From the NCBI GenBank assembly GCA_018433835.1, contig JAHDQM010000020.1:25922-89921 (forward strand): a stretch of DNA of 64,000 bases. Direction: 5' to 3'. The position numbers and the translations under genes were made by a program. This document shows, piece after piece, positions 1 to 64,000 of this stretch. Origin of the DNA: Methanoculleus sp. (GTDB lineage Archaea; Halobacteriota; Methanomicrobia; Methanomicrobiales; Methanoculleaceae). Position 1 is the stretch's first letter, and every line of letters starts with the position of its first letter. The notes below the pieces were generated by a model. It saw only the letters and a list, made by a program, of their open reading frames with translations. It had not been told where the DNA came from and made no database searches.

Positions 1-192
1 GCCGTAGGAGACGAGGGCCTGGATCGCGCCGGCAATATCTGCGCTGTAGGGGCCGTAGTAATGCGGGCGATAGTGTGCCTTGATGGCGTCCGGAATCGTC
101 GAGAAATATCCCAGCTTCTGGATCGCAGTCCGGCCCGGGATCCGACCTCCTGCCGCTTTCAGCATTACGAGAACGCCGTCAAATTCATCCAT
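1..192 (-). CDS. Partial YwgA-like hypothetical protein (N-terminal 64 residues)
   Basis: Reading from ATG at 192 down to the window edge gives an open frame of 64 codons without a stop; the rest of the gene lies outside. The N-terminus carries a segment KAAGGRIPGRTAIQKLGYF, which matches the start of YwgA-like small proteins (a winged-helix-like segment of the form GGR-x-GRTxLQKLxYF). A YYGPYS motif follows, also typical of that family. The function of these proteins is not known; they often sit in defence or mobile contexts. A GGAG motif lies 8-11 bases before the start and a TATA-like CTATAAATA lies at about 231-240 on the minus strand, so a short leader is expected. Family assignment is by motif memory only. 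Confidence 0.6.
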   Translation of the reverse strand, partial: MDEFDGVLVMLKAAGGRIPGRTAIQKLGYFSTIPDAIKAHYRPHYYGPYSADIAGAIQALVSYG

Positions 193-267
193 ACGTCAGG
201 TCTCCAGTGAGTTTATGGCATAATCGTAGATGCCATATTTATAGGGCACGGCAAGTATACGAGTGTT

Positions 268-300
268 ATGCTAATCTCCATGTTCTGATTATATTAGCAT
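268..300. promoter_or_regulatory. Inverted repeat ATGCTAAT-N17-ATTAGCAT upstream of the partial gene
   Basis: Two perfect 8-base arms at 268-275 and 293-300 flank a 17-base spacer. The repeat lies upstream of the TATA-like box (about 231-240) of the minus-strand gene starting at 192, where an archaeal regulator could bind. No binding protein can be named. Confidence 0.35.
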
Positions 301-397
301 GCCGATATGATTTTCTTTCCCCGGTATCCCAAAAACGCTTTTTTGCTGTTATAATTGGATGGGTCTAAACACCGTGGTTCGATCCGGTCACGCTACC

Positions 398-437
398 CGC
401 CGCCCAGCATCTTCACGATCACCGCCACCCCGCCGGC
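398..437. repeat. Left copy of a direct repeat bounding the AlbA_2 gene
   Basis: This stretch is a close match to about 2431-2470, with four substitutions and a 3-base length difference. Both copies encode, on the minus strand, the same C-terminal peptide (VAVIV-x-x-LGGG) of the small gene at 2426-2809. The copy here is only the tail of that gene; the reading frame upstream of it is unrelated. The rest of 193-590 holds no gene I can support. Confidence 0.6.
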
Positions 438-590
438 CCTCCAGCACCCCGGCAGGGGCAGTTTGGGATGACCTCCAGGTGAGCGGAGCGATTTGAAAAA
501 TAACATCGTTCTGCTCATGGTATTTTCAGACAACACCGTCGCCACCCCGGAATGATCGATCCTATATGCGTCCACGACTCACTTCCATGT

Positions 591-2303
591 ATGCACACCC
601 CTGACGAAGTTCGCCGCCTCCTCGACGACCTCGATGTCGTTCCAGCCGACGAACTCGAAGGTCAGGATCTTGACTTCAAAGAATGGATCACACGCAGCCG
701 AAACGACGCTCTCAATCAAGTCGTCGAATACGCTGTCTGCATGGCTAACGGTGGCGGCGGCACCATCGTCTTCGGTGTTCGGGATCGTGTCATCGGGAGG
801 GAGCAGGCAATCATCGGTGTCCCTCCAGAGATCGACATCAACCGGTTGAAGAGGGTCGTCTACGATTCGACCGATCCTAAACTCACGCCCGTCTTTGAAG
901 AACTCAGGGTACCTGAAGGAACCGGCCGTCTCATCCTGATGCAGGTTCATTATGGCATCCCCCCCTACACTGACACCAGCGGTCACGCGAAGATCCGGGT
1001 TGGAAAGGACTGTCAGCCACTCACCGGCACCCTGCGGCGCCGGATCAGCGTGGAGACCGGGGAGAACGATTTCACCGCTGGCGAACTTCCTGGACATCCC
1101 GAATCACACATTTCAGCGGCGGCTATGGAAATGCTCCGGACGTCGGCAGAGCGGGAGCATGCCCCTGATGAGTTCCTCGAACTTTCAGACGTAGACCTCC
1201 TTAGCTCGCTCGGTCTAATCCGGTCCGGACATATCACCCGGGCCGGGATTCTTCTTGCTGGAAAAGAACGCTCAATATGCCAACACCTCCCTAACTCTGG
1301 TTGGACACATCTCCGTATGGTTGATGATACCGACTATTCCAATCGTATGGACGGTCAGAATGCAATATTGGTTGCCATTGCACGGATATTCGATCGGATA
1401 ATGGCCGACAATCCTATCACGACCCTCAAACAGGGGATGTTTCACTTTGAGTTCCGCCGGTATCCAGAGATTGTTCTCCGAGAGGCACTGATGAACGCCT
1501 TCTGTCACGCAGACTACAGGATTGGCGGGCCGGTGATCGTCCGCCAGTACCCCGATATGCTGGAGATCGGGAACCCGGGCGGGTTCATCGGCGGGGTCTC
1601 CCCTGAGAACATCCTCCATCATCCACCAGTTGCCAGGAACCCCCTCCTTGTCGGGGCGCTCATGCAGTTGCACCTGGTAAACCGAAGTAATCTTGGGGTT
1701 CCACGGATGTACAAAGCTATGCTGATCGAGGGAAAAGAAGTGCCGGTTATCAGGGAGCAGGGCGACGCTGTCACGGTGCTCCTTAAGGCCGGAGAGTTTT
1801 CTCTCCCCTTCCGGGTCTTTGTCGAGGAAGAGAGCGAAACAGGGAAGGGACTGACAGTCGATCACCTCCTCCTTCTTGCGCATCTGCTCCGCCATCCCGA
1901 GGTCGATACGCATACGGCCGCATCTCTGATCCAGCGATCCGAACGTGAGGTGCGGGACGTCTTACATGAGATGGAGACCGTGCGCGGCTACCTGGATCGG
2001 GGCGGCACAGGGCGTGGCACCTACTGGGTCCTTCGCCCGGACCTCCACCGGCGGCTAATGGCACCGGGCCACCCCGATCGAGATCGGCGGATCGACTGGG
2101 AAGCGGCGAAGACCCGGGTGCTCAGCGTGCTGCGGCAGCGGGCCAGCCGCGGAGAGATGGGCCTGTCTAACGCTGAAGTCAGACAGATCACTCATCTGGA
2201 CAGATATCAGGTAGTCCGGTTGATGCAGCAGCTCCAGGAGGAAGAACCCCAGATCAGTCTTAAGGGGAAGGGGAGAGGAAGCAGGTACTTCTATCAGGAA
2301 TAA
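591..2303 (+). CDS. AlbA_2 (Schlafen-type) DNA-binding domain / ATP-binding transcriptional regulator
   Basis: The first ~150 residues match the AlbA_2 domain (DLDFKEW near the start, then VCMANGGGGTIVFGVRD), found in Schlafen-like proteins and in COG2865 predicted regulators. The central part has LREALMNAFCHADY and EIGNPGG, the N-box and G1-box of a GHKL/HATPase_c_4 fold. The C-terminus is winged-helix-like. The family is usually called a putative transcriptional regulator or RecG-like ATP-binding protein; some members act in phage defence. The frame opens at ATG 552, but the conserved region begins right after ATG 591, which I prefer; neither start has a clear ribosome binding site. The protein is 570 residues from 591. 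It is bounded by direct repeats (398-437 and 2431-2470), suggesting it arrived as a cassette. Confidence 0.8.
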   Translation: MHTPDEVRRLLDDLDVVPADELEGQDLDFKEWITRSRNDALNQVVEYAVCMANGGGGTIVFGVRDRVIGREQAIIGVPPEIDINRLKRVVYDSTDPKLTPVFEELRVPEGTGRLILMQVHYGIPPYTDTSGHAKIRVGKDCQPLTGTLRRRISVETGENDFTAGELPGHPESHISAAAMEMLRTSAEREHAPDEFLELSDVDLLSSLGLIRSGHITRAGILLAGKERSICQHLPNSGWTHLRMVDDTDYSNRMDGQNAILVAIARIFDRIMADNPITTLKQGMFHFEFRRYPEIVLREALMNAFCHADYRIGGPVIVRQYPDMLEIGNPGGFIGGVSPENILHHPPVARNPLLVGALMQLHLVNRSNLGVPRMYKAMLIEGKEVPVIREQGDAVTVLLKAGEFSLPFRVFVEEESETGKGLTVDHLLLLAHLLRHPEVDTHTAASLIQRSEREVRDVLHEMETVRGYLDRGGTGRGTYWVLRPDLHRRLMAPGHPDRDRRIDWEAAKTRVLSVLRQRASRGEMGLSNAEVRQITHLDRYQVVRLMQQLQEEEPQISLKGKGRGSRYFYQE

Positions 2304-2307
2304 ATCA

Positions 2308-2347
2308 AATGTGACCTGGAATGTGATTGTCACATTCCTGTCACATT
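2308..2347. terminator. Nested 40-base inverted repeat just after the AlbA_2 gene
   Basis: Outer arms AATGTGAC (2308-2315) and GTCACATT (2340-2347) enclose inner arms GGAATGTGA (2318-2326) and TCACATTCC (2330-2338) with a TTG loop. The transcript would fold into a long near-perfect hairpin five bases after the stop codon. It could end transcription or protect the 3' end. As DNA, four TGTGA-type half sites could also form an operator. No T-run follows, so the terminator role is a guess. Confidence 0.45.
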
Positions 2348-2425
2348 ATCCGATCCGAAATGTGCGCAGATTGTGAAGTCATCATTTCACGGCATTCCTT
2401 CGATTGTCCCTGCCTGTGATCCGCC

Positions 2426-2809
2426 TCACCCCCCGCCCAGCACCCTCACAATCACCGCCACCCCCCCGCCGACGACCCCACCGGCCCCGGCGCTGATCGT
2501 CGAGATCCTCTTCTCTCGCACCTTACGGTGCTCGAACTCCTGCTCCGCACCTTCGGTGCTCATGCTCCGGCCCTTCGGGCCATCGCACCCTGCGGCCAGT
2601 CGCTCTTCTCCAACCTTCTCCGCCCGCCAGCCCTCCAGCGCCCAGAGCCGGACCTCAAACTCCTCGTTCGAAGACCTTCGGTCTTCTCCCGCTCCCGCCC
2701 TGCGGCCGGTCGCGTCCCACTCCTCCATCCGTTGCAGCGCTTTACAAATCCACTTCACATCCCGGTTCGTCTCGTAAACGAGCTCCCGGGTGGTCTTTTC
2801 GTTGGTCAT
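2426..2809 (-). CDS. Small XhlA-like hypothetical protein carrying in-frame hairpin-repeat insertions
   Basis: The 127-residue frame starts MTNEKTTRELVYETNRDVKW and ends in a glycine/valine-rich hydrophobic tail (AGGVVGGGVAVIVRVLGGG). Between them is a charged, coiled-coil-like segment (ALEGWRAEKVGEERLAAG). This plan, a charged helical region then one short membrane-like segment, resembles XhlA/holin-associated proteins, but the function is unknown. The middle is interrupted twice by the dispersed hairpin repeat, read through in frame (about 2515-2600 and 2670-2740). A truncated copy of the 3' end lies at 398-437. The gene is probably real; the repeat-encoded parts are probably not functional. 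Confidence 0.5.
   Translation of the reverse strand: MTNEKTTRELVYETNRDVKWICKALQRMEEWDATGRRAGAGEDRRSSNEEFEVRLWALEGWRAEKVGEERLAAGCDGPKGRSMSTEGAEQEFEHRKVREKRISTISAGAGGVVGGGVAVIVRVLGGG
2515..2745 (-). repeat. Dispersed CCGAAGG-hairpin repeat cluster, copy 1
   Basis: On the minus strand this region shows several short stems around a constant CCGAAGG core: AAGACC-GAA-GGTCTT, GGCCC-GAA-GGGCC and GCACC-GAA-GGTGC, plus GCACC-GTAA-GGTGC. Linkers such as GGAGCATGAG and GGAGTTCGAG separate them. The same modules recur at 5690, 12245, 25050, 27100 and 34858. Confidence 0.7.
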
Positions 2810-3003
2810 CCAGGTAACCCTCCCGGTGGACTATAGGTGGTCGGGGACAAAAAGGCTGACCGTAACGATTATATTTCAGAATCCAAGCCCAATTCAGGCT
2901 CCCCGATAAAGTCAGACTGATGCCCTCCCGGGTCTACCCTATAGTTGTCTGTCATATTCCCGGGAGCATGCAGGCCACGGGAGATGCTTCGCATCTTCCT
3001 GCT

Positions 3004-3028
3004 AGGCACAACCGAGAGCGTTGTGCCG
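3004..3028 (+). promoter_or_regulatory. Leader hairpin directly before the ribosome binding site
   Basis: GGCACAAC (3004-3011) pairs perfectly with GTTGTGCC (3019-3026) across a 7-base loop. A second small hairpin (GATGC-TTC-GCATC) lies at about 2981-2998. The GTGAGGAG ribosome binding site at 3028-3034 follows at once, so folding could affect translation of the gene at 3045. Confidence 0.45.
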
Positions 3029-3044
3029 TGAGGAGTTACCAACC

Positions 3045-3551
3045 ATGGCAGACTTCGTTCAGACAACCGTGAACAAAACGGCGGTCCGGGACCTTGCCGT
3101 CCCGATCGCCGACGTAACGTCGTTTAACAACCTCATCGAGACCGTCATCGACGACAACCCGTTCGGGTGCGTCGGGTATACGGGCGCCGACGGCGAGGCC
3201 GTCGCCCCGATCGTCCGCAACCGCGAGCACTACACCGCGAAGGTGAACTTCCTCGACGGCGAGGGCAAAAGGGTCGGGACCGTCTCGCTCCAGTCCCCGA
3301 CGATCGCCGCGTTCGAGGCGAGCGCCGCGGAAGTCCTCGCGAATGCGGCCCTCGCGGTCGCGATGGGCGGCGAGGCCGTCCGGAACGGCCCCGGCGAGAC
3401 CTACTACGCCCAGCTCCGATGCCACGACCCGTCGGGTGACGACTACTACGTCACCTTCACCAGAAAGACCGTCCGGATCTCGTCCTACCAGGACGACGCC
3501 ATCCGGAACGCGGTCGAGACCTGGGCCGACGCCGTCGCGTCGCTGGACTGA
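3045..3551 (+). CDS. Hypothetical protein, 168 residues, DUF2922-like size
   Basis: The frame opens upstream, but the start at 3045 (ATGGCAGAC) has a strong GTGAGGAG ribosome binding site ten bases before it. The protein begins MADFVQTTVNKTAVRDLAV, is soluble, rich in alanine and acidic residues, with no signal peptide, membrane segment or known motif. Codon use is strongly biased to C/G at third positions, as in well-expressed genes of GC-rich methanogens. The leader contains two hairpins and the gene ends in a clear hairpin plus T-run. I do not recognise the family; the DUF comparison is to size only. Confidence 0.7.
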   Translation: MADFVQTTVNKTAVRDLAVPIADVTSFNNLIETVIDDNPFGCVGYTGADGEAVAPIVRNREHYTAKVNFLDGEGKRVGTVSLQSPTIAAFEASAAEVLANAALAVAMGGEAVRNGPGETYYAQLRCHDPSGDDYYVTFTRKTVRISSYQDDAIRNAVETWADAVASLD

Positions 3552-3570
3552 GGGGGCTTTTGCCCCCTTT
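3552..3570 (+). terminator. Hairpin with T-run after the gene at 3045
   Basis: GGGGGC-TTTT-GCCCCC followed by TTT begins one base after the stop codon. This is a perfect six-base-pair stem with a T-rich tail. Confidence 0.65.
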
Positions 3571-3624
3571 CACCGTTCAAACCCTGTGCGATCCCGGCGG
3601 GGCCGGATCAACTCCGTCATGCGA

Positions 3625-4746
3625 TCATTCCGTCTCCGGCGTGTCTTCCGACCATTCGATCAGTTTCTTCTTGAGCTCCTCTTTTGAAGGAAGATAAACC
3701 TGATACCGGGAAGCATAGACATTGGCATCTTTCGGGAGAGTGAGTTCTACAAGTGCGTCGTTCTTTATCTTGCACAGAATGATCCCGACGGTCGGATTTT
3801 CATCCTCGAATTTAACTTTCCTGTCGTAATAGTTGACATACATCTGCATCTGGCCGAGATCGCTGTGAGTGATTCTTCCGATCTTAAGATCGATCAGGAC
3901 ATAACATCGGAGGATACGGTTGTAGAAGACAAGGTCTACGAAGTAGTGGTCGGCATCGAAAGTAAGTCGCTTCTGTCGTGCTTCAAAGAGGAAGCCTTTG
4001 CCCAGTTCAAGGAGAAACGTCTCCAGTTTGTCAATGATGGCTGATTCGAGATCGATCTCTCTGTAGCAGGCTTTCTCGTCAAGGCCGAGGAATTCAAGAA
4101 CATACGGGTCTTTAAGCATATCCTGTGGCTTCTCAATGACGTGGCCGGTAAGGGCGAGGGCTCTCACACCGCTCTTGTCCCGGCTGAGTGCAAGCCGTTC
4201 ATACAGGCCGGTGTTGAACTGCCGTTTGAGTTCCGAGAGCGACCACCGGTTCTGTTGAACCTCGATCTCGTAGAAACGGCGTTCGTCTCGGTTGCCGATG
4301 TTTATCAGGAAGACGTAGTGAGACCAGCTGAGAGCGAACCGGGGGGTGAATTGTGCAGACAGTGTCTGCGCAATTGGTTGCCCGACGGGAACGGCCGCAT
4401 CGGACCCGCCGGACACTGCCAGGGGAGTCGATTCGGAGTATTCAAGGTAGAACCGGCGCATATATTCAAGATTTCGTTTGGAGAACCCCCTCCCAAACTC
4501 TTCGGTCAGGTGGCGCGACAGCTCCTGGATGGTCCGTTTCCCATACCCTGCCTTCGGATCTCCCTGCTGCTCATGTTCGACTATCCGCCTGCCGATCTCG
4601 AAGTTAGTAACTACCTGTATCGTGTTGACATTCTGTGCTACGGCCAGGCGGGCTTTCCGGACGACATCCTGGATTTCTCTGATGAGAGGAAAAATGGGCT
4701 CTTCCTGTTCTCCTCCAGCAGTTCTCCCTACTGGTTTTTCCGACGT
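3625..4746 (-). pseudogene. PDDEXK nuclease-family protein (YhcG/DUF1016) with lost start codon
   Basis: The protein has the two parts of DUF1016: an N-terminal region containing GFSKRNLEYMRRFYLEYS and a C-terminal PDDEXK nuclease-like domain (LTFDADHYFVDLVFYNRILRC, then VLIDLKIG). YhcG proteins are linked to restriction and DNA repair. The frame is open from the TGA at 4774-4776 to the stop at 3625, but has no ATG, GTG or TTG before the internal ATG at 4461, which would cut off the N-terminal domain. An ideal AGGAGG lies seven bases before an ACG at 4746, where homologues would start. The simplest reading is an ATG-to-ACG change. It may be translated weakly from ACG, from 4461, or be dead. 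Confidence 0.65.
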
Positions 4747-4821
4747 ATTTCTTCCTCCTCTATCGGTTCTCGTTCAAGGTAGATGGTTGAGACCCACCCG
4801 GGGTCTAGCACATGGAGCGTC

Positions 4822-5084
4822 TTAATAACCGCGAGCTGCATAGGCAATGTCCTGGTCAAGGTCCTCCTCGGGGTAGTGCCGGGGGATCTTCCGCTTCCCG
4901 CGCAGTTCCTCCCACTCCCACCAGTTCATCCCGGCAAGAGCGGCTGCCTTACCCGAAGAGAGGATACCCCGCTGGTAGAGCGCCAGTGGCCGCGCTCCCG
5001 CTGCAGCTCGATCTGAACGGCATCGGGGGGTAGTCGAAGCGCCTGAACGATATCCTCCGGGACCCTGATGGTAACATCGGACAT
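4822..5084 (-). pseudogene. UPF0175-type antitoxin with a frameshift
   Basis: Translation from ATG 5084 gives MSDVTIRVPEDIVQALRLPP and continues to an ELQRE segment typical of UPF0175 antitoxins. The frame then shifts near 4985: the family-like continuation (LALYQRGILSSGKAAALAGM, then WWEWEELRGKRKIPRHYPEE) lies in a different frame and runs to a stop at 4822. An insertion or deletion therefore breaks the gene. No partner toxin is visible beside it. UPF0175 proteins normally pair with PIN-like toxins (DUF3368). Confidence 0.65.
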
Positions 5085-5357
5085 AACCGGTTCACCTGAT
5101 GAATAGGGGATAGAGGGGGAGAACTGATAAACGTGGTGATAGATCCCACTGTTCTTGACGAAGGATCACATCCCCAGTCCGATCTCAGACCTGCATGATT
5201 ACCGGCGCTGTCACCGTACTGAACTGAGGAGAGAGGTATCCACCGCTCAATTTTCTCAGTGCGGAGCGCAAGGTCGCTTCGGTAAACAACCCCTCTTTAG
5301 ACAGAGATATGTAGATTGAAACACCAGAGTATCAATATACCCAGAGGTGAGACCGCC

Positions 5358-5561
5358 ATGACCCGAGTAAAAGAGGAGATCATCAGCGAGCTCGACGACC
5401 TCCCGCCCCGGACATGCGGTGAGGTGCTTGACTTCATCCGGTTCCTCAAATCCCGACGCCGGAAGGCCGCCCCCGACACCGCCCTCGCGAGCGAGCCCAC
5501 GCTCCGGAAAGACTGGCTCCGGCCCGAGGAGGAAGAGGCGTGGAACGCACGGGAACTGTGA
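5358..5561 (+). CDS. DUF2281-type antitoxin-like protein
   Basis: A 67-residue protein beginning MTRVKEEIISELDDLPP and containing EVLDFIRFLKSR, the signature of DUF2281 small proteins, which act as antitoxins to PIN or MazF-type toxins. The start at 5358 has AGAGGTGA seven bases upstream; an earlier in-frame ATG at 5316 lacks this. The broken mazF gene directly downstream (5595-5880) is the likely lost partner. Confidence 0.7.
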   Translation: MTRVKEEIISELDDLPPRTCGEVLDFIRFLKSRRRKAAPDTALASEPTLRKDWLRPEEEEAWNAREL

Positions 5562-5572
5562 GCAGTTTCCTG

Positions 5573-5599
5573 TCAGGCAAATTTTCAATTTGCCGTGAC
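5573..5599. repeat. Hairpin between antitoxin and broken mazF
   Basis: GGCAAATT and AATTTGCC pair across a TTC loop, extended by GTCA/TGAC outside with one bulge. It sits exactly over the expected start of the toxin gene and could be an operator or a translation-blocking hairpin. Confidence 0.35.
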
Positions 5600-5880
5600 T
5601 TGTAAAGGGCGATGTCGTCGTTGTACCGTTCCCTTTCTCCGATCTCTCAACCGTGAAACGAAGGCTGGCTCTTGTTGTCGCGACGGACGGAACGTCCGGA
5701 GCGGGAGCACCGTGAGGTGCGACTCGCGACGCCCGGTAGGGACGATGTCATACTTTGTCAAATCACGAGCCAGCAGATCCGGGATCGCTATGCTGTTGGT
5801 ATCACCGATATCGACTTTGCAGAAGGAACGCTCCGAAAACCAAGCAACGTCCGGCCCCTCCGGGGCGGGAGCTCGTGTTC
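5595..5880 (+). pseudogene. MazF/PemK-type toxin remnant, frameshifted and cut by hairpin repeats
   Basis: One frame from 5605 reads KGDVVVVPFPFSDLSTVKRR and then LALVVATD, the N-terminal half of a MazF/PemK endoribonuclease. Just upstream, a GTG at 5595 would fit as start but is one base out of frame because of a GGG run. After 5688 a hairpin repeat (about 5690-5735) interrupts the gene. The family sequence resumes in another frame (GRDDVILCQITSQQIRDRYA, then VGITDIDFAEGTLRKPSNVRP) and ends in another repeat fragment at about 5852-5880. The C-terminus is missing. At least one frameshift and one insertion make it nonfunctional. Confidence 0.7.
5690..5735 (+). repeat. Dispersed hairpin repeat inside mazF, copy 2
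   Basis: The stretch contains CCGGAGCGGGAG followed by GCACC-GTGA-GGTGC and CGCGAC, matching the linker-stem pattern of the repeat family. It splits the mazF remnant. Confidence 0.55.
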
Positions 5881-5887
5881 CACAACC

Positions 5888-5900
5888 ATTTAATAAATTG
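5888..5900 (+). promoter_or_regulatory. TATA-like box for the MNT-HEPN operon
   Basis: ATTTAATAAATTG lies about 25 bases before ATG 5922. No ribosome binding site precedes that ATG, so a leaderless transcript is expected. Confidence 0.5.
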
Positions 5901-5921
5901 GACGATCATTCAATATATTGT

Positions 5922-6467
5922 ATGCTCCGGGAGTTCGAGAAGTTCGTCGGATTCCGGGTCCTCGCCTGGTTCCTCACCCACCCCACGGGCGAGATCCACA
6001 TCAATAAACTCGCCCGGGAGATTGGAGTCAGCCCGGGGAGCGTCAAGTCGTATGCCGATGCCTTCGAACGCGACGGGCTGCTCACCGTCACGCGCCTTGG
6101 CACGGCCAGGCTCCTCTCCCTCGACAACAACTCCTTTGCCGCCCGGGAGTTGAAGCGGGCCTGCATGGCCCTCCTCCTCGTCCGGGCCGGCATCGAGGAC
6201 CTCGCGCCCGAAAGCATCGCGATCGCGATCTACGGGAGCACTGCGGCAGGGACCTTCGACGAGCAGAGCGATATCGACATCCTGGTCATCGGCGACGGGG
6301 TCCAGGTCGATCACGACCGGGTGCCGGCACTGGAGGCGGCGACCGGCCGTGAGGTGCAGTTGACGGTCGTCCCCTACTACCGGTGGGAGCGGATGAAAGA
6401 GGAGGACGACCCGTTTGTCACGAGCGTCTTGCGAAAGCACATGCTTATTGCGGGGGCTCGCCTATGA
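5922..6467 (+). CDS. MNT-type nucleotidyltransferase with N-terminal helix-turn-helix (antitoxin)
   Basis: A 181-residue protein. Residues ~1-65 form a winged helix-turn-helix (FLTHPTGEIHINKLAREIGV). Residues ~95-180 form a minimal nucleotidyltransferase with GS at 105-106 and the metal-binding pair D117 and D119 (SDIDILV). This is the MNT antitoxin of MNT-HEPN systems, which AMPylates or otherwise silences the HEPN RNase. The helix-turn-helix suggests it also represses its own promoter. The open frame extends far upstream through the mazF remnant; ATG 5922 is chosen because the domain starts there and a TATA box is correctly placed. The stop overlaps the HEPN start. Confidence 0.85.
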   Translation: MLREFEKFVGFRVLAWFLTHPTGEIHINKLAREIGVSPGSVKSYADAFERDGLLTVTRLGTARLLSLDNNSFAARELKRACMALLLVRAGIEDLAPESIAIAIYGSTAAGTFDEQSDIDILVIGDGVQVDHDRVPALEAATGREVQLTVVPYYRWERMKEEDDPFVTSVLRKHMLIAGARL

Positions 6468-6883
6468 GGTGGGGGGAGTGCGTCGACCGGGGCCTCATCC
6501 GTGCCGACCCCGGAGCGGTGGAGCGTCTCCCCGGCTCGCTTGCATCCGCGGCGAGGTTCCTTCGAGCGGCGGAGAAGAACGTGGCGATCGAGGAGTACGA
6601 GATGGCGCATCTTGCCGCCTACAACAGTGCGTTTCATAGTGTCCGTGCGTTCCTGTACGCTGCAGGCTACGTCGAGCGGAGCCACGTCTGTCTCGTTACC
6701 GCAGTACGGCATGCATCCAGCGACGATCCTGAGATCGTCGATCTCCTGAACGCCTTTGACAAACTCCGGGTTGCCAGGCACAATGTCCAGTACAGCGGAT
6801 CGCTTGTATGCGAAGAGGAAGCAGCGTTCTGTATCCGGCTGGCTCATCGGGCCCTTGCTCTGGCCCGGCAGCATTTTGGGTAG
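6464..6883 (+). CDS. HEPN-domain toxin, partner of the MNT gene
   Basis: A 139-residue helical protein whose ATG overlaps the MNT stop codon (ATGA), showing tight translational coupling. It contains LRVARHNVQYSG, matching the R-x4-6-H catalytic motif of HEPN ribonucleases, and an FLRAAEKN-type first helix. HEPN proteins cleave RNA unless blocked by the MNT partner. Length and layout are normal, so this pair looks intact. Confidence 0.8.
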   Translation: MRWGECVDRGLIRADPGAVERLPGSLASAARFLRAAEKNVAIEEYEMAHLAAYNSAFHSVRAFLYAAGYVERSHVCLVTAVRHASSDDPEIVDLLNAFDKLRVARHNVQYSGSLVCEEEAAFCIRLAHRALALARQHFG

Positions 6884-6889
6884 AAGCCG

Positions 6890-6976
6890 CTGCAGTTCGA
6901 TGGCAACGGGAGGGAGCACTCGTGCCTGGAGAATATCTCCCGGCGCCCTGATGACACAACCGGTGTCACCGATCAT
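6890..6976 (-). pseudogene. Degenerate N-terminal fragment of a UPF0175-like antitoxin
   Basis: The minus strand reads CVIRAPGDILQARVLPPVAI then ELQR, which aligns with the start of the UPF0175 gene at 5084 (TIRVPEDIVQALRLPPDAV, ELQRE). The similarity stops after about 30 residues. This is probably a remnant of a duplicated antitoxin between the HEPN gene and cdc6. Confidence 0.4.
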
Positions 6977-7080
6977 TCACCGGGTGAACAGGAGAGAACT
7001 GACAGATCAGTCCTTCCCCCTTTCACTTTCATCCCGCGCCCGGCTCCTCGTTAACAATTTCCTCTTCTCCAGATCATCGT

Positions 7081-8211
7081 ATGACGCACTCCTCCCTCCT
7101 CCGCTCCGACGAGACTCTTTTTCGGGATCCCGAGGTCTTTGAGTTCACGTATCTCCCCGAGCAGATCCACCACCGCGACGCCCAGGTCCGGGAACTCGCC
7201 TTCCTCCTCCGGCCGGCCCTCCGGGGCGCGAGCGCGGGGAGCGCCGTCCTCCGCGGCCCGCCGGGGACCGGGAAGACCACCACCGTCCGCCGGATCTTTG
7301 CCGAGGTCGCCGAGACCACGAAGAAGCTCGTCCCGGTCTACGTCAACTGCCGCCACGACCGCACGGCGCTCGCGGTCTTCGGGTGCATCTTCGAACAGGC
7401 CTTCGGCTACGCACCGCCGTCGCGCCACCTCGACGGGATCAAGCGGGGGATCGCCGCCCGGCTCCGGGACGAGGACACCGCACTCGTCGTCTGCCTCGAC
7501 GACGCAAACGAGCTCATCCCGGTCGGGACCTATAACACCCTCCTCTACCAGATCCTCCGGCTCTACGAGCGGTGGGATGTCCGGAAGCCCGGGGTCTTCG
7601 CGGTCGCAAGCGACCTCGGCCTCAACCTCTACGCGGAGGCCGACGAGAGTGTCCGGTCGGTCTTCCACCCGACAGAGGTTTTCTTCCCGCCCTACACGAA
7701 AGCCGAGATCCGCGGGATCCTCGCCGACCGCGTCCGGCAGGGCCTCTACCCGGGGGTAGTCTCAACGTCCCTTCTCGACCGTATCGCGGGAATCGCCGCC
7801 GGCGAACAGGACGTCCGGGCCGGGATCGACCTCGTCCGGCTCGCGGTCCTCAGGGCGGAGAAGGATGGGCGCAGAAGGGTCGCACCCGCCGACGTGACGG
7901 CAGCAGCGCAGGCGGTCAGGTCACCGGCGCTCCGGGCCCGGGTTGCAGGGCTCTCGGCGGGCGAACGGGCGCTGCTCTACCGGATCGCGGAGCTGTCGGT
8001 TGCGGGCACCGATATGATAGGAGGAGCTGTCTTTGAGGAGGTGCAGGACTACCTCCCGGTCGGGAAGACGGCCTACCACGAGCACCTCAACGGGCTTGCG
8101 AAGGCCGGGATCGTCGACCTGGTGCCCGGGGCGGGCCGGGGACGGGAGGTGCGGCTCCGGTATAATCCCGCCGAGGTGCTCACCGTCTGCAAACCCCCGG
8201 ACAGAAGGTGA
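7081..8211 (+). CDS. cdc6: Orc1/Cdc6-type replication initiator protein
   Basis: A 376-residue AAA+ ATPase. Walker A is GPPGTGKTT near residue 60, Walker B is LVVCLDDANEL with Asp-Asp in place of the usual Asp-Glu, and a sensor region around SVFHPTEVFFPPYT is typical of archaeal Orc1/Cdc6. The last ~90 residues form the winged-helix DNA-binding domain. The protein recognises origins and loads the MCM helicase. ATG 7081 follows a TTAACAATTT box by about 20-25 bases without a ribosome binding site. Archaeal origins often lie beside such genes, but I see no clear origin recognition box here. The Asp-Asp Walker B suggests a secondary paralogue; this is inference. Confidence 0.85.
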   Translation: MTHSSLLRSDETLFRDPEVFEFTYLPEQIHHRDAQVRELAFLLRPALRGASAGSAVLRGPPGTGKTTTVRRIFAEVAETTKKLVPVYVNCRHDRTALAVFGCIFEQAFGYAPPSRHLDGIKRGIAARLRDEDTALVVCLDDANELIPVGTYNTLLYQILRLYERWDVRKPGVFAVASDLGLNLYAEADESVRSVFHPTEVFFPPYTKAEIRGILADRVRQGLYPGVVSTSLLDRIAGIAAGEQDVRAGIDLVRLAVLRAEKDGRRRVAPADVTAAAQAVRSPALRARVAGLSAGERALLYRIAELSVAGTDMIGGAVFEEVQDYLPVGKTAYHEHLNGLAKAGIVDLVPGAGRGREVRLRYNPAEVLTVCKPPDRR

Positions 8212-8281
8212 GTTTTTACAAACCCGGATTCTCTCCGGGATCTGATATTCCGCCCCAATTCTTCGATTTTGTGATCGCCCT

Positions 8282-8302
8282 ATAAAGGAACGCTTATATA
8301 GG
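8282..8302 (+). promoter_or_regulatory. TATA-like boxes upstream of the two-gene unit at 8404
   Basis: CTATAAAGG (about 8280-8288) and CTTATATAGG (about 8293-8302) lie 100-120 bases before ATG 8404, implying a leader of around 80 bases. Confidence 0.35.
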
Positions 8303-8403
8303 GTCGGCTGCTTTTTCCGGGATATTTGACGCACCCTTTTAACTGGCGGCTCCCGACGATGGTGTATGCGCCGGGATGAATCCCGGTGCAGGGAGAAACA
8401 GAA

Positions 8404-8661
8404 ATGCAACACAACACCAGAAGAACCGAACCGAAAACCAGCGGCGGCAGCCCGGACCAGAAGTGTGACCGCACCGTCGGCCAGGCCGCCACTGGTACAT
8501 CTTCACCGGAAGAGATAAGCGTCTCCCCGGTGCCGCTCTTCCTCGTCCCGCGAGCGGTCGCCGACGAGATCCGGCGCCACGGGAGAGCTGTTCGCGAGAT
8601 CAACGTCAGAAGGACCAGGAATCACCAGTACGCGATCAGCGTCGGGCGGGGGCGGGGGTGA
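8404..8661 (+). CDS. Hypothetical protein, 85 residues
   Basis: Begins MQHNTRRTEPKTSGG at an ATG preceded by CAGGGAG at about ten bases; an upstream in-frame ATG-like start at 8386 is less likely. The N-terminal half is polar and probably disordered. The C-terminal half (VPLFLVPRAVADEIRRHGRAVREINVRR) is basic and helical. Its stop overlaps the GTG start of the next gene, so the two are likely co-translated. I do not recognise it. Confidence 0.5.
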   Translation: MQHNTRRTEPKTSGGSPDQKCDRTVGQAATGTSSPEEISVSPVPLFLVPRAVADEIRRHGRAVREINVRRTRNHQYAISVGRGRG

Positions 8662-8948
8662 CTTCGGAGGTGGGGACGTTCAGTCCCGGTCCCGATGGGA
8701 TATTCCGGGTCTCCGACGAGGCCAATCGCTATCGGATCGAGAGCGGGGATATCTGGAACCTCCTCGTCTACGAGAGGGTGACCCGGATCACTCAGACGGC
8801 CGCGGACGGGGTCACCATCGAGGGGCACGCAGCGATGAACGCTTCGGGAAAGGCGGTGTACCACTCGGCTGCCGAACGGGTGAGTGTCGGCGAGGAGTGC
8901 TACTCGCGGCTGGTCCGGGAGGGGAGCAGGGGGGAGGGGGTGCGGTGA
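8658..8948 (+). CDS. Hypothetical protein, 96 residues
   Basis: Starts at GTG 8658, overlapping the upstream stop (GTGA). The protein is soluble, with pattern FSPGPDGIFRVSDEANRYRI and GHAAMNASGKAVYHS. No known domain is visible. Coupling with the gene at 8404 suggests one function; neither shows membrane or nuclease motifs. Confidence 0.5.
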   Translation: MTSEVGTFSPGPDGIFRVSDEANRYRIESGDIWNLLVYERVTRITQTAADGVTIEGHAAMNASGKAVYHSAAERVSVGEECYSRLVREGSRGEGVR

Positions 8949-9024
8949 GGCACTCTTCCTGATGTCACTGATTCCGAGATACCCAACCCACATGCAGGCT
9001 CCCTTGGTCATTCTCACCTAACCA

Positions 9025-9534
9025 ATGAAAATTGTGGCCGCGATGCAACAATCGATCCACTTGATCACTGGGCTGTTGGAGCACGTGCCCTCTGAGACAC
9101 CCTTCCATAACCACCTCAAGAAACTTGATGTGGACCAGTTAGAGGAAAAGAGCGCTGCGATCCTCGCCCGTAAAGTGCACTAGGATCTCAAGCCCGGGAG
9201 CACGTATCAGTTTGCGATTGAATACACCAACGCTCTATACTACGGGAAGATCTCCGACGAAAATCAGCCATACAGCCTCAGAAACAAACGCAAGCAATCG
9301 ACGAACGAGTTCTATTCCTATGTCACCCTCTACGTGATCACTAAAGATCAGCAGTTGACCCTGCCGGCGTATCTGGTGCGGCAAGGGATCTCAAAGGTTG
9401 GCTACATCGCCCGGTACCCAGACCGGATCGCCGAACTCAGCCTCGAAGTTGAAGTATTCTGGTTAAGAACATCCGGGTCGCTCTGCTCAGGATACATTTC
9501 TCGCTGGTGGAGCAAGGACCGCGAACGATTTTAA
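9025..9534 (+). pseudogene. ISH3-family transposase remnant with in-frame stop
   Basis: The frame from ATG 9025 reads HNHLKKLDVDQLEEKSAAIL then ARKVH-stop-DLKPGSTYQFAIEYTN. After the TAG at 9181 it continues through FYSYVTLYVITKDQQLTLPA, then QGISKVGYIARYPDRIAELSLE, and ends at 9534. This matches the N-terminal and middle part of ISH3-type DDE transposases. The catalytic C-terminal half is missing and one codon is now TAG, so the element is dead. I could not identify terminal inverted repeats. It marks the left edge of the AT-rich island. Confidence 0.7.
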
Positions 9535-9787
9535 TGTGCTCGTTTCAATTCGACAGTTATTCGACTCATGATCTGGGAAGCAAACCGGGTTTCGATGGGG
9601 GATGGTGAAAGGAATTGCCGTGTTAAGGTAACGGGTTTAGAGGGAGGAGGAAGTTAGCGAATTACAGGGTTCCAAGACCTAAGCAGAAATTGATCCAACC
9701 TGCCTATAACCACCCAACTGTGCTTCCAAAGCAAAAAAAAGATACGGGTCGGACCATAGCCGGTTTGATTCATAGCGCATTGAGGGG
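9535..9787. other. Intergenic stretch without a supported gene
   Basis: It lies between the transposase remnant and the 3' end of the membrane protein gene. Short peptides at 9590-9655 could be decayed transposase tail, but I cannot support this. Base composition shifts towards AT from here. Confidence 0.3.
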
Positions 9788-12076
9788 TTACGAGATGGGA
9801 TCTCTACCGAAGTTCACTTCATATATAGAAACACGTTTTGTAAAATTACTCATCTCAGATGGTACTCTATCAACTGCGCCACCTAATACCTTGTATGGGA
9901 CTGTAAATCTGGCAACCTCAATAAAATCAATATCTGGAGCCTCGTTTGAAATAGAAACTACGTCAAATTCAGACACATAGATTTTCTTGTTCTCGCCATA
10001 TAATTTAACAGACGTGTTATTGATAGATCTTAGGATCGCAATAATATTGGCGCCATTCGCATCATCAATAAATAATACATTTTTTCCATAAATATATTTC
10101 ATCGGACTCGCTAAGATACGGCCTGGCGCTGTAAGTCTGTCAGGGCCATCTCCAAATATGATAATATCGTCATCTACTAACTGGGAAATTTCAGTAGTAG
10201 TATCTGGTATACCATCCCACATTTTCTGCTTCAATAGTGAATCGTCTTGAGCGTAACCAAATATAACTATGGATACGACAACTATGACAATCAATTGTTG
10301 AAATATTTTTTTCTGAGTTAATAGCTCACTAATATAATATATGCAATAACCAGCACAGATCATGAGGGTGGGGATTACAATGGGAAGATAACGCCTCAAC
10401 ATCAACGGAACATACGGGCTATGGTTTATGTTGATGGTATAAATGATAAAGAACAGCAAAAAGAGCCCCAAAAGATAATATGCACTTCTTTTATGATCCT
10501 TCCCTCGTGTTAGGTTATTAATTAAAATTATCGAACCCACTACCCCGCAAATCAATATAAGAGGTGATAAATACCATGCTAATTTGCTCAAACTGTACGC
10601 ATAAGATGTGTAAGCCGCATCCAGTGGCCGAATAACCCAATTATAAATTACAAAAATGGCTATTAAGAAAGATATAATATAGCCCAATGTTGGTTTATTC
10701 CGGTGGATATATCGATCCACATCCTCAATCATATCATTCAGATTTTGCCTTAGGTCATTAACTAGTATTATTTTTTGGCCAAAGCCAACACTTGTCTTTA
10801 GTTTCTCAAAATTGATGTATACTAAAAAGATGCAACAAATCACGATAAGGAGATGTAAACTGGTCTTCGCCAGATCAGCGACAATTGGACCCGAGATAAC
10901 CTTGCCAATTACACCCCTCAATATACCTTCAGTATAGATGGAAGAAAATTGTATAATATACAAGGTATTGAGTATCGATGATATGAGAAACGCATTCGCG
11001 AAAATCATATCGTGATCTTTCATATTGTTAGAGAGCTTTAAATAGAAGTAGTACCCAAAAAAGGGTATAAGTAGGATATAGGAATCGATTCGAACCAACA
11101 GGGACAGCGAAAGAGTTATGGCCGAAATGACGGCAAACTTATTATTCAAGCATTCTTTGTAGATAATAAATGCAAACATCCCACTGAATATAAGGAATTG
11201 AACCATTACTTCAGTATACGGAGTGCGCGAAAAGAACAATTGAACAAAATTAAGGCTCAATAGCAAAGAACCAATAAAAGCAACATTCCAGTTAGTTATC
11301 TGTCGAGCAACCATGAAAACACTGAGAATCCCCATCATACCAAAAAACGGTGCGACATAAGTAACTCCCAAAATTCCAAAAACCGAATAAAATATTGCAA
11401 TCCACACTGGAAACAGGTGATACAATAATGGAATAAACTCACCTTTTTTTGGATCAATAGGTGCGAAACAATGAGTTCCATGAGTGGCAAAAACAGCATC
11501 TTGGTTAACTGCACTGATTAGCGGGTCGTGTACAACAATTGATCCGGTTCTGGCTATATTAACGCCATTGTTCATGTAGACGCCACAATCCCACGTACCA
11601 ATTAACCATTCGGCGGGGGGAAATAGAGCTAACAGCACCAATGCTAATCCAAAAATTGAAATGAGAGATATTGCCTCAGCATTGAAGATAGGTTTTGTAA
11701 ATGACGTCCATCTGACCTCTTTAATCAAACATAGTGTAGCACAGAATCCTAAAAGAAGCAAACTAAGATTTAATAGTGAGAAAATGCCTGCCCCCGCAAG
11801 GAGTATACCAAAGACTGAGCTTATTACTATACTTATCAGAACTTGAACAAAAACGATCTCGGAAAACCTAAAATTGACTTCTTTTAGTGCAAAAGCATTG
11901 ACGCATAATAACCCGGGAATAAAAAATATTAGTGGCAATGAGATCAGTATTTTAAAAAAAATTAAGAAGGCATCAAGTTGATGCGACAGGAAAAAATATA
12001 AGAACAAAAAGAATATGCCTCCTAGCATAATTCCGAGACTACCAAAACTATTTTTCACCGAACGGATCTTAGCCAC
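9788..12076 (-). CDS. Large polytopic membrane protein, GT-C-like glycosyltransferase candidate
   Basis: A 762-residue protein with about 14-16 hydrophobic segments through residue ~570 and a soluble C-terminal part of ~150 residues. After the fourth or fifth segment a loop contains WDCGVYMNNGVNIARTGSIV, resembling the first external loop of GT-C (PMT/ArnT/GT39-like) transferases, where a D-containing motif binds a lipid-linked sugar. A role in transferring sugars from polyprenyl-phosphate donors fits the surrounding glycan genes. The gene is strikingly AT-rich compared with genes before 9 kb and after 17 kb, which points to recent transfer. The exact substrate is unknown, and it could be a dolichyl-phosphate-mannose mannosyltransferase-like protein of another class. 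Confidence 0.65.
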   Translation of the reverse strand: MAKIRSVKNSFGSLGIMLGGIFFLFLYFFLSHQLDAFLIFFKILISLPLIFFIPGLLCVNAFALKEVNFRFSEIVFVQVLISIVISSVFGILLAGAGIFSLLNLSLLLLGFCATLCLIKEVRWTSFTKPIFNAEAISLISIFGLALVLLALFPPAEWLIGTWDCGVYMNNGVNIARTGSIVVHDPLISAVNQDAVFATHGTHCFAPIDPKKGEFIPLLYHLFPVWIAIFYSVFGILGVTYVAPFFGMMGILSVFMVARQITNWNVAFIGSLLLSLNFVQLFFSRTPYTEVMVQFLIFSGMFAFIIYKECLNNKFAVISAITLSLSLLVRIDSYILLIPFFGYYFYLKLSNNMKDHDMIFANAFLISSILNTLYIIQFSSIYTEGILRGVIGKVISGPIVADLAKTSLHLLIVICCIFLVYINFEKLKTSVGFGQKIILVNDLRQNLNDMIEDVDRYIHRNKPTLGYIISFLIAIFVIYNWVIRPLDAAYTSYAYSLSKLAWYLSPLILICGVVGSIILINNLTRGKDHKRSAYYLLGLFLLFFIIYTININHSPYVPLMLRRYLPIVIPTLMICAGYCIYYISELLTQKKIFQQLIVIVVVSIVIFGYAQDDSLLKQKMWDGIPDTTTEISQLVDDDIIIFGDGPDRLTAPGRILASPMKYIYGKNVLFIDDANGANIIAILRSINNTSVKLYGENKKIYVSEFDVVSISNEAPDIDFIEVARFTVPYKVLGGAVDRVPSEMSNFTKRVSIYEVNFGRDPIS

Positions 12077-12560
12077 TGAGATGCCCCCATATCTTATTAT
12101 AAATCATCTCTTTCAAAATATATAGTACTCTCTGAGGTTATCCCGTAAAGATCTCAAAACCTTCAATATTATCCTAAACAGAGCATTACTTTCTAGGTAT
12201 TACTATCTGAACTATATCCCGGGTTATCGCAGGTGAAACGACTTTCAACGAGGAACTGCACCTAGCGGTGCTCGAACTCCGTTCCGACCAAAGCGTTGCA
12301 AGTTACCACGGGGTGTGATTTATGGTACGAATGAGTTTGAGGAAACCGAAGGCCTTCGAGTGTGTGAGTGAAACGAGTACGAGATACTCAGAGAGTTGCG
12401 AGAGGGTCGGGGAAGTGCAACCCGGCGCGAAACGGAAGGTGCATGAGCACTGCAGGGAGCAATGGTTAGTCCCTTCCAGGCAGAGAGGCATTTGGGGACA
12501 ACCTTTTGATGAAATTTATGGAGTTGATATTGACTGATATAAGGCATAATTGGGAAATGC
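12077..12560. other. Intergenic region with degenerate hairpin repeats
   Basis: No gene can be supported in this 484-base gap. From about 12245 to 12460 it carries the dispersed repeat family in diverged form; 12077-12240 is plain AT-rich sequence that probably holds the promoter of the membrane protein gene. Confidence 0.4.
12245..12460. repeat. Dispersed hairpin repeat cluster, copy 3 (diverged)
   Basis: Recognisable pieces are GCACC-TAGC-GGTGC, an ACCGAAGGCCTTCGAG block, and GAAGGTGCATGAGCAC. Stems carry more mismatches than the copies at 25 kb and 34.9 kb, so this copy looks old. Confidence 0.5.
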
Positions 12561-15500
12561 TCATTGGTTCATCGAACCACCTTGCATCCTCTCAACGGAG
12601 CGAGCATACAGACACTTATACTCCTCTGCCATATCTTCTACCGATTTCAGCATGATGCTCATAGCCTCCCTCCTCTTTTCAGCATAATCTTCAGGTGAAT
12701 CGAGTATCTCTATAATTTTTGCTTTAAAATCGTTAAGACCTGACCCGTTGACGACCCATCCCCCACCGTGCTTCTCAACCCTCTCTTTAAGCGCCCCCAG
12801 TCCCAATACGATAACAGGAATGCCCATCGCCCATGCTTCTGAAAGAGTATATGAGTATGTCTCGGGACATAATGAAGGGAATAAAATTAAATTTACTCCT
12901 TCTTTGTCTATGAGCGTTTTTAACTCAGCAAATCCATTATACAAGCCATATATATGGACGTTATGCCTAGCATAATATCCCGGTTCACTGTGGAGATCAG
13001 ATACACCAAAAATACTCCAAATGACTCTTCCTTTGAATTCCTTCGCGCTTGCCAGTTTATAAAATAAATCTCTACCTTTATTAGGCCCCAACCCTCCAAT
13101 ATACGCGATATGGAACAAATCGTTTTGAGAGGTTTCAAAAGAACCTCCATTGGTTCCCGCACGATCTGCGGCTCCTTCATCGATCCCGTGTTCTATGACG
13201 GTCATCTTACCCCTAACATTCGGATAATACATCGACAGGATCTCCGATACAGACTGCGACGGGCAAACTATGGCCTCGCAACTCTCAAAAAAGTCGTCGA
13301 AGTGAGATCGCCATTTTTTGATGAACCCGGGATCTAACCCCTTGGATTTCTTTAAACAAACATCGCATTTTTCTATAGAGTTATCTCCTAGGCATAATTC
13401 AAAGTTGCAATCAAGCAGGTTGATATTTGGGCAAACCGAGTAGTAATCATGAACAGTGTAGAGTAGCGGGATGCCCCTCCGTTTAGCAACAGTGTTAATA
13501 TCAAAGGAATGTCCAATCAGATGATGGATATGAATGAGATTTATCTTAAACGTATCAATTATATCAAGTAGAATTTTTTCATACTCGTCATTGTGAAACT
13601 CAAACTGCTTGAGCGGAGACTCCATGGTGAATACATACTCAGTCTCATGACCATTGTTAACCTCAGTCAGAACGACACGTGTTCCTTCTACCTGTAAAAC
13701 GTAGAAAATGTAATCTTGTAATGCATTGATCAAATCTCTAACATGCTTCTCTGTACCGCCACCCCACGTGTGAAGCAAGAATAATATTTTCTTTTTACGT
13801 CCATTCGGATCCCACGTTCTCATCCTTTGTCGGATATTTTCGTGCAATTCTACTAACGGGTTTGATTGGATATATTCATGGACGATAGGAAGATATTTGG
13901 GGTGCTTTTGTGACAGGACTTCTAGATTTTTGCGGCAAAGTTCCGCTTTCCTCGCTGAGAAGGAGCCCTCGCCCTTATGAAAAACAAACGTATCGTCGCA
14001 CAGGACGTGCTTATAGCCATAACTCTTCGCACGCATGCAAAAATCGTTCTCTTCTCCATAACCCTTCCCAAAAGACTCTTCGTCAAAATATCCAACCCTC
14101 TCGAGGGCCTCCCTCTTAATGTACATACAAAAGCCAACTGCTGTTGGGATCTCTGAGTATTCTCTAAATGATATTTTCTCAATGAATTCCGCAAAAGAGT
14201 CAACGGTGAACCCGGCAGGAATATCATTCTCTTCACAAAAAACAGGGACAGAGCAGATGGTGCCATTATTCGTAAAAGGGGTCACTGTTGCAATATTTTT
14301 ACTCGAATAGGCACATTTCCGCAGTTTTTCTCCCCAACCGCAAGTTACAACAGTGTCGCTGTTAAGGAGGACTACATCATTCTTCGAATACTTCATCCCC
14401 CTATTTACAGTCTTAACGAAGCCCAGATTTTCTTCGTTCTCCAGCAGTAGTAACCTATCCGATTTTAAGGTCCGTAGTCTTGAAAACAGATCAGAAATTC
14501 TGGCATCTGTACTGCAGTCATTTATCAGTATCACTCTAAAGTTATCCCAGTGCTTAAAAACACTATATGTACATCTGATCAAATCTTCGTATGCATTATA
14601 CACAGGGATAATAACATCTATATTGAACTCATCCTGAGTTACAAGGGCATCAGATGTTTTGAGCAGATCTTCTATTTGACCAAGATAACCTGTCTTTTCG
14701 ATGATATAAACATGTTCTGCCCCTCCTTGAGGAGTTTTTTGGTTTTCGGCAATTTCCACTATATTAATATAGTCATTCTGATAACAAGAATCGAGAGCAA
14801 GTCCCGTCCCATCCGGTGGATATCGTCCAGCATCGGTGTTTGGGGACGGAAAAACTCTAATCATCGACGAAGACCGATCATCTGTCGCTAAATAAAGTAC
14901 TCCTCCAACTTTCAGCGAATCCAAACAGTGTTCTAAGAAGATCTGGGGTTTGTCCACTTTCTCAACTATATCGAGGACCATGCAAAAGTCTAAACAACTC
15001 AATTTGGGTTCATATCCAGTATATGTGGTACCAGAAAGACATGATGTCCTAGAGCTGCCTAGATCGCTTTCGAGCAACGCTTTGGCATCATCGACATTTA
15101 TGTGTATTATATTGACATTCCTCGGGACGCGGGGGGAAGTATCCTCTGTACCAATGCATATGCCTCTACCTCGGATATATTTCAACACCAAACTGTCGAC
15201 AACATCATCGTTCATCGCTTTGCAAAATTTGTGGGAAGTCTCGATATCGTTAGAACCAGCACAACAGAGAGAGCGACCCACAGCATTCTTTCTAAATTTG
15301 TAGTATTCCCCTGCTTTGAGCCAAAGGCATCTCAATCCCTCATCAAATAAAATTCTGCCGCCTTTCAATCCGAGATCATATATTTCACGTCTCCTTGTGC
15401 TGGGAGGAAGAAACCTCTCGACAAACCCGTTATGAAATTTCATCAACAGCCGCCATACAACACTTTGCTTCATACAGGCGAGCTCGTTGGACAATTGCAT

Positions 15501-17186
15501 CAACTGAATTGCCTGCTGCCGGGTCTGCTCATCGAGCGAAGCAACCTGTGCATCACGCTCCGAGATGGTCCTCTGCAACGACCGAGTTTCCTCTGTCAAC
15601 TGCTCGATCTGCTCATCGAGCGAAGCAACCTGTGAATCACGCTCCGAGATGGTCCTCTGCAACGACCGAGTTTCCTCTGTCAACTGCTCGATCTGCCCGT
15701 CAAGCAAAGCAACCTGTGAATCACGCTCCGAGATAGTCTGTTGCAGAGATTGAATTTTCATATTGGATTGGACAATCTCCTGGTTTAGATGAGGGATTGT
15801 TTCGTCAACGTCCTTGACAAGCCAACTTCCTGTTATTGCCACATTATTGATCTGCCTTTCAGCCGGAATGACAACCCAGGGATCAATCGTATCAAACCGG
15901 AGCTCATTGTCCGAGATACGCTCGCCATTCGTAGCTAAATTTTCAGGCTCAACGAGACGGGCATCGCCATTTTTCATCTCCACCCGGATTTTGTCGATAG
16001 ATATATGACAAAGCCGCCCTTCGACCGGATCCCAGCGTAAGGATTTGATATTGTTAAACCCTCTCAAATCAAAGAAAGCGTGAAACGGTGTCCTCGAAGC
16101 CCTTGAATTAACGGTGGATGAAACTTTTTGCTTTTCTGAAAAACCATATCCTGTATCGATGTAACAATATGTCTGCACATTAAATGCTTGCAACTCCTGT
16201 GGAAGGTGTCTGCAATTGAACTCATACCAGTAAGGAACACCAGCAGACATACATCGGGAACAAATGGGTTGGCCTCGCGTCTTAACATCAAATATTTCAT
16301 CCTCCGTCAGTTCAAACAGGGACCCGACAGTGTAATACTCACTGTTCTTCGAGAGAACGCAGCATGTGAGAACGTTATTATATTCGTCTATAACGAGTTG
16401 ATTCTGCAAGTACGGGCAAGATTTCGTGTCCCCTTTATGCAATAACAATGGTTTGATATGATCGATAAATAAGTCATCTTCAATTCTTTGTTTTTTTACG
16501 GGATCGATTGTTTCGGTCAAGTATTCTATTGCTTCTTCATAATCCATTAAATGCGGCATCCCGACTTGGAATCGAATATTCTTATTACTGAAATACTCAA
16601 ATGCCCTTGATATCTCCCCAGTGTTAAATTTATATGCGTAGAGTAACACTTCAAGAGTATTGGGCGGAGCTAACTCATTCAAAATGCTGATATTCTGTAG
16701 CACCTTTTCGAAATCCAACCGGTGAACTTTGTCATACGATTGTTGGCTGAATCCAGGAAGTGAAAGACGAATATATGAGAGGTTGTCCAGCAACGATGAG
16801 TTTAAATTTTTTGGGATAAACGACCCGTTCGTAGATAGGGCAAATGACTGATCTGCTTCTTTCAAAATATGCAGAATCTCATTGAGTCGGGGGTGCAAAA
16901 GAGGGTCGCCCCAGTTAAACAGCCCGAAAAAAATGTCGTTGTTAAGCAAACCAAGTTCATACAATCTGTTCAATCCACGGGAAAATTCTTCCGGGGGAAT
17001 AAAACGGGCCGGTCTCCCTTTGGTGACACCGCTCCCCGTTGGGCAGTACGTGCATTTTGCATTACAAATGCCGGATATCTCGTAGTAAACAGTATTAATG
17101 TCAATATCCGAACGGGAAAATTGGGTTGTTTTTTCGGCCGGTGCATCTTTCACTGACGGATATTGTTCTTCGTAAACTGGACTCAT
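12561..17186 (-). CDS. Radical SAM / coiled coil / methyltransferase / GT2 / GT4 fusion protein
   Basis: A 1541-residue protein from ATG 17186, which has AAGG/AGAGGG just upstream; the frame stays open to 17423 through the end of the Wzt gene, but that part is spurious. Domains in order: radical SAM with CNAKCTYC at residues 41-48 and a SPASM-like cysteine cluster at ~265-335; a beta-rich segment (~380-460) of the kind found before glycosyltransferases; a coiled coil (~470-570) of three 28-residue repeats; a methyltransferase-like region (~650-830) without an obvious SAM loop; a GT2 domain (~850-1070; IPVYNAYEDL, LLNSDTVV); and a GT4 domain (~1130-1540; HTWGGGTEKHV, ETYSYTLSEAWAMG). It probably builds or modifies the exported glycan. 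The coiled coil may set chain length, as in WbdD-like proteins; this is inference. The gene is AT-rich like its neighbour. Confidence 0.75.
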   Translation of the reverse strand: MSPVYEEQYPSVKDAPAEKTTQFSRSDIDINTVYYEISGICNAKCTYCPTGSGVTKGRPARFIPPEEFSRGLNRLYELGLLNNDIFFGLFNWGDPLLHPRLNEILHILKEADQSFALSTNGSFIPKNLNSSLLDNLSYIRLSLPGFSQQSYDKVHRLDFEKVLQNISILNELAPPNTLEVLLYAYKFNTGEISRAFEYFSNKNIRFQVGMPHLMDYEEAIEYLTETIDPVKKQRIEDDLFIDHIKPLLLHKGDTKSCPYLQNQLVIDEYNNVLTCCVLSKNSEYYTVGSLFELTEDEIFDVKTRGQPICSRCMSAGVPYWYEFNCRHLPQELQAFNVQTYCYIDTGYGFSEKQKVSSTVNSRASRTPFHAFFDLRGFNNIKSLRWDPVEGRLCHISIDKIRVEMKNGDARLVEPENLATNGERISDNELRFDTIDPWVVIPAERQINNVAITGSWLVKDVDETIPHLNQEIVQSNMKIQSLQQTISERDSQVALLDGQIEQLTEETRSLQRTISERDSQVASLDEQIEQLTEETRSLQRTISERDAQVASLDEQTRQQAIQLMQLSNELACMKQSVVWRLLMKFHNGFVERFLPPSTRRREIYDLGLKGGRILFDEGLRCLWLKAGEYYKFRKNAVGRSLCCAGSNDIETSHKFCKAMNDDVVDSLVLKYIRGRGICIGTEDTSPRVPRNVNIIHINVDDAKALLESDLGSSRTSCLSGTTYTGYEPKLSCLDFCMVLDIVEKVDKPQIFLEHCLDSLKVGGVLYLATDDRSSSMIRVFPSPNTDAGRYPPDGTGLALDSCYQNDYINIVEIAENQKTPQGGAEHVYIIEKTGYLGQIEDLLKTSDALVTQDEFNIDVIIPVYNAYEDLIRCTYSVFKHWDNFRVILINDCSTDARISDLFSRLRTLKSDRLLLLENEENLGFVKTVNRGMKYSKNDVVLLNSDTVVTCGWGEKLRKCAYSSKNIATVTPFTNNGTICSVPVFCEENDIPAGFTVDSFAEFIEKISFREYSEIPTAVGFCMYIKREALERVGYFDEESFGKGYGEENDFCMRAKSYGYKHVLCDDTFVFHKGEGSFSARKAELCRKNLEVLSQKHPKYLPIVHEYIQSNPLVELHENIRQRMRTWDPNGRKKKILFLLHTWGGGTEKHVRDLINALQDYIFYVLQVEGTRVVLTEVNNGHETEYVFTMESPLKQFEFHNDEYEKILLDIIDTFKINLIHIHHLIGHSFDINTVAKRRGIPLLYTVHDYYSVCPNINLLDCNFELCLGDNSIEKCDVCLKKSKGLDPGFIKKWRSHFDDFFESCEAIVCPSQSVSEILSMYYPNVRGKMTVIEHGIDEGAADRAGTNGGSFETSQNDLFHIAYIGGLGPNKGRDLFYKLASAKEFKGRVIWSIFGVSDLHSEPGYYARHNVHIYGLYNGFAELKTLIDKEGVNLILFPSLCPETYSYTLSEAWAMGIPVIVLGLGALKERVEKHGGGWVVNGSGLNDFKAKIIEILDSPEDYAEKRREAMSIMLKSVEDMAEEYKCLYARSVERMQGGSMNQ
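15527..15778 (-). repeat. Three tandem 84-base units encoding a 28-residue coiled-coil repeat
   Basis: Units begin at 15527, 15611 and 15695. The first two are almost identical; the third has diverged. Each encodes four heptads (pattern TISERD-Q-VASLDEQIEQL). Near-identical DNA suggests recent unit duplication, so repeat number may vary between strains. Confidence 0.8.
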
Positions 17187-17230
17187 TCCCTCTACCTTCT
17201 CTGTAAATATTCCTTCGCCTTGGAAAATTC

Positions 17231-17989
17231 TCACATTCCCGATCCGGCCGCTGAGATCCGCAGGTACTCCTCGACCACCTTGCCGGTCTCCCCCGACGAG
17301 AGAATCCTGCCGCCCTTCAGCAGCATACACCGCTCGCACAACCCCTGCACCGTCCCGAGGGCGTGCGAGACGATGATGATCGTCTTCCCCTGGCGCCGGA
17401 TCTCCTCGATCTTCTCGCTGCACTTGCGCTGGAAGGCCTCGTCGCCGACGGCGAGCACCTCGTCCACCAGCAGAATGTCGGGGTCGGTCTGGACGGCCGT
17501 AGCAAACGCGAGCCGGACCGCCATCCCCGACGAGAAGTTCTTGAGTTTCATGTTCTCGAAACGCCGCAACTCGGCAAAGTCGAGGATCTCGTCGTAGCGC
17601 TTCCCGATCTCTTTGCGGGTCAGGCCCATGATCGAGCCGTAGAGGAAGACGTTCTCCTTCGCCGTGAGGTCCGGCTGGAATCCGACCCCGAGCTCGAGGA
17701 AGGGGGCGATCTTACCGTTCACCCGGACACGCCCGGAGTCCGGGTAGAGCACACCGGCGAGGATCTTTAAGAGCGTGCTCTTCCCGCTCCCGTTCGGCCC
17801 GATGACCCCGAACGTCTCCCCCCGGCGGACGGTGAAGGAGACGTCGTCGAGTGCCTGGAACAACTCGTAGGAGTAGTTCCCGCCCTTGAGAAGCCCGACG
17901 ATATGCTCGTAGACGGTGACTTTCCGGTCGTGGGGGATCCGGAACTCCTTGCTGAGGTGCTCGACCACGATCGCTTCATCGCTCTCCAT
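17231..17989 (-). CDS. wzt: ABC transporter ATP-binding protein, polysaccharide export (Wzt/TagH type)
   Basis: A 252-residue ATPase with Walker A GPNGSGKST at ~residue 64, signature LKNFSSGMAVRLA and Walker B ILLVDEVLAVGDEAF, the typical form in Wzt/KpsT/TagH. It powers export of lipid-linked polysaccharide with the Wzm permease encoded just upstream (stop of wzm directly adjoins this start). The long C-terminal carbohydrate-binding domain of many Wzt proteins is absent, so the glycan is probably not recognised by a terminal modification bound to this subunit. Confidence 0.9.
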   Translation of the reverse strand: MESDEAIVVEHLSKEFRIPHDRKVTVYEHIVGLLKGGNYSYELFQALDDVSFTVRRGETFGVIGPNGSGKSTLLKILAGVLYPDSGRVRVNGKIAPFLELGVGFQPDLTAKENVFLYGSIMGLTRKEIGKRYDEILDFAELRRFENMKLKNFSSGMAVRLAFATAVQTDPDILLVDEVLAVGDEAFQRKCSEKIEEIRRQGKTIIIVSHALGTVQGLCERCMLLKGGRILSSGETGKVVEEYLRISAAGSGM

Positions 17990-18751
17990 TTAGATCTCCT
18001 CCGCGAACCGGCGTTCAAGCCGCTTGAAGACCAGGGTTCCTGCAGCGACCATCACAGCCCCCACGGCGAGGAGGGCAAGAAGGCTCGCCGGGGAGGGGGT
18101 CACCCCATAGAGCAGGAACTCCCGGTAGGTCTCGATGAGCACGGTCATCGGGTTGAGCATGTAGTACTCGAGGAACGCCGCCGGGATGATGCTGATCGGG
18201 TAGACGATCGGGGACAGGAAGAACCCCGCCTGCATGACCACGTCCCAGACCTGGTTTAAGTCCCGGAAGTAGACAAAGAACGCAGCAAGAACCAGGGATG
18301 CGCCGTAGACGATCAGGAAGTAGATCCCGTGCACGACCGGGAAGAAGAGGATGTTCGGCGTCACTTTCGCGCCCAGGATGAAGAGCAGCGGGATCAGCAC
18401 CACGAACTCGAGGATGGAGCTGATGAAACTCGAGAGCACGGAACTCATCACCAGGATCTGGCGGGGGATGTAGAGTTTGGTCACCAGGCCCGGTCTGCCG
18501 ACGATCGAGCCCATCGCCGTCATGGTCCCGTTGGCGAGGAACCGCCACGCGATGAGCCCTATCAAGAGGTAGAGCGCAAAGTTCTCCTGCTCGAACCGAA
18601 AGACGTTCATGAAGACGAAGTAGAGGACCAGCATCATCAGAAGCGGGTTTAAGAGTGACCAGGCAAACCCGAGCACCGAACTCTGGTACTTGACCTTCAG
18701 GTCGCTGATCGTAAGGTTCCAGATGAGATCTCTGTAATCAACTAGCCACAT
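17990..18751 (-). CDS. wzm: ABC-2 type polysaccharide export permease (Wzm type)
   Basis: A 253-residue membrane protein with six predicted transmembrane segments and the family pattern DLKVKYQSSVLGFAWSLLNP near the N-terminus. It forms the channel for Wzt-driven export of an undecaprenyl- or dolichyl-linked glycan. It overlaps the upstream glycosyltransferase by 14 bases and directly abuts the wzt gene, so the three are co-translated. Confidence 0.9.
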   Translation of the reverse strand: MWLVDYRDLIWNLTISDLKVKYQSSVLGFAWSLLNPLLMMLVLYFVFMNVFRFEQENFALYLLIGLIAWRFLANGTMTAMGSIVGRPGLVTKLYIPRQILVMSSVLSSFISSILEFVVLIPLLFILGAKVTPNILFFPVVHGIYFLIVYGASLVLAAFFVYFRDLNQVWDVVMQAGFFLSPIVYPISIIPAAFLEYYMLNPMTVLIETYREFLLYGVTPSPASLLALLAVGAVMVAAGTLVFKRLERRFAEEI

Positions 18752-19694
18752 GTGTGGGTCTCCCGATGTTACTCCATGTCTGTGTGAATCGCTTGATAAC
18801 GCTGTCCGGCACCTTCCGCCGGATCGTCGAGCGCTTGCGGAGCATCCGGGGAATACCCCGCACGGCGTCGACCTTGGACCTGACGATGGCCCATCCCCGT
18901 CCCCTCACCGCGTAGTAGGGAATGACGGCGAGGTTCCGCCCGAGAATCCAGGGGAGCGAGGTGACGAGCAACCGTGAGGGGAAGTTCTTCATGACGTACC
19001 AGACGACGTTCCGGTTCCCGTAATAGACGGCGAAATCGGTCCCGACGCCCGCCGTCCCGCCGTGATAATGATATACCTGCGCCCCCGGCACGTAGCGGCA
19101 CGTCCAGCCCGCAAGCCGCGCCCTGAACGCCAGGTCCACATCCTCCATGTAGCAGAAGAAGTCCTCGTCGAAGAGCCCGACCTCATCGAGCATCTCCCGC
19201 CGGTAGAGGGCGGCGCCGGCGCAGGGGCCGAAGACCTCTTCGGGACGGTCGTACTGCCCGTGATCCGGCTCGTACATCCCCCGGTCCCAGGCGGCGCCGC
19301 TCCGCGAGATGCAGATCCCGGTGGAGTTGATCGAACCGTCCGGGAAGAGCATCTTCGCGGCGCACATCCCCGCGGCGGGGTCGGCGTCCATGGCGTTCCC
19401 GAGGTGCTCCACGAAACGGGAATCCGCCCTCGTATCGTTGTTCAGGGTGAGGACGTACTCCCCCCGGGCGGCACGGATACCGGCGTTCGTCCCGCCGGCG
19501 AACCCCAGGTTCTCCCGGTTCCGGACGATCCTGACCTCCGGGTAGTGCTCCTCGACAAACTCCACGCTCCCGTCGGTAGAAGCGTTGTCGACCAGAATCG
19601 TCTCGAAGTCCCGGTAGGTCTGTAGTGCAAGAGAGGAGAGGCAGTCCGCCAGGTACTTCCGGCCGTTGTAGTTCGTGACGACGACGCTGATCAT
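18738..19694 (-). CDS. GT2 family glycosyltransferase (rhamnosyltransferase-like)
   Basis: A 318-residue protein starting MISVVVTNYNGRKYLADCL, with the nucleotide-sugar site VDNASTDGS and the metal-binding LNNDTRAD (DxD-like). Later EDVDLAFRARLAGW is the conserved ED-x-D segment of WcaE/rhamnosyltransferase-like GT2 enzymes. A membrane-associated C-terminal helix follows. With dTDP-rhamnose genes directly upstream, dTDP-rhamnose is the likely donor, though this cannot be read from sequence. It overlaps wzm by 14 bases. Confidence 0.85.
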   Translation of the reverse strand: MISVVVTNYNGRKYLADCLSSLALQTYRDFETILVDNASTDGSVEFVEEHYPEVRIVRNRENLGFAGGTNAGIRAARGEYVLTLNNDTRADSRFVEHLGNAMDADPAAGMCAAKMLFPDGSINSTGICISRSGAAWDRGMYEPDHGQYDRPEEVFGPCAGAALYRREMLDEVGLFDEDFFCYMEDVDLAFRARLAGWTCRYVPGAQVYHYHGGTAGVGTDFAVYYGNRNVVWYVMKNFPSRLLVTSLPWILGRNLAVIPYYAVRGRGWAIVRSKVDAVRGIPRMLRKRSTIRRKVPDSVIKRFTQTWSNIGRPTHVAS

Positions 19695-19713
19695 CCCCTC
19701 CCTCGCCCCCTTA

Positions 19714-20448
19714 TCACTGCCGCTCGGCCGACTCCGCCTGCTTCATACGGTACCGCTGGACCATCACGCTCGCCCGCATCAGGCTGTCGAACGTCCCGGC
19801 GTCGCTCCAGAATCCCGAGAGGATGCTGTACTTCATCTCGCCGTTCCGGACATAGGCATTGTTCACGTCGGTGATCTCGAGTTCGCCCCGGCCGGAAGGC
19901 TTGAGGGTGCGGATGATCTCAAAGACCCGGGCATCGTAGAGGTACAGACCCGTGACGGCAAGGTTCGACTTCGGCGCCTGCGGCTTCTCTTCGATCGAGA
20001 GGATCCGGCTGCCGTTGACCTCGGCCACCCCGAACCGTTGCGGGTCCGGGACCTCCTTCAGGAAAATCTTCGCCCCTCTGTCGAACGAACCGACGTCCTC
20101 CCTGAAGTCGTCCTCGAAGATGTTGTCGCCGAGAACGACCGCGACATTATCGGTCCCGGCCCACTTCCGGGCGAGGCCGAGCGCCTGGGCGATCCCCCCC
20201 GCTCCCTCCTGGATCTCGTAGGTGATGCTGACGCCGAACTCCGAGCCCGAGCCGAGCAACTCGAGGAAGTGCCCCACGTGCCCCCGGCCGGAGACGATCA
20301 TGATCTCCTCGATCCCGGCGCCGATCAACTTCTCCAGAGGATAGCAGATCATCGGTTTGTCGTATACGGGCAGCAGGTGCTTGTTCGTCACCTTCGTCAG
20401 GGGGTAGAGGCGGGACCCGGTACCCCCGGCAAGAATTACGCCTTTCAA
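19714..20448 (-). CDS. rfbA: Glucose-1-phosphate thymidylyltransferase
   Basis: A 244-residue nucleotidyltransferase starting MKGVILAGGTGSRLYPLTKV with the signature GGTGSRLxPLT, then NKHLLPVYDKPM and VVLGDNIF. It makes dTDP-glucose from dTTP and glucose-1-phosphate, the first step of dTDP-L-rhamnose synthesis. It is shorter than the ~290-residue bacterial RmlA, lacking the C-terminal helical part, as is common in archaea. It overlaps rfbD by four bases (last gene of the rfb operon). Confidence 0.9.
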   Translation of the reverse strand: MKGVILAGGTGSRLYPLTKVTNKHLLPVYDKPMICYPLEKLIGAGIEEIMIVSGRGHVGHFLELLGSGSEFGVSITYEIQEGAGGIAQALGLARKWAGTDNVAVVLGDNIFEDDFREDVGSFDRGAKIFLKEVPDPQRFGVAEVNGSRILSIEEKPQAPKSNLAVTGLYLYDARVFEIIRTLKPSGRGELEITDVNNAYVRNGEMKYSILSGFWSDAGTFDSLMRASVMVQRYRMKQAESAERQ

Positions 20449-21257
20449 TGAGATTCACCTTTTGCGTTCAGATAATCAGCAAGCGCACCGCTCCAGTGCC
20501 GGAGCGGGGCTGTTTTCGTGTTCACCAGCACAGAATAGGCCGGGCGTTTTGCCTTCCGCGGGAACTCTGCGCTCGAGCAGGGTACCGCGTTTGTGATGAT
20601 TGCACGGGCAAACTCGTACCACGAGCAGACGCCGTCGTTCGTGACATGGTAGATCCCGGGAGGGTTTTCGACGATCTCCGGTGTCTTTCGGGCAAGGTCG
20701 ACCGTGTACGTCGGTTTCCCGACCTGATCGTTCACCACCCGGACCGGGTCCATCTGCTTTGAGAGGTGAAGCATGGTCTCGACGAAGTTCTTCCCGTGCG
20801 CCCCGAAGAGCCAGGAAGTGCGGATGATCCGGTAATCGTCCATGTTTTTCGCGATATTCTGCTCCCCGAGGAGTTTGGAGGCCCCGTACACGTTGATGGG
20901 GTTCGGCACGTCGGACTCGGTATATTCCACCTTCGAGCCGTCAAAGACGTAGTCCGTGCTGTAGTGGACGAGGGTGGCCCCGGCGTCGGAGCAGGCCGAT
21001 GCAATGTGCGCGAGCGCCTCCCCGTTGACGGCGAACGCCAGGTCCCGGTTATCCTCGCACCCGTCGACGTCGGTATAGGCCGCAGCGTTGACAACCAGGT
21101 CGGGAGAGAGGTCGCGGATACACGCAGAAACCGCCCCCTCGTCGGTGATATCCAGTTCGTGGCCGCGGTGGACCGCTCCGGGAAAAACCGCCTGCAGATC
21201 GTGGCCGAGCATTCCGTATGCGCCGAAGATCACCGTTTTAATGGCCGCCACCACCAC
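20445..21257 (-). CDS. rfbD: dTDP-4-dehydrorhamnose reductase
   Basis: A 270-residue short-chain dehydrogenase with the Rossmann motif GAYGMLGHDL at the N-terminus, the YSTDYVFDG segment, and catalytic YGASKLLGE (Tyr and Lys). It reduces dTDP-4-keto-rhamnose with NAD(P)H to dTDP-L-rhamnose. ATG 21257 lies inside the 3' end of rfbB, giving a 28-base overlap; a start a few codons later would fit the family better but lacks ATG/GTG. Confidence 0.9.
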   Translation of the reverse strand: MVVAAIKTVIFGAYGMLGHDLQAVFPGAVHRGHELDITDEGAVSACIRDLSPDLVVNAAAYTDVDGCEDNRDLAFAVNGEALAHIASACSDAGATLVHYSTDYVFDGSKVEYTESDVPNPINVYGASKLLGEQNIAKNMDDYRIIRTSWLFGAHGKNFVETMLHLSKQMDPVRVVNDQVGKPTYTVDLARKTPEIVENPPGIYHVTNDGVCSWYEFARAIITNAVPCSSAEFPRKAKRPAYSVLVNTKTAPLRHWSGALADYLNAKGESH

Positions 21258-22192
21258 TCATTCTCGGTATACCATTGGACGGTCGCCCGTAAGGCAGTTT
21301 CGAAGTCGAACTCCGGCTTCCAGCCCATCGCCCGGAGTTTCGAGGAGTCGAGCGAGTACCGCCAGTCGTGTCCCGGGCGGTCGGGAACGTACTCGATCAT
21401 CGACTCGTCCTTTCCGAGGGCCTTGAGGATCTCCTCGGTGATCTCGAGGTTGCTCTTCTCGTTGTCGCCGCCGATGTTGTAGACCTCTCCCGGCTCCCCG
21501 TGGCGGAGGACGAAGTCGACCGCCCGGCAGTGGTCGGCCACATGGATCCAGTCACGGACGTTTTTGCCGGTACCATAGACCGGAACCTTCTTCCCCTCGA
21601 GGAGGTTGGTCGCAAAGAGCGGGATGAGTTTCTCCGGGTACTGGTAGGGTCCGAAGTTGTTCGTGCAGCGGGTGACGATGACGGGGAGATCGTGGGTGAT
21701 ATGGTACGACCGCGCAAGGAGATCCGAGGCCGCCTTGCTCGCCGAGTAGGGGCTCGAGGGATTCAGGTTGTCCGTCTCCCGGAAGGATCCGGACCGGATG
21801 CTCCCGTAGACCTCGTCGGTCGAGACATGGATGAATCGCTTAATACCATGGCTCAGCGCTTCTTCGAGCAGCACGTGGGTGCCGAGGACGTTCGTCCTGA
21901 CAAAGACGGAAGAGTCGTGTATCGACCGGTCGACGTGACTCTCGGCTGCGAAGTGGACGACGGCATCGATCGGGTGTTCCCGGAAGACGGAACCGACAAC
22001 TTCCGGATCGCAGATGTCGCCCCGGACAAACGTGTACCGCGGATCTCCGGCAATATCCTTCAGGTTGTCCGGGTTTCCCGCGTACGTGACTTTGTCCAGG
22101 TTTACGATGGAGTCGTCGGGATGCTCCACAAGCATTTGCCGAATAAAGTTGCTCCCGATGAACCCGAGCCCGCCGGTTACGAGGATTCGCAT
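21230..22192 (-). CDS. rfbB: dTDP-glucose 4,6-dehydratase
   Basis: A 320-residue extended short-chain dehydrogenase. It has GGLGFIGSNFIRQ (NAD binding), HFAAESHVDRSI, STDEVYGS, and catalytic YSASKAASD. It converts dTDP-glucose to dTDP-4-keto-6-deoxyglucose. It follows rfbC by four bases and overlaps rfbD. Confidence 0.93.
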   Translation of the reverse strand: MRILVTGGLGFIGSNFIRQMLVEHPDDSIVNLDKVTYAGNPDNLKDIAGDPRYTFVRGDICDPEVVGSVFREHPIDAVVHFAAESHVDRSIHDSSVFVRTNVLGTHVLLEEALSHGIKRFIHVSTDEVYGSIRSGSFRETDNLNPSSPYSASKAASDLLARSYHITHDLPVIVTRCTNNFGPYQYPEKLIPLFATNLLEGKKVPVYGTGKNVRDWIHVADHCRAVDFVLRHGEPGEVYNIGGDNEKSNLEITEEILKALGKDESMIEYVPDRPGHDWRYSLDSSKLRAMGWKPEFDFETALRATVQWYTENEWWWRPLKR

Positions 22193-22196
22193 AGTA

Positions 22197-22673
22197 TCAC
22201 CCGTGTTTCAGCCCCGGAGCAAGGCCCCAGTCATAGGGGATCTCGCTCGTATCGGGCGGAAGCCGGAACTCGTCCGGGTCCTCGTAGTTGTACGGCAGGG
22301 TCGGGATGCTCACGAAGAACGCAGTCTCGGTGCCGATTCCCTTGAACCCGTGATAAACGCCGGGGGGGACGCTGATGAGGATCGGATTCTTCTCCCCGAC
22401 GAAGAACTCCATGAGGTTTCCCCGGGTGGGCGAATTCTCCCGTGCATCGTAAAGCGCGACCTTCATCATCCCGTGAATGCAGGTGAAGTTGTCGGTCTGC
22501 TTTTTATGATAGTGCCAGGCTTTCACAACCCCGGGGTATGCCGTCGTGCAGTAGACCTGCCCGAACTTCTCGAAAATAGCGTCGTCACACCGGAGGATCT
22601 CCATGAGCCATCCGCGCTCGTCCGGAATGAGACGCAAGTTTTTAACAACCACCCCGTCGATGGTCGGTTTCAT
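22197..22673 (-). CDS. rfbC: dTDP-4-dehydrorhamnose 3,5-epimerase family protein
   Basis: A 158-residue cupin with the RmlC features DERGWLMEILR, VVKAWHYHKKQTDNF (catalytic His region) and PPGVYHGFKG. It epimerises C3 and C5 of the dTDP-4-keto sugar. It is first in the rfbC-B-D-A operon. A TATA-like CATTATACAG lies about 27 bases before the ATG, suggesting a leaderless operon promoter. Confidence 0.88.
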   Translation of the reverse strand: MKPTIDGVVVKNLRLIPDERGWLMEILRCDDAIFEKFGQVYCTTAYPGVVKAWHYHKKQTDNFTCIHGMMKVALYDARENSPTRGNLMEFFVGEKNPILISVPPGVYHGFKGIGTETAFFVSIPTLPYNYEDPDEFRLPPDTSEIPYDWGLAPGLKHG

Positions 22674-22693
22674 GACAAAGTAATGGTTATTTT

Positions 22694-22706
22694 GTCTGTA
22701 TAATGC
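22694..22706 (-). promoter_or_regulatory. TATA-like box of the rfb operon
   Basis: On the minus strand GCATTATACAGAC sits about 27 bases before ATG 22673, in an AT-rich gap (22674-22868) between two GC-rich genes. Confidence 0.5.
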
Positions 22707-22868
22707 TTCTGGATTGACTGGATCGGGAATCGTATGATTATCATAAGCGCTGGCTCAATATCCGTGCTTCTGGTTTTCTTGCCTGGAATACCGTAACGGT
22801 AGTTTTGAAACATCCAGCGATCACAACGTCGAACAATACAGGTACGCAAGCCCGGTGACAAAACCTGC

Positions 22869-23810
22869 TTAAGGTAGTTTCGCTTCGCCCGATACACCCG
22901 AAAGGCCGTCCCTTAACCCGGACAGATAAAACCGTATCTTCCTCAATTCCCCTCTCCGGAACAATAAGCAGCAGTAATACGGGCACCGGACTAAAATCTC
23001 CGTGAGAAGGATGTAAATAAATTCCGACCGTCTGAAATGCTTTTTTGCAACTAACAACCAGTTGCGGGAGACATAGTAAAGATACGGCGCACTGAACGAT
23101 CCGAGTGTTGCCGAGACCTTATGCTGCACCCGGGCGGCAGGAGCGACGAGCAGGCCGTACCCCATCTCCTTTGCCCTGATGCACCAGTCGGTCTCTTCGT
23201 GCATGAGAAAGAGTGATTCGTCAAACAGACCGATATCTCTGAGTGCAGAGGCCCTGAAGAGCAGAGCGCACCCGACAAGCCCGAACGGAGGTTTCGCTGG
23301 CTGCTCTGCGGACCTCGACCCGTTCTTCAGATACAATCGCGGGTATCCTAGATACATCTCCGTGCCGGCAGACCAGATGGCATCGGGGTTCTCCGAATAC
23401 ATCACCAGTGGCTGGCAGGCGGCGCAGTCCCGGTGGGTCTCCAGTTCATGAACAAGGGTTGCCAGCGCGCCGGGTTCAACACTGACGTCGTTATTCAGCA
23501 CAAAGATGTAGTCTGGCTCCTGTTCCATCGCATGAAGGATGCCGGCGTTATTCCCGCCAGCGTACCCCAGGTTCCGCCCGGTCTCCAGGATCTCGATATC
23601 GGGGAACTGCACCCGGATCGCATCGATAACAGCATGATCCGTGCTGTTTTCCACCAGGAGCACCTTGAAGTTACCGTACTGCAGTTCCAGCACGGAACGT
23701 ATCGTCTCTACAGTATCGCGAAGATTGTTATAGTTGAGAACGACGACGTAGACCAGAGGAAAACGGTCGTTTAAGTGGGCAATCATCCGGTCTGTCGCGG
23801 AATCGCTCAT
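22869..23810 (-). CDS. GT2 family glycosyltransferase
   Basis: A 313-residue enzyme with VYVVVLNYNNLRDTVETI, LVENSTDHA, a DxD-like LNNDVSVEP and the later HEETDWCIRAKEMGYG segment, which places it with WcaE/rhamnosyltransferase-like GT2 proteins. A hydrophobic C-terminal part (YILLTEILVRCPYYCCLLF) suggests membrane attachment. It likely adds one sugar to the surface glycan. Confidence 0.85.
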   Translation of the reverse strand: MSDSATDRMIAHLNDRFPLVYVVVLNYNNLRDTVETIRSVLELQYGNFKVLLVENSTDHAVIDAIRVQFPDIEILETGRNLGYAGGNNAGILHAMEQEPDYIFVLNNDVSVEPGALATLVHELETHRDCAACQPLVMYSENPDAIWSAGTEMYLGYPRLYLKNGSRSAEQPAKPPFGLVGCALLFRASALRDIGLFDESLFLMHEETDWCIRAKEMGYGLLVAPAARVQHKVSATLGSFSAPYLYYVSRNWLLVAKKHFRRSEFIYILLTEILVRCPYYCCLLFRRGELRKIRFYLSGLRDGLSGVSGEAKLP

Positions 23811-23851
23811 TTACCTGCTCCTGTAGTTACCTTCTCACAGAACGCTCCGGG

Positions 23852-24976
23852 TCATAACAGACCACGGTAGTATTTCTCAACCTGCACCGTGACCTTACCC
23901 CAATCGAAATCTCTCGCAGTCCTGGTTATCAGGTCTTGATTTTCCGGTCCTTTCTCCAACCAGAAGAGAATCCCCTCCCCCAGCTCCCCCGCCGAGAGCC
24001 CCGAGCGGTACCCGTTCACGCCCTCCTGCACGAGATCCCCCGCCGCGTTCCCCGGGTGGTCCGTCGTCACCACGGGGAGCCCGCAGGCCATCGCCTCCAG
24101 CGCCGCGATCCCGAAGCCCTCGCGGGTCGAGGGGAGGACGAAGACCCGTGACGCCTTCATCGCGGCGACGACCGAGTCGTGGTCGGGGAGGAAACCGGTG
24201 AAGGTCACCGCCCCGGCGAGCCCGAGGTCGTGCGCGAGCCGCTCGAGCGCCGGCCGCTCCGGGCCGTCGCCGACGACCAGGGCGCGGAGATCGGGGACCT
24301 CTTTCCGGACCGGCACGAGCGCCCGGAGGAGAAGGTCGACGTTTTTTTCCCGGATCAGCCGGCCGGTGAAGATGACGTCGGAGCCCTCCGCCGCCGGGGC
24401 GACGGCCGCGATCCGTTCCGTGTCGATCCCGTTCGGGACGACCGGGACCGGTCCGGCGACCCCGAGGGCTTCGAGTGCCCGGGCCGTCGAGGGCGAGACC
24501 GCGACCGGGTGAACGGTGAGCCCGGCGGCCAGCCGCTCGACGGCCTTCCCGAACGCCCCCCGCGGCCCGAGGTAGTCATACCAGTAGTCGCCCCAGACCT
24601 CGTGCCAGGTGACGACGAGCGGGAACCCCCGCCGCACCGACGCCGCCTTCGCCGCAAAGCAGGAGAAGTAGGGGAAGTTCTGGCAGTCGACGACGTCGGC
24701 GCCGGAGGAGAGAAGCGGCCGGAGCACCGCCTTTCCGAACCGGAGCGCCTGCGGGACCGTCCGCCGGCCGCCTGCATACAGGGCCTCGCCGGGACAGACG
24801 CCGTGTATGGTCACCCCGTCCCGCTCGATCGTCGCCGGGCCGTCCCATGAGCGCATCCCGTAGACGTGGACCTCGTGCCCCCGGTCCGCGAGCCGGACCG
24901 AGACCTCGCGGATGCGCTTCTCGACCCCGCCTTTCACCCAGGGGTAGACGGCGTCGTAGACGTAGGCGATCTTCAG
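23852..24976 (-). CDS. GT4 family glycosyltransferase, probable CTG start
   Basis: The 374-residue enzyme begins (L/M)KIAYVYDAVYPWVKGGVEK, the usual N-terminus of a GT4 protein, and ends with the donor-binding domain (SRVFVLPSTREGFGIAALEA, ending in the E-x7-E motif). AGGAGG lies exactly seven bases before a CTG at 24976, and no ATG/GTG is near, so CTG is the likely start. The open frame continues to 25345 only because a dispersed hairpin repeat lies upstream; those 123 extra residues look nothing like a protein. Two-domain GT-B fold; acceptor and donor unknown. Confidence 0.8.
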   Translation of the reverse strand: MKIAYVYDAVYPWVKGGVEKRIREVSVRLADRGHEVHVYGMRSWDGPATIERDGVTIHGVCPGEALYAGGRRTVPQALRFGKAVLRPLLSSGADVVDCQNFPYFSCFAAKAASVRRGFPLVVTWHEVWGDYWYDYLGPRGAFGKAVERLAAGLTVHPVAVSPSTARALEALGVAGPVPVVPNGIDTERIAAVAPAAEGSDVIFTGRLIREKNVDLLLRALVPVRKEVPDLRALVVGDGPERPALERLAHDLGLAGAVTFTGFLPDHDSVVAAMKASRVFVLPSTREGFGIAALEAMACGLPVVTTDHPGNAAGDLVQEGVNGYRSGLSAGELGEGILFWLEKGPENQDLITRTARDFDWGKVTVQVEKYYRGLL

Positions 24977-25049
24977 GGGGTGTCCTCCTGTGGATAGGTT
25001 GCGGGAGGAGGGGGATAAGGGTATTCGTTTTGGGGAACGACTTCCCCGA

Positions 25050-25245
25050 AGTGCGACGTTCCGGAGCGCGACTGCCGGGACGGCAGGAGCGTGAGCACCG
25101 AAGGTGCGGAGGGAAGGAGTTCGAGAAGACCGAAGGTCTTTGAGGCGCGAGCGTAGTGAGCACGAGCACCGCGAGGCGCGAGGTCCACCCGGCGGAACGG
25201 CGGGTGCATGAGCACCGTTAGGTGCGAGGAGGGCCGGGATAGCAT
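25050..25245 (+). repeat. Dispersed CCGAAGG-hairpin repeat cluster, copy 4
   Basis: Contains in order TGCCG-GGA-CGGCA, GCACC-GAA-GGTGC, AAGACC-GAA-GGTCTT, GCACC-GCGAGG-type and GCACC-GTTA-GGTGC stems, separated by GGAGCGTGAG- or GCGCGAG-type linkers. It lies between the GT4 gene and the PIN gene. Confidence 0.7.
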
Positions 25246-25357
25246 CTCTCCGGGAAGGGGTTGGCCGGTTCCCCCCGGGAGTCGGAGAAGGGAATCTGGT
25301 CGTGCCGGAGGAGGGATGCAAGTTCAGAACAGCACAGCAACGCATAACAACTATACG

Positions 25358-25867
25358 CTATACCGTTGCGTCTGCAGAAGGGCGTACCAGGGTGAGAAAC
25401 TCTACCCGGTTAAAATCCTGATCATTCGTCGCAAAATAGTCGATATCGTGCTTGCGTGCAGATGCAGCGTGCAGCGCATCAGAGAATAGCAGCCCATACT
25501 GTTGCGAGATCTGGAGGGTATCGCTCAGGAGATCGGATGTATCGAGGACTATGAGGTTATACTGTTCCAGCACCTCTCTGGTCATGACATACGGGGTGCT
25601 TATGTCGGTCAAAACGTCCGGATGTTTCTTTATATAGGCAATCGCCTTCCGTGGTGAAAGATGCTTCTCCATGTACATCTGGGTGAGAAGAGCTTTGTGG
25701 AAGAGCTCGTCTACAACAGTGGAATTGATATAGCCCGTAATATCTTTGGTCTGCACCTTTTCGAGAAGTGTTTCGCACGATGAAGAGAAACGCGTGATGG
25801 TATAAGCGTAGAGGAGGATATTTGTGTCAAGAAACACCGATCCCTCCTCCAATTCAGAGAAGTTCAT
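25358..25867 (-). CDS. PIN-domain ribonuclease (VapC-like toxin)
   Basis: A 169-residue PIN protein: VFLDTNILLYAY (first acidic residue), TVVDELFHKAL (conserved Glu), and LLFSDALHAASARKHDIDYFATNDQDF (the last acidic cluster). PIN toxins cleave RNA with metal ions. Its ATG overlaps the stop of the upstream gene, whose C-terminal half looks like the matching antitoxin. All acidic residues are present, so the toxin may be active. Confidence 0.82.
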   Translation of the reverse strand: MNFSELEEGSVFLDTNILLYAYTITRFSSSCETLLEKVQTKDITGYINSTVVDELFHKALLTQMYMEKHLSPRKAIAYIKKHPDVLTDISTPYVMTREVLEQYNLIVLDTSDLLSDTLQISQQYGLLFSDALHAASARKHDIDYFATNDQDFNRVEFLTLVRPSADATV

Positions 25868-26355
25868 CAGTACAACTCTTCAAGATCTTTTTCGGCCAGT
25901 TTCAGGACGTATTCTTCAGGAGCATAGAGCTTTGTCATTTTTTTAGGTCTTCTTTTCAACCGGACCATCACTCTCTCTTCCCCCTGTTCCAGGGGCTGAT
26001 CGAGCCGGATTGTCGTATTATCGATTAGTGTTCCATCGACCTCTACCGACATGGGACCACTCCATGGGATCACTATGAGAGCCTGAATAATAAAAGGTTC
26101 TTTCGTTATCGTGACCGGAAGTGGGGCTTCACTCGACAGGGCCGGCGCTCGTGCAGTCCGGGATGTGATCAACCCTGCATGAGTTCTGATCTCAACACCT
26201 TTTCGATGCAAAAGAGCAAGAGCCGCGAGGTACATCGCATAGTAGGCACGATTGATCGAGTCTTCATAGTGACCTTCAGTGCAGAGGGTGCGCGCTGCAT
26301 CGAGGCGCTGATGCGATTTGCAAAGAAGCGCTGTTATAACAGACCGATCAGCCAT
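25867..26355 (-). CDS. Fusion of a truncated HEPN toxin and a PIN-type antitoxin
   Basis: Residues 1-~66 (CKSHQRLDAARTLCTEGHYE, then AYYAMYLAALALLHRKGVEI, HAGLI) are the first half of a HEPN domain, and an MNT gene lies directly upstream, as in normal MNT-HEPN pairs. At about residue 67 the sequence switches to a different protein, a beta-rich ~95-residue segment (PFIIQALIVIPWSGPMSVEV, then LYAPEEYVLKLAEKDLEELY). This segment directly precedes the PIN toxin and looks like its antitoxin. The HEPN catalytic R-x-H region is lost. A deletion has evidently joined two adjacent toxin-antitoxin operons. The antitoxin half may still work. Confidence 0.65.
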   Translation of the reverse strand: MADRSVITALLCKSHQRLDAARTLCTEGHYEDSINRAYYAMYLAALALLHRKGVEIRTHAGLITSRTARAPALSSEAPLPVTITKEPFIIQALIVIPWSGPMSVEVDGTLIDNTTIRLDQPLEQGEERVMVRLKRRPKKMTKLYAPEEYVLKLAEKDLEELY

Positions 26356-26357
26356 GC

Positions 26358-26675
26358 CTAAACCGCCACGCCATCCCGGATAACATGCCTGATGAAGGGA
26401 TACTGCCGGTGCGCCGCAACATCGGCCCGCGAGATGACCTTGACCGAGAGCCGCTCACCCGTCTGCATCAGCAGATCAAAAGCAAGTCCGTTGAGGTATT
26501 CGCGAAGACGAAAGTCCTCTCTGGACGTAATCACAAGGATATCGATATCTGATTCCGGCCGATCATCTCCCCGTGCCACGGAGCCAAAGAGTATGATCTC
26601 TTCTATTGCATCGCCGCACGCCTCCCGTGCCTTTGCCGCGAACTCCTGGACGATCGGCCGCTTGACCGAAAGCAT
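26358..26675 (-). CDS. Minimal nucleotidyltransferase (MNT antitoxin)
   Basis: A 105-residue MNT protein from ATG 26675: GS at 31-32 (ILFGSVARGD) and the metal pair D43/D45 (SDIDILV). The frame is open far upstream, but only this part is protein-like. It lacks the helix-turn-helix seen in the other two MNT genes in the window. Its partner HEPN directly downstream is truncated and fused, so the MNT now has no intact toxin. An ACAAC-TCC-GTTGT inverted repeat abuts the start and a TATTATA-like stretch lies about 20-30 bases upstream, suggesting a leaderless, autoregulated promoter. Confidence 0.75.
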   Translation of the reverse strand: MLSVKRPIVQEFAAKAREACGDAIEEIILFGSVARGDDRPESDIDILVITSREDFRLREYLNGLAFDLLMQTGERLSVKVISRADVAAHRQYPFIRHVIRDGVAV

Positions 26676-26759
26676 ACAACGGAGTTGTTGTGAATATACG
26701 GCTATAATGATTACTGCTCTGGCGGTCAGACACCCCCTTCTCTGCCGGGGAGATCGCCC

Positions 26760-26911
26760 AATTGGTTGGGAGAAGCAAGAAATGGGTATCAGTCGGTTAC
26801 TTAAAGCCGATGATACGTGACGGCCAACTGGAATACGTGATCCCCGGAGAGCCAAACCATCCGGAGCAGAAATACACAGTGGGAAGAAGTGAACAGGAAA
26901 TCTGAATGCAA
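26760..26911 (+). pseudogene. Possible C-terminal remnant of a RecG-like/AlbA_2 regulator
   Basis: A short frame reads MIRDGQLEYVIPGEPNHPEQ then KYTVGRSEQ and stops. This resembles the final winged helix of HATPase_c_4 regulators (LVRDGLLEYTIPxKPxSxxQKY). Nothing upstream continues the family. The rest of 26676-27100 holds no supported gene. Confidence 0.3.
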
Positions 26912-27099
26912 ACTCTGCAGGTTCTTCCCGCACTCCGGATACCGGAGGACTGTCGACGTGGGATATAGGCAATAGTGCTCTTTTCCACAGGGATGCAAGG
27001 AATTTGAACACTGTTTACTTACCAACCACTTTGCCTACTACGCCGATTCCAAATGAACAGACCATATCCGGCCTTCATCCCACGCGGAACGCTCCCCTT

Positions 27100-27290
27100 C
27101 GTCCCCCCACCTCGCCCGCGCTTCGTGCTCCTCTTTTGCACCTGCGGTGCTCATGCTCCGGCTCTATGGCCCGTCGGACTCCGCACCTGGGGTGTGAAGT
27201 GCGAGTGTAGCGAGCATGAGAATCCCAAAGGGTTTCGATGTGCGACGGTTCGGCAGGGTCGGAGCGGGCACCCCGGTACCTGTCCTGTCG
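27100..27290 (-). repeat. Dispersed hairpin repeat cluster, copy 5
   Basis: On the minus strand CCGGAGCATGAG precedes GCACC-GCA-GGTGC; further pieces match GTGCGAGTGTAGCGAGCATGAG-type linkers and AACCC-AAAGGGTT-type stems. It ends just before the promoter of the gene at 27368. Confidence 0.55.
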
Positions 27291-27300
27291 GGGCGCCTAT

Positions 27301-27350
27301 TATGGCAAATTTATTCACTGTGGCAAATGTGCACACCAATAAATATCATA
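27301..27350 (+). promoter_or_regulatory. Promoter with direct repeats before the RelBE-like pair
   Basis: GGCAAAT occurs twice (about 27304 and 27322) just upstream of a TATA-like CAATAAATATCAT (about 27338-27350). The start at 27368 has no ribosome binding site, so a leaderless transcript is likely. The direct repeats may bind the antitoxin; this is inference. Confidence 0.4.
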
Positions 27351-27367
27351 ACGATCCATGGAGATGC

Positions 27368-27598
27368 ATGTCTTCCGCCACAAGCGATGTCGGCAACCAG
27401 ATCAAGCGCATTCCCGTGAAAAAGCCCACCTGGATGGACCTGCACGACCTCAAAGAGGCCGGAGAGAGCTATGATGAGCTGCTTAGCCGGATGATCCGGC
27501 GCGAGCGTGACTATCGCGACTGGAAGATGATCGTCGAGATCGAGGAGACCGGCGAGTTCGTAGCCTTCGACCCGAACGACCTCCTGCAGGACGACTGA
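27368..27598 (+). CDS. Antitoxin of a RelBE/ParDE-like pair
   Basis: A 76-residue protein, IKRIPVKKPTWMDLHDLKEA then GESYDELLSRMIRRERDY, of the small archaeal antitoxin family with a 'GESYDELLSRMI' signature (DUF7557-like). The N-terminal part resembles ribbon-helix-helix proteins and the acidic tail would block the toxin. A GTG toxin gene follows after 21 bases. Confidence 0.7.
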   Translation: MSSATSDVGNQIKRIPVKKPTWMDLHDLKEAGESYDELLSRMIRRERDYRDWKMIVEIEETGEFVAFDPNDLLQDD

Positions 27599-27619
27599 GG
27601 CGCCCGGGAGCAGGAGAGC

Positions 27620-27901
27620 GTGTTCACCGTTCTGATCGAGAGGAAGGCACGGGAGTTCTTAAAGCGGCTCCCCCCAAAAACCCGGCGCATCGTCGTTGAA
27701 AAGATCCAGGAACTCGCGGATGACCCGTTTCCGGGAGGGAACAAGGAGAAACTTGAGTTTCCCCATCCCCCTGCAGTCTACCGCCTCCATATCAGCAGAT
27801 CCTTCACAGTTTTCTATATCGTCGAGCATGAGGAGAGCATCGTCAAGATCGAAAAGATCGTGACGATCGAGAGGGCGCACAAGGAGTATTCACGCCGGTG
27901 A
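27620..27901 (+). CDS. RelE/ParE-type toxin
   Basis: A 93-residue protein starting at GTG 27620, with CAGGAGAG upstream. Typical RelE/ParE pattern: FTVLIERKAREFLKRLPPKT, then ELADDPFPGGNKEKLEF, YRLHISRSFTVFYIVE and a final IVTIERAHKEYSRR. These toxins cleave mRNA on the ribosome or inhibit gyrase. Arg and Lys residues around the expected active site are kept. The pair looks intact. Confidence 0.8.
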   Translation: MFTVLIERKAREFLKRLPPKTRRIVVEKIQELADDPFPGGNKEKLEFPHPPAVYRLHISRSFTVFYIVEHEESIVKIEKIVTIERAHKEYSRR

Positions 27902-28005
27902 GGCCCCGGCCGGGGGGAGAGGCCGGGTGCTGGCCGCATCCCCACCCACACAGCAGGAGGATCATGTGGGAGCACGGAGCGCGAATCCCACCTCCAGTCA
28001 TACCT

Positions 28006-28017
28006 CTTAATTACCGG
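28006..28017 (+). promoter_or_regulatory. TATA-like box of aglB
   Basis: CTTAATTACC lies about 30 bases before ATG 28044, with no ribosome binding site between. Confidence 0.4.
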
Positions 28018-28043
28018 CCGCCCCCAAGATCAACCTACGACCT

Positions 28044-30482
28044 ATGGCTCCTGCTGCACGAAAAGATCATAAAACCGCACTCACCGCCGCCATCCTGCTC
28101 GTCTTCATGCTCGTGGCGATCCTCCTCCGCGCAATCCCCCACGCCGTGCTCGTCGACGGCTCGTTCACCAGCCTCATCGGCGCCGACGCCTGGTACAACC
28201 TCCGCCAGGTCGAGGCGATCGCGGCAAACTACCCCGGCTACGCCTGGTTCGACCCGATGACCGCCTACCCGACGGGGAAGGAGATCGCGTGGGGGCCGCT
28301 CTTCCCGTTCATCACCGCCACCCTCTGCACCCTCGCCGGGGCGGCGTCCCGGCCCGAGATCGTTTATACCGCCGCGTGGGTCCCCCCGCTCCTCGCCGCC
28401 GCCGTCGTCCCGGTGGTCTACCTCACCGGAAAGACCATCGGCGACAGAAAGACCGGCCTCGTCGCCGCCGGGCTCATCACGATCGTCTCGGCATCGTTCT
28501 TCGCGCGGTCGATCTTCGGGTTCGTCGACCATCACGTCGCCGAGACACTCTTCTCCACCCTCTTCTGCCTCGCCTACATCGCCGCGCTCGCCTACGCCGC
28601 CCGGCACCCGGTCACGCTCGCGGAGACAAAAACCATCCTCCCCGTCGCGCTCCTCGCCCTCGGCGCCGGGGCCGCATACCTCCTCGGCCTCCTCGTCATG
28701 CCGACGATGATCCTCTTCGCGCTCATCGCCGGGATCTTCACGCTGCTCCAGGCCGTACGGAACCACCTCGACGGCACCGGGCCGGAGGGGCTCCTCCTCG
28801 TCAACGCCGTCACCTTCGCCGTTCCCGCGGTCTTCCTGCCCATATCCGGGTTCATGGTCGACTCGATGTCGCTCTCGCTCTACTCCGTCGCCCACGTCTA
28901 CGCCTACCTCCTCCTGATCGCCGCGACCGCCCTCCTCTCCGGCATCTCGCTGACGCTCAAAGGAAAGCGGCGTGAGTACCTCGCCGCTCTTGTCGCGCTC
29001 GGGATCGCTGCGATCGCCTTCCTCAACCTCTCCGACGTCGGGAAGACGATGACGAGCGGCCTTATGACGTTCTTCGGCCGGGATATGACGGCCACCGCCA
29101 TCCGGGAGATGGGGCCATGGGACGCCGGACTCGCGTGGCAGAGCTTCAACGTCGGCCTCCTCCTCATCCCCGCCGGGCTTGCCGTGCTTGCCCTCCGGGC
29201 CCGGCGCGAGAACCGGCCGGAACTCCTCTTTACGATCGTCTGGTCGGTCGTCATCCTGATTGCGACCATCCAGCACCTGCGGTTCGAGTACTACCTCGCC
29301 GTGAACCTCGCGCTCCTTGCGGCGATCGTCGTAGCGTGGGCGCTCGACTATGGGCTTCCCAAGACGACCGCGTTCTTCAGGGAGCCGGAGGGCAAAAAGA
29401 AGAAAAAAACGCTTCCCACCGCGGAGGTCGCGGCCGTCGGGATCGCCGTCCTCCTCGTCGTGGCCCTCGTCGGAGCATCGGCCTCGGAAAACATCGGCTA
29501 CGCGCAAAACGGCGTTCCCCGCACCATGCTCGCCGACGACTGGCGAAACGCCCTCGAGTGGATGAACGCCAATACCCCCGGCCCCGGCGTGGACTACTAC
29601 GCGATCTACGACCAGAATTCCTTCACCTACCCCGAAGAGTCCTACGGCGTCATGTCCTGGTGGGACTACGGCCACTGGATCACCTTCATCGCGCAACGGA
29701 TCCCGGTCACCAACCCCTTCCAGGACAACGTCCGCCGCGCCAGCGGGTTCTTCCTCGCCACCGCCGAAGAAAAGGCCGACGCAGCCGGCTCCCGCTACGT
29801 CGTCACCGACGGGAGGATGGCCGCCGAAGTGTTCCCGGCCATCGCCTACTGGCACGACGCGGCGGCGGGGACCGAGCCCTACGCGACGGCGCTCCTCGTG
29901 CCGGTGGGAGGGGACACCTACAGCATCGAGCCGCTCTATAAGGAGGCCTACTACGAGACGATGGCGGTGCGGCTCCAGGCCCTTGACGGGACGCGGGTAG
30001 AGCCGGAGAAAGCCCTCTACGCCGAGTACGACACCGCTTCGGTCCCGGAGACCGGCTACGCGAGGCTGACCGACAGCCGGGAGATGAACCCCGCCGAGGC
30101 GCAGGCGGCGGTCGACGCCTACGCAGGACCGGGTAAGGCCGCGGTCTTCGGGACCGGTGCCGCCACCCCGCCCGGAACCGTCCCGGCGCTCAAACACTAC
30201 CGGCTCGTCTACGAGTCCTCGCCGGATGCGGAAACAAGCGTGAAGATCTTTGAATTCGTCGAAGGCGCCGTGATCCCGGGCGAGGGCGTCATAGAGGTCA
30301 CGGTCGTCACCAACACCGGGCGGGAGTTCGTCTACCGGCAGCAGAGCGAGAACGGGACTTTCGTCGTCCCCTACTCCACGACCGGCAACCCCTACGACGT
30401 GAAGACCGTCGGGAACTACCGGATCGTCGGCGGCACGGGAGAGTTCACGGCGACCGAGGAGGCCGTGACGAGAGGAGCGTAG
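28044..30482 (+). CDS. aglB: Oligosaccharyltransferase STT3/AglB
   Basis: An 812-residue membrane enzyme that transfers a glycan from dolichyl phosphate to Asn in N-x-S/T sequons outside the cell. About 13 transmembrane segments fill residues ~15-480. The first external loop carries GADAWYNLRQVEA (catalytic Asp), and the second carries FVDHHVAETLF (metal-binding D-x-x-H-like). The WWDYG motif (MSWWDYGHWITF) is at ~538 in the soluble C-terminal domain. Length and motif order match archaeal AglB. It would glycosylate S-layer and secreted proteins such as those encoded after 52 kb. It ends convergent with the lipid synthase gene, overlapping by 38 bases. Confidence 0.93.
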   Translation: MAPAARKDHKTALTAAILLVFMLVAILLRAIPHAVLVDGSFTSLIGADAWYNLRQVEAIAANYPGYAWFDPMTAYPTGKEIAWGPLFPFITATLCTLAGAASRPEIVYTAAWVPPLLAAAVVPVVYLTGKTIGDRKTGLVAAGLITIVSASFFARSIFGFVDHHVAETLFSTLFCLAYIAALAYAARHPVTLAETKTILPVALLALGAGAAYLLGLLVMPTMILFALIAGIFTLLQAVRNHLDGTGPEGLLLVNAVTFAVPAVFLPISGFMVDSMSLSLYSVAHVYAYLLLIAATALLSGISLTLKGKRREYLAALVALGIAAIAFLNLSDVGKTMTSGLMTFFGRDMTATAIREMGPWDAGLAWQSFNVGLLLIPAGLAVLALRARRENRPELLFTIVWSVVILIATIQHLRFEYYLAVNLALLAAIVVAWALDYGLPKTTAFFREPEGKKKKKTLPTAEVAAVGIAVLLVVALVGASASENIGYAQNGVPRTMLADDWRNALEWMNANTPGPGVDYYAIYDQNSFTYPEESYGVMSWWDYGHWITFIAQRIPVTNPFQDNVRRASGFFLATAEEKADAAGSRYVVTDGRMAAEVFPAIAYWHDAAAGTEPYATALLVPVGGDTYSIEPLYKEAYYETMAVRLQALDGTRVEPEKALYAEYDTASVPETGYARLTDSREMNPAEAQAAVDAYAGPGKAAVFGTGAATPPGTVPALKHYRLVYESSPDAETSVKIFEFVEGAVIPGEGVIEVTVVTNTGREFVYRQQSENGTFVVPYSTTGNPYDVKTVGNYRIVGGTGEFTATEEAVTRGA

Positions 30483-31047
30483 CCCCCCTGACGCAGAGGA
30501 GCCTTCGCGCCGCAGTGGCGTTCGTCGCGACCGCAAGGACGACGAGCGCCGGGAGGACGAGACCGGTGAGCAATCCGACGATGACGACCGCGATCCGCTC
30601 CGGGCGGGCGAAGAGGCCGGCCCGGCACTCGACCCCGAGCCCTTCGGCCCGGGCCCGGGCGTAACTGACCATCAGCGACCCGACTGCGGCGGCAAACGCA
30701 GCCTCGACACCCCAGGCAGTCCCCGTCCCCGCGTAGTAAACGATCAGTCCGGCGTAAACCGCCGCCTCCGCGTAGCGGTCCAGGAACGAGTCGAAGAACG
30801 CCCCGAAGACCGAACCGGCGCCGGTCACGCGGGCGAGCGCCCCGTCGAGGGCGTCGAAGGCGCAGGATGCCGCAACAGCGAGTCCGGCAAAGAAGAACGA
30901 TCCTCCGGCGCAGAGAACCCCGGCGACCGCCATCCCGAAAAACCCAAGCAGCGTGAGGGTGTTCGGGGTCGCCCCCGTCCGGGCGACGAGAGCCGCGATC
31001 CGCGTGAGCGTCCCGTTCGTCCTTGCCCGGAGCAGCTCCTCGATCAT
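30445..31047 (-). CDS. CDP-alcohol phosphatidyltransferase, archaetidylinositol phosphate synthase-like
   Basis: A 200-residue membrane enzyme with the CDP-alcohol phosphotransferase motif DALDGALARVTGAGSVFGAF followed by FDSFLDR (D-x2-D-G-x2-A-R-x8-G-x3-D-x3-D). In archaea this class joins CDP-archaeol and inositol-1-phosphate in ether lipid synthesis. Five or six hydrophobic segments are visible. The last ~20 residues (after ATNATAARR) overlap the 3' end of aglB and may be an extension. A GGATATAATC TATA box lies about 100 bases upstream. Confidence 0.8.
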   Translation of the reverse strand: MIEELLRARTNGTLTRIAALVARTGATPNTLTLLGFFGMAVAGVLCAGGSFFFAGLAVAASCAFDALDGALARVTGAGSVFGAFFDSFLDRYAEAAVYAGLIVYYAGTGTAWGVEAAFAAAVGSLMVSYARARAEGLGVECRAGLFARPERIAVVIVGLLTGLVLPALVVLAVATNATAARRLLCVRGATLLSSRPPRSP

Positions 31048-31283
31048 CGGCCCGTCACCCCAAAGAGATGATCCGCGACCGCCCCCGACTGCACCATGGC
31101 AAAAGATCGTCGCTCTCAGGAGATAAGGGTGTCTCTCCCGGCGGGGTAATGATTATATCCATAGTCCTAATGGGTGTAACCATTCTGCCGCCCGGTGACG
31201 GGAAGCGTGAGATCCGGCCGCCAGAGCATCCATACACCGTGGACTTCGGGGACGGGAGAGGCCTGGAGAACAGGAGAGAGCCT

Positions 31284-31523
31284 TCACTCCCTCTGCAGGG
31301 CACGGATATATTCGGCGAGGAACTGCTCAATGTCGCCGACATCCTCCCGGAGCAGATCGTAAATCCCGTCGTTGTCGATGTCCCAATAGATGCGGATCAA
31401 CCGGACCATCGCCTACAGGCGTTTTCCAAAGTCTTCGTCGAAGAACCCTTGTTCCTGCAGGATACGGAACGTGTCGGCACAGGCATGGGTCCCCCGTCCC
31501 GGGACACCGGAGTGGAGGATGCG
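31284..31523 (-). pseudogene. HepT-like (DUF86) toxin remnant with an in-frame stop
   Basis: The minus strand reads ACADTFRILQEQGFFDEDFG, KRL, stop (TAG near 31410), then AMVRLIRIYWDIDNDGIYDL and LREDVGDIEQFLAEYIRALQ to a TGA at 31284. This is the C-terminal two-thirds of a DUF86/HepT RNase with the MVRLRN-H-Y-like region changed to MVRLIRIYW. It lacks a start and a partner MNT gene. The rest of 31048-31589 holds only the promoter of the lipid synthase and no other gene. Confidence 0.55.
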
Positions 31524-31589
31524 GCGGGCCGTGCAGACCCGCGGAAGGGGGGCAGCGTAACTTCCCGAACAGCAAAAATAGGGAAGAGC

Positions 31590-32444
31590 CTAGCGCGTCC
31601 CGCCGCAGCCGCAGGTGCAGCCCGCCGGTTTCCTGGCGCCGACCCTGATGCTCACGATACTCTTGCTGATCGACGCCCTCTCGTCCTCGCCGAGAGAGAA
31701 CTCCCCGAGGACCCCGGCAAGCTCCGGCTCGCTCACGATCAGGTCGAGCGGGAAGACCGTCTCCCCCTGGACCATGACCTCCGTAAAGCCTGCACCGGCG
31801 ATACTGCCGAGGTACTCCTCCTTCGCCAGCGCTCCCGCAACACAGCTGCTGTAGAGGAGCGCCGAGTCGCGGAGGGGTGCCGGGAGGGGTGCCGTCAGCA
31901 CGATGTCGGAGACCATGAGCCTGCCGCCGGGACGGAGGACCCGGAACGCCTCTGCAAAGACCTGCGGTTTATCGGTAGAGAGGTTGATGACGCAGTTTGA
32001 GAGGATCACGTCAACCGAGTTGTCCGCCACCGGCAGGTGCTCGATCTCGCCGAGACGGAACTCCACGTTCGCCCGCCCGCTCTTTTTTGCGTTCTCCCGC
32101 GCCTTATCGAGCATCTCGGGCGTCATGTCGACGCCGATGACGCGGCCCGCCGGCCCGACACGCTCTGATGCGAGGAAGCAGTCGAATCCCGCTCCCGACC
32201 CCAGGTCAAGGACGACGTCGCCTTCCCGGAGGGAGGCAAGAGCCACGGGGTTGCCGCACCCGAGCCCCAGGTTCGCGCCCTCCGGCACCCGTTCGAGGTC
32301 TTCCTCCGAGTAGCCGATGCCGAGGCTCACCGACTCGGCCGTCCTGCCGGTGCCGCAGCACCCGGTGCCGCACCCGCACCCGCCCTGCCGGACCACCTGC
32401 CCGTATGCATTCCGTACCTGTTTGTGGATATCTTCTTCCTTCAT
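31590..32444 (-). CDS. arsM: Arsenite methyltransferase
   Basis: A 284-residue SAM-dependent methyltransferase. The N-terminus has a Cys-rich GGCGCGTGCCG, then [20 protein letters not shown] (SAM loop), [17 protein letters not shown] (the conserved ArsM Cys) and a Cys-rich C-terminus (GCTCGCGG). ArsM converts As(III) to methylated, often volatile, arsenic. The gene follows the AbrB-type protein by 15 bases and probably shares its promoter with the TTCNGAA repeats at 32784-32808. Confidence 0.88.
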
Positions 32445-32459
32445 CGCGATAACTCCCGG

Positions 32460-32750
32460 TCAGTTTTGTTCTCCTCTGCCTGTGAGCTCCTCCGCCATGG
32501 GAGAGAGCAGCGCCGTCACCATGCCGTTGAAAAAACCCGCCTTGATCAGCGTGATGCAGCAGACGTCTCCTTCCTTCCCCCAGAAGACGACCGCAAGCCG
32601 GTCGCCGGGAGCGATTCCCGCGCGTTCGCGGATATCTTTCGGGAGCACCACCTGTCCCCGTGCGTCGACGCTCACGACCGCCTCGATCGTGCAGGCTCCG
32701 GAACAGGAGGGGCTCCGCCCGTCTCCCGGGGCATCTTCCATACGGCTCAC
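32460..32750 (-). CDS. AbrB/SpoVT-like protein associated with arsM (HgcC-like)
   Basis: A 96-residue protein with a Cys pair in the N-terminus (SCSGAC), the AbrB swapped-hairpin fold (IEAVVSVDARGQVVLPKDIR then ERAGIAPGDRLAVVFW), and VCCITLIKAG, a conserved Cys-Cys. Similar proteins are annotated next to arsM or next to hgcAB in anaerobes. The cysteines suggest metal or arsenic sensing, and the AbrB fold suggests DNA binding. A role as regulator of the arsM operon is inferred. Confidence 0.7.
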   Translation of the reverse strand: MSRMEDAPGDGRSPSCSGACTIEAVVSVDARGQVVLPKDIRERAGIAPGDRLAVVFWGKEGDVCCITLIKAGFFNGMVTALLSPMAEELTGRGEQN

Positions 32751-32783
32751 CGGATCAGGGTTGTCGGCGGAAGCACATCAATG

Positions 32784-32808
32784 TTCCGAATATTCTGAAT
32801 ATTCTGAA
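32784..32808 (-). promoter_or_regulatory. Three tandem TTCNGAA palindromes upstream of the arsM operon
   Basis: TTCCGAA, TTCTGAA and TTCTGAA repeat every nine bases (32784-32790, 32793-32799, 32802-32808), also seen as two GAATATTC palindromes. They lie 34-58 bases upstream of the AbrB-like start at 32750, in the promoter region, and are a good candidate operator. Confidence 0.5.
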
Positions 32809-32993
32809 AAATCAGTATTGCCGACGGGTGAGCGAACAGGCCCCGGACCTCGCCTGCGGAGACTTTAAGCGGGCTGCAGCCACCAGTGGCCTGACCGCTC
32901 TCCCGGTCGACAACCGGCCAGGAGCGCGCCGGGCCGGCCCGGAACAGCAACCCGTTCATCCCCCTGCCGAAGGCATTCGGGTATAGGCCGGCC

Positions 32994-34169
32994 TCACGCG
33001 GCGGGAACCCGCTCTTTCGCCTCCTCGCCTGCGAGATATTCGTGCGCCTCGATCGCCGCCTTCGCCCCCTCGCCGGCGGCGACGATGATCTGCTTGGCCC
33101 GAACACAGGTCGCGTCTCCGGCCGCAAAGACCCCCGCGACGCTCGTGAGGCCGTTTTCGTCGACGATGATCTCGCCCTGCTCGTTCAGCGCCACCAGGTC
33201 CCCGAGGAACTCCGTATTCGGCACGAGCCCGATCGCGAGGAAGAGCCCCGCAACGTCGAGGGACATCTCCTTCCCGGTATCCCGGTCGCGGATCGTGATC
33301 CCGGCCAGGGCCTCTTCACCGTGGAGGGCCGTCACCTCGTGGCGGAGGTAGATCCGCACGCCGAGCTCCTTCGCCCGGGCGACATAGACCTCATCGCACC
33401 GGAGATCGCTCCTGACGATCATGGCCACGGAACTCGCGATCTTCGTCATCTCGATAGCGGTCTGGACCGCCGCGTTCCCGCCGCCGACGACGGCTATCGG
33501 CCTATCGCGGAAGAGCGGGGCGTCGCAGGTCGCGCAGATGGAGATGCCCCTCCCCATCAGCCGCTCCTCGCCCGGGAGCCCCAGGGTCCGGGGCTCTTTC
33601 CCGGGAGCAAGGATAACCGTCCGGCAGTTGAACGTGTTCTCCGAGGCGGTCCGGACGACGAAGACGCCGCCCTCCTTCCTGACGCTCCGGACGCTGTCGA
33701 TCTCGAGATGGGCGTCGAACCCCCGGGCCTGCTCCTCGAACTTCCGGATGAGATCCTCTCCCCTGATCGTCGCAAACCCCATGTAGTTCTCGATCGTCCA
33801 GCTCCAGGCCGCCTGGCCGCCGACGTTCTCCGCTACGACGACGGTCTTCATGAGTTTTCGGGCGCAGTAGACCGCGGCCGTCAGTCCGGCCGGCCCGGCG
33901 CCCACGATGACCACATCGTAGACCCCGCCCGCAACCGGCGTCCCGAAGAGTTCCCGGAGCCTTTTTGCGTCGAACCCGACGATCACCTCGTCGCCAAAGA
34001 CCGTGACCGGCACCCCCCGCTGTCCCGAGAGCCGGATCATCTCCCGGGCCGCCTCGTGATCTTTGCCGACGTCGACGGCCTCGTATTCGACACCGTGTTT
34101 CCTGAAGAACGCCCGGACCATCCGGCAGTAGGGACAGTTCTCCGTCGTGTAGACCTTCACACCTGCCAT
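32994..34169 (-). CDS. Glutaredoxin-thioredoxin reductase fusion protein
   Basis: A 391-residue protein. Residues 1-~78 are glutaredoxin/NrdH-like (VYTTENCPYCRMVRAFF, CxxC at 12 and 15; GVPVTVFGDEVIVGF). From ~83 it is a low-molecular-weight thioredoxin reductase: VYDVVIVGAGPAGLTAAVYC (FAD), CATCDAPLF redox CxxC near 212, VVGGGNAAVQTA (NAD(P)H site) and GVFAAGDAT. The fused pair would shuttle electrons from a reduced cofactor through the flavin to the CPYC site. A TTAAATAGG box lies about 25-30 bases upstream of the start (leaderless). Confidence 0.9.
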   Translation of the reverse strand: MAGVKVYTTENCPYCRMVRAFFRKHGVEYEAVDVGKDHEAAREMIRLSGQRGVPVTVFGDEVIVGFDAKRLRELFGTPVAGGVYDVVIVGAGPAGLTAAVYCARKLMKTVVVAENVGGQAAWSWTIENYMGFATIRGEDLIRKFEEQARGFDAHLEIDSVRSVRKEGGVFVVRTASENTFNCRTVILAPGKEPRTLGLPGEERLMGRGISICATCDAPLFRDRPIAVVGGGNAAVQTAIEMTKIASSVAMIVRSDLRCDEVYVARAKELGVRIYLRHEVTALHGEEALAGITIRDRDTGKEMSLDVAGLFLAIGLVPNTEFLGDLVALNEQGEIIVDENGLTSVAGVFAAGDATCVRAKQIIVAAGEGAKAAIEAHEYLAGEEAKERVPAA

Positions 34170-34259
34170 GGGATTGAGTATCTCAGGAGCCCTATTTAAC
34201 TTGTGAAGGTCGGCGGTTCGCCAAACCCGGGAACGGCTGCGCCGGACCGGAAAAAGAGA

Positions 34260-34760
34260 TTATTGAATTTCGCGGAACATACGCGCCGGAACCCCGCAGA
34301 TCGGGCACTTCTCCGGCGCCGCCCCGAGCTCGACGTTGCCGCAGACCGGACAGAGGAAGACCTTCTCCGCATCGAGGTCTTTGCCTTCCCGGACGGCCTC
34401 GAGTGCCTGGAGGTAGAGGTTCGCGTGCACCTCTTCCGCCTTCATCGCGTGGGTAAAGACGATCGAAGCCTCGTTCTTCCGCTCATCCTTCGCCTCGGCG
34501 ACGAACGCGGGATACATCTCCATGAACTCGTAGTTCTCCCCCTCCATAGCACCTTTGAGGTTCTCCTCGGTGCTCCCGACGGCGTTCACGATGAAGAGGA
34601 GGCGTTTCGCGTGGACGGCCTCCGCTTCGCTCGCCGCCCGGAAGAGTTTTGCCACCGCCGGGTAACCCTCGGCGGCTGCCTTCTCTGCAAAGACCGAGTA
34701 CTTTCTGTTCGCCTGGGACTCCCCGGCGTACGCATTCTGAGCGTTCTCATCAGTCGGCAT
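34260..34760 (-). CDS. Rubrerythrin
   Basis: A 166-residue protein from ATG 34760 with the rubrerythrin four-helix diiron domain (NRKYSVFAEKA, EAEAVHAKRLL, MKAEEVHANLYLQAL giving the E-x-x-H sites) and a C-terminal rubredoxin-like site (CPVCGN and CPICGVPA). It reduces hydrogen peroxide in anaerobes. A TTTAATAGG TATA box about 26-30 bases upstream suits a leaderless transcript from 34760; an earlier ATG at 34799 would contradict that. It is divergent from the CDF transporter. Confidence 0.9.
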   Translation of the reverse strand: MPTDENAQNAYAGESQANRKYSVFAEKAAAEGYPAVAKLFRAASEAEAVHAKRLLFIVNAVGSTEENLKGAMEGENYEFMEMYPAFVAEAKDERKNEASIVFTHAMKAEEVHANLYLQALEAVREGKDLDAEKVFLCPVCGNVELGAAPEKCPICGVPARMFREIQ

Positions 34761-34783
34761 GGATGGATCATTGCGGGACGCTC

Positions 34784-34795
34784 CTATTAAATCTT
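34784..34795 (-). promoter_or_regulatory. TATA-like box for rubrerythrin
   Basis: On the minus strand GATTTAATAGG is placed about 26-30 bases before ATG 34760. The plus-strand CDF gene starts at 34820, so this is a compact divergent promoter region. Confidence 0.5.
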
Positions 34796-34819
34796 TCACA
34801 TTCTTCCCCCGGAAACCCT

Positions 34820-35839
34820 ATGCCGCTGGAGAACCTACTCAGGCGCATGCGGGAGGATGATGCGGCGGGCCGAAGGGTGCGACGGGCCGAAGGGCAGGAG
34901 CGTGAGCACCGAAGGTGCGAAGGAACGGAGCTTGAGAAGCCATCAGGCTTCGAGTCCGGAGCGCGAGCACCGAAGGTGCGAAGCCGGGTGCAGCGGATCT
35001 TCATCGTCGTCCTCGCCTTAAACCTCTCCGTCGCCCTCGCAAAAGCATCCTTCGGCATCCTCGCCGGATCGGTGAGCATGGTAGCGGACGCTCTCCACTC
35101 GGGGTTCGACTCATTCTCGAACGTCGTCGGCATAATCGCCCTCTACTTCGCCGGGAAGCCCCCCGACCCGGAGCACCCCTACGGCCACGGCAAGATCGAG
35201 ACGCTCGGCACCCAGGTCATCGGGGCGATGCTCCTCCTGACCGCCGCCGGGATCCTCTACGAAGGCTACCGGCGGCTCGTCGAACCCGCCGCCCCCGAGA
35301 TCACCGCAGTCACCGTCGGGGTCATGGTCGGGACGCTCGTCATCAACCTCGCCGTCTCCACCTACGAACGTCGAAAGGGCGAAGAGTACCGGAGCCAGAT
35401 CCTCGTCGCCGACTCCCAGCACACCCGAAGCGACGTCTTCGTCTCCTTAGCCGTCCTCGGCGGCTTCCTTGCCGTCAGGCTCGGCTACCCCGAGGCCGAC
35501 CCGATCATCGCGTTTGCCATCGGCCTCCTCATCGCGAGGATGGGGATCGGGATCCTCTACGACGCAGCAGAGGTCCTCACCGACACGATGAACCTCCCCT
35601 GCGACCCGGCGCTCGTCCGGGCGGTGGTGATGAACACCCCCGGGGTTGCCGGGTACCACGACTTCCGGTGCCGGGGAAAGCCGGGCGAGATCCTTGCCGA
35701 CATCCACATAGTCGTCGACCCGGCCCTCCCGGTCTCCCGGGCCCACGAGATCTCCGACGAGGTGGAGCAGCGGCTCAAAGAGGCGGTGCCGGGGCTCGCC
35801 GAGGTCGTGGTCCACATCGAGCCCGACGACTCACCCTAG
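34820..35839 (+). CDS. Cation diffusion facilitator (CDF) transporter with in-frame repeat insertion
   Basis: A 339-residue protein. From residue ~58 it is a normal CDF exporter: IFIVVLALNLSVALAKASFG, SVSMVADALHSGFDSFSNVV (the H-x3-D site of helix 2), HPYGHGKIE, then TRSDVFVS (helix 5 H-x3-D) and a cytoplasmic domain ending VVVHIEP. It exports Zn, Fe, Mn or similar ions against protons. Residues ~13-57 are encoded by the dispersed hairpin repeat (REHRRCEGTELEKP, GARAPKVRS) and are unlike CDF N-termini. The frame is preserved, so the protein may be made with this tail. Confidence 0.88.
   Translation: MPLENLLRRMREDDAAGRRVRRAEGQEREHRRCEGTELEKPSGFESGARAPKVRSRVQRIFIVVLALNLSVALAKASFGILAGSVSMVADALHSGFDSFSNVVGIIALYFAGKPPDPEHPYGHGKIETLGTQVIGAMLLLTAAGILYEGYRRLVEPAAPEITAVTVGVMVGTLVINLAVSTYERRKGEEYRSQILVADSQHTRSDVFVSLAVLGGFLAVRLGYPEADPIIAFAIGLLIARMGIGILYDAAEVLTDTMNLPCDPALVRAVVMNTPGVAGYHDFRCRGKPGEILADIHIVVDPALPVSRAHEISDEVEQRLKEAVPGLAEVVVHIEPDDSP
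34858..34992 (+). repeat. Dispersed CCGAAGG-hairpin repeat cluster, copy 6 (inside the CDF gene)
   Basis: Contains GGGCCGAAGGG cores twice, GCACC-GAA-GGTGC twice and AAGCC-ATCA-GGCTT once, with GGAGCGTGAG and GGAGCGCGAG linkers. It lies inside the CDF coding region and keeps the frame. Confidence 0.7.
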
Positions 35840-36421
35840 AAGCTGCCCGAGTTCGTAGCCCTTCCGGTACGCCGCCTCCATCACCTCCGGCCGCGTCCTG
35901 ATATCCCGGATCGTGTCCATATCGTTTCTGAGCACCTCGTCCCAGTACGGGCAGTCGATGATCTCCCCGAACGCCCGGGCGGTCATCTTCACGCCTTCAA
36001 AGACGTTCGGGATGTTCATCCCGGCGATCGATATGAAGAGCATCTTGCGCTCCTTCCGCCGTTCCGGGGTGATGAAGGACTGCCCCCGGTGGTATTTGGC
36101 CATGTAGAAGACCTGGAACCGGTCCATGAACGACTTGAGCCTTCCGGGGATGCCCATCGTCATCACGGGGGTCGCGATGATCAGACCGTCCATCTCGCGG
36201 AACTTCCGAAAGATCTCCGCCATCTCGTCCTGGATCAGGCAGGTTTCGCTCCCCATGCACTGGAAGAACTCCATGCAGGGCAGAACGTCCATGTGCGCGA
36301 CCTCGATCTTCTCTACCTCGCATCCGGCCTCCTCCGCGCCCCTGACGGCCTCATCGAGGAGGCAGGCGGTGTTCCCGTCGAGAAGGGGGCTCCCGAGCAG
36401 CGCGATAACCTTTTTCGGCAT
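35831..36421 (-). CDS. Iron-sulfur flavodoxin-like NAD(P)H-dependent oxidoreductase
   Basis: A 196-residue flavodoxin-fold protein with the FMN loop GSPLLDGNTACLLD and a Cys cluster (PCMEFFQCMGSETCLI) resembling a compact iron-sulfur site of Isf proteins but with wider spacing. It may pass electrons from ferredoxin to small acceptors such as oxygen. It overlaps the end of the CDF gene by nine bases on the opposite strand. Confidence 0.8.
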   Translation of the reverse strand: MPKKVIALLGSPLLDGNTACLLDEAVRGAEEAGCEVEKIEVAHMDVLPCMEFFQCMGSETCLIQDEMAEIFRKFREMDGLIIATPVMTMGIPGRLKSFMDRFQVFYMAKYHRGQSFITPERRKERKMLFISIAGMNIPNVFEGVKMTARAFGEIIDCPYWDEVLRNDMDTIRDIRTRPEVMEAAYRKGYELGQLLG

Positions 36422-36557
36422 GGTTCAGGGTAGTGCGCGACCCTATTAATAAGATGCGGGCTTCCCCGGTTAACCGGATGCCCCGGCCAGACCGGTTCCC
36501 TCCAGGGGGACAACTGCTAAATACCTTGAAAAGACATTATCGACCTGGTGAATTTCT

Positions 36558-36803
36558 GTGGTTGAACCTGGAACAAAGAAGACAGCGAAAGCCGGTGAGA
36601 AGCCGGGCCCCGGCCGGTTCATCTGTATCGACTGCGGGCGGGAGATCCGGCTCGGCAGCACCGATGAGGATCTCGTCAGGTGCCCGACCTGCGCCTGCGA
36701 GATGTACAACTGCTTCCCGATGACGCATATCAGGCCGGACATCAAGACGCCGGAGGATGTCATGCATCCCCCTGAAAGGAAGAAGGAACCGGAAAGCCAC
36801 TGA
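36558..36803 (+). CDS. Rubredoxin-like zinc-ribbon protein
   Basis: An 81-residue protein starting at GTG 36558 (GGTGA six bases before). It contains CIDCGREI and [12 protein letters not shown], two CxxC knuckles that would bind Zn or Fe. It heads a run of four redox genes with short gaps (10-15 bases), so it is likely the first gene of an oxidative-stress operon. The precise role is unknown. Confidence 0.65.
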
Positions 36804-36813
36804 GGTGAGAAGA

Positions 36814-36939
36814 ATGGTGAACGTATCGGCAAAAGGGCAGGTCTACCACTGCGAGATCTGCGGAAACGTGGTCCAGGTGCTGGAAGCCGGCGGCGGCGAA
36901 CTGGTCTGCTGCGGCGAACCCATGGTGCTTGAGGGGTGA
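36814..36939 (+). CDS. Desulforedoxin-like small protein
   Basis: A 41-residue protein, ATG 36814 with GAGGTGA seven bases before. Cysteines at 13, 16, 32 and 33 (CEICGN ... LVCCGEPM) are the Fe(SCys)4 site of desulforedoxin, also the N-terminal domain of desulfoferrodoxin. It lacks the superoxide-reductase domain, so it probably carries electrons to the peroxidases nearby. Confidence 0.8.
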
Positions 36940-36944
36940 TCGAG

Positions 36945-37295
36945 ATGGAAGAGAAGAACCTGGAAGAGAAGATCGGGAAAGTTCCCGTGATCTTCAAAGA
37001 ACTCAAAGAGACGGACCCCGATCTCTACGGGAAGGTCATGGGGCTCGACCAGATGATCTGGGCCGACGGCGCCCTCTCGAAACAGACGAAGAAGATCATC
37101 GCGATCGCGATCGCAGCGGCGCTCCGGGACGGGCACGCCGTCCGGGCGCAGATGGCCGGTGCCGGGAGCCTCGGCGTATCGAAGGAGGAGATCGAGGAAG
37201 GACTCCGGGTCGCGTTCCTGCTCGCGGGGATGCCGGCCTACGTCCACGGCAAGACCGCCCTCGAGGAGTACCTGGGCAACCGCCCGCGGAAGTAA
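36945..37295 (+). CDS. Carboxymuconolactone decarboxylase/AhpD-fold protein without the CxxC pair
   Basis: A 116-residue helical protein with an AhpD-type core (KKIIAIAIAAALRDGHAVRAQM ... EEIEEGLRVAFLLAG is the conserved order). In AhpD the turn between helices has E-x-C-x-x-C-x-x-x-H; here LRDGHAV replaces both cysteines, so disulfide reductase activity is unlikely. ATG 36945 has GGTGA five bases before; a GTG at 36936 overlaps the upstream stop and is an alternative. It sits directly before the peroxiredoxin. Confidence 0.75.
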   Translation: MEEKNLEEKIGKVPVIFKELKETDPDLYGKVMGLDQMIWADGALSKQTKKIIAIAIAAALRDGHAVRAQMAGAGSLGVSKEEIEEGLRVAFLLAGMPAYVHGKTALEEYLGNRPRK

Positions 37296-37298
37296 GTC

Positions 37299-37943
37299 GT
37301 GGAGCCCGAAGAACTGCTCCAGATGCCGGTCATCGGCGAGAAAGCGCCCGAATTCGACGCGCTGACCACCCACGGGCCCCTGAAACTCTCGGATCTGGCG
37401 GGGAAGTGGGTCATCCTCTTCTCCCACCCGGCCGACTTCACGCCGGTCTGCACCACGGAGTTCATGGCGTTTGCCGGTATCGCCGACGAACTCGCGGCGC
37501 TGAACGTCCAGCTCGTCGGCCTCTCCATCGACAGCGTCCACTCGCACCTTGCATGGGTCAGAAACATCAGGGAGAAGATGGGTGTCGAGATCCCGTTCCC
37601 CATCATCGCCGACCTCGACATGAAGGTCGCCCGGCGCTACGGGATGATCCATCCCGGGCAGAGCAGCACATCCACCATCAGGACGGTCTTTTTTATCGAC
37701 GATAAAGGGGTCATGCGTGCCATGCTCTACTACCCGATGTCCAACGGCCGCTCCATGCCCGAGATCCTCAGGCTCACGAAGGCCCTCCAGACCTCGGACG
37801 AGCACGGCGTCGCGACGCCGGCGAACTGGCAGCCCGGGGAGAAGGTCATCGTCCCGGCGCCGAAGACCCCCGAAGAGATCGAGAAAAGGATGAAGGAAGG
37901 CTACGAGTGCAAAGACTGGTACCTCTGCTTCAAGAAACTCTGA
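37299..37943 (+). CDS. Peroxiredoxin (Prx6-type)
   Basis: A 214-residue peroxiredoxin with SHPADFTPVCTTEF, peroxidatic Cys at 51, and a C-terminal pair (EGYECKDWYLCF) as in archaeal Prx6-like enzymes. It reduces peroxides and peroxynitrite. It starts at GTG 37299, three bases after the AhpD-fold gene, and closes the operon. Confidence 0.92.
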   Translation: MEPEELLQMPVIGEKAPEFDALTTHGPLKLSDLAGKWVILFSHPADFTPVCTTEFMAFAGIADELAALNVQLVGLSIDSVHSHLAWVRNIREKMGVEIPFPIIADLDMKVARRYGMIHPGQSSTSTIRTVFFIDDKGVMRAMLYYPMSNGRSMPEILRLTKALQTSDEHGVATPANWQPGEKVIVPAPKTPEEIEKRMKEGYECKDWYLCFKKL

Positions 37944-38174
37944 AACTCCCACTTTCTTTTCATCTGCCTGCAAAAGCCGGCCGGATCAGTATGTGATCGA
38001 TTATAACCGTTTCTCCACCGTGATCGCACCGGAACGGCGACGATCCGAAAAACCGGCGCAACCGGACAGGGCACGAACATCGCCGGTGCATTAATGGTGC
38101 CGGAACCCCGAAAGTACCGTATTTGGGACTTGCCGGGCCGGCGCCCGGCGTTTTCCCCGCGAGGGAATTCGATA

Positions 38175-39005
38175 ATGTTTGAGAAGACGCTGGTCCCGGT
38201 TGCCTACGGCGAGAGACCCGAAGAGCTGATGAAGATCGGAAGAGTTCTCAGGAGTCTCGGGGCCGAATCGATCTGCCTCTACCACGTGAACGAGCCCGGC
38301 TCGTTCTTCCGGGGAGCCGACCTCTCGTGGCTCACGCTCCTTGCGGAAGCGCTTGAGGAGATGGGGCTTTCGGTGGAGGTGAAGACAGGGAACGGCCACA
38401 TCGCCTCGGCAATCGCGGAGACAGCGCTCCTTGAGGGTGCCGACGGCATCTACATGAAAGCGAAGCGCCGCTGGCATATCGAGACGATGCTCCTTGGGAG
38501 CGTCTCGCAGAACCTCCTCCGGCTCGCGGATGTTCCGGTGTTCGTCCACAAGATCCGGCCCCGCCTGCCGGACAACGGGGTGGAACTCGACCGCAGGGAC
38601 CTGAAGGTGCTCTATGCGACCGACCTCGGCGAGACATCGAACCGCCTGCTCCCCTACGTGATGGAGTTCGCGGGCGCCTGGTGCCATCTCCTCCACGTCA
38701 GGGGACGAATGGCCGATCCGCTGGCTGAACGGGTACGGCGCGAGGCTGTCGACGGGAAACTGCACGCGGTGGCGGAAGAACTCCGCCCGTACTTCGGGCA
38801 AGTCACCTCCGAGCAGCGGATCGGGGAACCCGCTACGCAGGTGCTGTACGTCTCGGACCGGATCGAGGCCGACATCGTCGTCCTCGGGAGGAAGGGCCCG
38901 GCGTTTCTTTCCGCCCCGATGGGGGACACGGCGGAACGGGTCGTGACCGGGTCGATGGCTTCGATATTCCTCGTGCCGCAACCGGGGAGCCGCCATGCTT
39001 CGTGA
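38175..39005 (+). CDS. Universal stress protein, two UspA domains
   Basis: A 276-residue protein from ATG 38175 (MFEKTLVPVAYG). Two UspA-like halves are visible: ~1-140 and ~150-276. The second ends VVLGRKGPAFLSAPMGDTAE, resembling the ATP-binding G-x-R-G-x9-G-S/T signature, followed by GSMASIFLVP. It overlaps the BCCT transporter by 11 bases, so it is probably a regulatory partner of that transporter. Confidence 0.8.
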   Translation: MFEKTLVPVAYGERPEELMKIGRVLRSLGAESICLYHVNEPGSFFRGADLSWLTLLAEALEEMGLSVEVKTGNGHIASAIAETALLEGADGIYMKAKRRWHIETMLLGSVSQNLLRLADVPVFVHKIRPRLPDNGVELDRRDLKVLYATDLGETSNRLLPYVMEFAGAWCHLLHVRGRMADPLAERVRREAVDGKLHAVAEELRPYFGQVTSEQRIGEPATQVLYVSDRIEADIVVLGRKGPAFLSAPMGDTAERVVTGSMASIFLVPQPGSRHAS

Positions 39006-40488
39006 GTACCTCAGAAAGGAGGGGGTCTTTCTCCTCTCCGCCGGGATCGTCCTCTTCTTCATAGGGTTCGGGATCGCGAGACCGGACCTCCTCGACGCAG
39101 TCTCATCCGCGGTTCATGCCGCGATCCTCGACTACTTCAGCTGGCTCTACCTCATATCGGTCTTCTTCTTTCTCGTCTTCGCGCTGGTCCTCGCGCTTTC
39201 GCGCTACGGGACGATCAAACTCGGCCACGACGCCGAAAGGCCGCAGTACGGCTTTTTCGGCTGGGTCGCAATGCTCTTTGCCGCCGGGATGGGAATCGGG
39301 CTCCTCTTCTGGGGAGTCTCCGAGCCGCTCATCCACTATCTTCAGCCGCCCCCCTTCATAGACCCCGCATCCCCCGACGCCGCCGCGTTCGCCATGCGCT
39401 ACGCGTTCTTCCACTGGGGGGTCCACCCGTGGGCCATTTACACGATCGTCAGCCTCTCCATCGCCTACTTCTCGTTCCGGCGCGGGATGCCGGCGCTGAT
39501 CAGTTCCTGCTTCTACCCGGTCCTCGGCGAGCGGATCTATGGACCCGCCGGGAAGATGGTGGACGTGTTCGCGGTCGTTGCTACGGTCTTCGGGACTGCG
39601 ACGTCGCTCGGCTTCGGCGCCCTCCAGATCCACAGCGGGCTCACCCACCTCTACGGGCTCCCGTCCACGATCTCCGTCACCATCGGGATCATCGTCATCG
39701 CGACGGCGCTGTTCATGGCGTCCGCGATCCTCGGGGTGGAGAAAGGGGTCCAGGTGCTCTCGAAACTCAACATCGTCCTGGCAACGGTCCTTCTCCTCGT
39801 CGTCCTCGGCCTCGGATCGACCCCTTACGTCTTCAACGTCTTCATCTCCACCTTCGGCGGCTACGTCAACAACATCATCGACATGAGCCTCCAGTCCTAC
39901 CCGTTTGCGGGGTTCGACTGGAGCAGGGACTGGACGGTCTTTTACTGGGCGTGGTGGATCTCGTGGTCGCCGTTCGTGGGGCTCTTCGTCGCGCGGATCT
40001 CCCGGGGCCGGACGATCCGGGAGTTCGTCCTGACCGTTCTCACCGTCCCGACTCTCTTTACCTTCGTATGGTTTGCGGTCTTCGGGGGATCGGCGCTGCA
40101 CCTCGAACTGGACCGGGGAGCGGACCTCGCGGCGGTCGCGGGAGCGGACGTCTCGCTCGCCCTCTTCGCGTTCCTCGAACACTACCCGTCCGCAGGCCTC
40201 CTCACGCTCATCGCGATCATTGTCCTGATCGTCTTTTTCATCACCTCGGCGGATTCCGCGACGGTAGTCCTCGGCTCGCTCACCTCGGGCGGGAGCCTGA
40301 TCGTCCCGACCTACAAGAAAGCGATCTGGGGGCTTTCCCTCTCCGCCGTCGCGATCACCCTCCTCGTCACCGGGGGGCTTTCGTCCCTCCAGGTGATGGC
40401 GATCACGGCGGCGTTCCCGTTCATGCTCGTGATGATCGTCCTCTGCTACACGCTCGCAATCGGGCTGTCGCAGGAAAAGGTGCAGTGA
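38995..40488 (+). CDS. BCCT-family betaine/choline/carnitine transporter
   Basis: A 497-residue transporter with 12 predicted membrane helices. Family marks are the Gly-rich helix AAGMGIGLLFWGVSEP and the Trp-rich signature WTVFYWAWWISWSPFVGLFV followed by ARISRGRTIREF. It imports trimethylammonium compounds, used here as osmolyte or possibly as substrate precursor. The long osmosensing C-terminal tail of BetP is missing. Translational overlap with the stress protein gene suggests joint control. Confidence 0.92.
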   Translation: MLREYLRKEGVFLLSAGIVLFFIGFGIARPDLLDAVSSAVHAAILDYFSWLYLISVFFFLVFALVLALSRYGTIKLGHDAERPQYGFFGWVAMLFAAGMGIGLLFWGVSEPLIHYLQPPPFIDPASPDAAAFAMRYAFFHWGVHPWAIYTIVSLSIAYFSFRRGMPALISSCFYPVLGERIYGPAGKMVDVFAVVATVFGTATSLGFGALQIHSGLTHLYGLPSTISVTIGIIVIATALFMASAILGVEKGVQVLSKLNIVLATVLLLVVLGLGSTPYVFNVFISTFGGYVNNIIDMSLQSYPFAGFDWSRDWTVFYWAWWISWSPFVGLFVARISRGRTIREFVLTVLTVPTLFTFVWFAVFGGSALHLELDRGADLAAVAGADVSLALFAFLEHYPSAGLLTLIAIIVLIVFFITSADSATVVLGSLTSGGSLIVPTYKKAIWGLSLSAVAITLLVTGGLSSLQVMAITAAFPFMLVMIVLCYTLAIGLSQEKVQ

Positions 40489-40538
40489 CGTGGAAGCCCC
40501 GGCACTTTTTTTGCCTCCGGCCGGACAATACTCCTTAT

Positions 40539-41150
40539 ATGACCCTTGACGTCCTTGCGTTTGCGACTTCGCCCCGCCGCCACGGCAATTCCGAGACCCT
40601 GCTCGACTGGATGCTCGCGGCGATGGAGGGGGAGGGGGCCGCGGTCGAGAAGATCGTCGTCCCCGAAGTCGATATCAGGCCCTGCCGCGGGTGCAATCTC
40701 TGTGAGACACTCAACCGGTGCGTCCAGCGGGACTACATGGACTACGTCCACGACCGGATCGTCGCGGCAGACTGCATCGTCCTCGCCTCGCCCATCTACT
40801 GCATGGGGCTTGCCGCGCAGGCGAAGGCGCTGGTCGACCGGACCCAGGTCTTCCGCTCCCGGAAGTACGTCCTCCACCTGCCGGTCGTCCCGCCCGAGCG
40901 CAAAGGCAAACGGATGGGCATCTTCCTTTCGACCGCCGGGCAGAACTGGGACTACGTCTTTGATGCGGCGATCCCGTCGGTGAAGTGCTTCTTTCATGTC
41001 GTCGATATCCGGAACAAAGACATCAGGTACCTGATGGTGAACGGCGTCGACGAGAAAGGCGCGATCGACCGCCACCCCACCGCGAGAGCCGACGCGCAGA
41101 GCCTGGCAAACGAAGTCGTGCGACGACTGCAGGAGCTCCGGGCGGCATGA
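40539..41150 (+). CDS. Iron-sulfur flavoprotein (flavodoxin family)
   Basis: A 203-residue protein with FMN loop ATSPRRHGNSETLL and the compact cluster motif CRGCNLCETLNRC (C-x2-C-x2-C-x5-C) of methanogen Isf proteins. Isf takes electrons from ferredoxin and passes them to oxygen or peroxide. The stop overlaps the start of a second, similar gene. Confidence 0.88.
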   Translation: MTLDVLAFATSPRRHGNSETLLDWMLAAMEGEGAAVEKIVVPEVDIRPCRGCNLCETLNRCVQRDYMDYVHDRIVAADCIVLASPIYCMGLAAQAKALVDRTQVFRSRKYVLHLPVVPPERKGKRMGIFLSTAGQNWDYVFDAAIPSVKCFFHVVDIRNKDIRYLMVNGVDEKGAIDRHPTARADAQSLANEVVRRLQELRAA

Positions 41151-41761
41151 CCGGGCCGGTAAGAGTCCTCGGCATCTCCGGCAGCCCCCGGCGGCACGGG
41201 AACACCGAGACGCTTCTCGACGCCGTGCTCGAGGGCGCCCGGGAAGCGGGGGCCGATGTTGAGAAGGTCGTCCTCCGGCCGCTCGAGTACGCTGCGTGCC
41301 GGGGGTGCAACGCCTGTCACCGGACCGGAGTATGCGTCATCAACGACGACCTCACGGAGGTGTTCGAGAAGATCGCCGTCGCCGACGTCCTCGTTCTCGC
41401 ATCCCCCATCTACTCGATGGGGATCACGGCGGAGGCGAAAGGGCTGATCGACCGCGCCCAGTACCTCTGGGCGCGCAAGTTCATCAAAAAGGACCTCTAC
41501 TACACGGCCGATCATATCCGCCGCCATAAGGGGATCTTCGTATCGACCGCGGGGCTCGGGTGGGAGAACGTCTTCGACGCGGCGTTTCCGGCGATCACCG
41601 CCTTCTTCAACACCACCGGGTTCGAGTACTGGGACAACGTGATAGCAAACGACATGGACCGTTACGGCGGGATTACGGGACACCCCACCGCACTCGCGGA
41701 GGGGCGGGAGAAGGGGCTGGACGCGATCGAACTCCTCCGGAAGGTGCAGGCGGAGGCCTGA
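41147..41761 (+). CDS. Iron-sulfur flavoprotein (flavodoxin family), second copy
   Basis: A 204-residue paralogue of the preceding gene, with GISGSPRRHGNTETLL and CRGCNACHRTGVC (C-x2-C-x2-C-x4-C). Start ATG 41147 overlaps the upstream stop (ATGA). The two probably arose by tandem duplication and may form a heteromer, which would need testing. Confidence 0.88.
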   Translation: MTGPVRVLGISGSPRRHGNTETLLDAVLEGAREAGADVEKVVLRPLEYAACRGCNACHRTGVCVINDDLTEVFEKIAVADVLVLASPIYSMGITAEAKGLIDRAQYLWARKFIKKDLYYTADHIRRHKGIFVSTAGLGWENVFDAAFPAITAFFNTTGFEYWDNVIANDMDRYGGITGHPTALAEGREKGLDAIELLRKVQAEA

Positions 41762-41879
41762 TTGCTCCCCGGAATACAGGAGTGAGTAACATCCCCGATC
41801 GCCGTTCCGGGCAGGAATATCCTTACCCGGGGCCGACTGCATGGAACAATAACTTTTCCCGTCGGTTCACAAACCGGAA

Positions 41880-41892
41880 CAAATTTATACAG
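41880..41892 (+). promoter_or_regulatory. TATA-like box for the histidine kinase
   Basis: CAAATTTATACAG lies about 70 bases before GTG 41959, and AGAAGGAC lies about eight bases before that GTG, so a leadered transcript is likely. Confidence 0.4.
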
Positions 41893-41958
41893 TTTGATAA
41901 CCTCCATCTTTTGTAAGCACCTTAAGGATACTTTTCAGGACCACAGAAGGACCTATAC

Positions 41959-44900
41959 GTGACCCCCGTCGAGCCTCCGGAACACCCCTGCGGCGCGCAG
42001 CCGGACTACCGGATACTCGAGGGTTTGGAAGACGGGATTCTCGTGGTCGATGAGGACGCCGGCATAATCTGGGCGAACGCGGCTTCCCACCGGATGCTCG
42101 GAGTGCCCGGGAGCGAACCCGGACGGATCGCCGACGTGCTCGGGGCGACGAGCGATCTTGCCGACAGGATCCTTGCGGCGCCGGAGGACAGGGACAGGAT
42201 CCCGGAGTTCGAGTGCCGGTTCTCGTGTCCGGGCGGAGAGCGGCGGTATCGCTGTTCGGCCTCCCGGCCGCCGTCCGGGAAGGGGTGGGTGTTCCGGCTC
42301 CGGGAGGCCCCGGGTGGAGAGGACTACGAGGCGATCGTCGATTACACCGGGACGGCGACGATCCTCATCGAGGGCGACGGCACTATCTCGGTGGCGAACA
42401 CCGAGTTCGAGCGGCTCTCCGGATACCCGCGTGCCGAGATCGTCGGGATAAAGCGGCTGACCGATTTCATCGGCTCCGAGGACGAACGGCGGCGGATCGC
42501 GGATTACCACAATCTCCGGCGGAGGGATCCTGCAGCCGCGCCGAAGAACTACTCCTTCACGTTCACCGATCGTTCCGGCAACCTTCATGCCGTCGAGGTC
42601 ACCATCGGCCTGATCCCGGGGACGGCCCGCTCGGTGATGTCGCTCCTCGACGTGACCGAGCGGAGGCGTGCGGAGCAGGCGCTGCAGGAGAGCGAAGAGC
42701 GGCTGAATCTCGCGCTCTCGGCGGCAAACGAAGGGCTGATCGACTGGGACGTCGGCACCGGCACAATCCTCTGCAGCCCGCGGGGTTACACGATGCTCGG
42801 CTACGAGCCGGGGGCGTTCGTGCCCACGCTTTCCGCGATCCTCTCGCTCGTCCACCCGGAGGACCGCGACCGCGTGAAGGCGGTCCTCGTCGGGATGGCC
42901 GCCGGAGAACGCGACCGCTGCGAGATGGAGTTCCGGATGAGGTCCGCATCCGGGGAGTGGATCCACGTGCTCGACCGTCTCCGGGTGGTCGGCCGCGACG
43001 GCGACGGGACGCCGCTCCGGATCGCAGGGACGCAATCCGACATTACGGAACGTAAACGGGCGGAGAAAGAGCTCCTGATCCGGGGGATGGCAATCGAGTC
43101 GTCGTTTGCCGCCATCGCCATCGCCGACCTCAACGGGTACATCACGTACGCCAACCGGGCGCTGCTGGAGATGGGTGGGGTCACCGGCCCGGACAGGGTT
43201 CTCGGAAGGCATCTCACGGAGTTCTGGGTAGATCCGGGAAAGGTCGAGAAGGTTCTTGCGACGTTTGCAGAACGGGGCAGGTCTACCGGAGAACTGGTCG
43301 GCCGCAAGGCCGATGGAACGGAGTTTATTGCCCATATCACCGCGAACACCGTCACCGACGAGTCCGGGAACCCGGTCTGCGTCCTCGCAACCGCCGTCGA
43401 TATCACCGAGGAGAGACGCATGGAACAGGCGCTCCGGGAGAGCGAGAAGAGTTACCGGACGCTTGCGGAGTCGGCACCGGACATCATCTTCCTCGTCGGC
43501 GTGGAAGGAGATGTTCATTATGTGAACAGCACCGGCGGCCGCATGGTCGGGGTGGAGCCGGAGAACCTGCGGGGAAAGAACATCGGGGAGATATTCCCGC
43601 CTGAGGTCGCGGAGAGATGGCTTGCGATGCTCCGGGCCGCGGCGGACCCGGCCGTGGGGACCCTCACCGATGAGACCCCGGTGCCCGTGGGCGGCGGAGT
43701 TGCCTGGCTGGAGACGCGCCTCATCCCGGTGGCGGGAAGCGACGGGACCGTCAGGCGCCTCCTCGGGATCAGCCGCGACGTCACCGGCCGGAAGCAGGCG
43801 GAAGAGCGGCTCCGGTTCCAGGCCCGGGTGCTCTCGCAGGTGGACGACGCCGTGATCGCAATCGACACCGGAGGGCGGATCACCTACATGAACCGGGCGG
43901 CAGAGCGGCTCTACGGCGTTCCTTCAGGCGAGGCCCTCGGCCGGCTTGATGCTGAACTCTTCACCTACCAGTGGATCGACCCCGGCGACGAACGGGAGGC
44001 ACGGAATGCCCTCCGGGCTTCCGGGGCCTGGCGCGGCGTTACCGTCCACAGAAAGAGGGACGGGGAGATCATATTCGCCGATACAACCGTCAGCACCTTA
44101 AACGACGGGCACGGGAACGTCACCGGGACACTCTACTCCATCCGCGACATCACCGAGCAGAAACGTGCCGAGCTCGAGCTGCGGATCAAGGATATGGCGA
44201 TAGCGTCGGCGCTCGACGCCATCTCCCTCGTCGATCTCGACGGGAGGATCATCTACGTCAACCGTGCCTTCCTCGCCGTGCACGGGTGGGAGCGGGAGGA
44301 GGAGATCGTCGGGCAGGATGTCTCGGTGCTCTGGGCCGACCCGGAGGAGGAGGATCGGATCAGAGTGGAGGTCATCCGGAACGGTTCCTGGTCCGGGGAG
44401 GTGAAAGCACGGCGAAAAGACGGGTCGACCTTCCCCATGCAGCTCGCCCTCTCCATCGTCACCGACGAGTCGGGCAGGCCGCTATGCACGATGGGCTCGG
44501 GGATCGACGTCGCCGAACGAAAACAGGCCGAGCAGGAACTCCGGATCCGGGAGATGGCGATAGCATCGTCGTCGAGCGCGTTCACCATCGCCGATCTCGA
44601 CGGCCGCCTGACCTACGTCAACCAGGCGTTCCTCTCCATGTGGGGCCACGGCTCCCCGGCCGAGGTGATCGGCAGATCGGTCATGGAACTCTGGCGGGAC
44701 GAAGAGGAGGCCGTGGAAACCTTCCGGGAACTCATCCGCACCGGCAAGCACGTCGGTGAGCGGATCGGCAGGAGACAGGACGGAACGGTGTTTTGCGTCA
44801 TATTCTCCGGAAGCCTGGTCACAGGCGGCGACGGAGCACCCATCTGTCTCGCGGCTTCGTTCACCGACATTACCAACCAGAAACAGGCCGAAGCAAAGAT

Positions 44901-46047
44901 CCAGGCCCATAACCGCGAGCTCTCGGTCTTAAACCGGATCATCGGCGCATCGACGTCCGCAACGGACATCGAGGAGGGCCTGGAGAGGGTGCTCGCGGCA
45001 ACCCTCGCCCTCATCGATCTTCCGGGCGGGGGCATCTACCTGATCGAGCCGGGGAGGCAGAGAGCGCGGCTCGTCTGCGTGCAGGGCCTTCCCGAAGGCT
45101 TCCCTCCGCAGCCGTGCATCCCGGACATCACCGCACAGCCCTACGCGGAGGTGCTGGTGGCAGGGGAGCCCCTCTTCCTCGACGACCACCCCGAGCTCCG
45201 CTACCCCGGGGAGAGCGAAGAAACACCGCACCCGTGCGCCAGCATTCCGATCGTGGCGCACGGGAAGGTCATCGGGGCCCTGAACGTGACGTCCGGGAGC
45301 GGCAGCCCGTTCACCGACGCCGACCGATCCCTCCTTACGGCCATCGGGAGGGAGGTCGGCACCTCCGTCGAGCGCGGCATGCTGATCCGGCAGCTGGAGA
45401 CGGCCGAGCGGGAGGCAAACCTCTACCTCGATATCCTCAGCCACGATATCAGGAACGCCGAGAACGTCTCGGGCCTCTACACCGACCTCCTCGTCGATAT
45501 GCTCGAGGGCGAGGCGAGAGGCTACGCAGAGAAGCTCAGGAGCAGCCTCAGGAAGAGCGTCGAGATCTTAAGAAACGTCTCGACGATCCGCCGGATCCAC
45601 CATGAATCGGCCGTGCTCGCGCCGATAGAACTTGATGGGGTGATCCGGGACGAGATCGGGATCTTCTCCGGGAGCCGGATCCGCTACGACGGCACGGATC
45701 TCGCGGTCATGGCCGACCCGCTCCTCCCCGAGGTCTTCACGAACCTCATCGGGAACGCCGTCAAGTTCGGGGGGCCGGGGGTCGAGGTCACCGTCAGGGT
45801 GGAGGAGAGCGGCGACGAAGTCCGGGTTTCGGTCGAAGATACCGGGCCGGGGATCCCCGACGGGATGAAGGATGCCGTATTCATGCGGTTCGGACAGAAC
45901 AGGAGCCGGAAGAGCGGCCAGGGGCTGGGGCTCTACATCACCCGGATGCTTATTTTGCGCTACGGCGGCCGGATCCGGGTCGACGACCGGGTGCCGGGCC
46001 GGCCGGAATGCGGCGCGGCCTTCCGGTTCACCCTGAAGAAGGCCTGA
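41959..46047 (+). CDS. Histidine kinase with eight PAS domains and a GAF domain
   Basis: A 1362-residue soluble kinase starting at GTG 41959. PAS-like blocks begin near residues 15, 125, 245, 370, 490, 610, 740 and 860, each with a 'GxIxYxNxA' pattern (TYANRALLEM, YVNRAFLAVHGW, YVNQAFLSMWGH). A GAF domain (~990-1140) precedes the transmitter: LDILSHDIRNAENVSG with the phosphorylated His, and an HATPase domain (LIGNAVKFGG, VEDTGPGIPD, GQGLGLYITRML). Methanomicrobiales often have such cytoplasmic sensors, with no adjacent response regulator, as here. Blocks 7 and 8 are very alike (KDMAIAS / REMAIAS), pointing to internal duplication. The signal is unknown; I see no haem-binding His pattern. Confidence 0.92.
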   Translation: MTPVEPPEHPCGAQPDYRILEGLEDGILVVDEDAGIIWANAASHRMLGVPGSEPGRIADVLGATSDLADRILAAPEDRDRIPEFECRFSCPGGERRYRCSASRPPSGKGWVFRLREAPGGEDYEAIVDYTGTATILIEGDGTISVANTEFERLSGYPRAEIVGIKRLTDFIGSEDERRRIADYHNLRRRDPAAAPKNYSFTFTDRSGNLHAVEVTIGLIPGTARSVMSLLDVTERRRAEQALQESEERLNLALSAANEGLIDWDVGTGTILCSPRGYTMLGYEPGAFVPTLSAILSLVHPEDRDRVKAVLVGMAAGERDRCEMEFRMRSASGEWIHVLDRLRVVGRDGDGTPLRIAGTQSDITERKRAEKELLIRGMAIESSFAAIAIADLNGYITYANRALLEMGGVTGPDRVLGRHLTEFWVDPGKVEKVLATFAERGRSTGELVGRKADGTEFIAHITANTVTDESGNPVCVLATAVDITEERRMEQALRESEKSYRTLAESAPDIIFLVGVEGDVHYVNSTGGRMVGVEPENLRGKNIGEIFPPEVAERWLAMLRAAADPAVGTLTDETPVPVGGGVAWLETRLIPVAGSDGTVRRLLGISRDVTGRKQAEERLRFQARVLSQVDDAVIAIDTGGRITYMNRAAERLYGVPSGEALGRLDAELFTYQWIDPGDEREARNALRASGAWRGVTVHRKRDGEIIFADTTVSTLNDGHGNVTGTLYSIRDITEQKRAELELRIKDMAIASALDAISLVDLDGRIIYVNRAFLAVHGWEREEEIVGQDVSVLWADPEEEDRIRVEVIRNGSWSGEVKARRKDGSTFPMQLALSIVTDESGRPLCTMGSGIDVAERKQAEQELRIREMAIASSSSAFTIADLDGRLTYVNQAFLSMWGHGSPAEVIGRSVMELWRDEEEAVETFRELIRTGKHVGERIGRRQDGTVFCVIFSGSLVTGGDGAPICLAASFTDITNQKQAEAKIQAHNRELSVLNRIIGASTSATDIEEGLERVLAATLALIDLPGGGIYLIEPGRQRARLVCVQGLPEGFPPQPCIPDITAQPYAEVLVAGEPLFLDDHPELRYPGESEETPHPCASIPIVAHGKVIGALNVTSGSGSPFTDADRSLLTAIGREVGTSVERGMLIRQLETAEREANLYLDILSHDIRNAENVSGLYTDLLVDMLEGEARGYAEKLRSSLRKSVEILRNVSTIRRIHHESAVLAPIELDGVIRDEIGIFSGSRIRYDGTDLAVMADPLLPEVFTNLIGNAVKFGGPGVEVTVRVEESGDEVRVSVEDTGPGIPDGMKDAVFMRFGQNRSRKSGQGLGLYITRMLILRYGGRIRVDDRVPGRPECGAAFRFTLKKA

Positions 46048-46197
46048 AAAAAGGGCCCTGTTGAAATGTTTTCCACAACCTCGGAGAACACCCGGTTACC
46101 AATAGAGGTCGGTGGCGTGTCGGTAATGCAGGGATGATCCAGAGGTGATTCGTCCCTTGGGGGAGGATTTTAACAAAGCCTGAAAAGGGAGGGGGCC

Positions 46198-46782
46198 TCA
46201 GAGGAGCGACCAGACGAGGAGCCCGACGGAGGCGGCCATGAGCACGGCGAAGACGGCCGGGTTCCAGGCGAGAACCTTGCGCCCGTCGAGAACGCTGATC
46301 GGGAGCATGTTGAACGTGGCGATCATCGCGTTGATCCGGAGCCCGACGAGGCCCACGACGCCGAGGAGCCCACCGGAAAAGAGCATGAGGGCCGCGAACG
46401 GTATGCAGAGGAGGAGGTTCGTGATCGGGCCCGCCGCCGATATCCGCCCGTTCTCGGCCCGTGTTGCATTCCCGTAGATGTAGGTCGCCCCGGGCGCCGC
46501 AAAGACGACTCCGACGAGCGCCGCCAGCACCACGGCGACGAGGAGCATCTGGTTATCCTTCTTGAACTCGGCCCAGTAGCCGTAGCGCATGGCGACGAAC
46601 TTATGCGCCAGTTCGTGGAGGACGAAGGCGACCCCCACCGTGACGAGGGACATCACGAAGAAGAAGACAAGCCCGGTGAGGTCTATCCCCCCCCGGATGT
46701 ATATCAGGGTGAAGGCGACCGAGATGGCAAGCCACGCGATCAGGAGGTCCCGGCGCTCGCGTGGCGGTATTCGTTCCAGCAT
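46198..46782 (-). CDS. Site-2 protease family membrane metalloprotease
   Basis: A 194-residue membrane protein with HELAHKF (HExxH zinc site) in the second hydrophobic segment and NMLPISVLDGRKVL, the N-x-x-P-x-x-x-L-D-G motif that supplies the third zinc ligand. Six hydrophobic segments are seen. It would cleave membrane-embedded substrates; the target is unknown. Confidence 0.88.
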   Translation of the reverse strand: MLERIPPRERRDLLIAWLAISVAFTLIYIRGGIDLTGLVFFFVMSLVTVGVAFVLHELAHKFVAMRYGYWAEFKKDNQMLLVAVVLAALVGVVFAAPGATYIYGNATRAENGRISAAGPITNLLLCIPFAALMLFSGGLLGVVGLVGLRINAMIATFNMLPISVLDGRKVLAWNPAVFAVLMAASVGLLVWSLL

Positions 46783-46875
46783 CCGGTATCAGATATGTGC
46801 CTGCATCATAATATCCTTCGCTTCCCGGGAGCCAGGCCATCAGGTTTATTCCCCGGCCGGAGCCAATTATCTAGT

Positions 46876-47160
46876 ATGTCCCTTGATGCCGTCAGGAACG
46901 GAGTCCGGGAGATAGACGAGCGGATCATCGACCTGGTTGCAGAGCGGCAGAGACTGGCGGCACAGATCGCCCGCCTCAAGCAGGAGAACGGTCTTCCCAT
47001 CCGAGACGAGGAGCAGCGGAGGGTGGTCCTCGACCGGGTCTTCACCTACGCCGTCGAGAGCCGGATCGACCCGGTCGCCGTCAGGAGAGTCTTTGAGATC
47101 CTGATCGAGATGAACGAAGAGCGACAGCGGGAATGCAGCGGCGACGGCAACCTGCCGTAA
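46876..47160 (+). CDS. Chorismate mutase
   Basis: A 94-residue AroQ-class protein, VREIDERIIDLVAERQRLAA, QIARLKQENGLPIRDEEQ, with the conserved Arg/Lys/Glu positions for chorismate binding. It converts chorismate to prephenate for Phe and Tyr. GGTTTATTCC about 25-30 bases upstream and no ribosome binding site suggest a leaderless gene. The stop is eight bases from the convergent argB stop. Confidence 0.88.
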   Translation: MSLDAVRNGVREIDERIIDLVAERQRLAAQIARLKQENGLPIRDEEQRRVVLDRVFTYAVESRIDPVAVRRVFEILIEMNEERQRECSGDGNLP

Positions 47161-47168
47161 GAAAAGGG

Positions 47169-48038
47169 TTATTGGGAGAGCATCGTCCCGACGCCCTCGT
47201 CGGTGAAGAGCTCGAGGAGCAGGTTGTGCTCCCGGTTGCCGTTCACGACGTGGGCGCTTACGACACCGTTCCTGACTGCTTTCATGCACCCTTCGAGTTT
47301 CGGGATCATCCCGCCGGCGATTATCCCGCTACCGACCATCGCCTCCGCTTCAGTGAGCGTCAGCCGGTGGTAGACCAGGGTCCGGTCGGGGTTCATCACC
47401 CCGTCGACGTCTGTCAGGTTGACCAGTTTGAACGCCCCCAGAGCGATCGCGATCTCGGCTGCCGCGGTATCGGCGTTGATGTTCAGGCTCCGGCCCTGCC
47501 GGTCGATGGCGATCGGGGCCACCACCGGGATGTAGTTCTGGGCGAGGAGGCAGTGGAGCACCTCGGGGTCGACCTCCTCGATCTCGCCGACCTGGCCGAG
47601 ATCCACCTCCTGCATGACTTCTCCCACCTTCACCTGCTGGGGGTCCATCTTCCGGGCGATGAGGAGGTTGCCGTCGTTGCCGGAGATCCCGACCGCACGG
47701 GTGCCGCAGTTCGCGATGAGGGAGACGATCCCGTCGTTGATCTTCCCCACGAGAACCATCTGGGCGATCTCCAGGGTCTCGGCATCCGTGATCCGCAGCC
47801 CCCCGACGAACCTGGGCTCCTTGCCCATCGCCTCCATCTTCGTGGTGATCTCGGGGCCCCCGCCGTGGACCAGGACGACCTTCATCCCAACGTAGCGCAG
47901 AAGGACGGCGTCCCGGATCACCGTCTCGAGGATGTTCTGGTCGACCATCGCGTGACCGCCGAGCTTGATCACGATCGTCCTGCCGTAAAACTTCTGGATG
48001 TAGGGGAGCGCCTCCATCAGCACGTCTTCTCGTTTCAT
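47169..48038 (-). CDS. argB: Acetylglutamate kinase
   Basis: A 289-residue kinase from ATG 48038, which overlaps the argJ stop (ATGA). Motifs: [37 protein letters not shown]. It phosphorylates N-acetylglutamate in arginine synthesis. Last gene of the arg operon. Confidence 0.95.
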
Positions 48039-49174
48039 GTCGTATACTTCCCGTTGATCTCGACGTACTTCTCGGTGAGGTCGCACCCCCACGCCGTCGC
48101 CTTCCCCTCGCCGGCGGCGAGGTCGAGGTCGAAGGAAACGGTATTACCAAGCATCGCGGCCTTCGCCTTCGCGAGGTCGGCGACGATCTCGCCGCGGAGG
48201 ACGAGCGGCGTCCCACCGACCGAAAGCGAGACCGCGTAGGGGTCGAACTCCACGCCGGCCCTGCCCGCCGCCGCGACCACCCGGCCCCAGTTCGGGTCTT
48301 CGCCGTAAACGGCGGTCTTGACGAGCGGGGAGGCGACGATGGTCCGCGCCACGGCGGAGGCGGCATCCTCGTCGGCGGCGCCGCGGACCGTCACCTCGAG
48401 GAGTTTCGTCGCCCCCTCGCCGTCGCGGGCGATCTGGACGGCAAGATCGCGGCAGACGGCTTCGATCGCTCTCGCGAGTTCCTGGTGATCCACTTTGCCT
48501 GCGGCGCCGGTCGCGGTGCAGAGGGCGACGTCGTTCGTGCTCGTATCGCCGTCGACCACGACCCGGTTGAAGGACCGCCGGGTTGCCTGCCGGAGGATAT
48601 CCTGCAGAACCGGGGCCTCGACCTCTGCATCGGTGTAGATGAACGCGAGCATCGTCCCCATATTCGGGGCGATCATCCCGCTCCCCTTGGTGATCCCGCC
48701 GACGGCAAACGACTCCGTCCTGATGAGGGCGTGTTTGGGGAACGTGTCGGTGGTCATGATCGCCCTCGCCGCCGCGTCCTCGGCTTCAACGCTCCGGGCA
48801 AGGAGGGGGGCCGCCCGCTCGCACTGGTCCCGGATCAGGGCGAGATCGAGGTACCGCCCGATCACCCCGGTGCTCGCGACGCCGACCGATTCCGGATCGA
48901 GATCGAGGGCACCGGCCGCGATACCGCACATCTCCACCGCGTCGCGGTATCCCCGCTCGCCGGTGTAGGCGTTCGCGCACCCGCTGTTCACGACGACGGC
49001 GTCGAGGGTTCCTTTGCGCATCCGGTCCACCATCGCCTCGACCGGGGCCGCCCGCACCCTGTTCGAGGTGAAGACGCCGGCCGCAGTCCCGCTTGACCGG
49101 ATCAGGGCAAGCCCGAACTTTCTTTCCTTGAGCCCCGAGGCGCTGACGCCTTCGACCGCACAGATACTTTTCAC
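48035..49174 (-). CDS. argJ: Bifunctional glutamate N-acetyltransferase / ornithine acetyltransferase
   Basis: A 379-residue protein starting at GTG 49174 with GGAGGAA upstream. It has the self-cleavage and catalytic segment [20 protein letters not shown] (cleavage at the Ala-Pro-Asn-Met-Gly-Thr-Met-Leu block, Thr as nucleophile). It recycles the acetyl group from acetylornithine to glutamate. The start overlaps the CBS gene stop by one base. Confidence 0.95.
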
Positions 49175-49653
49175 TATTCCTCCTCCGAAGACGCCCCGAT
49201 ACCCTGAACGATATCGGCCCGGGTGACGATCCCGACCAGTTTTCCGTCGCGGAGCACCGGGAGGCGTGCGATCCCTTCGTGGAGCATCAGGGAGGCCGCA
49301 TCGGCGATATCCGAATCCTCGTCGGTGGCGATCACCGGGCTGCTCATCACCCGCCTGACCTCCATATCGCCGATATCGGTGAGCGCACGCTTCGTCTTCT
49401 CCCAGTTGATGAACTCCCTGACCGGCACCTCGATCACCTCGAGCGGCGACGGGAGCCAGAGGTCGTCGGAGAGGTCGCCGACATCGAGGAGCGAGAGGAT
49501 ATCGGTCTCGGTGACGATTCCCGCCACCTGCTCCCCGTCCATCACGGGAAGCCCGCCGATATGGTACTTCCGGAGCAGTCCCGCCGCCTCGCGCACCGGC
49601 GAGTCGACCCGGACGGTCACCGGGTCCGGCGTCATAACGTCTCTTACCAGCAT
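49174..49653 (-). CDS. Two-CBS-domain protein within the arginine operon
   Basis: A 159-residue protein from ATG 49653 with GAGGTGA five bases before. Two CBS motifs are clear: MLVRDVMTPDPVTVRVDSPV ... GIVTETDIL and VRRVMSSPVIATDEDSDIAD ... GIVTRADIV. CBS pairs bind adenosyl nucleotides and often report energy or SAM level. It lies between argC and argJ, overlapping argJ, so it may tune arginine synthesis; this is inference. Confidence 0.88.
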   Translation of the reverse strand: MLVRDVMTPDPVTVRVDSPVREAAGLLRKYHIGGLPVMDGEQVAGIVTETDILSLLDVGDLSDDLWLPSPLEVIEVPVREFINWEKTKRALTDIGDMEVRRVMSSPVIATDEDSDIADAASLMLHEGIARLPVLRDGKLVGIVTRADIVQGIGASSEEE

Positions 49654-49663
49654 CTTCGTCACC

Positions 49664-50650
49664 TCAGGGGAGCATCCCGGCGGAGCGGAGACCGGTATCC
49701 TCCGCAAACCCGCACATCAGGTTCATGTTCTGGATCGCCTGACCGCTTGCGCCCTTGACCAGGTTGTCGATCACCGAGACCGCGACGACCCGGTCGCCCT
49801 CGCTCTCCACCGCAACGTCGCAGAAGTTCGTCCCCCGGACGGCCGCGAGGGTCGGTTTCTGGTAGCGGACGAAGAACTCGTCTGCGTAGAACTTCCGGTA
49901 GAGTGCCTCGACCTCGTCCTGCTCCATCGGCTCCCTGAGGAGGATGTGGGCCGTCGTGAGGATGCCCCGGTTCACCGGGAGGAGGTGCGGCGTGAAGTAG
50001 CACCGGGCGTTTGAGCCGAGCCGGGCGACCTCCTGCTTCATCTCGGCGAGGTGGCGGTGGCTCGTCCACTTGTAGGCGCTGAAGTTGTCGCCGACGTTGG
50101 GGTAGTGGGTGGTCGCGGAGGGGGTGTTCCCGGCCCCGGTAACCCCGGTCTTCGAGTCGTAGACGATCGTGTGGGCGCGATTCGCGAGCGGTGCCGCCGC
50201 GAGCGTCGCCCCGGTCGGGAAGCACCCGGGGTTCGCGACGAAGGAAGCGCCCCTGACCTCGTCCCGGTGAAGTTCGGGCAGGCCGTAGGGGGCCTCGAAG
50301 TAGGCCTCGTGGGAGACGCCGTAGACCTTCTCGTAGATGTCCTTTGCAAGCCTGTAGTCGGCCGAGAGGTCGACGGTCTTAACCCCGCGCTCAGCCAGCG
50401 TCCCGGCCACCTTCATCGCCGCCGTGTGCGGTACGGCGAGAAAGGCGAAGTCGGCATCGATATCGCCGGCCTCGGTGTTCCGGAAGACGAGATCGGTCAG
50501 TCCCCGGAGGTGGGGGTGGACCGAGGCGACGGGGGTGCCGTCCAGTTTCCGGGATGTTGCCGCGACGACATCCGCGGACGGGTGGTGCAGCAGGAGCCGC
50601 ATCAACTCGCCGCCGGTGTATCCGGATGCGCCGATAATCGCAATTTCCAT
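49664..50650 (-). CDS. argC: N-acetyl-gamma-glutamyl-phosphate reductase
   Basis: A 328-residue enzyme from ATG 50650 ([20 protein letters not shown]). It has the NADPH loop GASGYTGGE, the catalytic [13 protein letters not shown] (Cys), and [19 protein letters not shown]. It makes acetylglutamate semialdehyde. The frame stays open upstream to 51466, inside the ADP-ribosylglycohydrolase, but that extension is spurious. A TTCTATAAACG TATA box lies about 27 bases before the start, so argC probably opens the operon with a leaderless transcript. Confidence 0.95.
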
Positions 50651-50663
50651 AAGAAAGAGATGT

Positions 50664-50676
50664 CGTTTATAGAATC
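50664..50676 (-). promoter_or_regulatory. TATA-like box of the arg operon
   Basis: On the minus strand ATTCTATAAACG sits about 27 bases before ATG 50650 and just downstream of the next gene's stop region (50677). Confidence 0.5.
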
Positions 50677-51582
50677 TTAAGGCTTTGTGGTGTACCGTTC
50701 GTAGAGCCGGGCGGCCACGGATTCGATCTCGTCTCTTCCCTCGAGCCCTTCGAGGAGATCCTGCGGGAGGGCGGATTTCCCGTAGGTCGCGCCCGCGTAG
50801 GCTCCGCAGATGAGCGCGATGGTGTCGGTGTTCCCCCCGACGTGCGCGGCGGTGGTGAGGAGGACCGTGACGTCCCTGATGCGGCTGATCAGGAAGAACG
50901 CGAGCGGGACGGTCTGGTAGACGGTCACGTCGTTGCCTATCACCGACAACGCGCTCTCGAGGCTGATTCCCTCTTTCGCAAGATTCATGGCGTCGCGGAT
51001 CTTGTTGCCGAGGGCGACGTCTTCGAGGGCGGCGTGCTTCCCGGCAAGGGAGAGGGCGTCGGAGCGGCCGCGGACGGCGTGGTGGACGAGCATCGCGATG
51101 GTGACCGCTCCCGCATGCGCCGCCGGGTGGGTGTGGGTGACGCTGCAGGCCTGGACCACCCGCTCGGTCACGTCGATTGGGTCGCCGTAGAGTAGGCCGA
51201 ACGGGATGGCGATGCCGGTGCAGCCGGCGGTGTTGGAGGAGACGCCGCCCGGCCTCTCGCCGGAGAGGAGGAGGTGCCGGCACGCGGCGTCCACGGCGCC
51301 GTCGGGGAACCGGAGCTCCTCGTTCATGTACATCCGGGCAAGGGCGGCCGCGTATCCCTGCTCCGAGTAGGTGCCGTCGGCAAGCATCCCGGCGACGAGG
51401 AGCATCATCTGGGTGTCGTCGGTGAACTGCCCGGGTTTCAGCCCGGCGTTCGGGTGCCCGCGCCATGCCCGCCGGTATCCCTCGTGAAGGCGCTGGAAGT
51501 CCGGCGGCGTGCTCTCCCGCGCCATGCCGAGCGCGTCCCCGATGGCGGCCCCGAGAAGGCAGCCCTTGAACTGATCGAGCAT
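50677..51582 (-). CDS. ADP-ribosylglycohydrolase family protein
   Basis: A 301-residue protein from ATG 51582: [33 protein letters not shown] (metal-binding T-D-D-T), and [19 protein letters not shown] (G-G-D/N-T-D). These are the dimagnesium-site motifs of DraG/ARH-type hydrolases, which remove ADP-ribose from proteins. The target in this organism is unknown. Confidence 0.88.
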
Positions 51583-52010
51583 CTTAGGTAGTATCTCTCT
51601 AAGGGTTCCTCTTAAGGGTTGTTGTTCGACGCGCGTGGGGGACGGGAGCGGGATCACGCACGGTACTGACGTTCCTGCCGAAATGCCGAGGCGACGGCAA
51701 TTGAGGGGACGAACGCTACACACCCGGCGCTCATTCATCGCGACGAGCGGATGTGCCTCATCATTCAACCATCGCGCGGGGTGCTTTCACCTGTTTCGGG
51801 CCGCAGGGTTTGTCAGGATGCGGGCGATCCGTATGCCGCAAAAAGGAGGGTCCGTCACTCCGGATCTACCATGCGGACAAATTGATATCGAGGGGAGGAG
51901 GTGAGAGGACCAGTGCGACCGTTGCTCCTTCAAGTCCGGGGTTTACATACTTCCAGTCGTTCTCCGGGCTCGCAGGAAGCATCAACCAGGAAGGAGGAGG
52001 GATTGAGTAT
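51583..52010. other. Intergenic region without a supported gene
   Basis: About 430 bases. The left end carries the promoter of the ADP-ribosylglycohydrolase. A block at about 51838-51868 resembles the sequence after the stop of the PGF-CTERM gene (about 55799-55826): both read, on the minus strand, a GGAGT-ACGGA stretch followed by CCTC/CTCT and TTTTTG. It may be a shared terminator of secreted-protein genes. Confidence 0.35.
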
Positions 52011-53072
52011 TCATCCGGCCCCCCCGGTAACCAACCCCACCCTGATACTCGGTTCGGTCCACGGCCACTGCCCGAGGTCGAGCGAGACCCGATCCGCACC
52101 CTCCAGCTGCCGGTGCGGTGCCGGAACCCATAAGACCATCAGTTCGTGGACGCCCTCCTCCTCAGGGACGATGATGCTCGCGGGGATGGATATCTTCTCT
52201 CCTGCTTCAAGGGAGCAAAAGAGAGCATCAACGGGATCGTTCATCTTCACCGGCACCTGGACGAAGTCGACGAGCGGGATCAGGGCGAAGGTGACCGGGT
52301 AGTTATCGTCGGCGGCGGCATTGATCCAGTAATCCAGCCGGTCACCGGCCGTTACGTTCTCGGTGAACCATCCGGCCGTCGAGCAGGGATCGCGGGTGAT
52401 GAGCAGACCGTCGTTGACCGGGTAATCGGAACCGCACGATCTGCTCTTGAGCACCGAAGCGTTCGCGTAGGAGACGACGGGGAACTCCGTTGAGTCGACA
52501 AACGCGTTGAGCCGTTTGCTCCCCAGGTAAGAGAAGTCGGTGGAGCGCCTGAAGGACGTTTCAAGCGAGTGCTCATAGGGTTTCATCACGAGCACGATCT
52601 CGAGATCGTGAACCCCACAGGAAAGCGGATCGGTCTCAAAGCGGAAGAACCGCTCTTCAAAGGGTTCGAGAGAGACGGGGTGCAGGACACCCCTCACCCT
52701 GTCCTCTCCAAAGAAGAAAGGGACCTGCTCGTAGTCCGACAGTAAAAAGATCAGGTAATCGTTTTCCGTGGTCATCTGGTTGCTGACCCAGAAATACCCG
52801 GCGAGCGATTCATTCGCGTGGAGCGCGACACTGTGGTGGAGTGAGTGGTTTGCGGTGTGAATCGGAGCGTCGTACAGGCCGATGCCGAAACTCTCCCCGA
52901 CCTTGCCCTCGTCGTACGTGGTTTGTACAGAATAGTTGCCGGAACCGTTCGCACTGATTCGCATCATCCAGTCGTAGTCGTCGGCGTCATTATTCGACAG
53001 GAAAACGGTCGCTACGGCTATCGAGAGTCCCAATATGACGATTGCCGGGAGAAGAATTCGCTTATTCCTCAT
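52011..53072 (-). CDS. Hypothetical membrane-anchored extracellular protein
   Basis: A 353-residue protein. ATG 53072 has GAGGT six bases before; ATG 53078 is two codons earlier and follows it directly. The N-terminus (MRNKRILLPAIVILGLSIAV) is one uncleaved-looking membrane helix; the rest is beta-rich and external with several N-x-S/T sites, suitable for AglB. No known domain. The pattern of paired beta segments (ENDYLIFLLSDYEQVPFFFG, GVHDLEIVLVMKP) recalls DUF1616-like proteins but I cannot confirm this. Confidence 0.6.
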   Translation of the reverse strand: MRNKRILLPAIVILGLSIAVATVFLSNNDADDYDWMMRISANGSGNYSVQTTYDEGKVGESFGIGLYDAPIHTANHSLHHSVALHANESLAGYFWVSNQMTTENDYLIFLLSDYEQVPFFFGEDRVRGVLHPVSLEPFEERFFRFETDPLSCGVHDLEIVLVMKPYEHSLETSFRRSTDFSYLGSKRLNAFVDSTEFPVVSYANASVLKSRSCGSDYPVNDGLLITRDPCSTAGWFTENVTAGDRLDYWINAAADDNYPVTFALIPLVDFVQVPVKMNDPVDALFCSLEAGEKISIPASIIVPEEEGVHELMVLWVPAPHRQLEGADRVSLDLGQWPWTEPSIRVGLVTGGAG

Positions 53073-53100
53073 AACCATACCTCAAAAAAAGGATCTGGGA

Positions 53101-53802
53101 TCACTCATTAAACTCGTCCTCAGTCATCGGGTACCAGTAATCTTCATTTTCAGGATACTCGAACGTGTGATCGGAGCGAGCATACCAGTGTGCATATGGC
53201 GATCCAGTTGTTTCGTAGTTTATCACCGTATCAGACGATTGCTGATTAGTTTCCGTCTGATCGAAGCGAATGTAACCCTCTTCCCAGACCCGTCCTCTGA
53301 CGCCGATTGTATCTATGTCGAAAGGACGCCCGGCATCCTGATCTCTGGACGTCGAATAGTGATCCGAATAAATGTCAGTGTATCTGTGCCATATGTTTGT
53401 CCCGGCTGTCCAATCATAGGTCACGTCTCTACTATTAAAAATCGAATTCGCCAGTGCATGAGAGTGCCTGACAATTTCCATTCCTTCCGGATCTCCTATC
53501 GTGGGAGACTCAATCTGATCGGCTGCCTCTTCCGCACTCACCGCCGGCACCACCACGCTCACCAACATTAGGATCAGGCCGGGGTATTTCCCGACCAGTT
53601 CCGGGCCCGGGCGCTCCGGCTCTTTCGCAACGACCGGCTTGTTGTACATCGACATGTCCCGTGGTCCGGCCCAGCCGTCGATGGTATCGAGCCAGCTCGT
53701 ATTCCCCCCGGTAGAGGGCGCCGGAGCGGCGGTGGAGACCGCCGGGACGAAGAACGCCGCGATGAGCGCCGATGCCAGCAGTTGCGCTAAGACTCTCTGC
53801 AT
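53101..53802 (-). CDS. Chimeric secreted protein with two signal-peptide-like segments
   Basis: A 233-residue protein. Residues 1-25 (MQRVLAQLLASALIAAFFVP then AVSTA) are a signal peptide, followed by SWLDTIDGWAGPRDMSMYNK, which matches the start of the transglutaminase-like protein at 57997 (GWLDTFDQWVEPRDMSKY). At about residue 75 a second signal-peptide core appears (LILMLVSVVVPAVSAEEAAD), followed by an unrelated ~140-residue domain. This looks like a recombination product of two secreted-protein genes. The first signal would still export the protein. No known domain follows. Confidence 0.65.
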   Translation of the reverse strand: MQRVLAQLLASALIAAFFVPAVSTAAPAPSTGGNTSWLDTIDGWAGPRDMSMYNKPVVAKEPERPGPELVGKYPGLILMLVSVVVPAVSAEEAADQIESPTIGDPEGMEIVRHSHALANSIFNSRDVTYDWTAGTNIWHRYTDIYSDHYSTSRDQDAGRPFDIDTIGVRGRVWEEGYIRFDQTETNQQSSDTVINYETTGSPYAHWYARSDHTFEYPENEDYWYPMTEDEFNE

Positions 53803-53838
53803 ACCATGATCACGCGGTTTGGATGGGAGGGATCTCGG

Positions 53839-53876
53839 CGTTCTTCCATATACCTTTTCTGTGGCGCGCGTCTACA
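53839..53876 (-). promoter_or_regulatory. Shared promoter block, copy 1
   Basis: On the minus strand TGTAGACGCGCGCCACAG then AAAAGGTATATGGAAGA. It is nearly the same as the block at 55639-55677. It contains a TATA box (GGTATATGG) about 45 bases before ATG 53802. Confidence 0.55.
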
Positions 53877-54008
53877 CGTCGGGCCTGCCGGAATCGGTTC
53901 CACGTCAGAAGTTGGTAGTTACGGGCAGGGAACTGATGTCACGCCGAGGAAGGACCCCCCATCCCGATAGCCACCTGCCGACCGGAACCCTGATACCGGG
54001 GATCGTCC

Positions 54009-54047
54009 AATATTCTGGACATATGTCTAAAATTTTGGACATCCGAG
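54009..54047 (+). promoter_or_regulatory. Two palindromic operators over the MNT start
   Basis: GTCCA-N6-TGGAC lies just before the ATG, and ATGTC-N10-GACAT covers the ATG at 54023 and the next five codons. The helix-turn-helix MNT protein encoded here is the likely binder (autoregulation, inferred). Confidence 0.5.
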
Positions 54048-54607
54048 AGGACCATCTCAGGGTCCTCTCTCTCTTCATCCGGGGCTACGATCGCGAGATG
54101 TACATCCGGGAGGTCTCCAGGTGCCTTCCCATCAGCCGCGGAACGGCCCAGGCGGCCCTTGAATACCTTGAGGCAAAGCAAGTCCTCCGCTCCGCCACCA
54201 GAGGCAGGACGCGGTTATTCTCCCTGCGGCGGGGCGATCATGCACGGGATTTCTGCACTCTTGCAGAGGTCTACCGGAGGATCTGTCTTTGGGAGGAGGA
54301 GTCCTTCCTCGCCGGAGTCCTCAGCCGAATCGTTCCCAATATCGAGGGATGCGGTGCAGTCTTCGGGAGCCACGCAGCAGGGACCGCGGACGAGGAGTCC
54401 GATCTCGACCTGTTTATTGCCGGAGAATGCCGGGGGGAGGAGATCGAGGGAGTCGGGAAGACCTATGGCCTCAAGATTCACCTCACAGTCTATCCGTTGG
54501 ATATCTTTAACCGTGACCTCCGCACGGACCCCTTTCTCCAGGAAGTGCTCCGGAATCACGTGCTGATCAAAGGCACCGAACACTTCGTCGAGAAGGCGGT
54601 GGGATAA
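54023..54607 (+). CDS. MNT-type nucleotidyltransferase with N-terminal helix-turn-helix (antitoxin)
   Basis: A 194-residue protein. Residues ~1-70 are a winged helix (VSRCLPISRGTAQAALEYLE). Residues ~100-190 are the MNT domain with GS at 115-116 (VFGSHAAGT) and D127/D129 (SDLDLFI). It has the same layout as the MNT at 5922. The open frame begins at 53819, but ATG 54023 is where the family starts. The stop overlaps the HEPN start by one base. Confidence 0.82.
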   Translation: MSKILDIREDHLRVLSLFIRGYDREMYIREVSRCLPISRGTAQAALEYLEAKQVLRSATRGRTRLFSLRRGDHARDFCTLAEVYRRICLWEEESFLAGVLSRIVPNIEGCGAVFGSHAAGTADEESDLDLFIAGECRGEEIEGVGKTYGLKIHLTVYPLDIFNRDLRTDPFLQEVLRNHVLIKGTEHFVEKAVG

Positions 54608-55086
54608 TGGACCAGCTCATATGGTGCGGCCGGATCAGGAGCGGCATCGCCCTTACCGCCCCAAACGAAACCCTGGCGTCGGCATACCTCAAGAAGGCCG
54701 AAGAAGCCCTTGAGACAATGCAGACGATCACGGCTCGCGACTGGAAGATAACGACCGCATATTATGCGATGTACTTCTCCCTCTACGCTGTCCTCACGCG
54801 AATCGGGATACGCTGTGAGAACCATTCCTGCACCATCCTGCTTATGGAACGGCTTCTCTCCGACTATTTTACTCCTGCAGAGACGACACTCGTGGAGAGG
54901 GCGAGAGGAGCACGGGTCGACGCCCAGTATTACGTCTCGCGAGAGGTTCCGGATCCCTTCTGTGAGGAGCTGATCCGGGCCGCTCCCCGGTTCCTGGTGA
55001 AGTGCGCGGGCATCGTCGGCGCGATGAACGAGAAGACCATCGGAATTCTGAGAGAACGCCTGGCGGAGGCGATGCGGGAGGAGTGA
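54607..55086 (+). CDS. HEPN-domain toxin (UPF0332-like)
   Basis: A 159-residue helical protein, ATSAYLKKAEEALETMQTITA-type first helix, then TTAYYAMYFSLYAVLTRIGI, typical of UPF0332 HEPN proteins. The canonical R-x4-6-H is not obvious; RARGARVDAQYYV occupies that site with Asp in place of His. It may therefore act differently from the HEPN at 6464. It overlaps the MNT stop (TAATG). Confidence 0.75.
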   Translation: MDQLIWCGRIRSGIALTAPNETLASAYLKKAEEALETMQTITARDWKITTAYYAMYFSLYAVLTRIGIRCENHSCTILLMERLLSDYFTPAETTLVERARGARVDAQYYVSREVPDPFCEELIRAAPRFLVKCAGIVGAMNEKTIGILRERLAEAMREE

Positions 55087-55116
55087 GAGAGCGGTGGGCC
55101 GCAGCCGTTCCGGCCA

Positions 55117-55590
55117 TTACTCGACGATCGATGCGGCGACCTTCGTTATCTCACCCGCCGGGAGGCTCCCCGTCATGCAGAAGGCGGCATCGTTCCAGTC
55201 CCACCGGAGCATCCAGAGGGAGCCAGCTGAACGATCGTCGTTTTCGTAAACCAACCTACCCAGGATGCCGTTACCCTGGATTATCCGTTCCTCGCTACCG
55301 GTGACCGTCGGGCCGGGGCACTGGGCATCCGCGGACGAAAGCCTCGTGATCCGGAGGTCTCCTGCGGTGCTGGTGTAGGTGAGCGTGATGCTGCCGTCAG
55401 GAGAGCGGGTGGCGTTTTCGAAGGTGTAGCCGTCCGGGAGGTAGGACGGTTCGGGGATATCGGGGCCGAAGATCTCGCGGGCCTCGGCAAGCGTGCCCGC
55501 CTGTTCCGGTACGGTCTCCCCGGTGCCGGTGCAACCGGCAGCGGAAAGGAGGCAGCAGAGCAGGAGAAACATGGGGAGGATTTTCTTCAT
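55117..55590 (-). CDS. Lipoprotein with DUF4367-like domain
   Basis: A 157-residue protein with a lipobox (LLLCCLLSAAGC) and GAGGAACC before the ATG. The mature part has EPSYLPDGYTFENATRSPDG and an ending similar to the DUF4367 (sporulation/anti-sigma-like) domain. It would be anchored outside by lipid on the Cys. Function unknown. Confidence 0.75.
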   Translation of the reverse strand: MKKILPMFLLLCCLLSAAGCTGTGETVPEQAGTLAEAREIFGPDIPEPSYLPDGYTFENATRSPDGSITLTYTSTAGDLRITRLSSADAQCPGPTVTGSEERIIQGNGILGRLVYENDDRSAGSLWMLRWDWNDAAFCMTGSLPAGEITKVAASIVE

Positions 55591-55638
55591 GGTGGTTCCT
55601 CGGAATACCGATCCCGGTATTCACGGTGGAGACGTCGA

Positions 55639-55677
55639 CGCTCTTCTATAAACCTTTTCTGTGCCGCGCATCTACAC
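55639..55677 (-). promoter_or_regulatory. Shared promoter block, copy 2
   Basis: On the minus strand TGTAGATGCGCGGCACAG then AAAAGGTTTATAGAAGA, with TATA box TTTATAG about 55-60 bases before ATG 55590. It matches copy 1 at 53839-53876 except for about five substitutions. Confidence 0.55.
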
Positions 55678-55825
55678 ATTGGGTTCACCAGATTGCCTTC
55701 TAACTCAAATGCGACCACAAGGGGGCCGGAAATGAGTGCCGCGCCGGACGGAAGGGCTTACACGGCGGCGAGAGCAGGTAGCCGGGTTGTTGAACAACAA
55801 AAAGAGGACATCCGTAACTCCGGTT

Positions 55826-56683
55826 CTACCCCCGTCGCCGGCACAGGACAAAACCCATCCCGACACCAAGAATCGCGAAGACCGCCCCAAACCCCGGCGT
55901 CGTCGTCCGGATCGACTGCCCGGGCGCCAGATCCGAGGGGACCTGCACGACGTCGGCCTTCTGACCGGCTCGAACGGTAATCTCCCAGACGATCCGGTCA
56001 CCACCGTAGACTTTCAGCACGATGTTCTCGACGCGGGCGCCCGGGGGCTGTCCGGAGAGGGCCTGCGCCTCCGCTTCGGCTCTCCCGACCGTGAGGTTCT
56101 CTTCCGAGACGTATGTTGTAGAGACAATCTCTCCTCCTGAGAGGAGGACAATGTACTCCGTGAACACGCCGGTATCGTGGATGAAATAGACCTGCGCCCG
56201 CGAAGGCTTGGCCGTAACCTCCTCATAGCGGTTCGGAGATTGATTCTCGATGTACGACCGCAGCTCTGCATCGTTGCTGAGCGCCGGGTACTTCGCAAAG
56301 ATCTCCGGGAACCGGAGCTCTGCGGCCAGGGGCATCGCCTCGTCGCAGCCGATAATCCAGATGCGTTCAATAGACTGTTCGCCGCTGCGCTCGTCGGTTA
56401 TCCGGTTTAAGTAGACGAGCTGTTCTTCGCAGGCGTTCACCGGCACGACGTACACGTATTTGTGGGTGTGATTGTAAATACCCTCACGCCATTTTATCTC
56501 TCCGTGCTCGGCTATGAACGCGGTGATCGTTTCGTTGGTCTTCGCGTTCGGATGGACCAGAAACAGGATGCCCGTCTGATTTCCCTGTCCGGGGAGAGGC
56601 GTCACGACTGCACCTGCGGGTATGCTGCAGACGATCACCGCAATGGTGAGACCGAGCACCAGGAAGGCGATATGTTTCGTCAT
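55826..56683 (-). CDS. PGF-CTERM surface-anchored protein
   Basis: A 285-residue protein with an N-terminal signal peptide (LVLGLTIAVIVCSIPAGAVV) and a C-terminal TTPGFGAVFAILGVGMGFVL plus CRRRG. That tripartite tail (PGF, hydrophobic helix, Arg cluster) is the PGF-CTERM sorting signal, processed by archaeosortase A with lipid attachment. The middle domain has no known match, with some N-x-T sites. It may be an S-layer-associated protein. Confidence 0.8.
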   Translation of the reverse strand: MTKHIAFLVLGLTIAVIVCSIPAGAVVTPLPGQGNQTGILFLVHPNAKTNETITAFIAEHGEIKWREGIYNHTHKYVYVVPVNACEEQLVYLNRITDERSGEQSIERIWIIGCDEAMPLAAELRFPEIFAKYPALSNDAELRSYIENQSPNRYEEVTAKPSRAQVYFIHDTGVFTEYIVLLSGGEIVSTTYVSEENLTVGRAEAEAQALSGQPPGARVENIVLKVYGGDRIVWEITVRAGQKADVVQVPSDLAPGQSIRTTTPGFGAVFAILGVGMGFVLCRRRG

Positions 56684-56692
56684 AAAAATAGG

Positions 56693-57997
56693 TTAATTGT
56701 ACCTCGGAACCTCCCCGAGGAAAACCTGTGTTCTGAAATCTTCATACCTGAGAATACCGTCGCCGGTCGGGTCGTTTGGGTCCTGTGTGTAATAGGAGTC
56801 ATCGGCGTCACCGTAGACGGTAATGCTGATGTGAGTGTTTCCTTCCGCCCTGTAAACCTGGGGATTGTCAAACACATTCAATGTCGGATCCGAGTGGATC
56901 CAGGTATTTCCATTCCACGATTCTGCAATAGCATGCCCCGCTATATTACCAGATGGCAGCCTCATGGTGAACGATAGGAACCGCGTCGGGATGCCCAGTG
57001 CCCGGGTGAAGGCGGTATACAGGGTTCCATACTCATCGCAGACTCCCATGTATTTCCCGTCGATGGAAGATGGATGGTCCATCATGTACAGGTCGGAGAA
57101 TATATATTCAAGATACGGGTCTTCGTATGTATAATTCATGGCCCCATTAACGTACTGCATTATCGCGTGCGCAGACTGATATGGCTCTGTCGTACCATCA
57201 GCCGCCTGCGCTGCTTCGAGTAGCACTCCATATCCCTCACTGAACGGGAAATGATACAGATCGCTCGTTTCGAGGTTTTCTCCGCCGTCAGGATCGAGGA
57301 GATGCGACGCATCGTTGTTGTATTTCTCTATGGCATCGATCGGCATTCTTGCCATCCATGACGTAAGGCCGGTCGGATCGACTCTGATCTCGACCGCCAT
57401 CGGTTTTATCCCGATGGAACTATACTGTGCGAGAACCTCAAATGGAACCGTCACAGTGAGATCCGCCCCCGCTGCAAGATCCGAAAAGGGCACACCACAC
57501 CCGTACCCATCCTCAAGCGACCAGAGGATGACCATCCCGCTCGCTGCAGAAGAAGCGTAGTTATGGATCGTTATCTCGTGGTAGACAAACGTGTCCTGTG
57601 TCCAGTACCAGGAGATGGTTCCCTGGGTCATTCTCACGTCGGGCATTAAATCCCTGGTGCTGGGGTCGCTGCTTTCGGCTTGTAGCGTCAATGATACTTC
57701 ACCAGGTGAGGTTGGAACCACGTCTGCATCGATTACCTGGAATTCTGCTTCTCTCTTTGGATCCAGAATAATTACTCCGGGGTGCTGCCGTGCGATCTCC
57801 TCAGTGATCGGAACCCTCTGTGGGGTTTCAATGACCGGAGTGTACTTCGACATATCTCTCGGCTCAACCCACTGGTCGAACGTATCGAGCCAGCCCCTTG
57901 ATTCACTCTCTGCACTCACAGCAGGCACCATCGTTCCGCTCACCAGCAACGCTGCCAGGAGCACGGAAAGTACCCGCATTTCGATTTTTCCTTTCAT
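56693..57997 (-). CDS. Secreted transglutaminase-like protein
   Basis: A 434-residue protein, ATG 57997 with GGAGGTTGA just upstream. Signal peptide MRVLSVLLAALLVSGTMVPA then VSAE, followed by a conserved WLDTFDQWVEPRDMSKY linker. The C-terminal half is a transglutaminase/protease fold: GVCDEYGTLYTAFTRALGIP (Cys ~317), GHAIAESWNG (His ~352), WIHSDPT (Asp ~369). All three catalytic residues are present. It may cross-link or cleave cell-surface proteins. It is governed by the shared leader/operator region at 58090-58250. Confidence 0.85.
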   Translation of the reverse strand: MKGKIEMRVLSVLLAALLVSGTMVPAVSAESESRGWLDTFDQWVEPRDMSKYTPVIETPQRVPITEEIARQHPGVIILDPKREAEFQVIDADVVPTSPGEVSLTLQAESSDPSTRDLMPDVRMTQGTISWYWTQDTFVYHEITIHNYASSAASGMVILWSLEDGYGCGVPFSDLAAGADLTVTVPFEVLAQYSSIGIKPMAVEIRVDPTGLTSWMARMPIDAIEKYNNDASHLLDPDGGENLETSDLYHFPFSEGYGVLLEAAQAADGTTEPYQSAHAIMQYVNGAMNYTYEDPYLEYIFSDLYMMDHPSSIDGKYMGVCDEYGTLYTAFTRALGIPTRFLSFTMRLPSGNIAGHAIAESWNGNTWIHSDPTLNVFDNPQVYRAEGNTHISITVYGDADDSYYTQDPNDPTGDGILRYEDFRTQVFLGEVPRYN

Positions 57998-58089
57998 GCC
58001 GTCAACCTCCAGGGTTGTTCAAGCTCCCGGAGGCGGACGAGGCACGCCTTCAAGTACTGAAAGAGCACATATCCCAATAGCCTCCGGGC

Positions 58090-58250
58090 TTGCGGGGCGC
58101 GTCATCCGGAGCGTCAACCGGGGATGGGCGACCCCCGCACACAAACGGGTACCGCACGCGGCACCCGATGCGATTCTGGGTCTTCAGAACATATAAAATC
58201 AGCAGTCATCGTTCGGCTGGAACCGAACGCACCATAAACCTTCTTATAGT
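58090..58250 (-). promoter_or_regulatory. Shared operator, promoter and structured leader, copy A
   Basis: On the minus strand: inverted repeat CGTTCGG-N6-CCGAACG at 58210-58229, then TATA box ATTTTATAT (58191-58199) ten bases on, then a leader (expected RNA start about 58169) holding GGGT-CCGC/GCGG-ACCC and a nested TGCGGGG/CCCCGCA hairpin (58091-58139). It is almost identical to 60515-60673 and close to 63718-63855. Confidence 0.7.
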
Positions 58251-58630
58251 AGGGAGGTCCCCCGGTAGTGCGCTCCCGTCCACCGGGGCACGCGCCAAAA
58301 AGGACGTGCCTTCTGAACCGGGCCTGCCGGATCGGTTTCACACCCGGAAGCAACTGCAACAGGCCGGGAACCGGAACCACGCCGCTGATGAAGAATGCAA
58401 CTCAGGAAGACGAACTGCCTCCTGCCTCTTCATGGTATCAGGCCGTCGTCAATCCCTGCGAGGGGGGATAGTGGCCAACGGGTCGCGTTGTCGCTTCCTG
58501 TGCCGAGCAGAGTGCGAGCGACCTTGCGCTACGAAGCGCATAAATCCAGAGTATACCCCCCCATACCACACAGTTCTATTCACGTTCTCCCCACAACTTC
58601 GCCAGCGAAGGTTGACAGTTCAAAGTCAGA
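58251..58630. other. Intergenic sequence without a supported gene
   Basis: Frames are open but unlike proteins. A GGGCCTGCCGGA-TCGGTT-CAC stretch near 58319 recurs near 53881. A short repeat-like segment at about 58497-58548 (GTGCGAGCGACC, TTGCGCTACGAAGCGCAT) vaguely recalls the dispersed hairpin family. Confidence 0.3.
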
Positions 58631-59329
58631 TCAGTCAAGTATCCCCTCCATATCGATGATAGAGTACGACGGATAGAGATAGAAAAACGTCGTGCTGTTG
58701 TAGATCATCACCATCCTCTCGTTCCGGTCATCGAAGACGTGCCACCATCCTTCCATCTTGTCCCTCGCCTGATGGTAGTCCCCGGGACAAGGACCTGAAG
58801 CGGGCCCTCCGGTCCAGACCTCGGCATCACAGTAACCTCCGGCGGTACGTCCCTCCTGTTCATCGACTCCGATGTAGAACGACAGCCCCTCTTTTTGGAA
58901 TTCCACGGCGGCAGAGCCCCGAGCGCGGTCTTTGTCATCGCTCATCTCGTTGATCGATGCGACGTCCCGCCTATCGAGCTGTACCGGGTCCACGATGCCC
59001 CAGGACTGTAACGGCTCGGTGATCGATGTAACGTTCCACCCGTTCTCGATCAGGAGCCGCACACGCGGATCGCTCTGGAGAATCGAGGAGATTAGCGTGA
59101 CATTCGGGCTGAAGTTCGGTCCGCCCCTGATCTCGACCTGTGAGAGGTCGACAGATATTCCAGTACCCTCGGTAGCCGTGGAAGCGGGTGTAAATGAGTC
59201 GTTCCTCGGCAATCCGTCCGTGGTGCCGTACTGCATGCTGTCATCCCCGACGGCGCCTTGGGTATCGATACAACCGCAAGACGCCAGCAAGATCGTGAAA
59301 ACGAAAAAAAGGGAGCATTCGGTTTTCAT
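58631..59329 (-). CDS. Hypothetical lipoprotein
   Basis: A 232-residue protein with signal and lipobox (FFVFTILLASCGC), then a low-complexity Ser/Thr-rich stretch, then a ~160-residue domain (LISSILQSDPRVRLLIENGW). No known match. Its own promoter is not evident; the preceding gene at 59340-60476 ends ten bases upstream, so the two are probably co-transcribed. Confidence 0.65.
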   Translation of the reverse strand: MKTECSLFFVFTILLASCGCIDTQGAVGDDSMQYGTTDGLPRNDSFTPASTATEGTGISVDLSQVEIRGGPNFSPNVTLISSILQSDPRVRLLIENGWNVTSITEPLQSWGIVDPVQLDRRDVASINEMSDDKDRARGSAAVEFQKEGLSFYIGVDEQEGRTAGGYCDAEVWTGGPASGPCPGDYHQARDKMEGWWHVFDDRNERMVMIYNSTTFFYLYPSYSIIDMEGILD

Positions 59330-59339
59330 TCGATCACCG

Positions 59340-60476
59340 CTAGTTCGCAGTATGGAGTTTTACCTGGTATGGGTTTTGTATTATTTCGACAAAACATTGG
59401 CCTATTATCTCCTGGGGGGCGAACGACGAGTACCACGGGTTCAGATATACATTTGTCATGGGTATGCCATATGCTTTGTACGACATACTGTAAAAGTTCG
59501 TGTCACCCGGCACATCGGTATTGTCGTCGACATACCAGCCTTCCAGCGCACATGCCACCAGGCAATTGCTCTGGGGCTGAATACTGTCTGGTGTGACTAC
59601 ACTACTCTGACCTGTTGTGCAGTCTTCCAGTGAGACAATCCAGAGACTCCTAACACCATCCCAATAGATGCGCCCTTTCATTGTATCCCCCGTGTTCAAC
59701 ACAATAGTCGACCCGATAAGGTCAGGGCCGTCAGGATCGCACCCCCATGCCTGTCCTTCCCATCTTTGCTGTTGTGGATTATACCGGATTACGGGCTGGA
59801 GCAAGTAGCGGCTGGGTGTATCCCCCTGAATAACGTTGAACAGATATATCATCTCACCAACCTCAAGTGAAGGTGGAGCGGACGGGACTGTCCAGTACGC
59901 GGTGTACTCCGTAATGCCGTTAAGATAATCTTCTGCCGATTCCAGCCAGTCACGACCTGTCCAACCCCGGGTTGATTCTGGACACGGTTTAGAGGTAGTA
60001 TCCTCGTTGATGACCCGGAGGATCAGTTCCCCTGCGGGATTAAGGACGAATATGGTGTCTCCCCTGTAGTATGCTCTTGAGTCATCCGGTATCTGGTGCA
60101 CCCAGGTGCAGGGCTTCTCAACGCCAGAGGGTGTGGGTATTTTTTCGGAACGTTCATCACTGACTGAAAGCAACTGGTCGCCATCCTTGTCGAAGACCCG
60201 CGTTATCCCGTCCGCCGCGTGGACGACGATCGAACCGAACGGTATCCCGTATATACCGCTCTCTGCCTTGCCCGGTTCCTCCTGAAGACTTAACATCCCG
60301 GAGATTGCGATCGTCTCAATCGATCTGTCCATCTTCAGTTCAGGAATCGTATACTGCTCAAGATCGACCCCCGTAGTCGTCTGTGCCTCTGCGCTCACAG
60401 CCGGCACCGCAACCACACTCACCAGCATTACCGCCAGGAGCGTGGAGAATGCCCGCATTCCAATCTTTCCATTCAT
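59340..60476 (-). CDS. Hypothetical secreted protein
   Basis: A 378-residue protein, GGAGGAAAGAAC before the ATG. Signal peptide MRAFSTLLAVMLVSVVAVPA then VSAE is almost the same as in the genes at 57997 and 53802. The mature part contains ITEYTAYWTVPSAPPSLEVG then EMIYLFNVIQ, a pattern like that of secreted beta-sandwich proteins with a 'VPxxP ... FLFNGIQ' block, but no catalytic residues can be named. Controlled by leader copy B. Confidence 0.65.
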   Translation of the reverse strand: MNGKIGMRAFSTLLAVMLVSVVAVPAVSAEAQTTTGVDLEQYTIPELKMDRSIETIAISGMLSLQEEPGKAESGIYGIPFGSIVVHAADGITRVFDKDGDQLLSVSDERSEKIPTPSGVEKPCTWVHQIPDDSRAYYRGDTIFVLNPAGELILRVINEDTTSKPCPESTRGWTGRDWLESAEDYLNGITEYTAYWTVPSAPPSLEVGEMIYLFNVIQGDTPSRYLLQPVIRYNPQQQRWEGQAWGCDPDGPDLIGSTIVLNTGDTMKGRIYWDGVRSLWIVSLEDCTTGQSSVVTPDSIQPQSNCLVACALEGWYVDDNTDVPGDTNFYSMSYKAYGIPMTNVYLNPWYSSFAPQEIIGQCFVEIIQNPYQVKLHTAN

Positions 60477-60514
60477 GTTCTTTCCTCCGATAGTGTCCCG
60501 GAGGCGGGAGGGAG

Positions 60515-60673
60515 CTTGCGGGGCGCGTCATCCGGTCGTCAACCGGGGATGGGCGACCCCCGCACACAAACGGGTACCGCACGCGGCACCCGATGCGATT
60601 CTGGGTCTTCAGAACATATAAAATCAGCAGGCATCGTTCGGCTGGAACCGAACGCACCATAAACCTTCTTATG
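60515..60673 (-). promoter_or_regulatory. Shared operator, promoter and structured leader, copy B
   Basis: Inverted repeat CGTTCGG-N6-CCGAACG at 60635-60654, TATA box at 60616-60624, and the same leader hairpins as copy A. Expected RNA start about 60594, giving a leader near 118 bases before ATG 60476. Confidence 0.7.
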
Positions 60674-60899
60674 GCGGGACAATGGTCCCCGCCCCTGCCA
60701 CGCTCGTCGAACCTCCCCCCACGGAACCGGGCACCTTCGCAGTTGTTCCCGGCAAGGACCGCCAAGAGTTATTCCCCCAGGAGGCCGGGTAACTAAAGCT
60801 GAGGCGTGGATTGTATTCTGCCAATCGGATGGGTCCGTTTTGAACAGACGAGGTACAGTTACATGTCAGGACGTAGCCGAATCGCCAGATACGGGTCGA
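60674..60899. other. Intergenic sequence without a supported gene
   Basis: A 36-codon proline-rich plus-strand frame (60682-60792) is open, but I see no promoter or ribosome binding site for it. The rest is noncoding. Confidence 0.25.
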
Positions 60900-61072
60900 T
60901 CAGAACCCGGAGTTTCCCCCGGTCACGCGAAGCGTCCCGGGCCCCGCAACCACCCCCAGCCGCGTGATAATCATATTCTCCGGCTTCACCGGTGTCCAGC
61001 AATAGTTACCCGACAATCCTCCAGCAGAGCAGTCACCATTTGTCCGGGACCTCACCCGATATAGAGGCACCA
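60900..61072 (-). pseudogene. Possible frameshifted C-terminal part of the gene at 61073
   Basis: Directly after the stop of the small membrane protein, another minus-strand frame reads MVPLYRVRSRTNGDCSAGGL, then NYCWTPVKPENMIITRLGVV and ends at 60900. It looks protein-like and may be the original tail of the gene at 61073-61501, cut off by a one-base change. Weak evidence. Confidence 0.25.
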
Positions 61073-61501
61073 TTACGTGGCGGGCACCGCATAGTTGCTC
61101 GTAATCATGAGAGCCTGAACGTCGCGCTCCGCCCGGACGGAGATTGCAAGAGAATGGCAACGCGCAATGGAAAACGCAAAGACCTCCGGATCTTCACCGT
61201 CGACCGAAATTTCAAAGTGGTACTCCCTCCCGTCATTCTTGATAGACGATGTTACATCCCCATCCGCCTCAAGTCGATATACTTCCGAACAGACAGGAAC
61301 ACGAATGCGAGTGGCGTTGGCGTCAAACACCGTTACGTTAACTTCGTGCGGCACATCATCGGTGTTAAAGACATGAAAAAGGTGTGGACTGCAGGGCGGA
61401 GTACCCTGCTGTTCCTGTCCGGTTCCGCAGAGAATGACCGTACCGGCCACAATCAGAATACCGACCACAGCAAGAACCGTCATCAACGTTGCTACCCGCA
61501 T
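61073..61501 (-). CDS. Small membrane-anchored hypothetical protein
   Basis: A 142-residue protein. ATG 61501 is seven bases after GAGGTGA; ATG 61507 is too close to it. One N-terminal helix (ATLMTVLAVVGILIVAGTVI) is followed by a beta-rich external part with several Cys and N-x-T sites. It begins 15 bases after the metalloprotease remnant ends, so they share a transcript. No known domain; possibly truncated at the C-terminus (see 60900-61072). Confidence 0.6.
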   Translation of the reverse strand: MRVATLMTVLAVVGILIVAGTVILCGTGQEQQGTPPCSPHLFHVFNTDDVPHEVNVTVFDANATRIRVPVCSEVYRLEADGDVTSSIKNDGREYHFEISVDGEDPEVFAFSIARCHSLAISVRAERDVQALMITSNYAVPAT

Positions 61502-61516
61502 CTCCATTTCACCTCG

Positions 61517-61839
61517 TCACTGGTATCCGGCGACGACCCCTTTCGTCTCACTGATCCTCCGGGCATTGTCATGTGATGCATCTCCATGCCGGGTGTCGCA
61601 CGAGTACTCAAGGCACATGTCGTTCCCCATGAAACTCGACCAGAGAGCTGTGTACCGATTATAAACGAACCACTCCGTCCAATGATATGCTTTTGCATAC
61701 GACGGATAGGGTGCTGTTGAGTCTTCGTGCCCTGCGCCGAAAAGGTGTCCGATCTCGTGTGCGGCGTTGATACATCGATGCGAGAATGTAGCCTGATAAC
61801 TGACCAGATATACATTGATCTCGCACTGCGGGAAGAGTG
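61517..61839 (-). pseudogene. 5'-truncated metzincin-type metalloprotease remnant
   Basis: The frame has a stop just upstream and no start codon before the zinc site. It reads FSHRCINAAHEIGHLFGAGH, the HExxHxxGxxH zinc motif, then GDASHDNARRISETKGVVAG to a TGA at 61517. The tail aligns with the end of the intact protein at 62318 (GDATHDNARAIREAKALVAG). The N-terminal two-thirds is gone, so it is not functional. Confidence 0.7.
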
Positions 61840-61851
61840 GAAATTAGAGAT

Positions 61852-62283
61852 TTAATCCACGTAGATGGTCCCAACCCTATAATAATGCCCTTCATATTCG
61901 AAATACCTCTTCTTACCGGTCGTATTGTCAATAACATATGTATCGATGGTCCGTTGCGTTATTTTTTCGGGGTACTCCACCTCACCCACACGGCGTAGGT
62001 CTCCTTCTTTGTATGATGGTCCCGACGGGTACGGTTCGCTCACCAGCAACACTTCTTCAAGTACGGGAAATTCCTGAATGTTCTGTTCATCAAGATAGAT
62101 AATCGTGCCCCCCAGGGCCTTCTGCTCTGTAATTTCGTGCACCTCAAGCCGATCGGGCGGGACGGTCAGAGAGAGGAAATAGGGAAAGCCGACGATACAG
62201 ATCAACGGGAGAACAATCAACAGACCCAACAATACGACAACTAACCTGTAGCGGCGCACTACCGCAGAAAGTGATTGTACCAT
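61852..62283 (-). CDS. Hypothetical membrane protein
   Basis: A 143-residue protein from ATG 62283, GGAGGTTTAAGA before it. One helix near the N-terminus (YRLVVVLLGLLIVLPLICIV), then an external domain of ~100 residues (RLEVHEITEQKALGGTIIYL, YFEYEGHYYRVGTIYVD). It lies 34 bases after the metalloprotease gene and may be its partner or inhibitor; this is inference. Confidence 0.6.
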   Translation of the reverse strand: MVQSLSAVVRRYRLVVVLLGLLIVLPLICIVGFPYFLSLTVPPDRLEVHEITEQKALGGTIIYLDEQNIQEFPVLEEVLLVSEPYPSGPSYKEGDLRRVGEVEYPEKITQRTIDTYVIDNTTGKKRYFEYEGHYYRVGTIYVD

Positions 62284-62317
62284 TCTTAAACCTCCATAAA
62301 AATTTGTAGGGATCGGA

Positions 62318-63631
62318 TCACACATAACCTGCAACCAACGCTTTTGCTTCACGAATGGCTCTTGCGTTGTCATGAGTGGCATCCCCATGATAATCGTCGG
62401 ATGAAAACTCATAGCAATTAAGATGTTCGAAGAAATAACTCCACATCACTGTATGAGTAAGGCCGCCGTTAAATGCATACGCCTGATTATATCCGCCCGT
62501 GCCCTCATGATGAGCATCGAAGTTATGGCCAATCTCGTGAATGCTTACACACCTGCGGCCATGAGCCGTACCCCAATAACACAGATCGTAAAAATCCGTC
62601 ACCATCTGTGCCCATGAGTGCCTTCCATCGTTTGTAAATCCATCTGCCAGTCCAATTGGAGTGCCGGTCATATCGTAACCGCCCAGGTATAAACCGAGGT
62701 CCGATGACCACAGGTCAAGATCGGAAGTTGGATACACAGCTTTGAACGCGCCAAGAGGATTTGATATGACTTCGGGACGGCTTGAGAGTTGGTATCGCCT
62801 AGAATCATGATAATCCATGACACAAAGAGCGACCTGAATATCGTCCCTCCCAAATTGTTGATTTGCTGTTGCGATTATGTCCTGTGCTGTCGCCTTCCAG
62901 TTTGTTTCATCTTGATAAAACTGGTTGTCAGTTACTACAAGGATATTGGCAGTGTAATACTGGTCAGTACCCTCAACCTGCAGCCCGGCCCATCGGTCAG
63001 GACCACTTGCCGAACCATTGTTCCCGGGTACTACAGGCCCATAGTCAATCACAGCAGGTTTTTCCTGACACTTGACGTCTTCGGAGCTGTAGATGATATG
63101 CAGAGGCGACAGTGACTTTTCCGCACGTGCTCGCGGTTCGACCGGTGTGATCCAGAAGGTCTTGTTGCCCAGCGTTATACTTCCGACAAGGACATTTTCC
63201 CCGGTCGTGAGAAGGACACTGCTCTCTTCCACACCCGGTATCGACCCTTCGTATGAATCGATTCCATCGTCGAGATTTTCGAACGTCATTCGATTCAAAG
63301 CCACACTGTAATCTTTCCCGTGGATCTGGATGGAGAGTACACCCTGCATCTCCCTGTTCAATGCAGCGTGATCAAACGTCACGAGATCGTACCGAGTAAT
63401 AATTTCAGGGATCTTAAGATCTTCAGGTTCAACAATTCCGGAAGACTCCAAGTCAGATACAGATGTAGCGTCCTTAACGAGAACATTCATGCATTCTCCG
63501 ATGATAACAGCGGGCCTATTGACACTCTCAGCACTTTCCATCGCGTCTTGAGCGCTGACACCCGGGATAATCAGCATTACTGCGATCAGGCATGTCAGGA
63601 GATAGCCCCAGTAATTTAGTCTGGTTCTCAT
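62318..63631 (-). CDS. Secreted metzincin-like zinc metalloprotease
   Basis: A 437-residue protein from ATG 63631 with GGAGGAAAACAA before it. Signal peptide YLLTCLIAVMLIIPGVSA. An N-terminal ~170-residue prodomain-like part precedes the catalytic domain (YYTANILVVTDNQFYQDETN onward). The zinc site is HEIGHNFDAHH (~residue 364), HExxHxxxxxH with Asp where metzincins have Gly, followed by a conserved-Met candidate (THTVMWSYFF) for the Met-turn. It would be secreted and degrade or process extracellular proteins. Leader copy C lies upstream. Confidence 0.82.
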   Translation of the reverse strand: MRTRLNYWGYLLTCLIAVMLIIPGVSAQDAMESAESVNRPAVIIGECMNVLVKDATSVSDLESSGIVEPEDLKIPEIITRYDLVTFDHAALNREMQGVLSIQIHGKDYSVALNRMTFENLDDGIDSYEGSIPGVEESSVLLTTGENVLVGSITLGNKTFWITPVEPRARAEKSLSPLHIIYSSEDVKCQEKPAVIDYGPVVPGNNGSASGPDRWAGLQVEGTDQYYTANILVVTDNQFYQDETNWKATAQDIIATANQQFGRDDIQVALCVMDYHDSRRYQLSSRPEVISNPLGAFKAVYPTSDLDLWSSDLGLYLGGYDMTGTPIGLADGFTNDGRHSWAQMVTDFYDLCYWGTAHGRRCVSIHEIGHNFDAHHEGTGGYNQAYAFNGGLTHTVMWSYFFEHLNCYEFSSDDYHGDATHDNARAIREAKALVAGYV

Positions 63632-63717
63632 TTTGTTTTCCTCCAAGATACTCCCGGAGGCCAGGAGAGGCACACGTATAAGTACGCAGAACGCTTACGT
63701 TCCCTTTGCCTCCGGGC

Positions 63718-63855
63718 ATGCGGGGTTCTTCATCCGGTCGTCAACCGGGGATGGGCGACCCCCGCACACGAGCGGGTACCGCACACGGCACCCAATGCGC
63801 TTCTGGGTCGTTAGAAGATATAAAATCGGCAGTCATCGTTCGGTTTTTTCCGAAT
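63718..63855 (-). promoter_or_regulatory. Shared operator, promoter and structured leader, copy C
   Basis: Inverted repeat TTCGG-TTTTTT-CCGAA at 63839-63854 (minus-strand reading has A-rich spacer), TATA ATTTTATAT at 63818-63826, and the same nested hairpin at about 63719-63767, with a changed internal loop. Expected RNA start about 63796, leader about 165 bases. Confidence 0.65.
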
Positions 63856-63932
63856 CTCTGAAAAATGTTTCTATAGTATGACAGTTCGCAGATCCACTGC
63901 TTGCCCGGAACTGAATCGCAAAGTTTAAGATT

Positions 63933-63950
63933 TGTTCGGCCAGAACCGAA
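63933..63950. promoter_or_regulatory. Fourth copy of the TTCGG-N6-CCGAA inverted repeat
   Basis: GTTCGG-CCAGAA-CCGAAC is perfect, and a TATA-like GCTTTATAAG lies about 12 bases to the right (63960-63970). It may serve another gene outside the window, read towards the right. Confidence 0.5.
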
Positions 63951-64000
63951 CGACGACAGCGGGCTTTATAAGATTCCCCCTCGAATTCGGGTTTAGTTCC

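What the first reader, a model, noticed from the sequence alone, without database searches (positions are those of the whole stretch)
57998..63855. A conserved structured RNA leader shared by three secreted-protein genes
The regions upstream of the genes at 57997, 60476 and 63631 are nearly identical over about 140-160 bases. The genes they precede encode a transglutaminase-like protein, an unknown protein and a metalloprotease, whose coding sequences are unrelated beyond the signal peptide. The leader folds as a nested hairpin: outer TGCGGGG/CCCCGCA, an internal loop, CATCC/GGATG, and a GGT-CGTCA-ACC tip. In copy C the left side of the internal loop is TTCTT instead of CGCGT, yet the stems are kept. 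In copy A the tip has GGAGCGTCAACC, a partial change. A second hairpin GGGT-CCGC/GCGG-ACCC precedes it. Conservation of noncoding, structured sequence across unrelated genes suggests a cis-regulatory RNA (riboswitch-like, stability or export signal). Three copies are few, and recent duplication could also explain the identity.
Basis: partly seen in the sequence, partly recalled or inferred. Interest (0 to 1): 0.82.

Follow-up and report, generated by a model that had tools for sequence, protein, structure and literature searches.

The report
RNA leader shared by methanogen secretome
In this methane-making archaeon and many relatives, dozens of genes for apparently secreted proteins, of many unrelated families, begin with the same kind of RNA leader, which is predicted to fold and likely switches their translation on and off by hiding or freeing the ribosome-binding site.

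Summary
In detail: three minus-strand leaders (genes 57997, 60476, 63631) share 136 nt at 99% and 82% identity to copy A. Local duplication alone does not explain them. The leaders precede many unrelated proteins, nearly all signal-peptide-like. A model of the adjoining domain reaches Methanosarcina, Methanolobus and Methanohalophilus.

The first hairpin lies about 30 nt after a TATA-like box, so likely near the transcript's 5' end. The second keeps a hairpin although its sequence differs almost completely between classes. Then follow a GGAGG-like arm, an anti-Shine-Dalgarno segment and the true Shine-Dalgarno. Outside the family one anti-SD base co-varies with both partners, as expected of mutually exclusive helices.

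No Rfam family matched. Best reading: a widespread translational-switch leader. The trigger is unknown; an upstream leader peptide is a serious rival. In Methanoculleus itself the gating rests on complementarity, not covariation.

The parts
57998..58170 (-). Copy A, whole predicted leader (about 170 nt) of the transglutaminase-like gene
   Evidence: R1 match 58074-58176 E 4.2e-27 (A1 holds copies B and C, not this one), R2 match 57995-58093 E 2.1e-15 (A3 holds no window copy)
58212..58227 (-). Copy A inverted repeat TTCGGTTCCAGCCGAA upstream of the TATA-like box, possible transcription-factor site
   Evidence: exact motif; function not tested
58191..58198 (-). Copy A TATA-like box TTTTATAT
   Evidence: motif; near-fixed distance to P1 across leaders
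58146..58167 (-). Copy A hairpin P1, at the predicted 5' end of the transcript
   Evidence: sequence and fold; compensatory changes in relatives
58091..58139 (-). Copy A hairpin P2 (TGCGGGG/CCCCGCA, CATCC/GGATG)
58080..58088 (-). Copy A P3 5' arm CCCGGAGGC (SD-like arm)
58026..58034 (-). Copy A anti-SD segment GCCTCCGGG
58006..58010 (-). Copy A Shine-Dalgarno GGAGG
56693..57997 (-). Gene A: transglutaminase-like protein with signal peptide, 434 aa
   Evidence: Pfam PF01841 E 9.3e-13
60477..60595 (-). Copy B, whole predicted leader (about 119 nt); lacks the P3 5' arm
   Evidence: R1 match 60512-60601 E 1.1e-21 (A1 holds this copy); R2 only E 1.4e-4
60616..60623 (-). Copy B TATA-like box
60571..60592 (-). 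Copy B hairpin P1
60517..60564 (-). Copy B hairpin P2
60497..60505 (-). Copy B anti-SD GCCTCCGGG, predicted to pair with the SD
   Evidence: minimum-energy fold
60484..60488 (-). Copy B Shine-Dalgarno GGAGG
59340..60476 (-). Gene B: protein of unknown function with signal peptide, 378 aa
   Evidence: no Pfam match; a leader-bearing relative in L163 is 37% identical
63632..63797 (-). Copy C, whole predicted leader (about 165 nt)
   Evidence: R1 match 63702-63803 E 3.5e-28 (A1 holds this copy), R2 match 63629-63721 E 2.1e-23 (A3 holds no window copy)
63839..63854 (-). Copy C inverted repeat TTCGGAAAAAACCGAA upstream of the TATA-like box
63818..63825 (-). Copy C TATA-like box
63773..63794 (-). 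Copy C hairpin P1
63719..63766 (-). Copy C hairpin P2, AAGAA internal-loop variant
63708..63716 (-). Copy C P3 5' arm CCCGGAGGC
63653..63661 (-). Copy C anti-SD GCCTCCGGG
63640..63644 (-). Copy C Shine-Dalgarno GGAGG
62318..63631 (-). Gene C: M12-type metalloprotease with signal peptide, 437 aa
   Evidence: Pfam PF13688 E 4.7e-9

Best explanation
It is a modular 5' leader, predicted to fold as an RNA, that stands before unrelated genes for apparently secreted proteins across many methanogens and likely works as a translational switch. Predicted order from the 5' end: a hairpin at or within a few nucleotides of +1 (P1), a second hairpin (P2), and a domain (P3) whose anti-Shine-Dalgarno segment can pair either with an upstream SD-like arm (SD free, gene likely on) or with the SD itself (gene likely off). 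Shown by sequence: the shared architecture, its distribution, the association with signal-peptide-like genes, and covariation of one anti-SD base with both partners outside the Methanoculleus family. Inferred: that the RNA changes between the two folds in the cell, that this controls translation, and that something acting on the P2/P3 region drives the change. For one M. mazei 5' UTR, likely a member by its position beside sRNA162, published work shows a bound antisense sRNA.
For: Covariation on 43 of the 57 A6 rows outside the family: the base after CCTC in the anti-SD and the base before GAGG in the SD form a Watson-Crick pair in 29 of 43 (11.0 expected; 0 of 10000 permutations), with all four pair types; the same base pairs with the 5' arm in 34 of 43 counting G-U (21.1 expected; 0 of 10000). 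Thinned below 80% identity: 16 of 26 and 21 of 26 (1 and 8 of 10000); below 70%: 9 of 15 and 12 of 15 (151 and 108 of 10000). In the family, a perfect stem of 5 bp or more covering the SD occurs in 74 of 93 distinct leaders against 80 of 331 control genes, or 60 of 271 without loci L182 and later. P1/P2 on 49 sequences: 9 pairs change on both sides (5.0 in shuffles, 2 of 500 as high), 36 cells against 14.7 (0 of 500). TATA-like 8-mers start 30-31 nt before P1 in 75 of 97 upstreams scoring 6 of 8 or more, of 117 distinct examined. ORF starts lie 58-84 nt after the model end in 115 of 149; 85 of 91 distinct ones look like signal-peptide proteins against 149 of 337 control ORFs, and 50 of 53 outside the family. 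Rfam sRNA162 lies antisense to three leaders in L214. The published 65-nt overlap, transferred there, puts the starts 26-28 nt after TTATAA and gives 182 nt to an in-frame ATG in one of three copies, against 184 nt reported for MM2442.
Against: Within the Methanoculleus family the anti-SD and SD hardly vary, so covariation says nothing there (85 of 103 Watson-Crick, 84.3 expected). P3 as a whole shows weak covariation (6 pairs against 4.7 in shuffles, 114 of 500 as high), and RNAalifold finds no consensus on A6. One class has CCCGAAGGC, which puts a mismatch in the P3 arm. 14 of 43 outside sequences are not Watson-Crick at the test position, and the signal weakens as relatives are thinned out. 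At 37 C the SD is mostly not paired with the preceding region: mean 0.19, above 0.5 in 15 of 93. No ligand, protein or expression data exist here. A possible leader-peptide ORF overlaps P3. Permutations ignore kinship.
Confidence: 0.6

Rival explanations
1. Leader-peptide attenuation: the SD-like arm is the real ribosome-binding site of a short upstream ORF (MIALRVLKVCLILPRE-like in Methanosarcina-type leaders, MYALCVLEGMLRLPPG-like in some Methanoculleus copies), and ribosome movement or stalling on it opens or closes the main SD, in the manner of erm or SecM leaders (recalled).
For: Outside the family an ATG follows the SD-like arm within 3-15 nt in 35 of 55 distinct leaders, 28 of them at 7 nt, and GTG or TTG in 10 more. 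In the family ATG in 58 of 139 R1-found and 8 of 25 further leaders. The peptides resemble each other across orders; several Methanosarcina-type ones stop just after the anti-SD. Jaeger et al. noted two small ORFs in the MM2442 5' UTR (passages of PMC3510493).
Against: The synonymous share of single-base codon changes is only slightly higher in the proposed frame for the A6 set (0.40 against 0.32 and 0.30) and not consistently higher in the family (0.31 against 0.37 and 0.29). Many family copies have ACG, often followed at once by TAA, including window copy C. Some Methanolobus-type copies stop after five codons.
Confidence: 0.22
2. The leader mainly stabilises the mRNA: a hairpin at the 5' end and further stems slow 5'-to-3' decay, with no switching, as in the ompA leader (recalled).
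For: P1 keeps its pairing rather than its sequence and sits about 30 nt after the TATA-like box. P2 is likewise free in sequence between classes.
Against: It does not explain the anti-SD:SD covariation or the near-invariant SD-like arm. The L214 leaders show no separate P1 in their predicted fold.
Confidence: 0.1
3. Recent duplication and gene conversion spread a promoter-leader-signal-peptide cassette; the RNA structure has no function of its own.
For: Neighbouring copies share near-identical stretches with mixed internal-loop variants; signal-peptide ends are alike; several draft contigs end at leaders.
Against: Presence in 34 of 40 family genomes and in other families of the phylum, hairpins kept through replacement of their sequence, and compensatory changes.
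Confidence: 0.05

Closest known systems
sRNA162 / MM2442 5' UTR of Methanosarcina mazei (Rfam RF02792; PMC3510493)
   Same: A long 5' UTR of a methanogen gene of unknown function, start mapped by RACE, bound by an antisense sRNA through its first 65 nt. Three leaders of this family in L214 lie antisense to RF02792 matches.
   Different: In the abstract, passages and section read, that work treats single targets; a shared leader before many secreted-protein genes, SD gating and Methanoculleus forms are not mentioned there. No RF02792 match reached gathering in the window.
Translational riboswitches of the SD-sequestering type (general class, recalled)
   Same: Anti-SD segment with two mutually exclusive partners.
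   Different: No ligand known, no Rfam match on the leader, and sensor hairpins that vary almost completely in sequence between classes.
Translational attenuators with leader peptides, such as ermC or secM (recalled)
   Same: First SD-like site, possible short ORF, then an SD that can be sequestered.
   Different: Coding constraint on the short ORF is not shown, and many Methanoculleus copies have no usable start.
ompA-type 5' stabilising leader (recalled)
   Same: Hairpin near the predicted transcript 5' end, exported gene product.
   Different: Many unrelated genes, and an added SD-gating domain.

Membership tests
Any Rfam 15 family | Match to a curated covariance model on the leader itself | tested here: not met
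   No match at gathering over the window; with E-value thresholds one sub-threshold Twister-P5 at 61831-61880 (+), outside the leaders, none on six relatives, and on six more loci only sRNA162, on the antisense strand of L214 and weakly in L204, and PYLIS elements.
SD-sequestering riboswitch | Anti-SD with two mutually exclusive partners | tested here: met
   One base co-varies with both partners outside the family; within the family only complementarity.
SD-sequestering riboswitch | Aptamer that binds a small ligand | not testable with these tools
   No binding data; P2 sequence is not conserved across classes.
RNA thermometer | SD helix that melts with temperature | not tested
   The ensemble was computed at 37 C only.
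Leader-peptide attenuator | Conserved translated short ORF | tested here: inconclusive
   Start codon in part of the leaders, weak or no frame signal.
sRNA162-regulated 5' UTR | Antisense sRNA162 across the leader | tested here: inconclusive
   Above gathering score at three leaders of L214; none at gathering in the window.
5' stabilising hairpin leader | Hairpin at the transcript 5' end | tested here: met
   By predicted promoter position only.
5' stabilising hairpin leader | Longer mRNA half-life | not testable with these tools
   No RNA decay data.

The most novel reading that the evidence does not exclude
Methanogens of at least two orders run much of their secretome through one translational platform: a common SD toggle (P3) fitted with interchangeable 5' hairpins (P2) that act as addresses, each read by its own antisense RNA or RNA-binding protein, as sRNA162 may do in Methanosarcina. 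Different P2 classes within one genome would define separate secretion regulons.
Probability: 0.25. Interest if true: 0.88.

Novelty: new variant of a known kind. Interest (0 to 1): 0.72.

Why it matters
Few widespread cis-regulatory RNAs are known in archaea (recalled). This one would tie many unrelated, apparently secreted proteases, transglutaminases, bacteriocin-like and unknown proteins of methanogens into one post-transcriptional regulon, give a sequence handle to find the rest of the secretome, and place the sRNA162-MM2442 pair in a larger system. It can be tested in genetically tractable Methanosarcina.

Tried and rejected
Rfam search of window, relatives and outgroup: no known family on the leader strand. 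RNAalifold on A1 gave 14 pairs, P1 among them, but missed most of P2, and none on A6, likely because the alignments put stems out of register; I used structures that I named, with shuffle and slide controls. For A1 I used 49 of 88 sequences (under 93% identity). For A3 I passed 55 of the 65 non-redundant P3 sequences; the 10 left out are divergent or odd forms and window copy A. A2 holds 150 of 165 matches. Alignments A4 and A5 were not used for counts; a column scan of A7 singled out the same anti-SD position among many chance pairs. In one search, 149 of 181 distinct sequences could be parsed; 32 were dropped (no GAGG-type SD or no CCTC), among them forms that support pairing by eye (L207 GTCTCC/GGAGAC, L204, L213). 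The set of 46 that label as outside held three rows of the family (L216, two of L270); one search repeats the counts without them, and also without Methanogenium (L281): 28 of 41 and 33 of 41. A synonymous-change test of the upstream ORF gave no clear answer. Plasmid search: no match. Pattern hits in viral contigs (21 stretches) were not followed up. The pattern scan of named genome contigs gave 92 stretches, 34 with methanogen titles. Of the 80 searched with R2, 31 matched: 29 of 31 methanogen loci and 2 of 49 titled as bacteria, possibly misbinned. No structure prediction and no search of the protein database was run.
Full report
Observation. The window lies in genome G000 (C53:25922-89921). 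Genomes of its genus have contigs identical in length to Methanoculleus records (for example 179549 bases, G011:C5 = Methanoculleus sp. Afa-1), so the genus is taken as Methanoculleus. The three leaders are real and on the minus strand: copies A, B and C before genes starting at 57997, 60476 and 63631. The products are a transglutaminase-like protein, a protein without Pfam match and an M12-type metalloprotease, unrelated in their mature parts.

Distribution. A DNA search with copy B found 12 matches in the own genome and matches in 31 of 61 genomes, none in the 24 same-order genomes outside the family. A covariance model of the first two hairpins (R1; 49 sequences, window copies B and C among them) matched 34 of 40 family genomes, 38 of 199 genomes of the order (four of the 38 lie outside the family) and 38 of 232 of the class. 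A model of the third domain (R2; 55 sequences, none from the window) matched 18 of 31 relatives and 29 of 294 genomes of the phylum at E 1e-5 or better, 17 of the 29 outside the family. Two family genomes without an R1 match have R2 matches (G017, G029). A pattern scan of named genomes gave 34 methanogen stretches of 92, among them Methanosarcina, Methanolobus, Methanohalophilus, Methanococcoides and Methanogenium; R2 matched 29 of the 31 methanogen loci among the 80 searched, and 2 of the 49 others.

Genes downstream. Of 164 distinct leader places in held loci, 149 are followed by an ORF with an SD-like sequence; 115 of these start 58-84 nt after the model end. 142 of the proteins fall into 35 clusters by BLASTP of the part after residue 32 at E 1e-5; a few clusters are probably misread frames. 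Of 35 cluster representatives 30 were scanned against Pfam: matches above cut-off were Peptidase_S8, Transglut_core, Peptidase_C39_2 (two clusters), DUF6345 and a PGF-CTERM motif. M12 was below cut-off there but above it for window copy C. One of 10 representatives scanned against NCBIfam has a halocin-C8-like match below cut-off. A simple hydrophobicity rule of 91 distinct leader proteins signal-peptide-like, against 149 of 337 control ORFs from the same loci, and 50 of 53 outside the family. This is a heuristic, and the control set holds spurious ORFs.

Anatomy. A TATA-like 8-mer starts 30 or 31 nt before the first paired base of P1 in 75 of the 97 upstreams that score 6 of 8 or more (117 distinct examined), and 28-35 nt before it in 95 of 97. 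P1 thus likely begins at or a few nt after +1. P1 and P2 together: 91.4% of cells paired (shuffles 89.3%, 0 of 500), 9 pairs with changes on both sides (5.0; 2 of 500), and at most 46.3% paired when slid by 1-3 columns. P1 differs in sequence between leader types while the hairpin stays. P2 is replaced by other hairpins: for example GAUGUUCGUCC with GGACGAACAUC in L187, GGGGUCUGG with CCAGACCCC in L169, GAAGUUCAAA with UUUGAACUUC in Methanosarcina-type leaders. Fourteen class examples folded alone have z-scores from -0.9 to -5.3.

The gating domain. After P2 comes a nearly invariant CCCGGAGGC (CCCUGAGGC in many Methanosarcina and Methanolobus), then roughly 35-55 nt, then GCCTCCGG, a short loop and the SD. 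In the family a perfect stem of at least 5 bp covers the SD in 74 of 93 distinct leaders, against 80 of 331 control genes, or 60 of 271 when loci L182 and later are left out because they hold leaders too. At 37 C the 5' arm is mostly paired downstream (above 0.5 in 84 of 93), while the SD pairs with the preceding region above 0.5 in 15 of 93, so the default fold is likely the open one. Copy B lacks the 5' arm and is predicted closed. Outside the family the anti-SD varies: CCTCA tends to go with TGAGG, CCTCG with CGAGG, CCTCT with AGAGG, CCTCC with GGAGG. Of 57 A6 rows outside the family 43 could be used: 29 are Watson-Crick (11.0 expected, 0 of 10000 permutations), and the same base pairs with the 5' arm in 34 of 43 counting G-U (21.1 expected, 0 of 10000). 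Thinned below 80% identity: 16 of 26 and 21 of 26 (1 and 8 of 10000); below 70%: 9 of 15 and 12 of 15 (151 and 108 of 10000). Within the family there is no such signal because the bases hardly vary, and whole-P3 covariation is weak.

Link to published work. In L214 (genome G366, unnamed) three leaders lie antisense to matches of Rfam RF02792, sRNA162. Jaeger et al. 2012 (PMC3510493; abstract, passages and section 21 read) mapped the start of M. mazei MM2442 184 nt upstream of its predicted start codon, found a 65-nt antisense overlap with sRNA162, and showed binding by gel shift and footprinting. Transferring that overlap to L214 puts the starts 26-28 nt after TTATAA. In the second copy it gives a 140-nt leader to an SD-preceded TTG and 182 nt to a later in-frame ATG; the other two copies, which carry a duplicated P3, give 242 nt or more. 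The authors saw no ribosome-binding site before their predicted start; I infer that the true start may lie about 42 nt upstream. I did not have the M. mazei sequence itself.

Upstream ORF. An ATG follows the SD-like arm in 35 of 55 distinct leaders outside the family, 28 of them at 7 nt, and in 58 of 139 R1-found and 8 of 25 further leaders of the family; the peptides look alike. The test for synonymous change is weakly positive for the A6 set and not positive in the family. Window copy C has ACG TAA at this place. I therefore keep the leader peptide as the main rival for what drives the switch.

Literature. Searches for Methanoculleus with riboswitch, structured RNA in Methanomicrobiales, archaeal candidate riboswitches, Methanolobus psychrophilus UTRs, M. 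mazei start sites, archaeal anti-SD leaders, exported proteins, sRNA162 and sRNA154 listed no paper whose title or shown abstract describes this family. Several lists were capped (15 of 700, 8 of 109), only two papers were opened, and the library holds only openly licensed papers. In Methanolobus psychrophilus 51% of mRNAs have 5' UTRs over 50 nt, and masking of ribosome-binding sites by stem-loops was predicted (PMC5378194, passages).

Noticed in passing
window 61523-61780 (-): Remnant of a second metalloprotease C-terminus, 44% identical over 86 aa to gene C: likely a decayed paralogue between genes B and C.
   Followed up: no
window 53566-53751 (-): A protein with a stretch 43% identical to gene A over 63 aa but no R1 or R2 match upstream.
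   Followed up: no
window 56683-56754 (-) and L080: In L080 the leader and the start of a signal peptide stand before a homologue of the PGF-CTERM gene at 55826-56683; the window keeps a 24-aa similar piece upstream of it, as if the cassette had moved between genes.
   Followed up: partly
window 58212-58227, 60637-60652, 63839-63854: Inverted repeat TTCGG-N6-CCGAA 13 nt upstream of each TATA-like box, possibly a shared transcription-factor site.
   Followed up: no
L214 about 734-876 and 10270-10412: P3 is tandemly duplicated in two of three leaders.
   Followed up: no
L231, L260: R2 matches on contigs titled Syntrophomonadaceae and Cloacimonadota; possibly misbinned methanogen contigs.
   Followed up: no
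L202 15282-15381 (+): Rfam PYLIS_5 (pyrrolysine insertion, transposase) within a cluster of leader-bearing genes.
   Followed up: no
L061, L063, L070, L072, L079: Draft contigs end within about 120 bases of a leader, probably because repeats break assembly; genes in such places may be missed in surveys.
   Followed up: no
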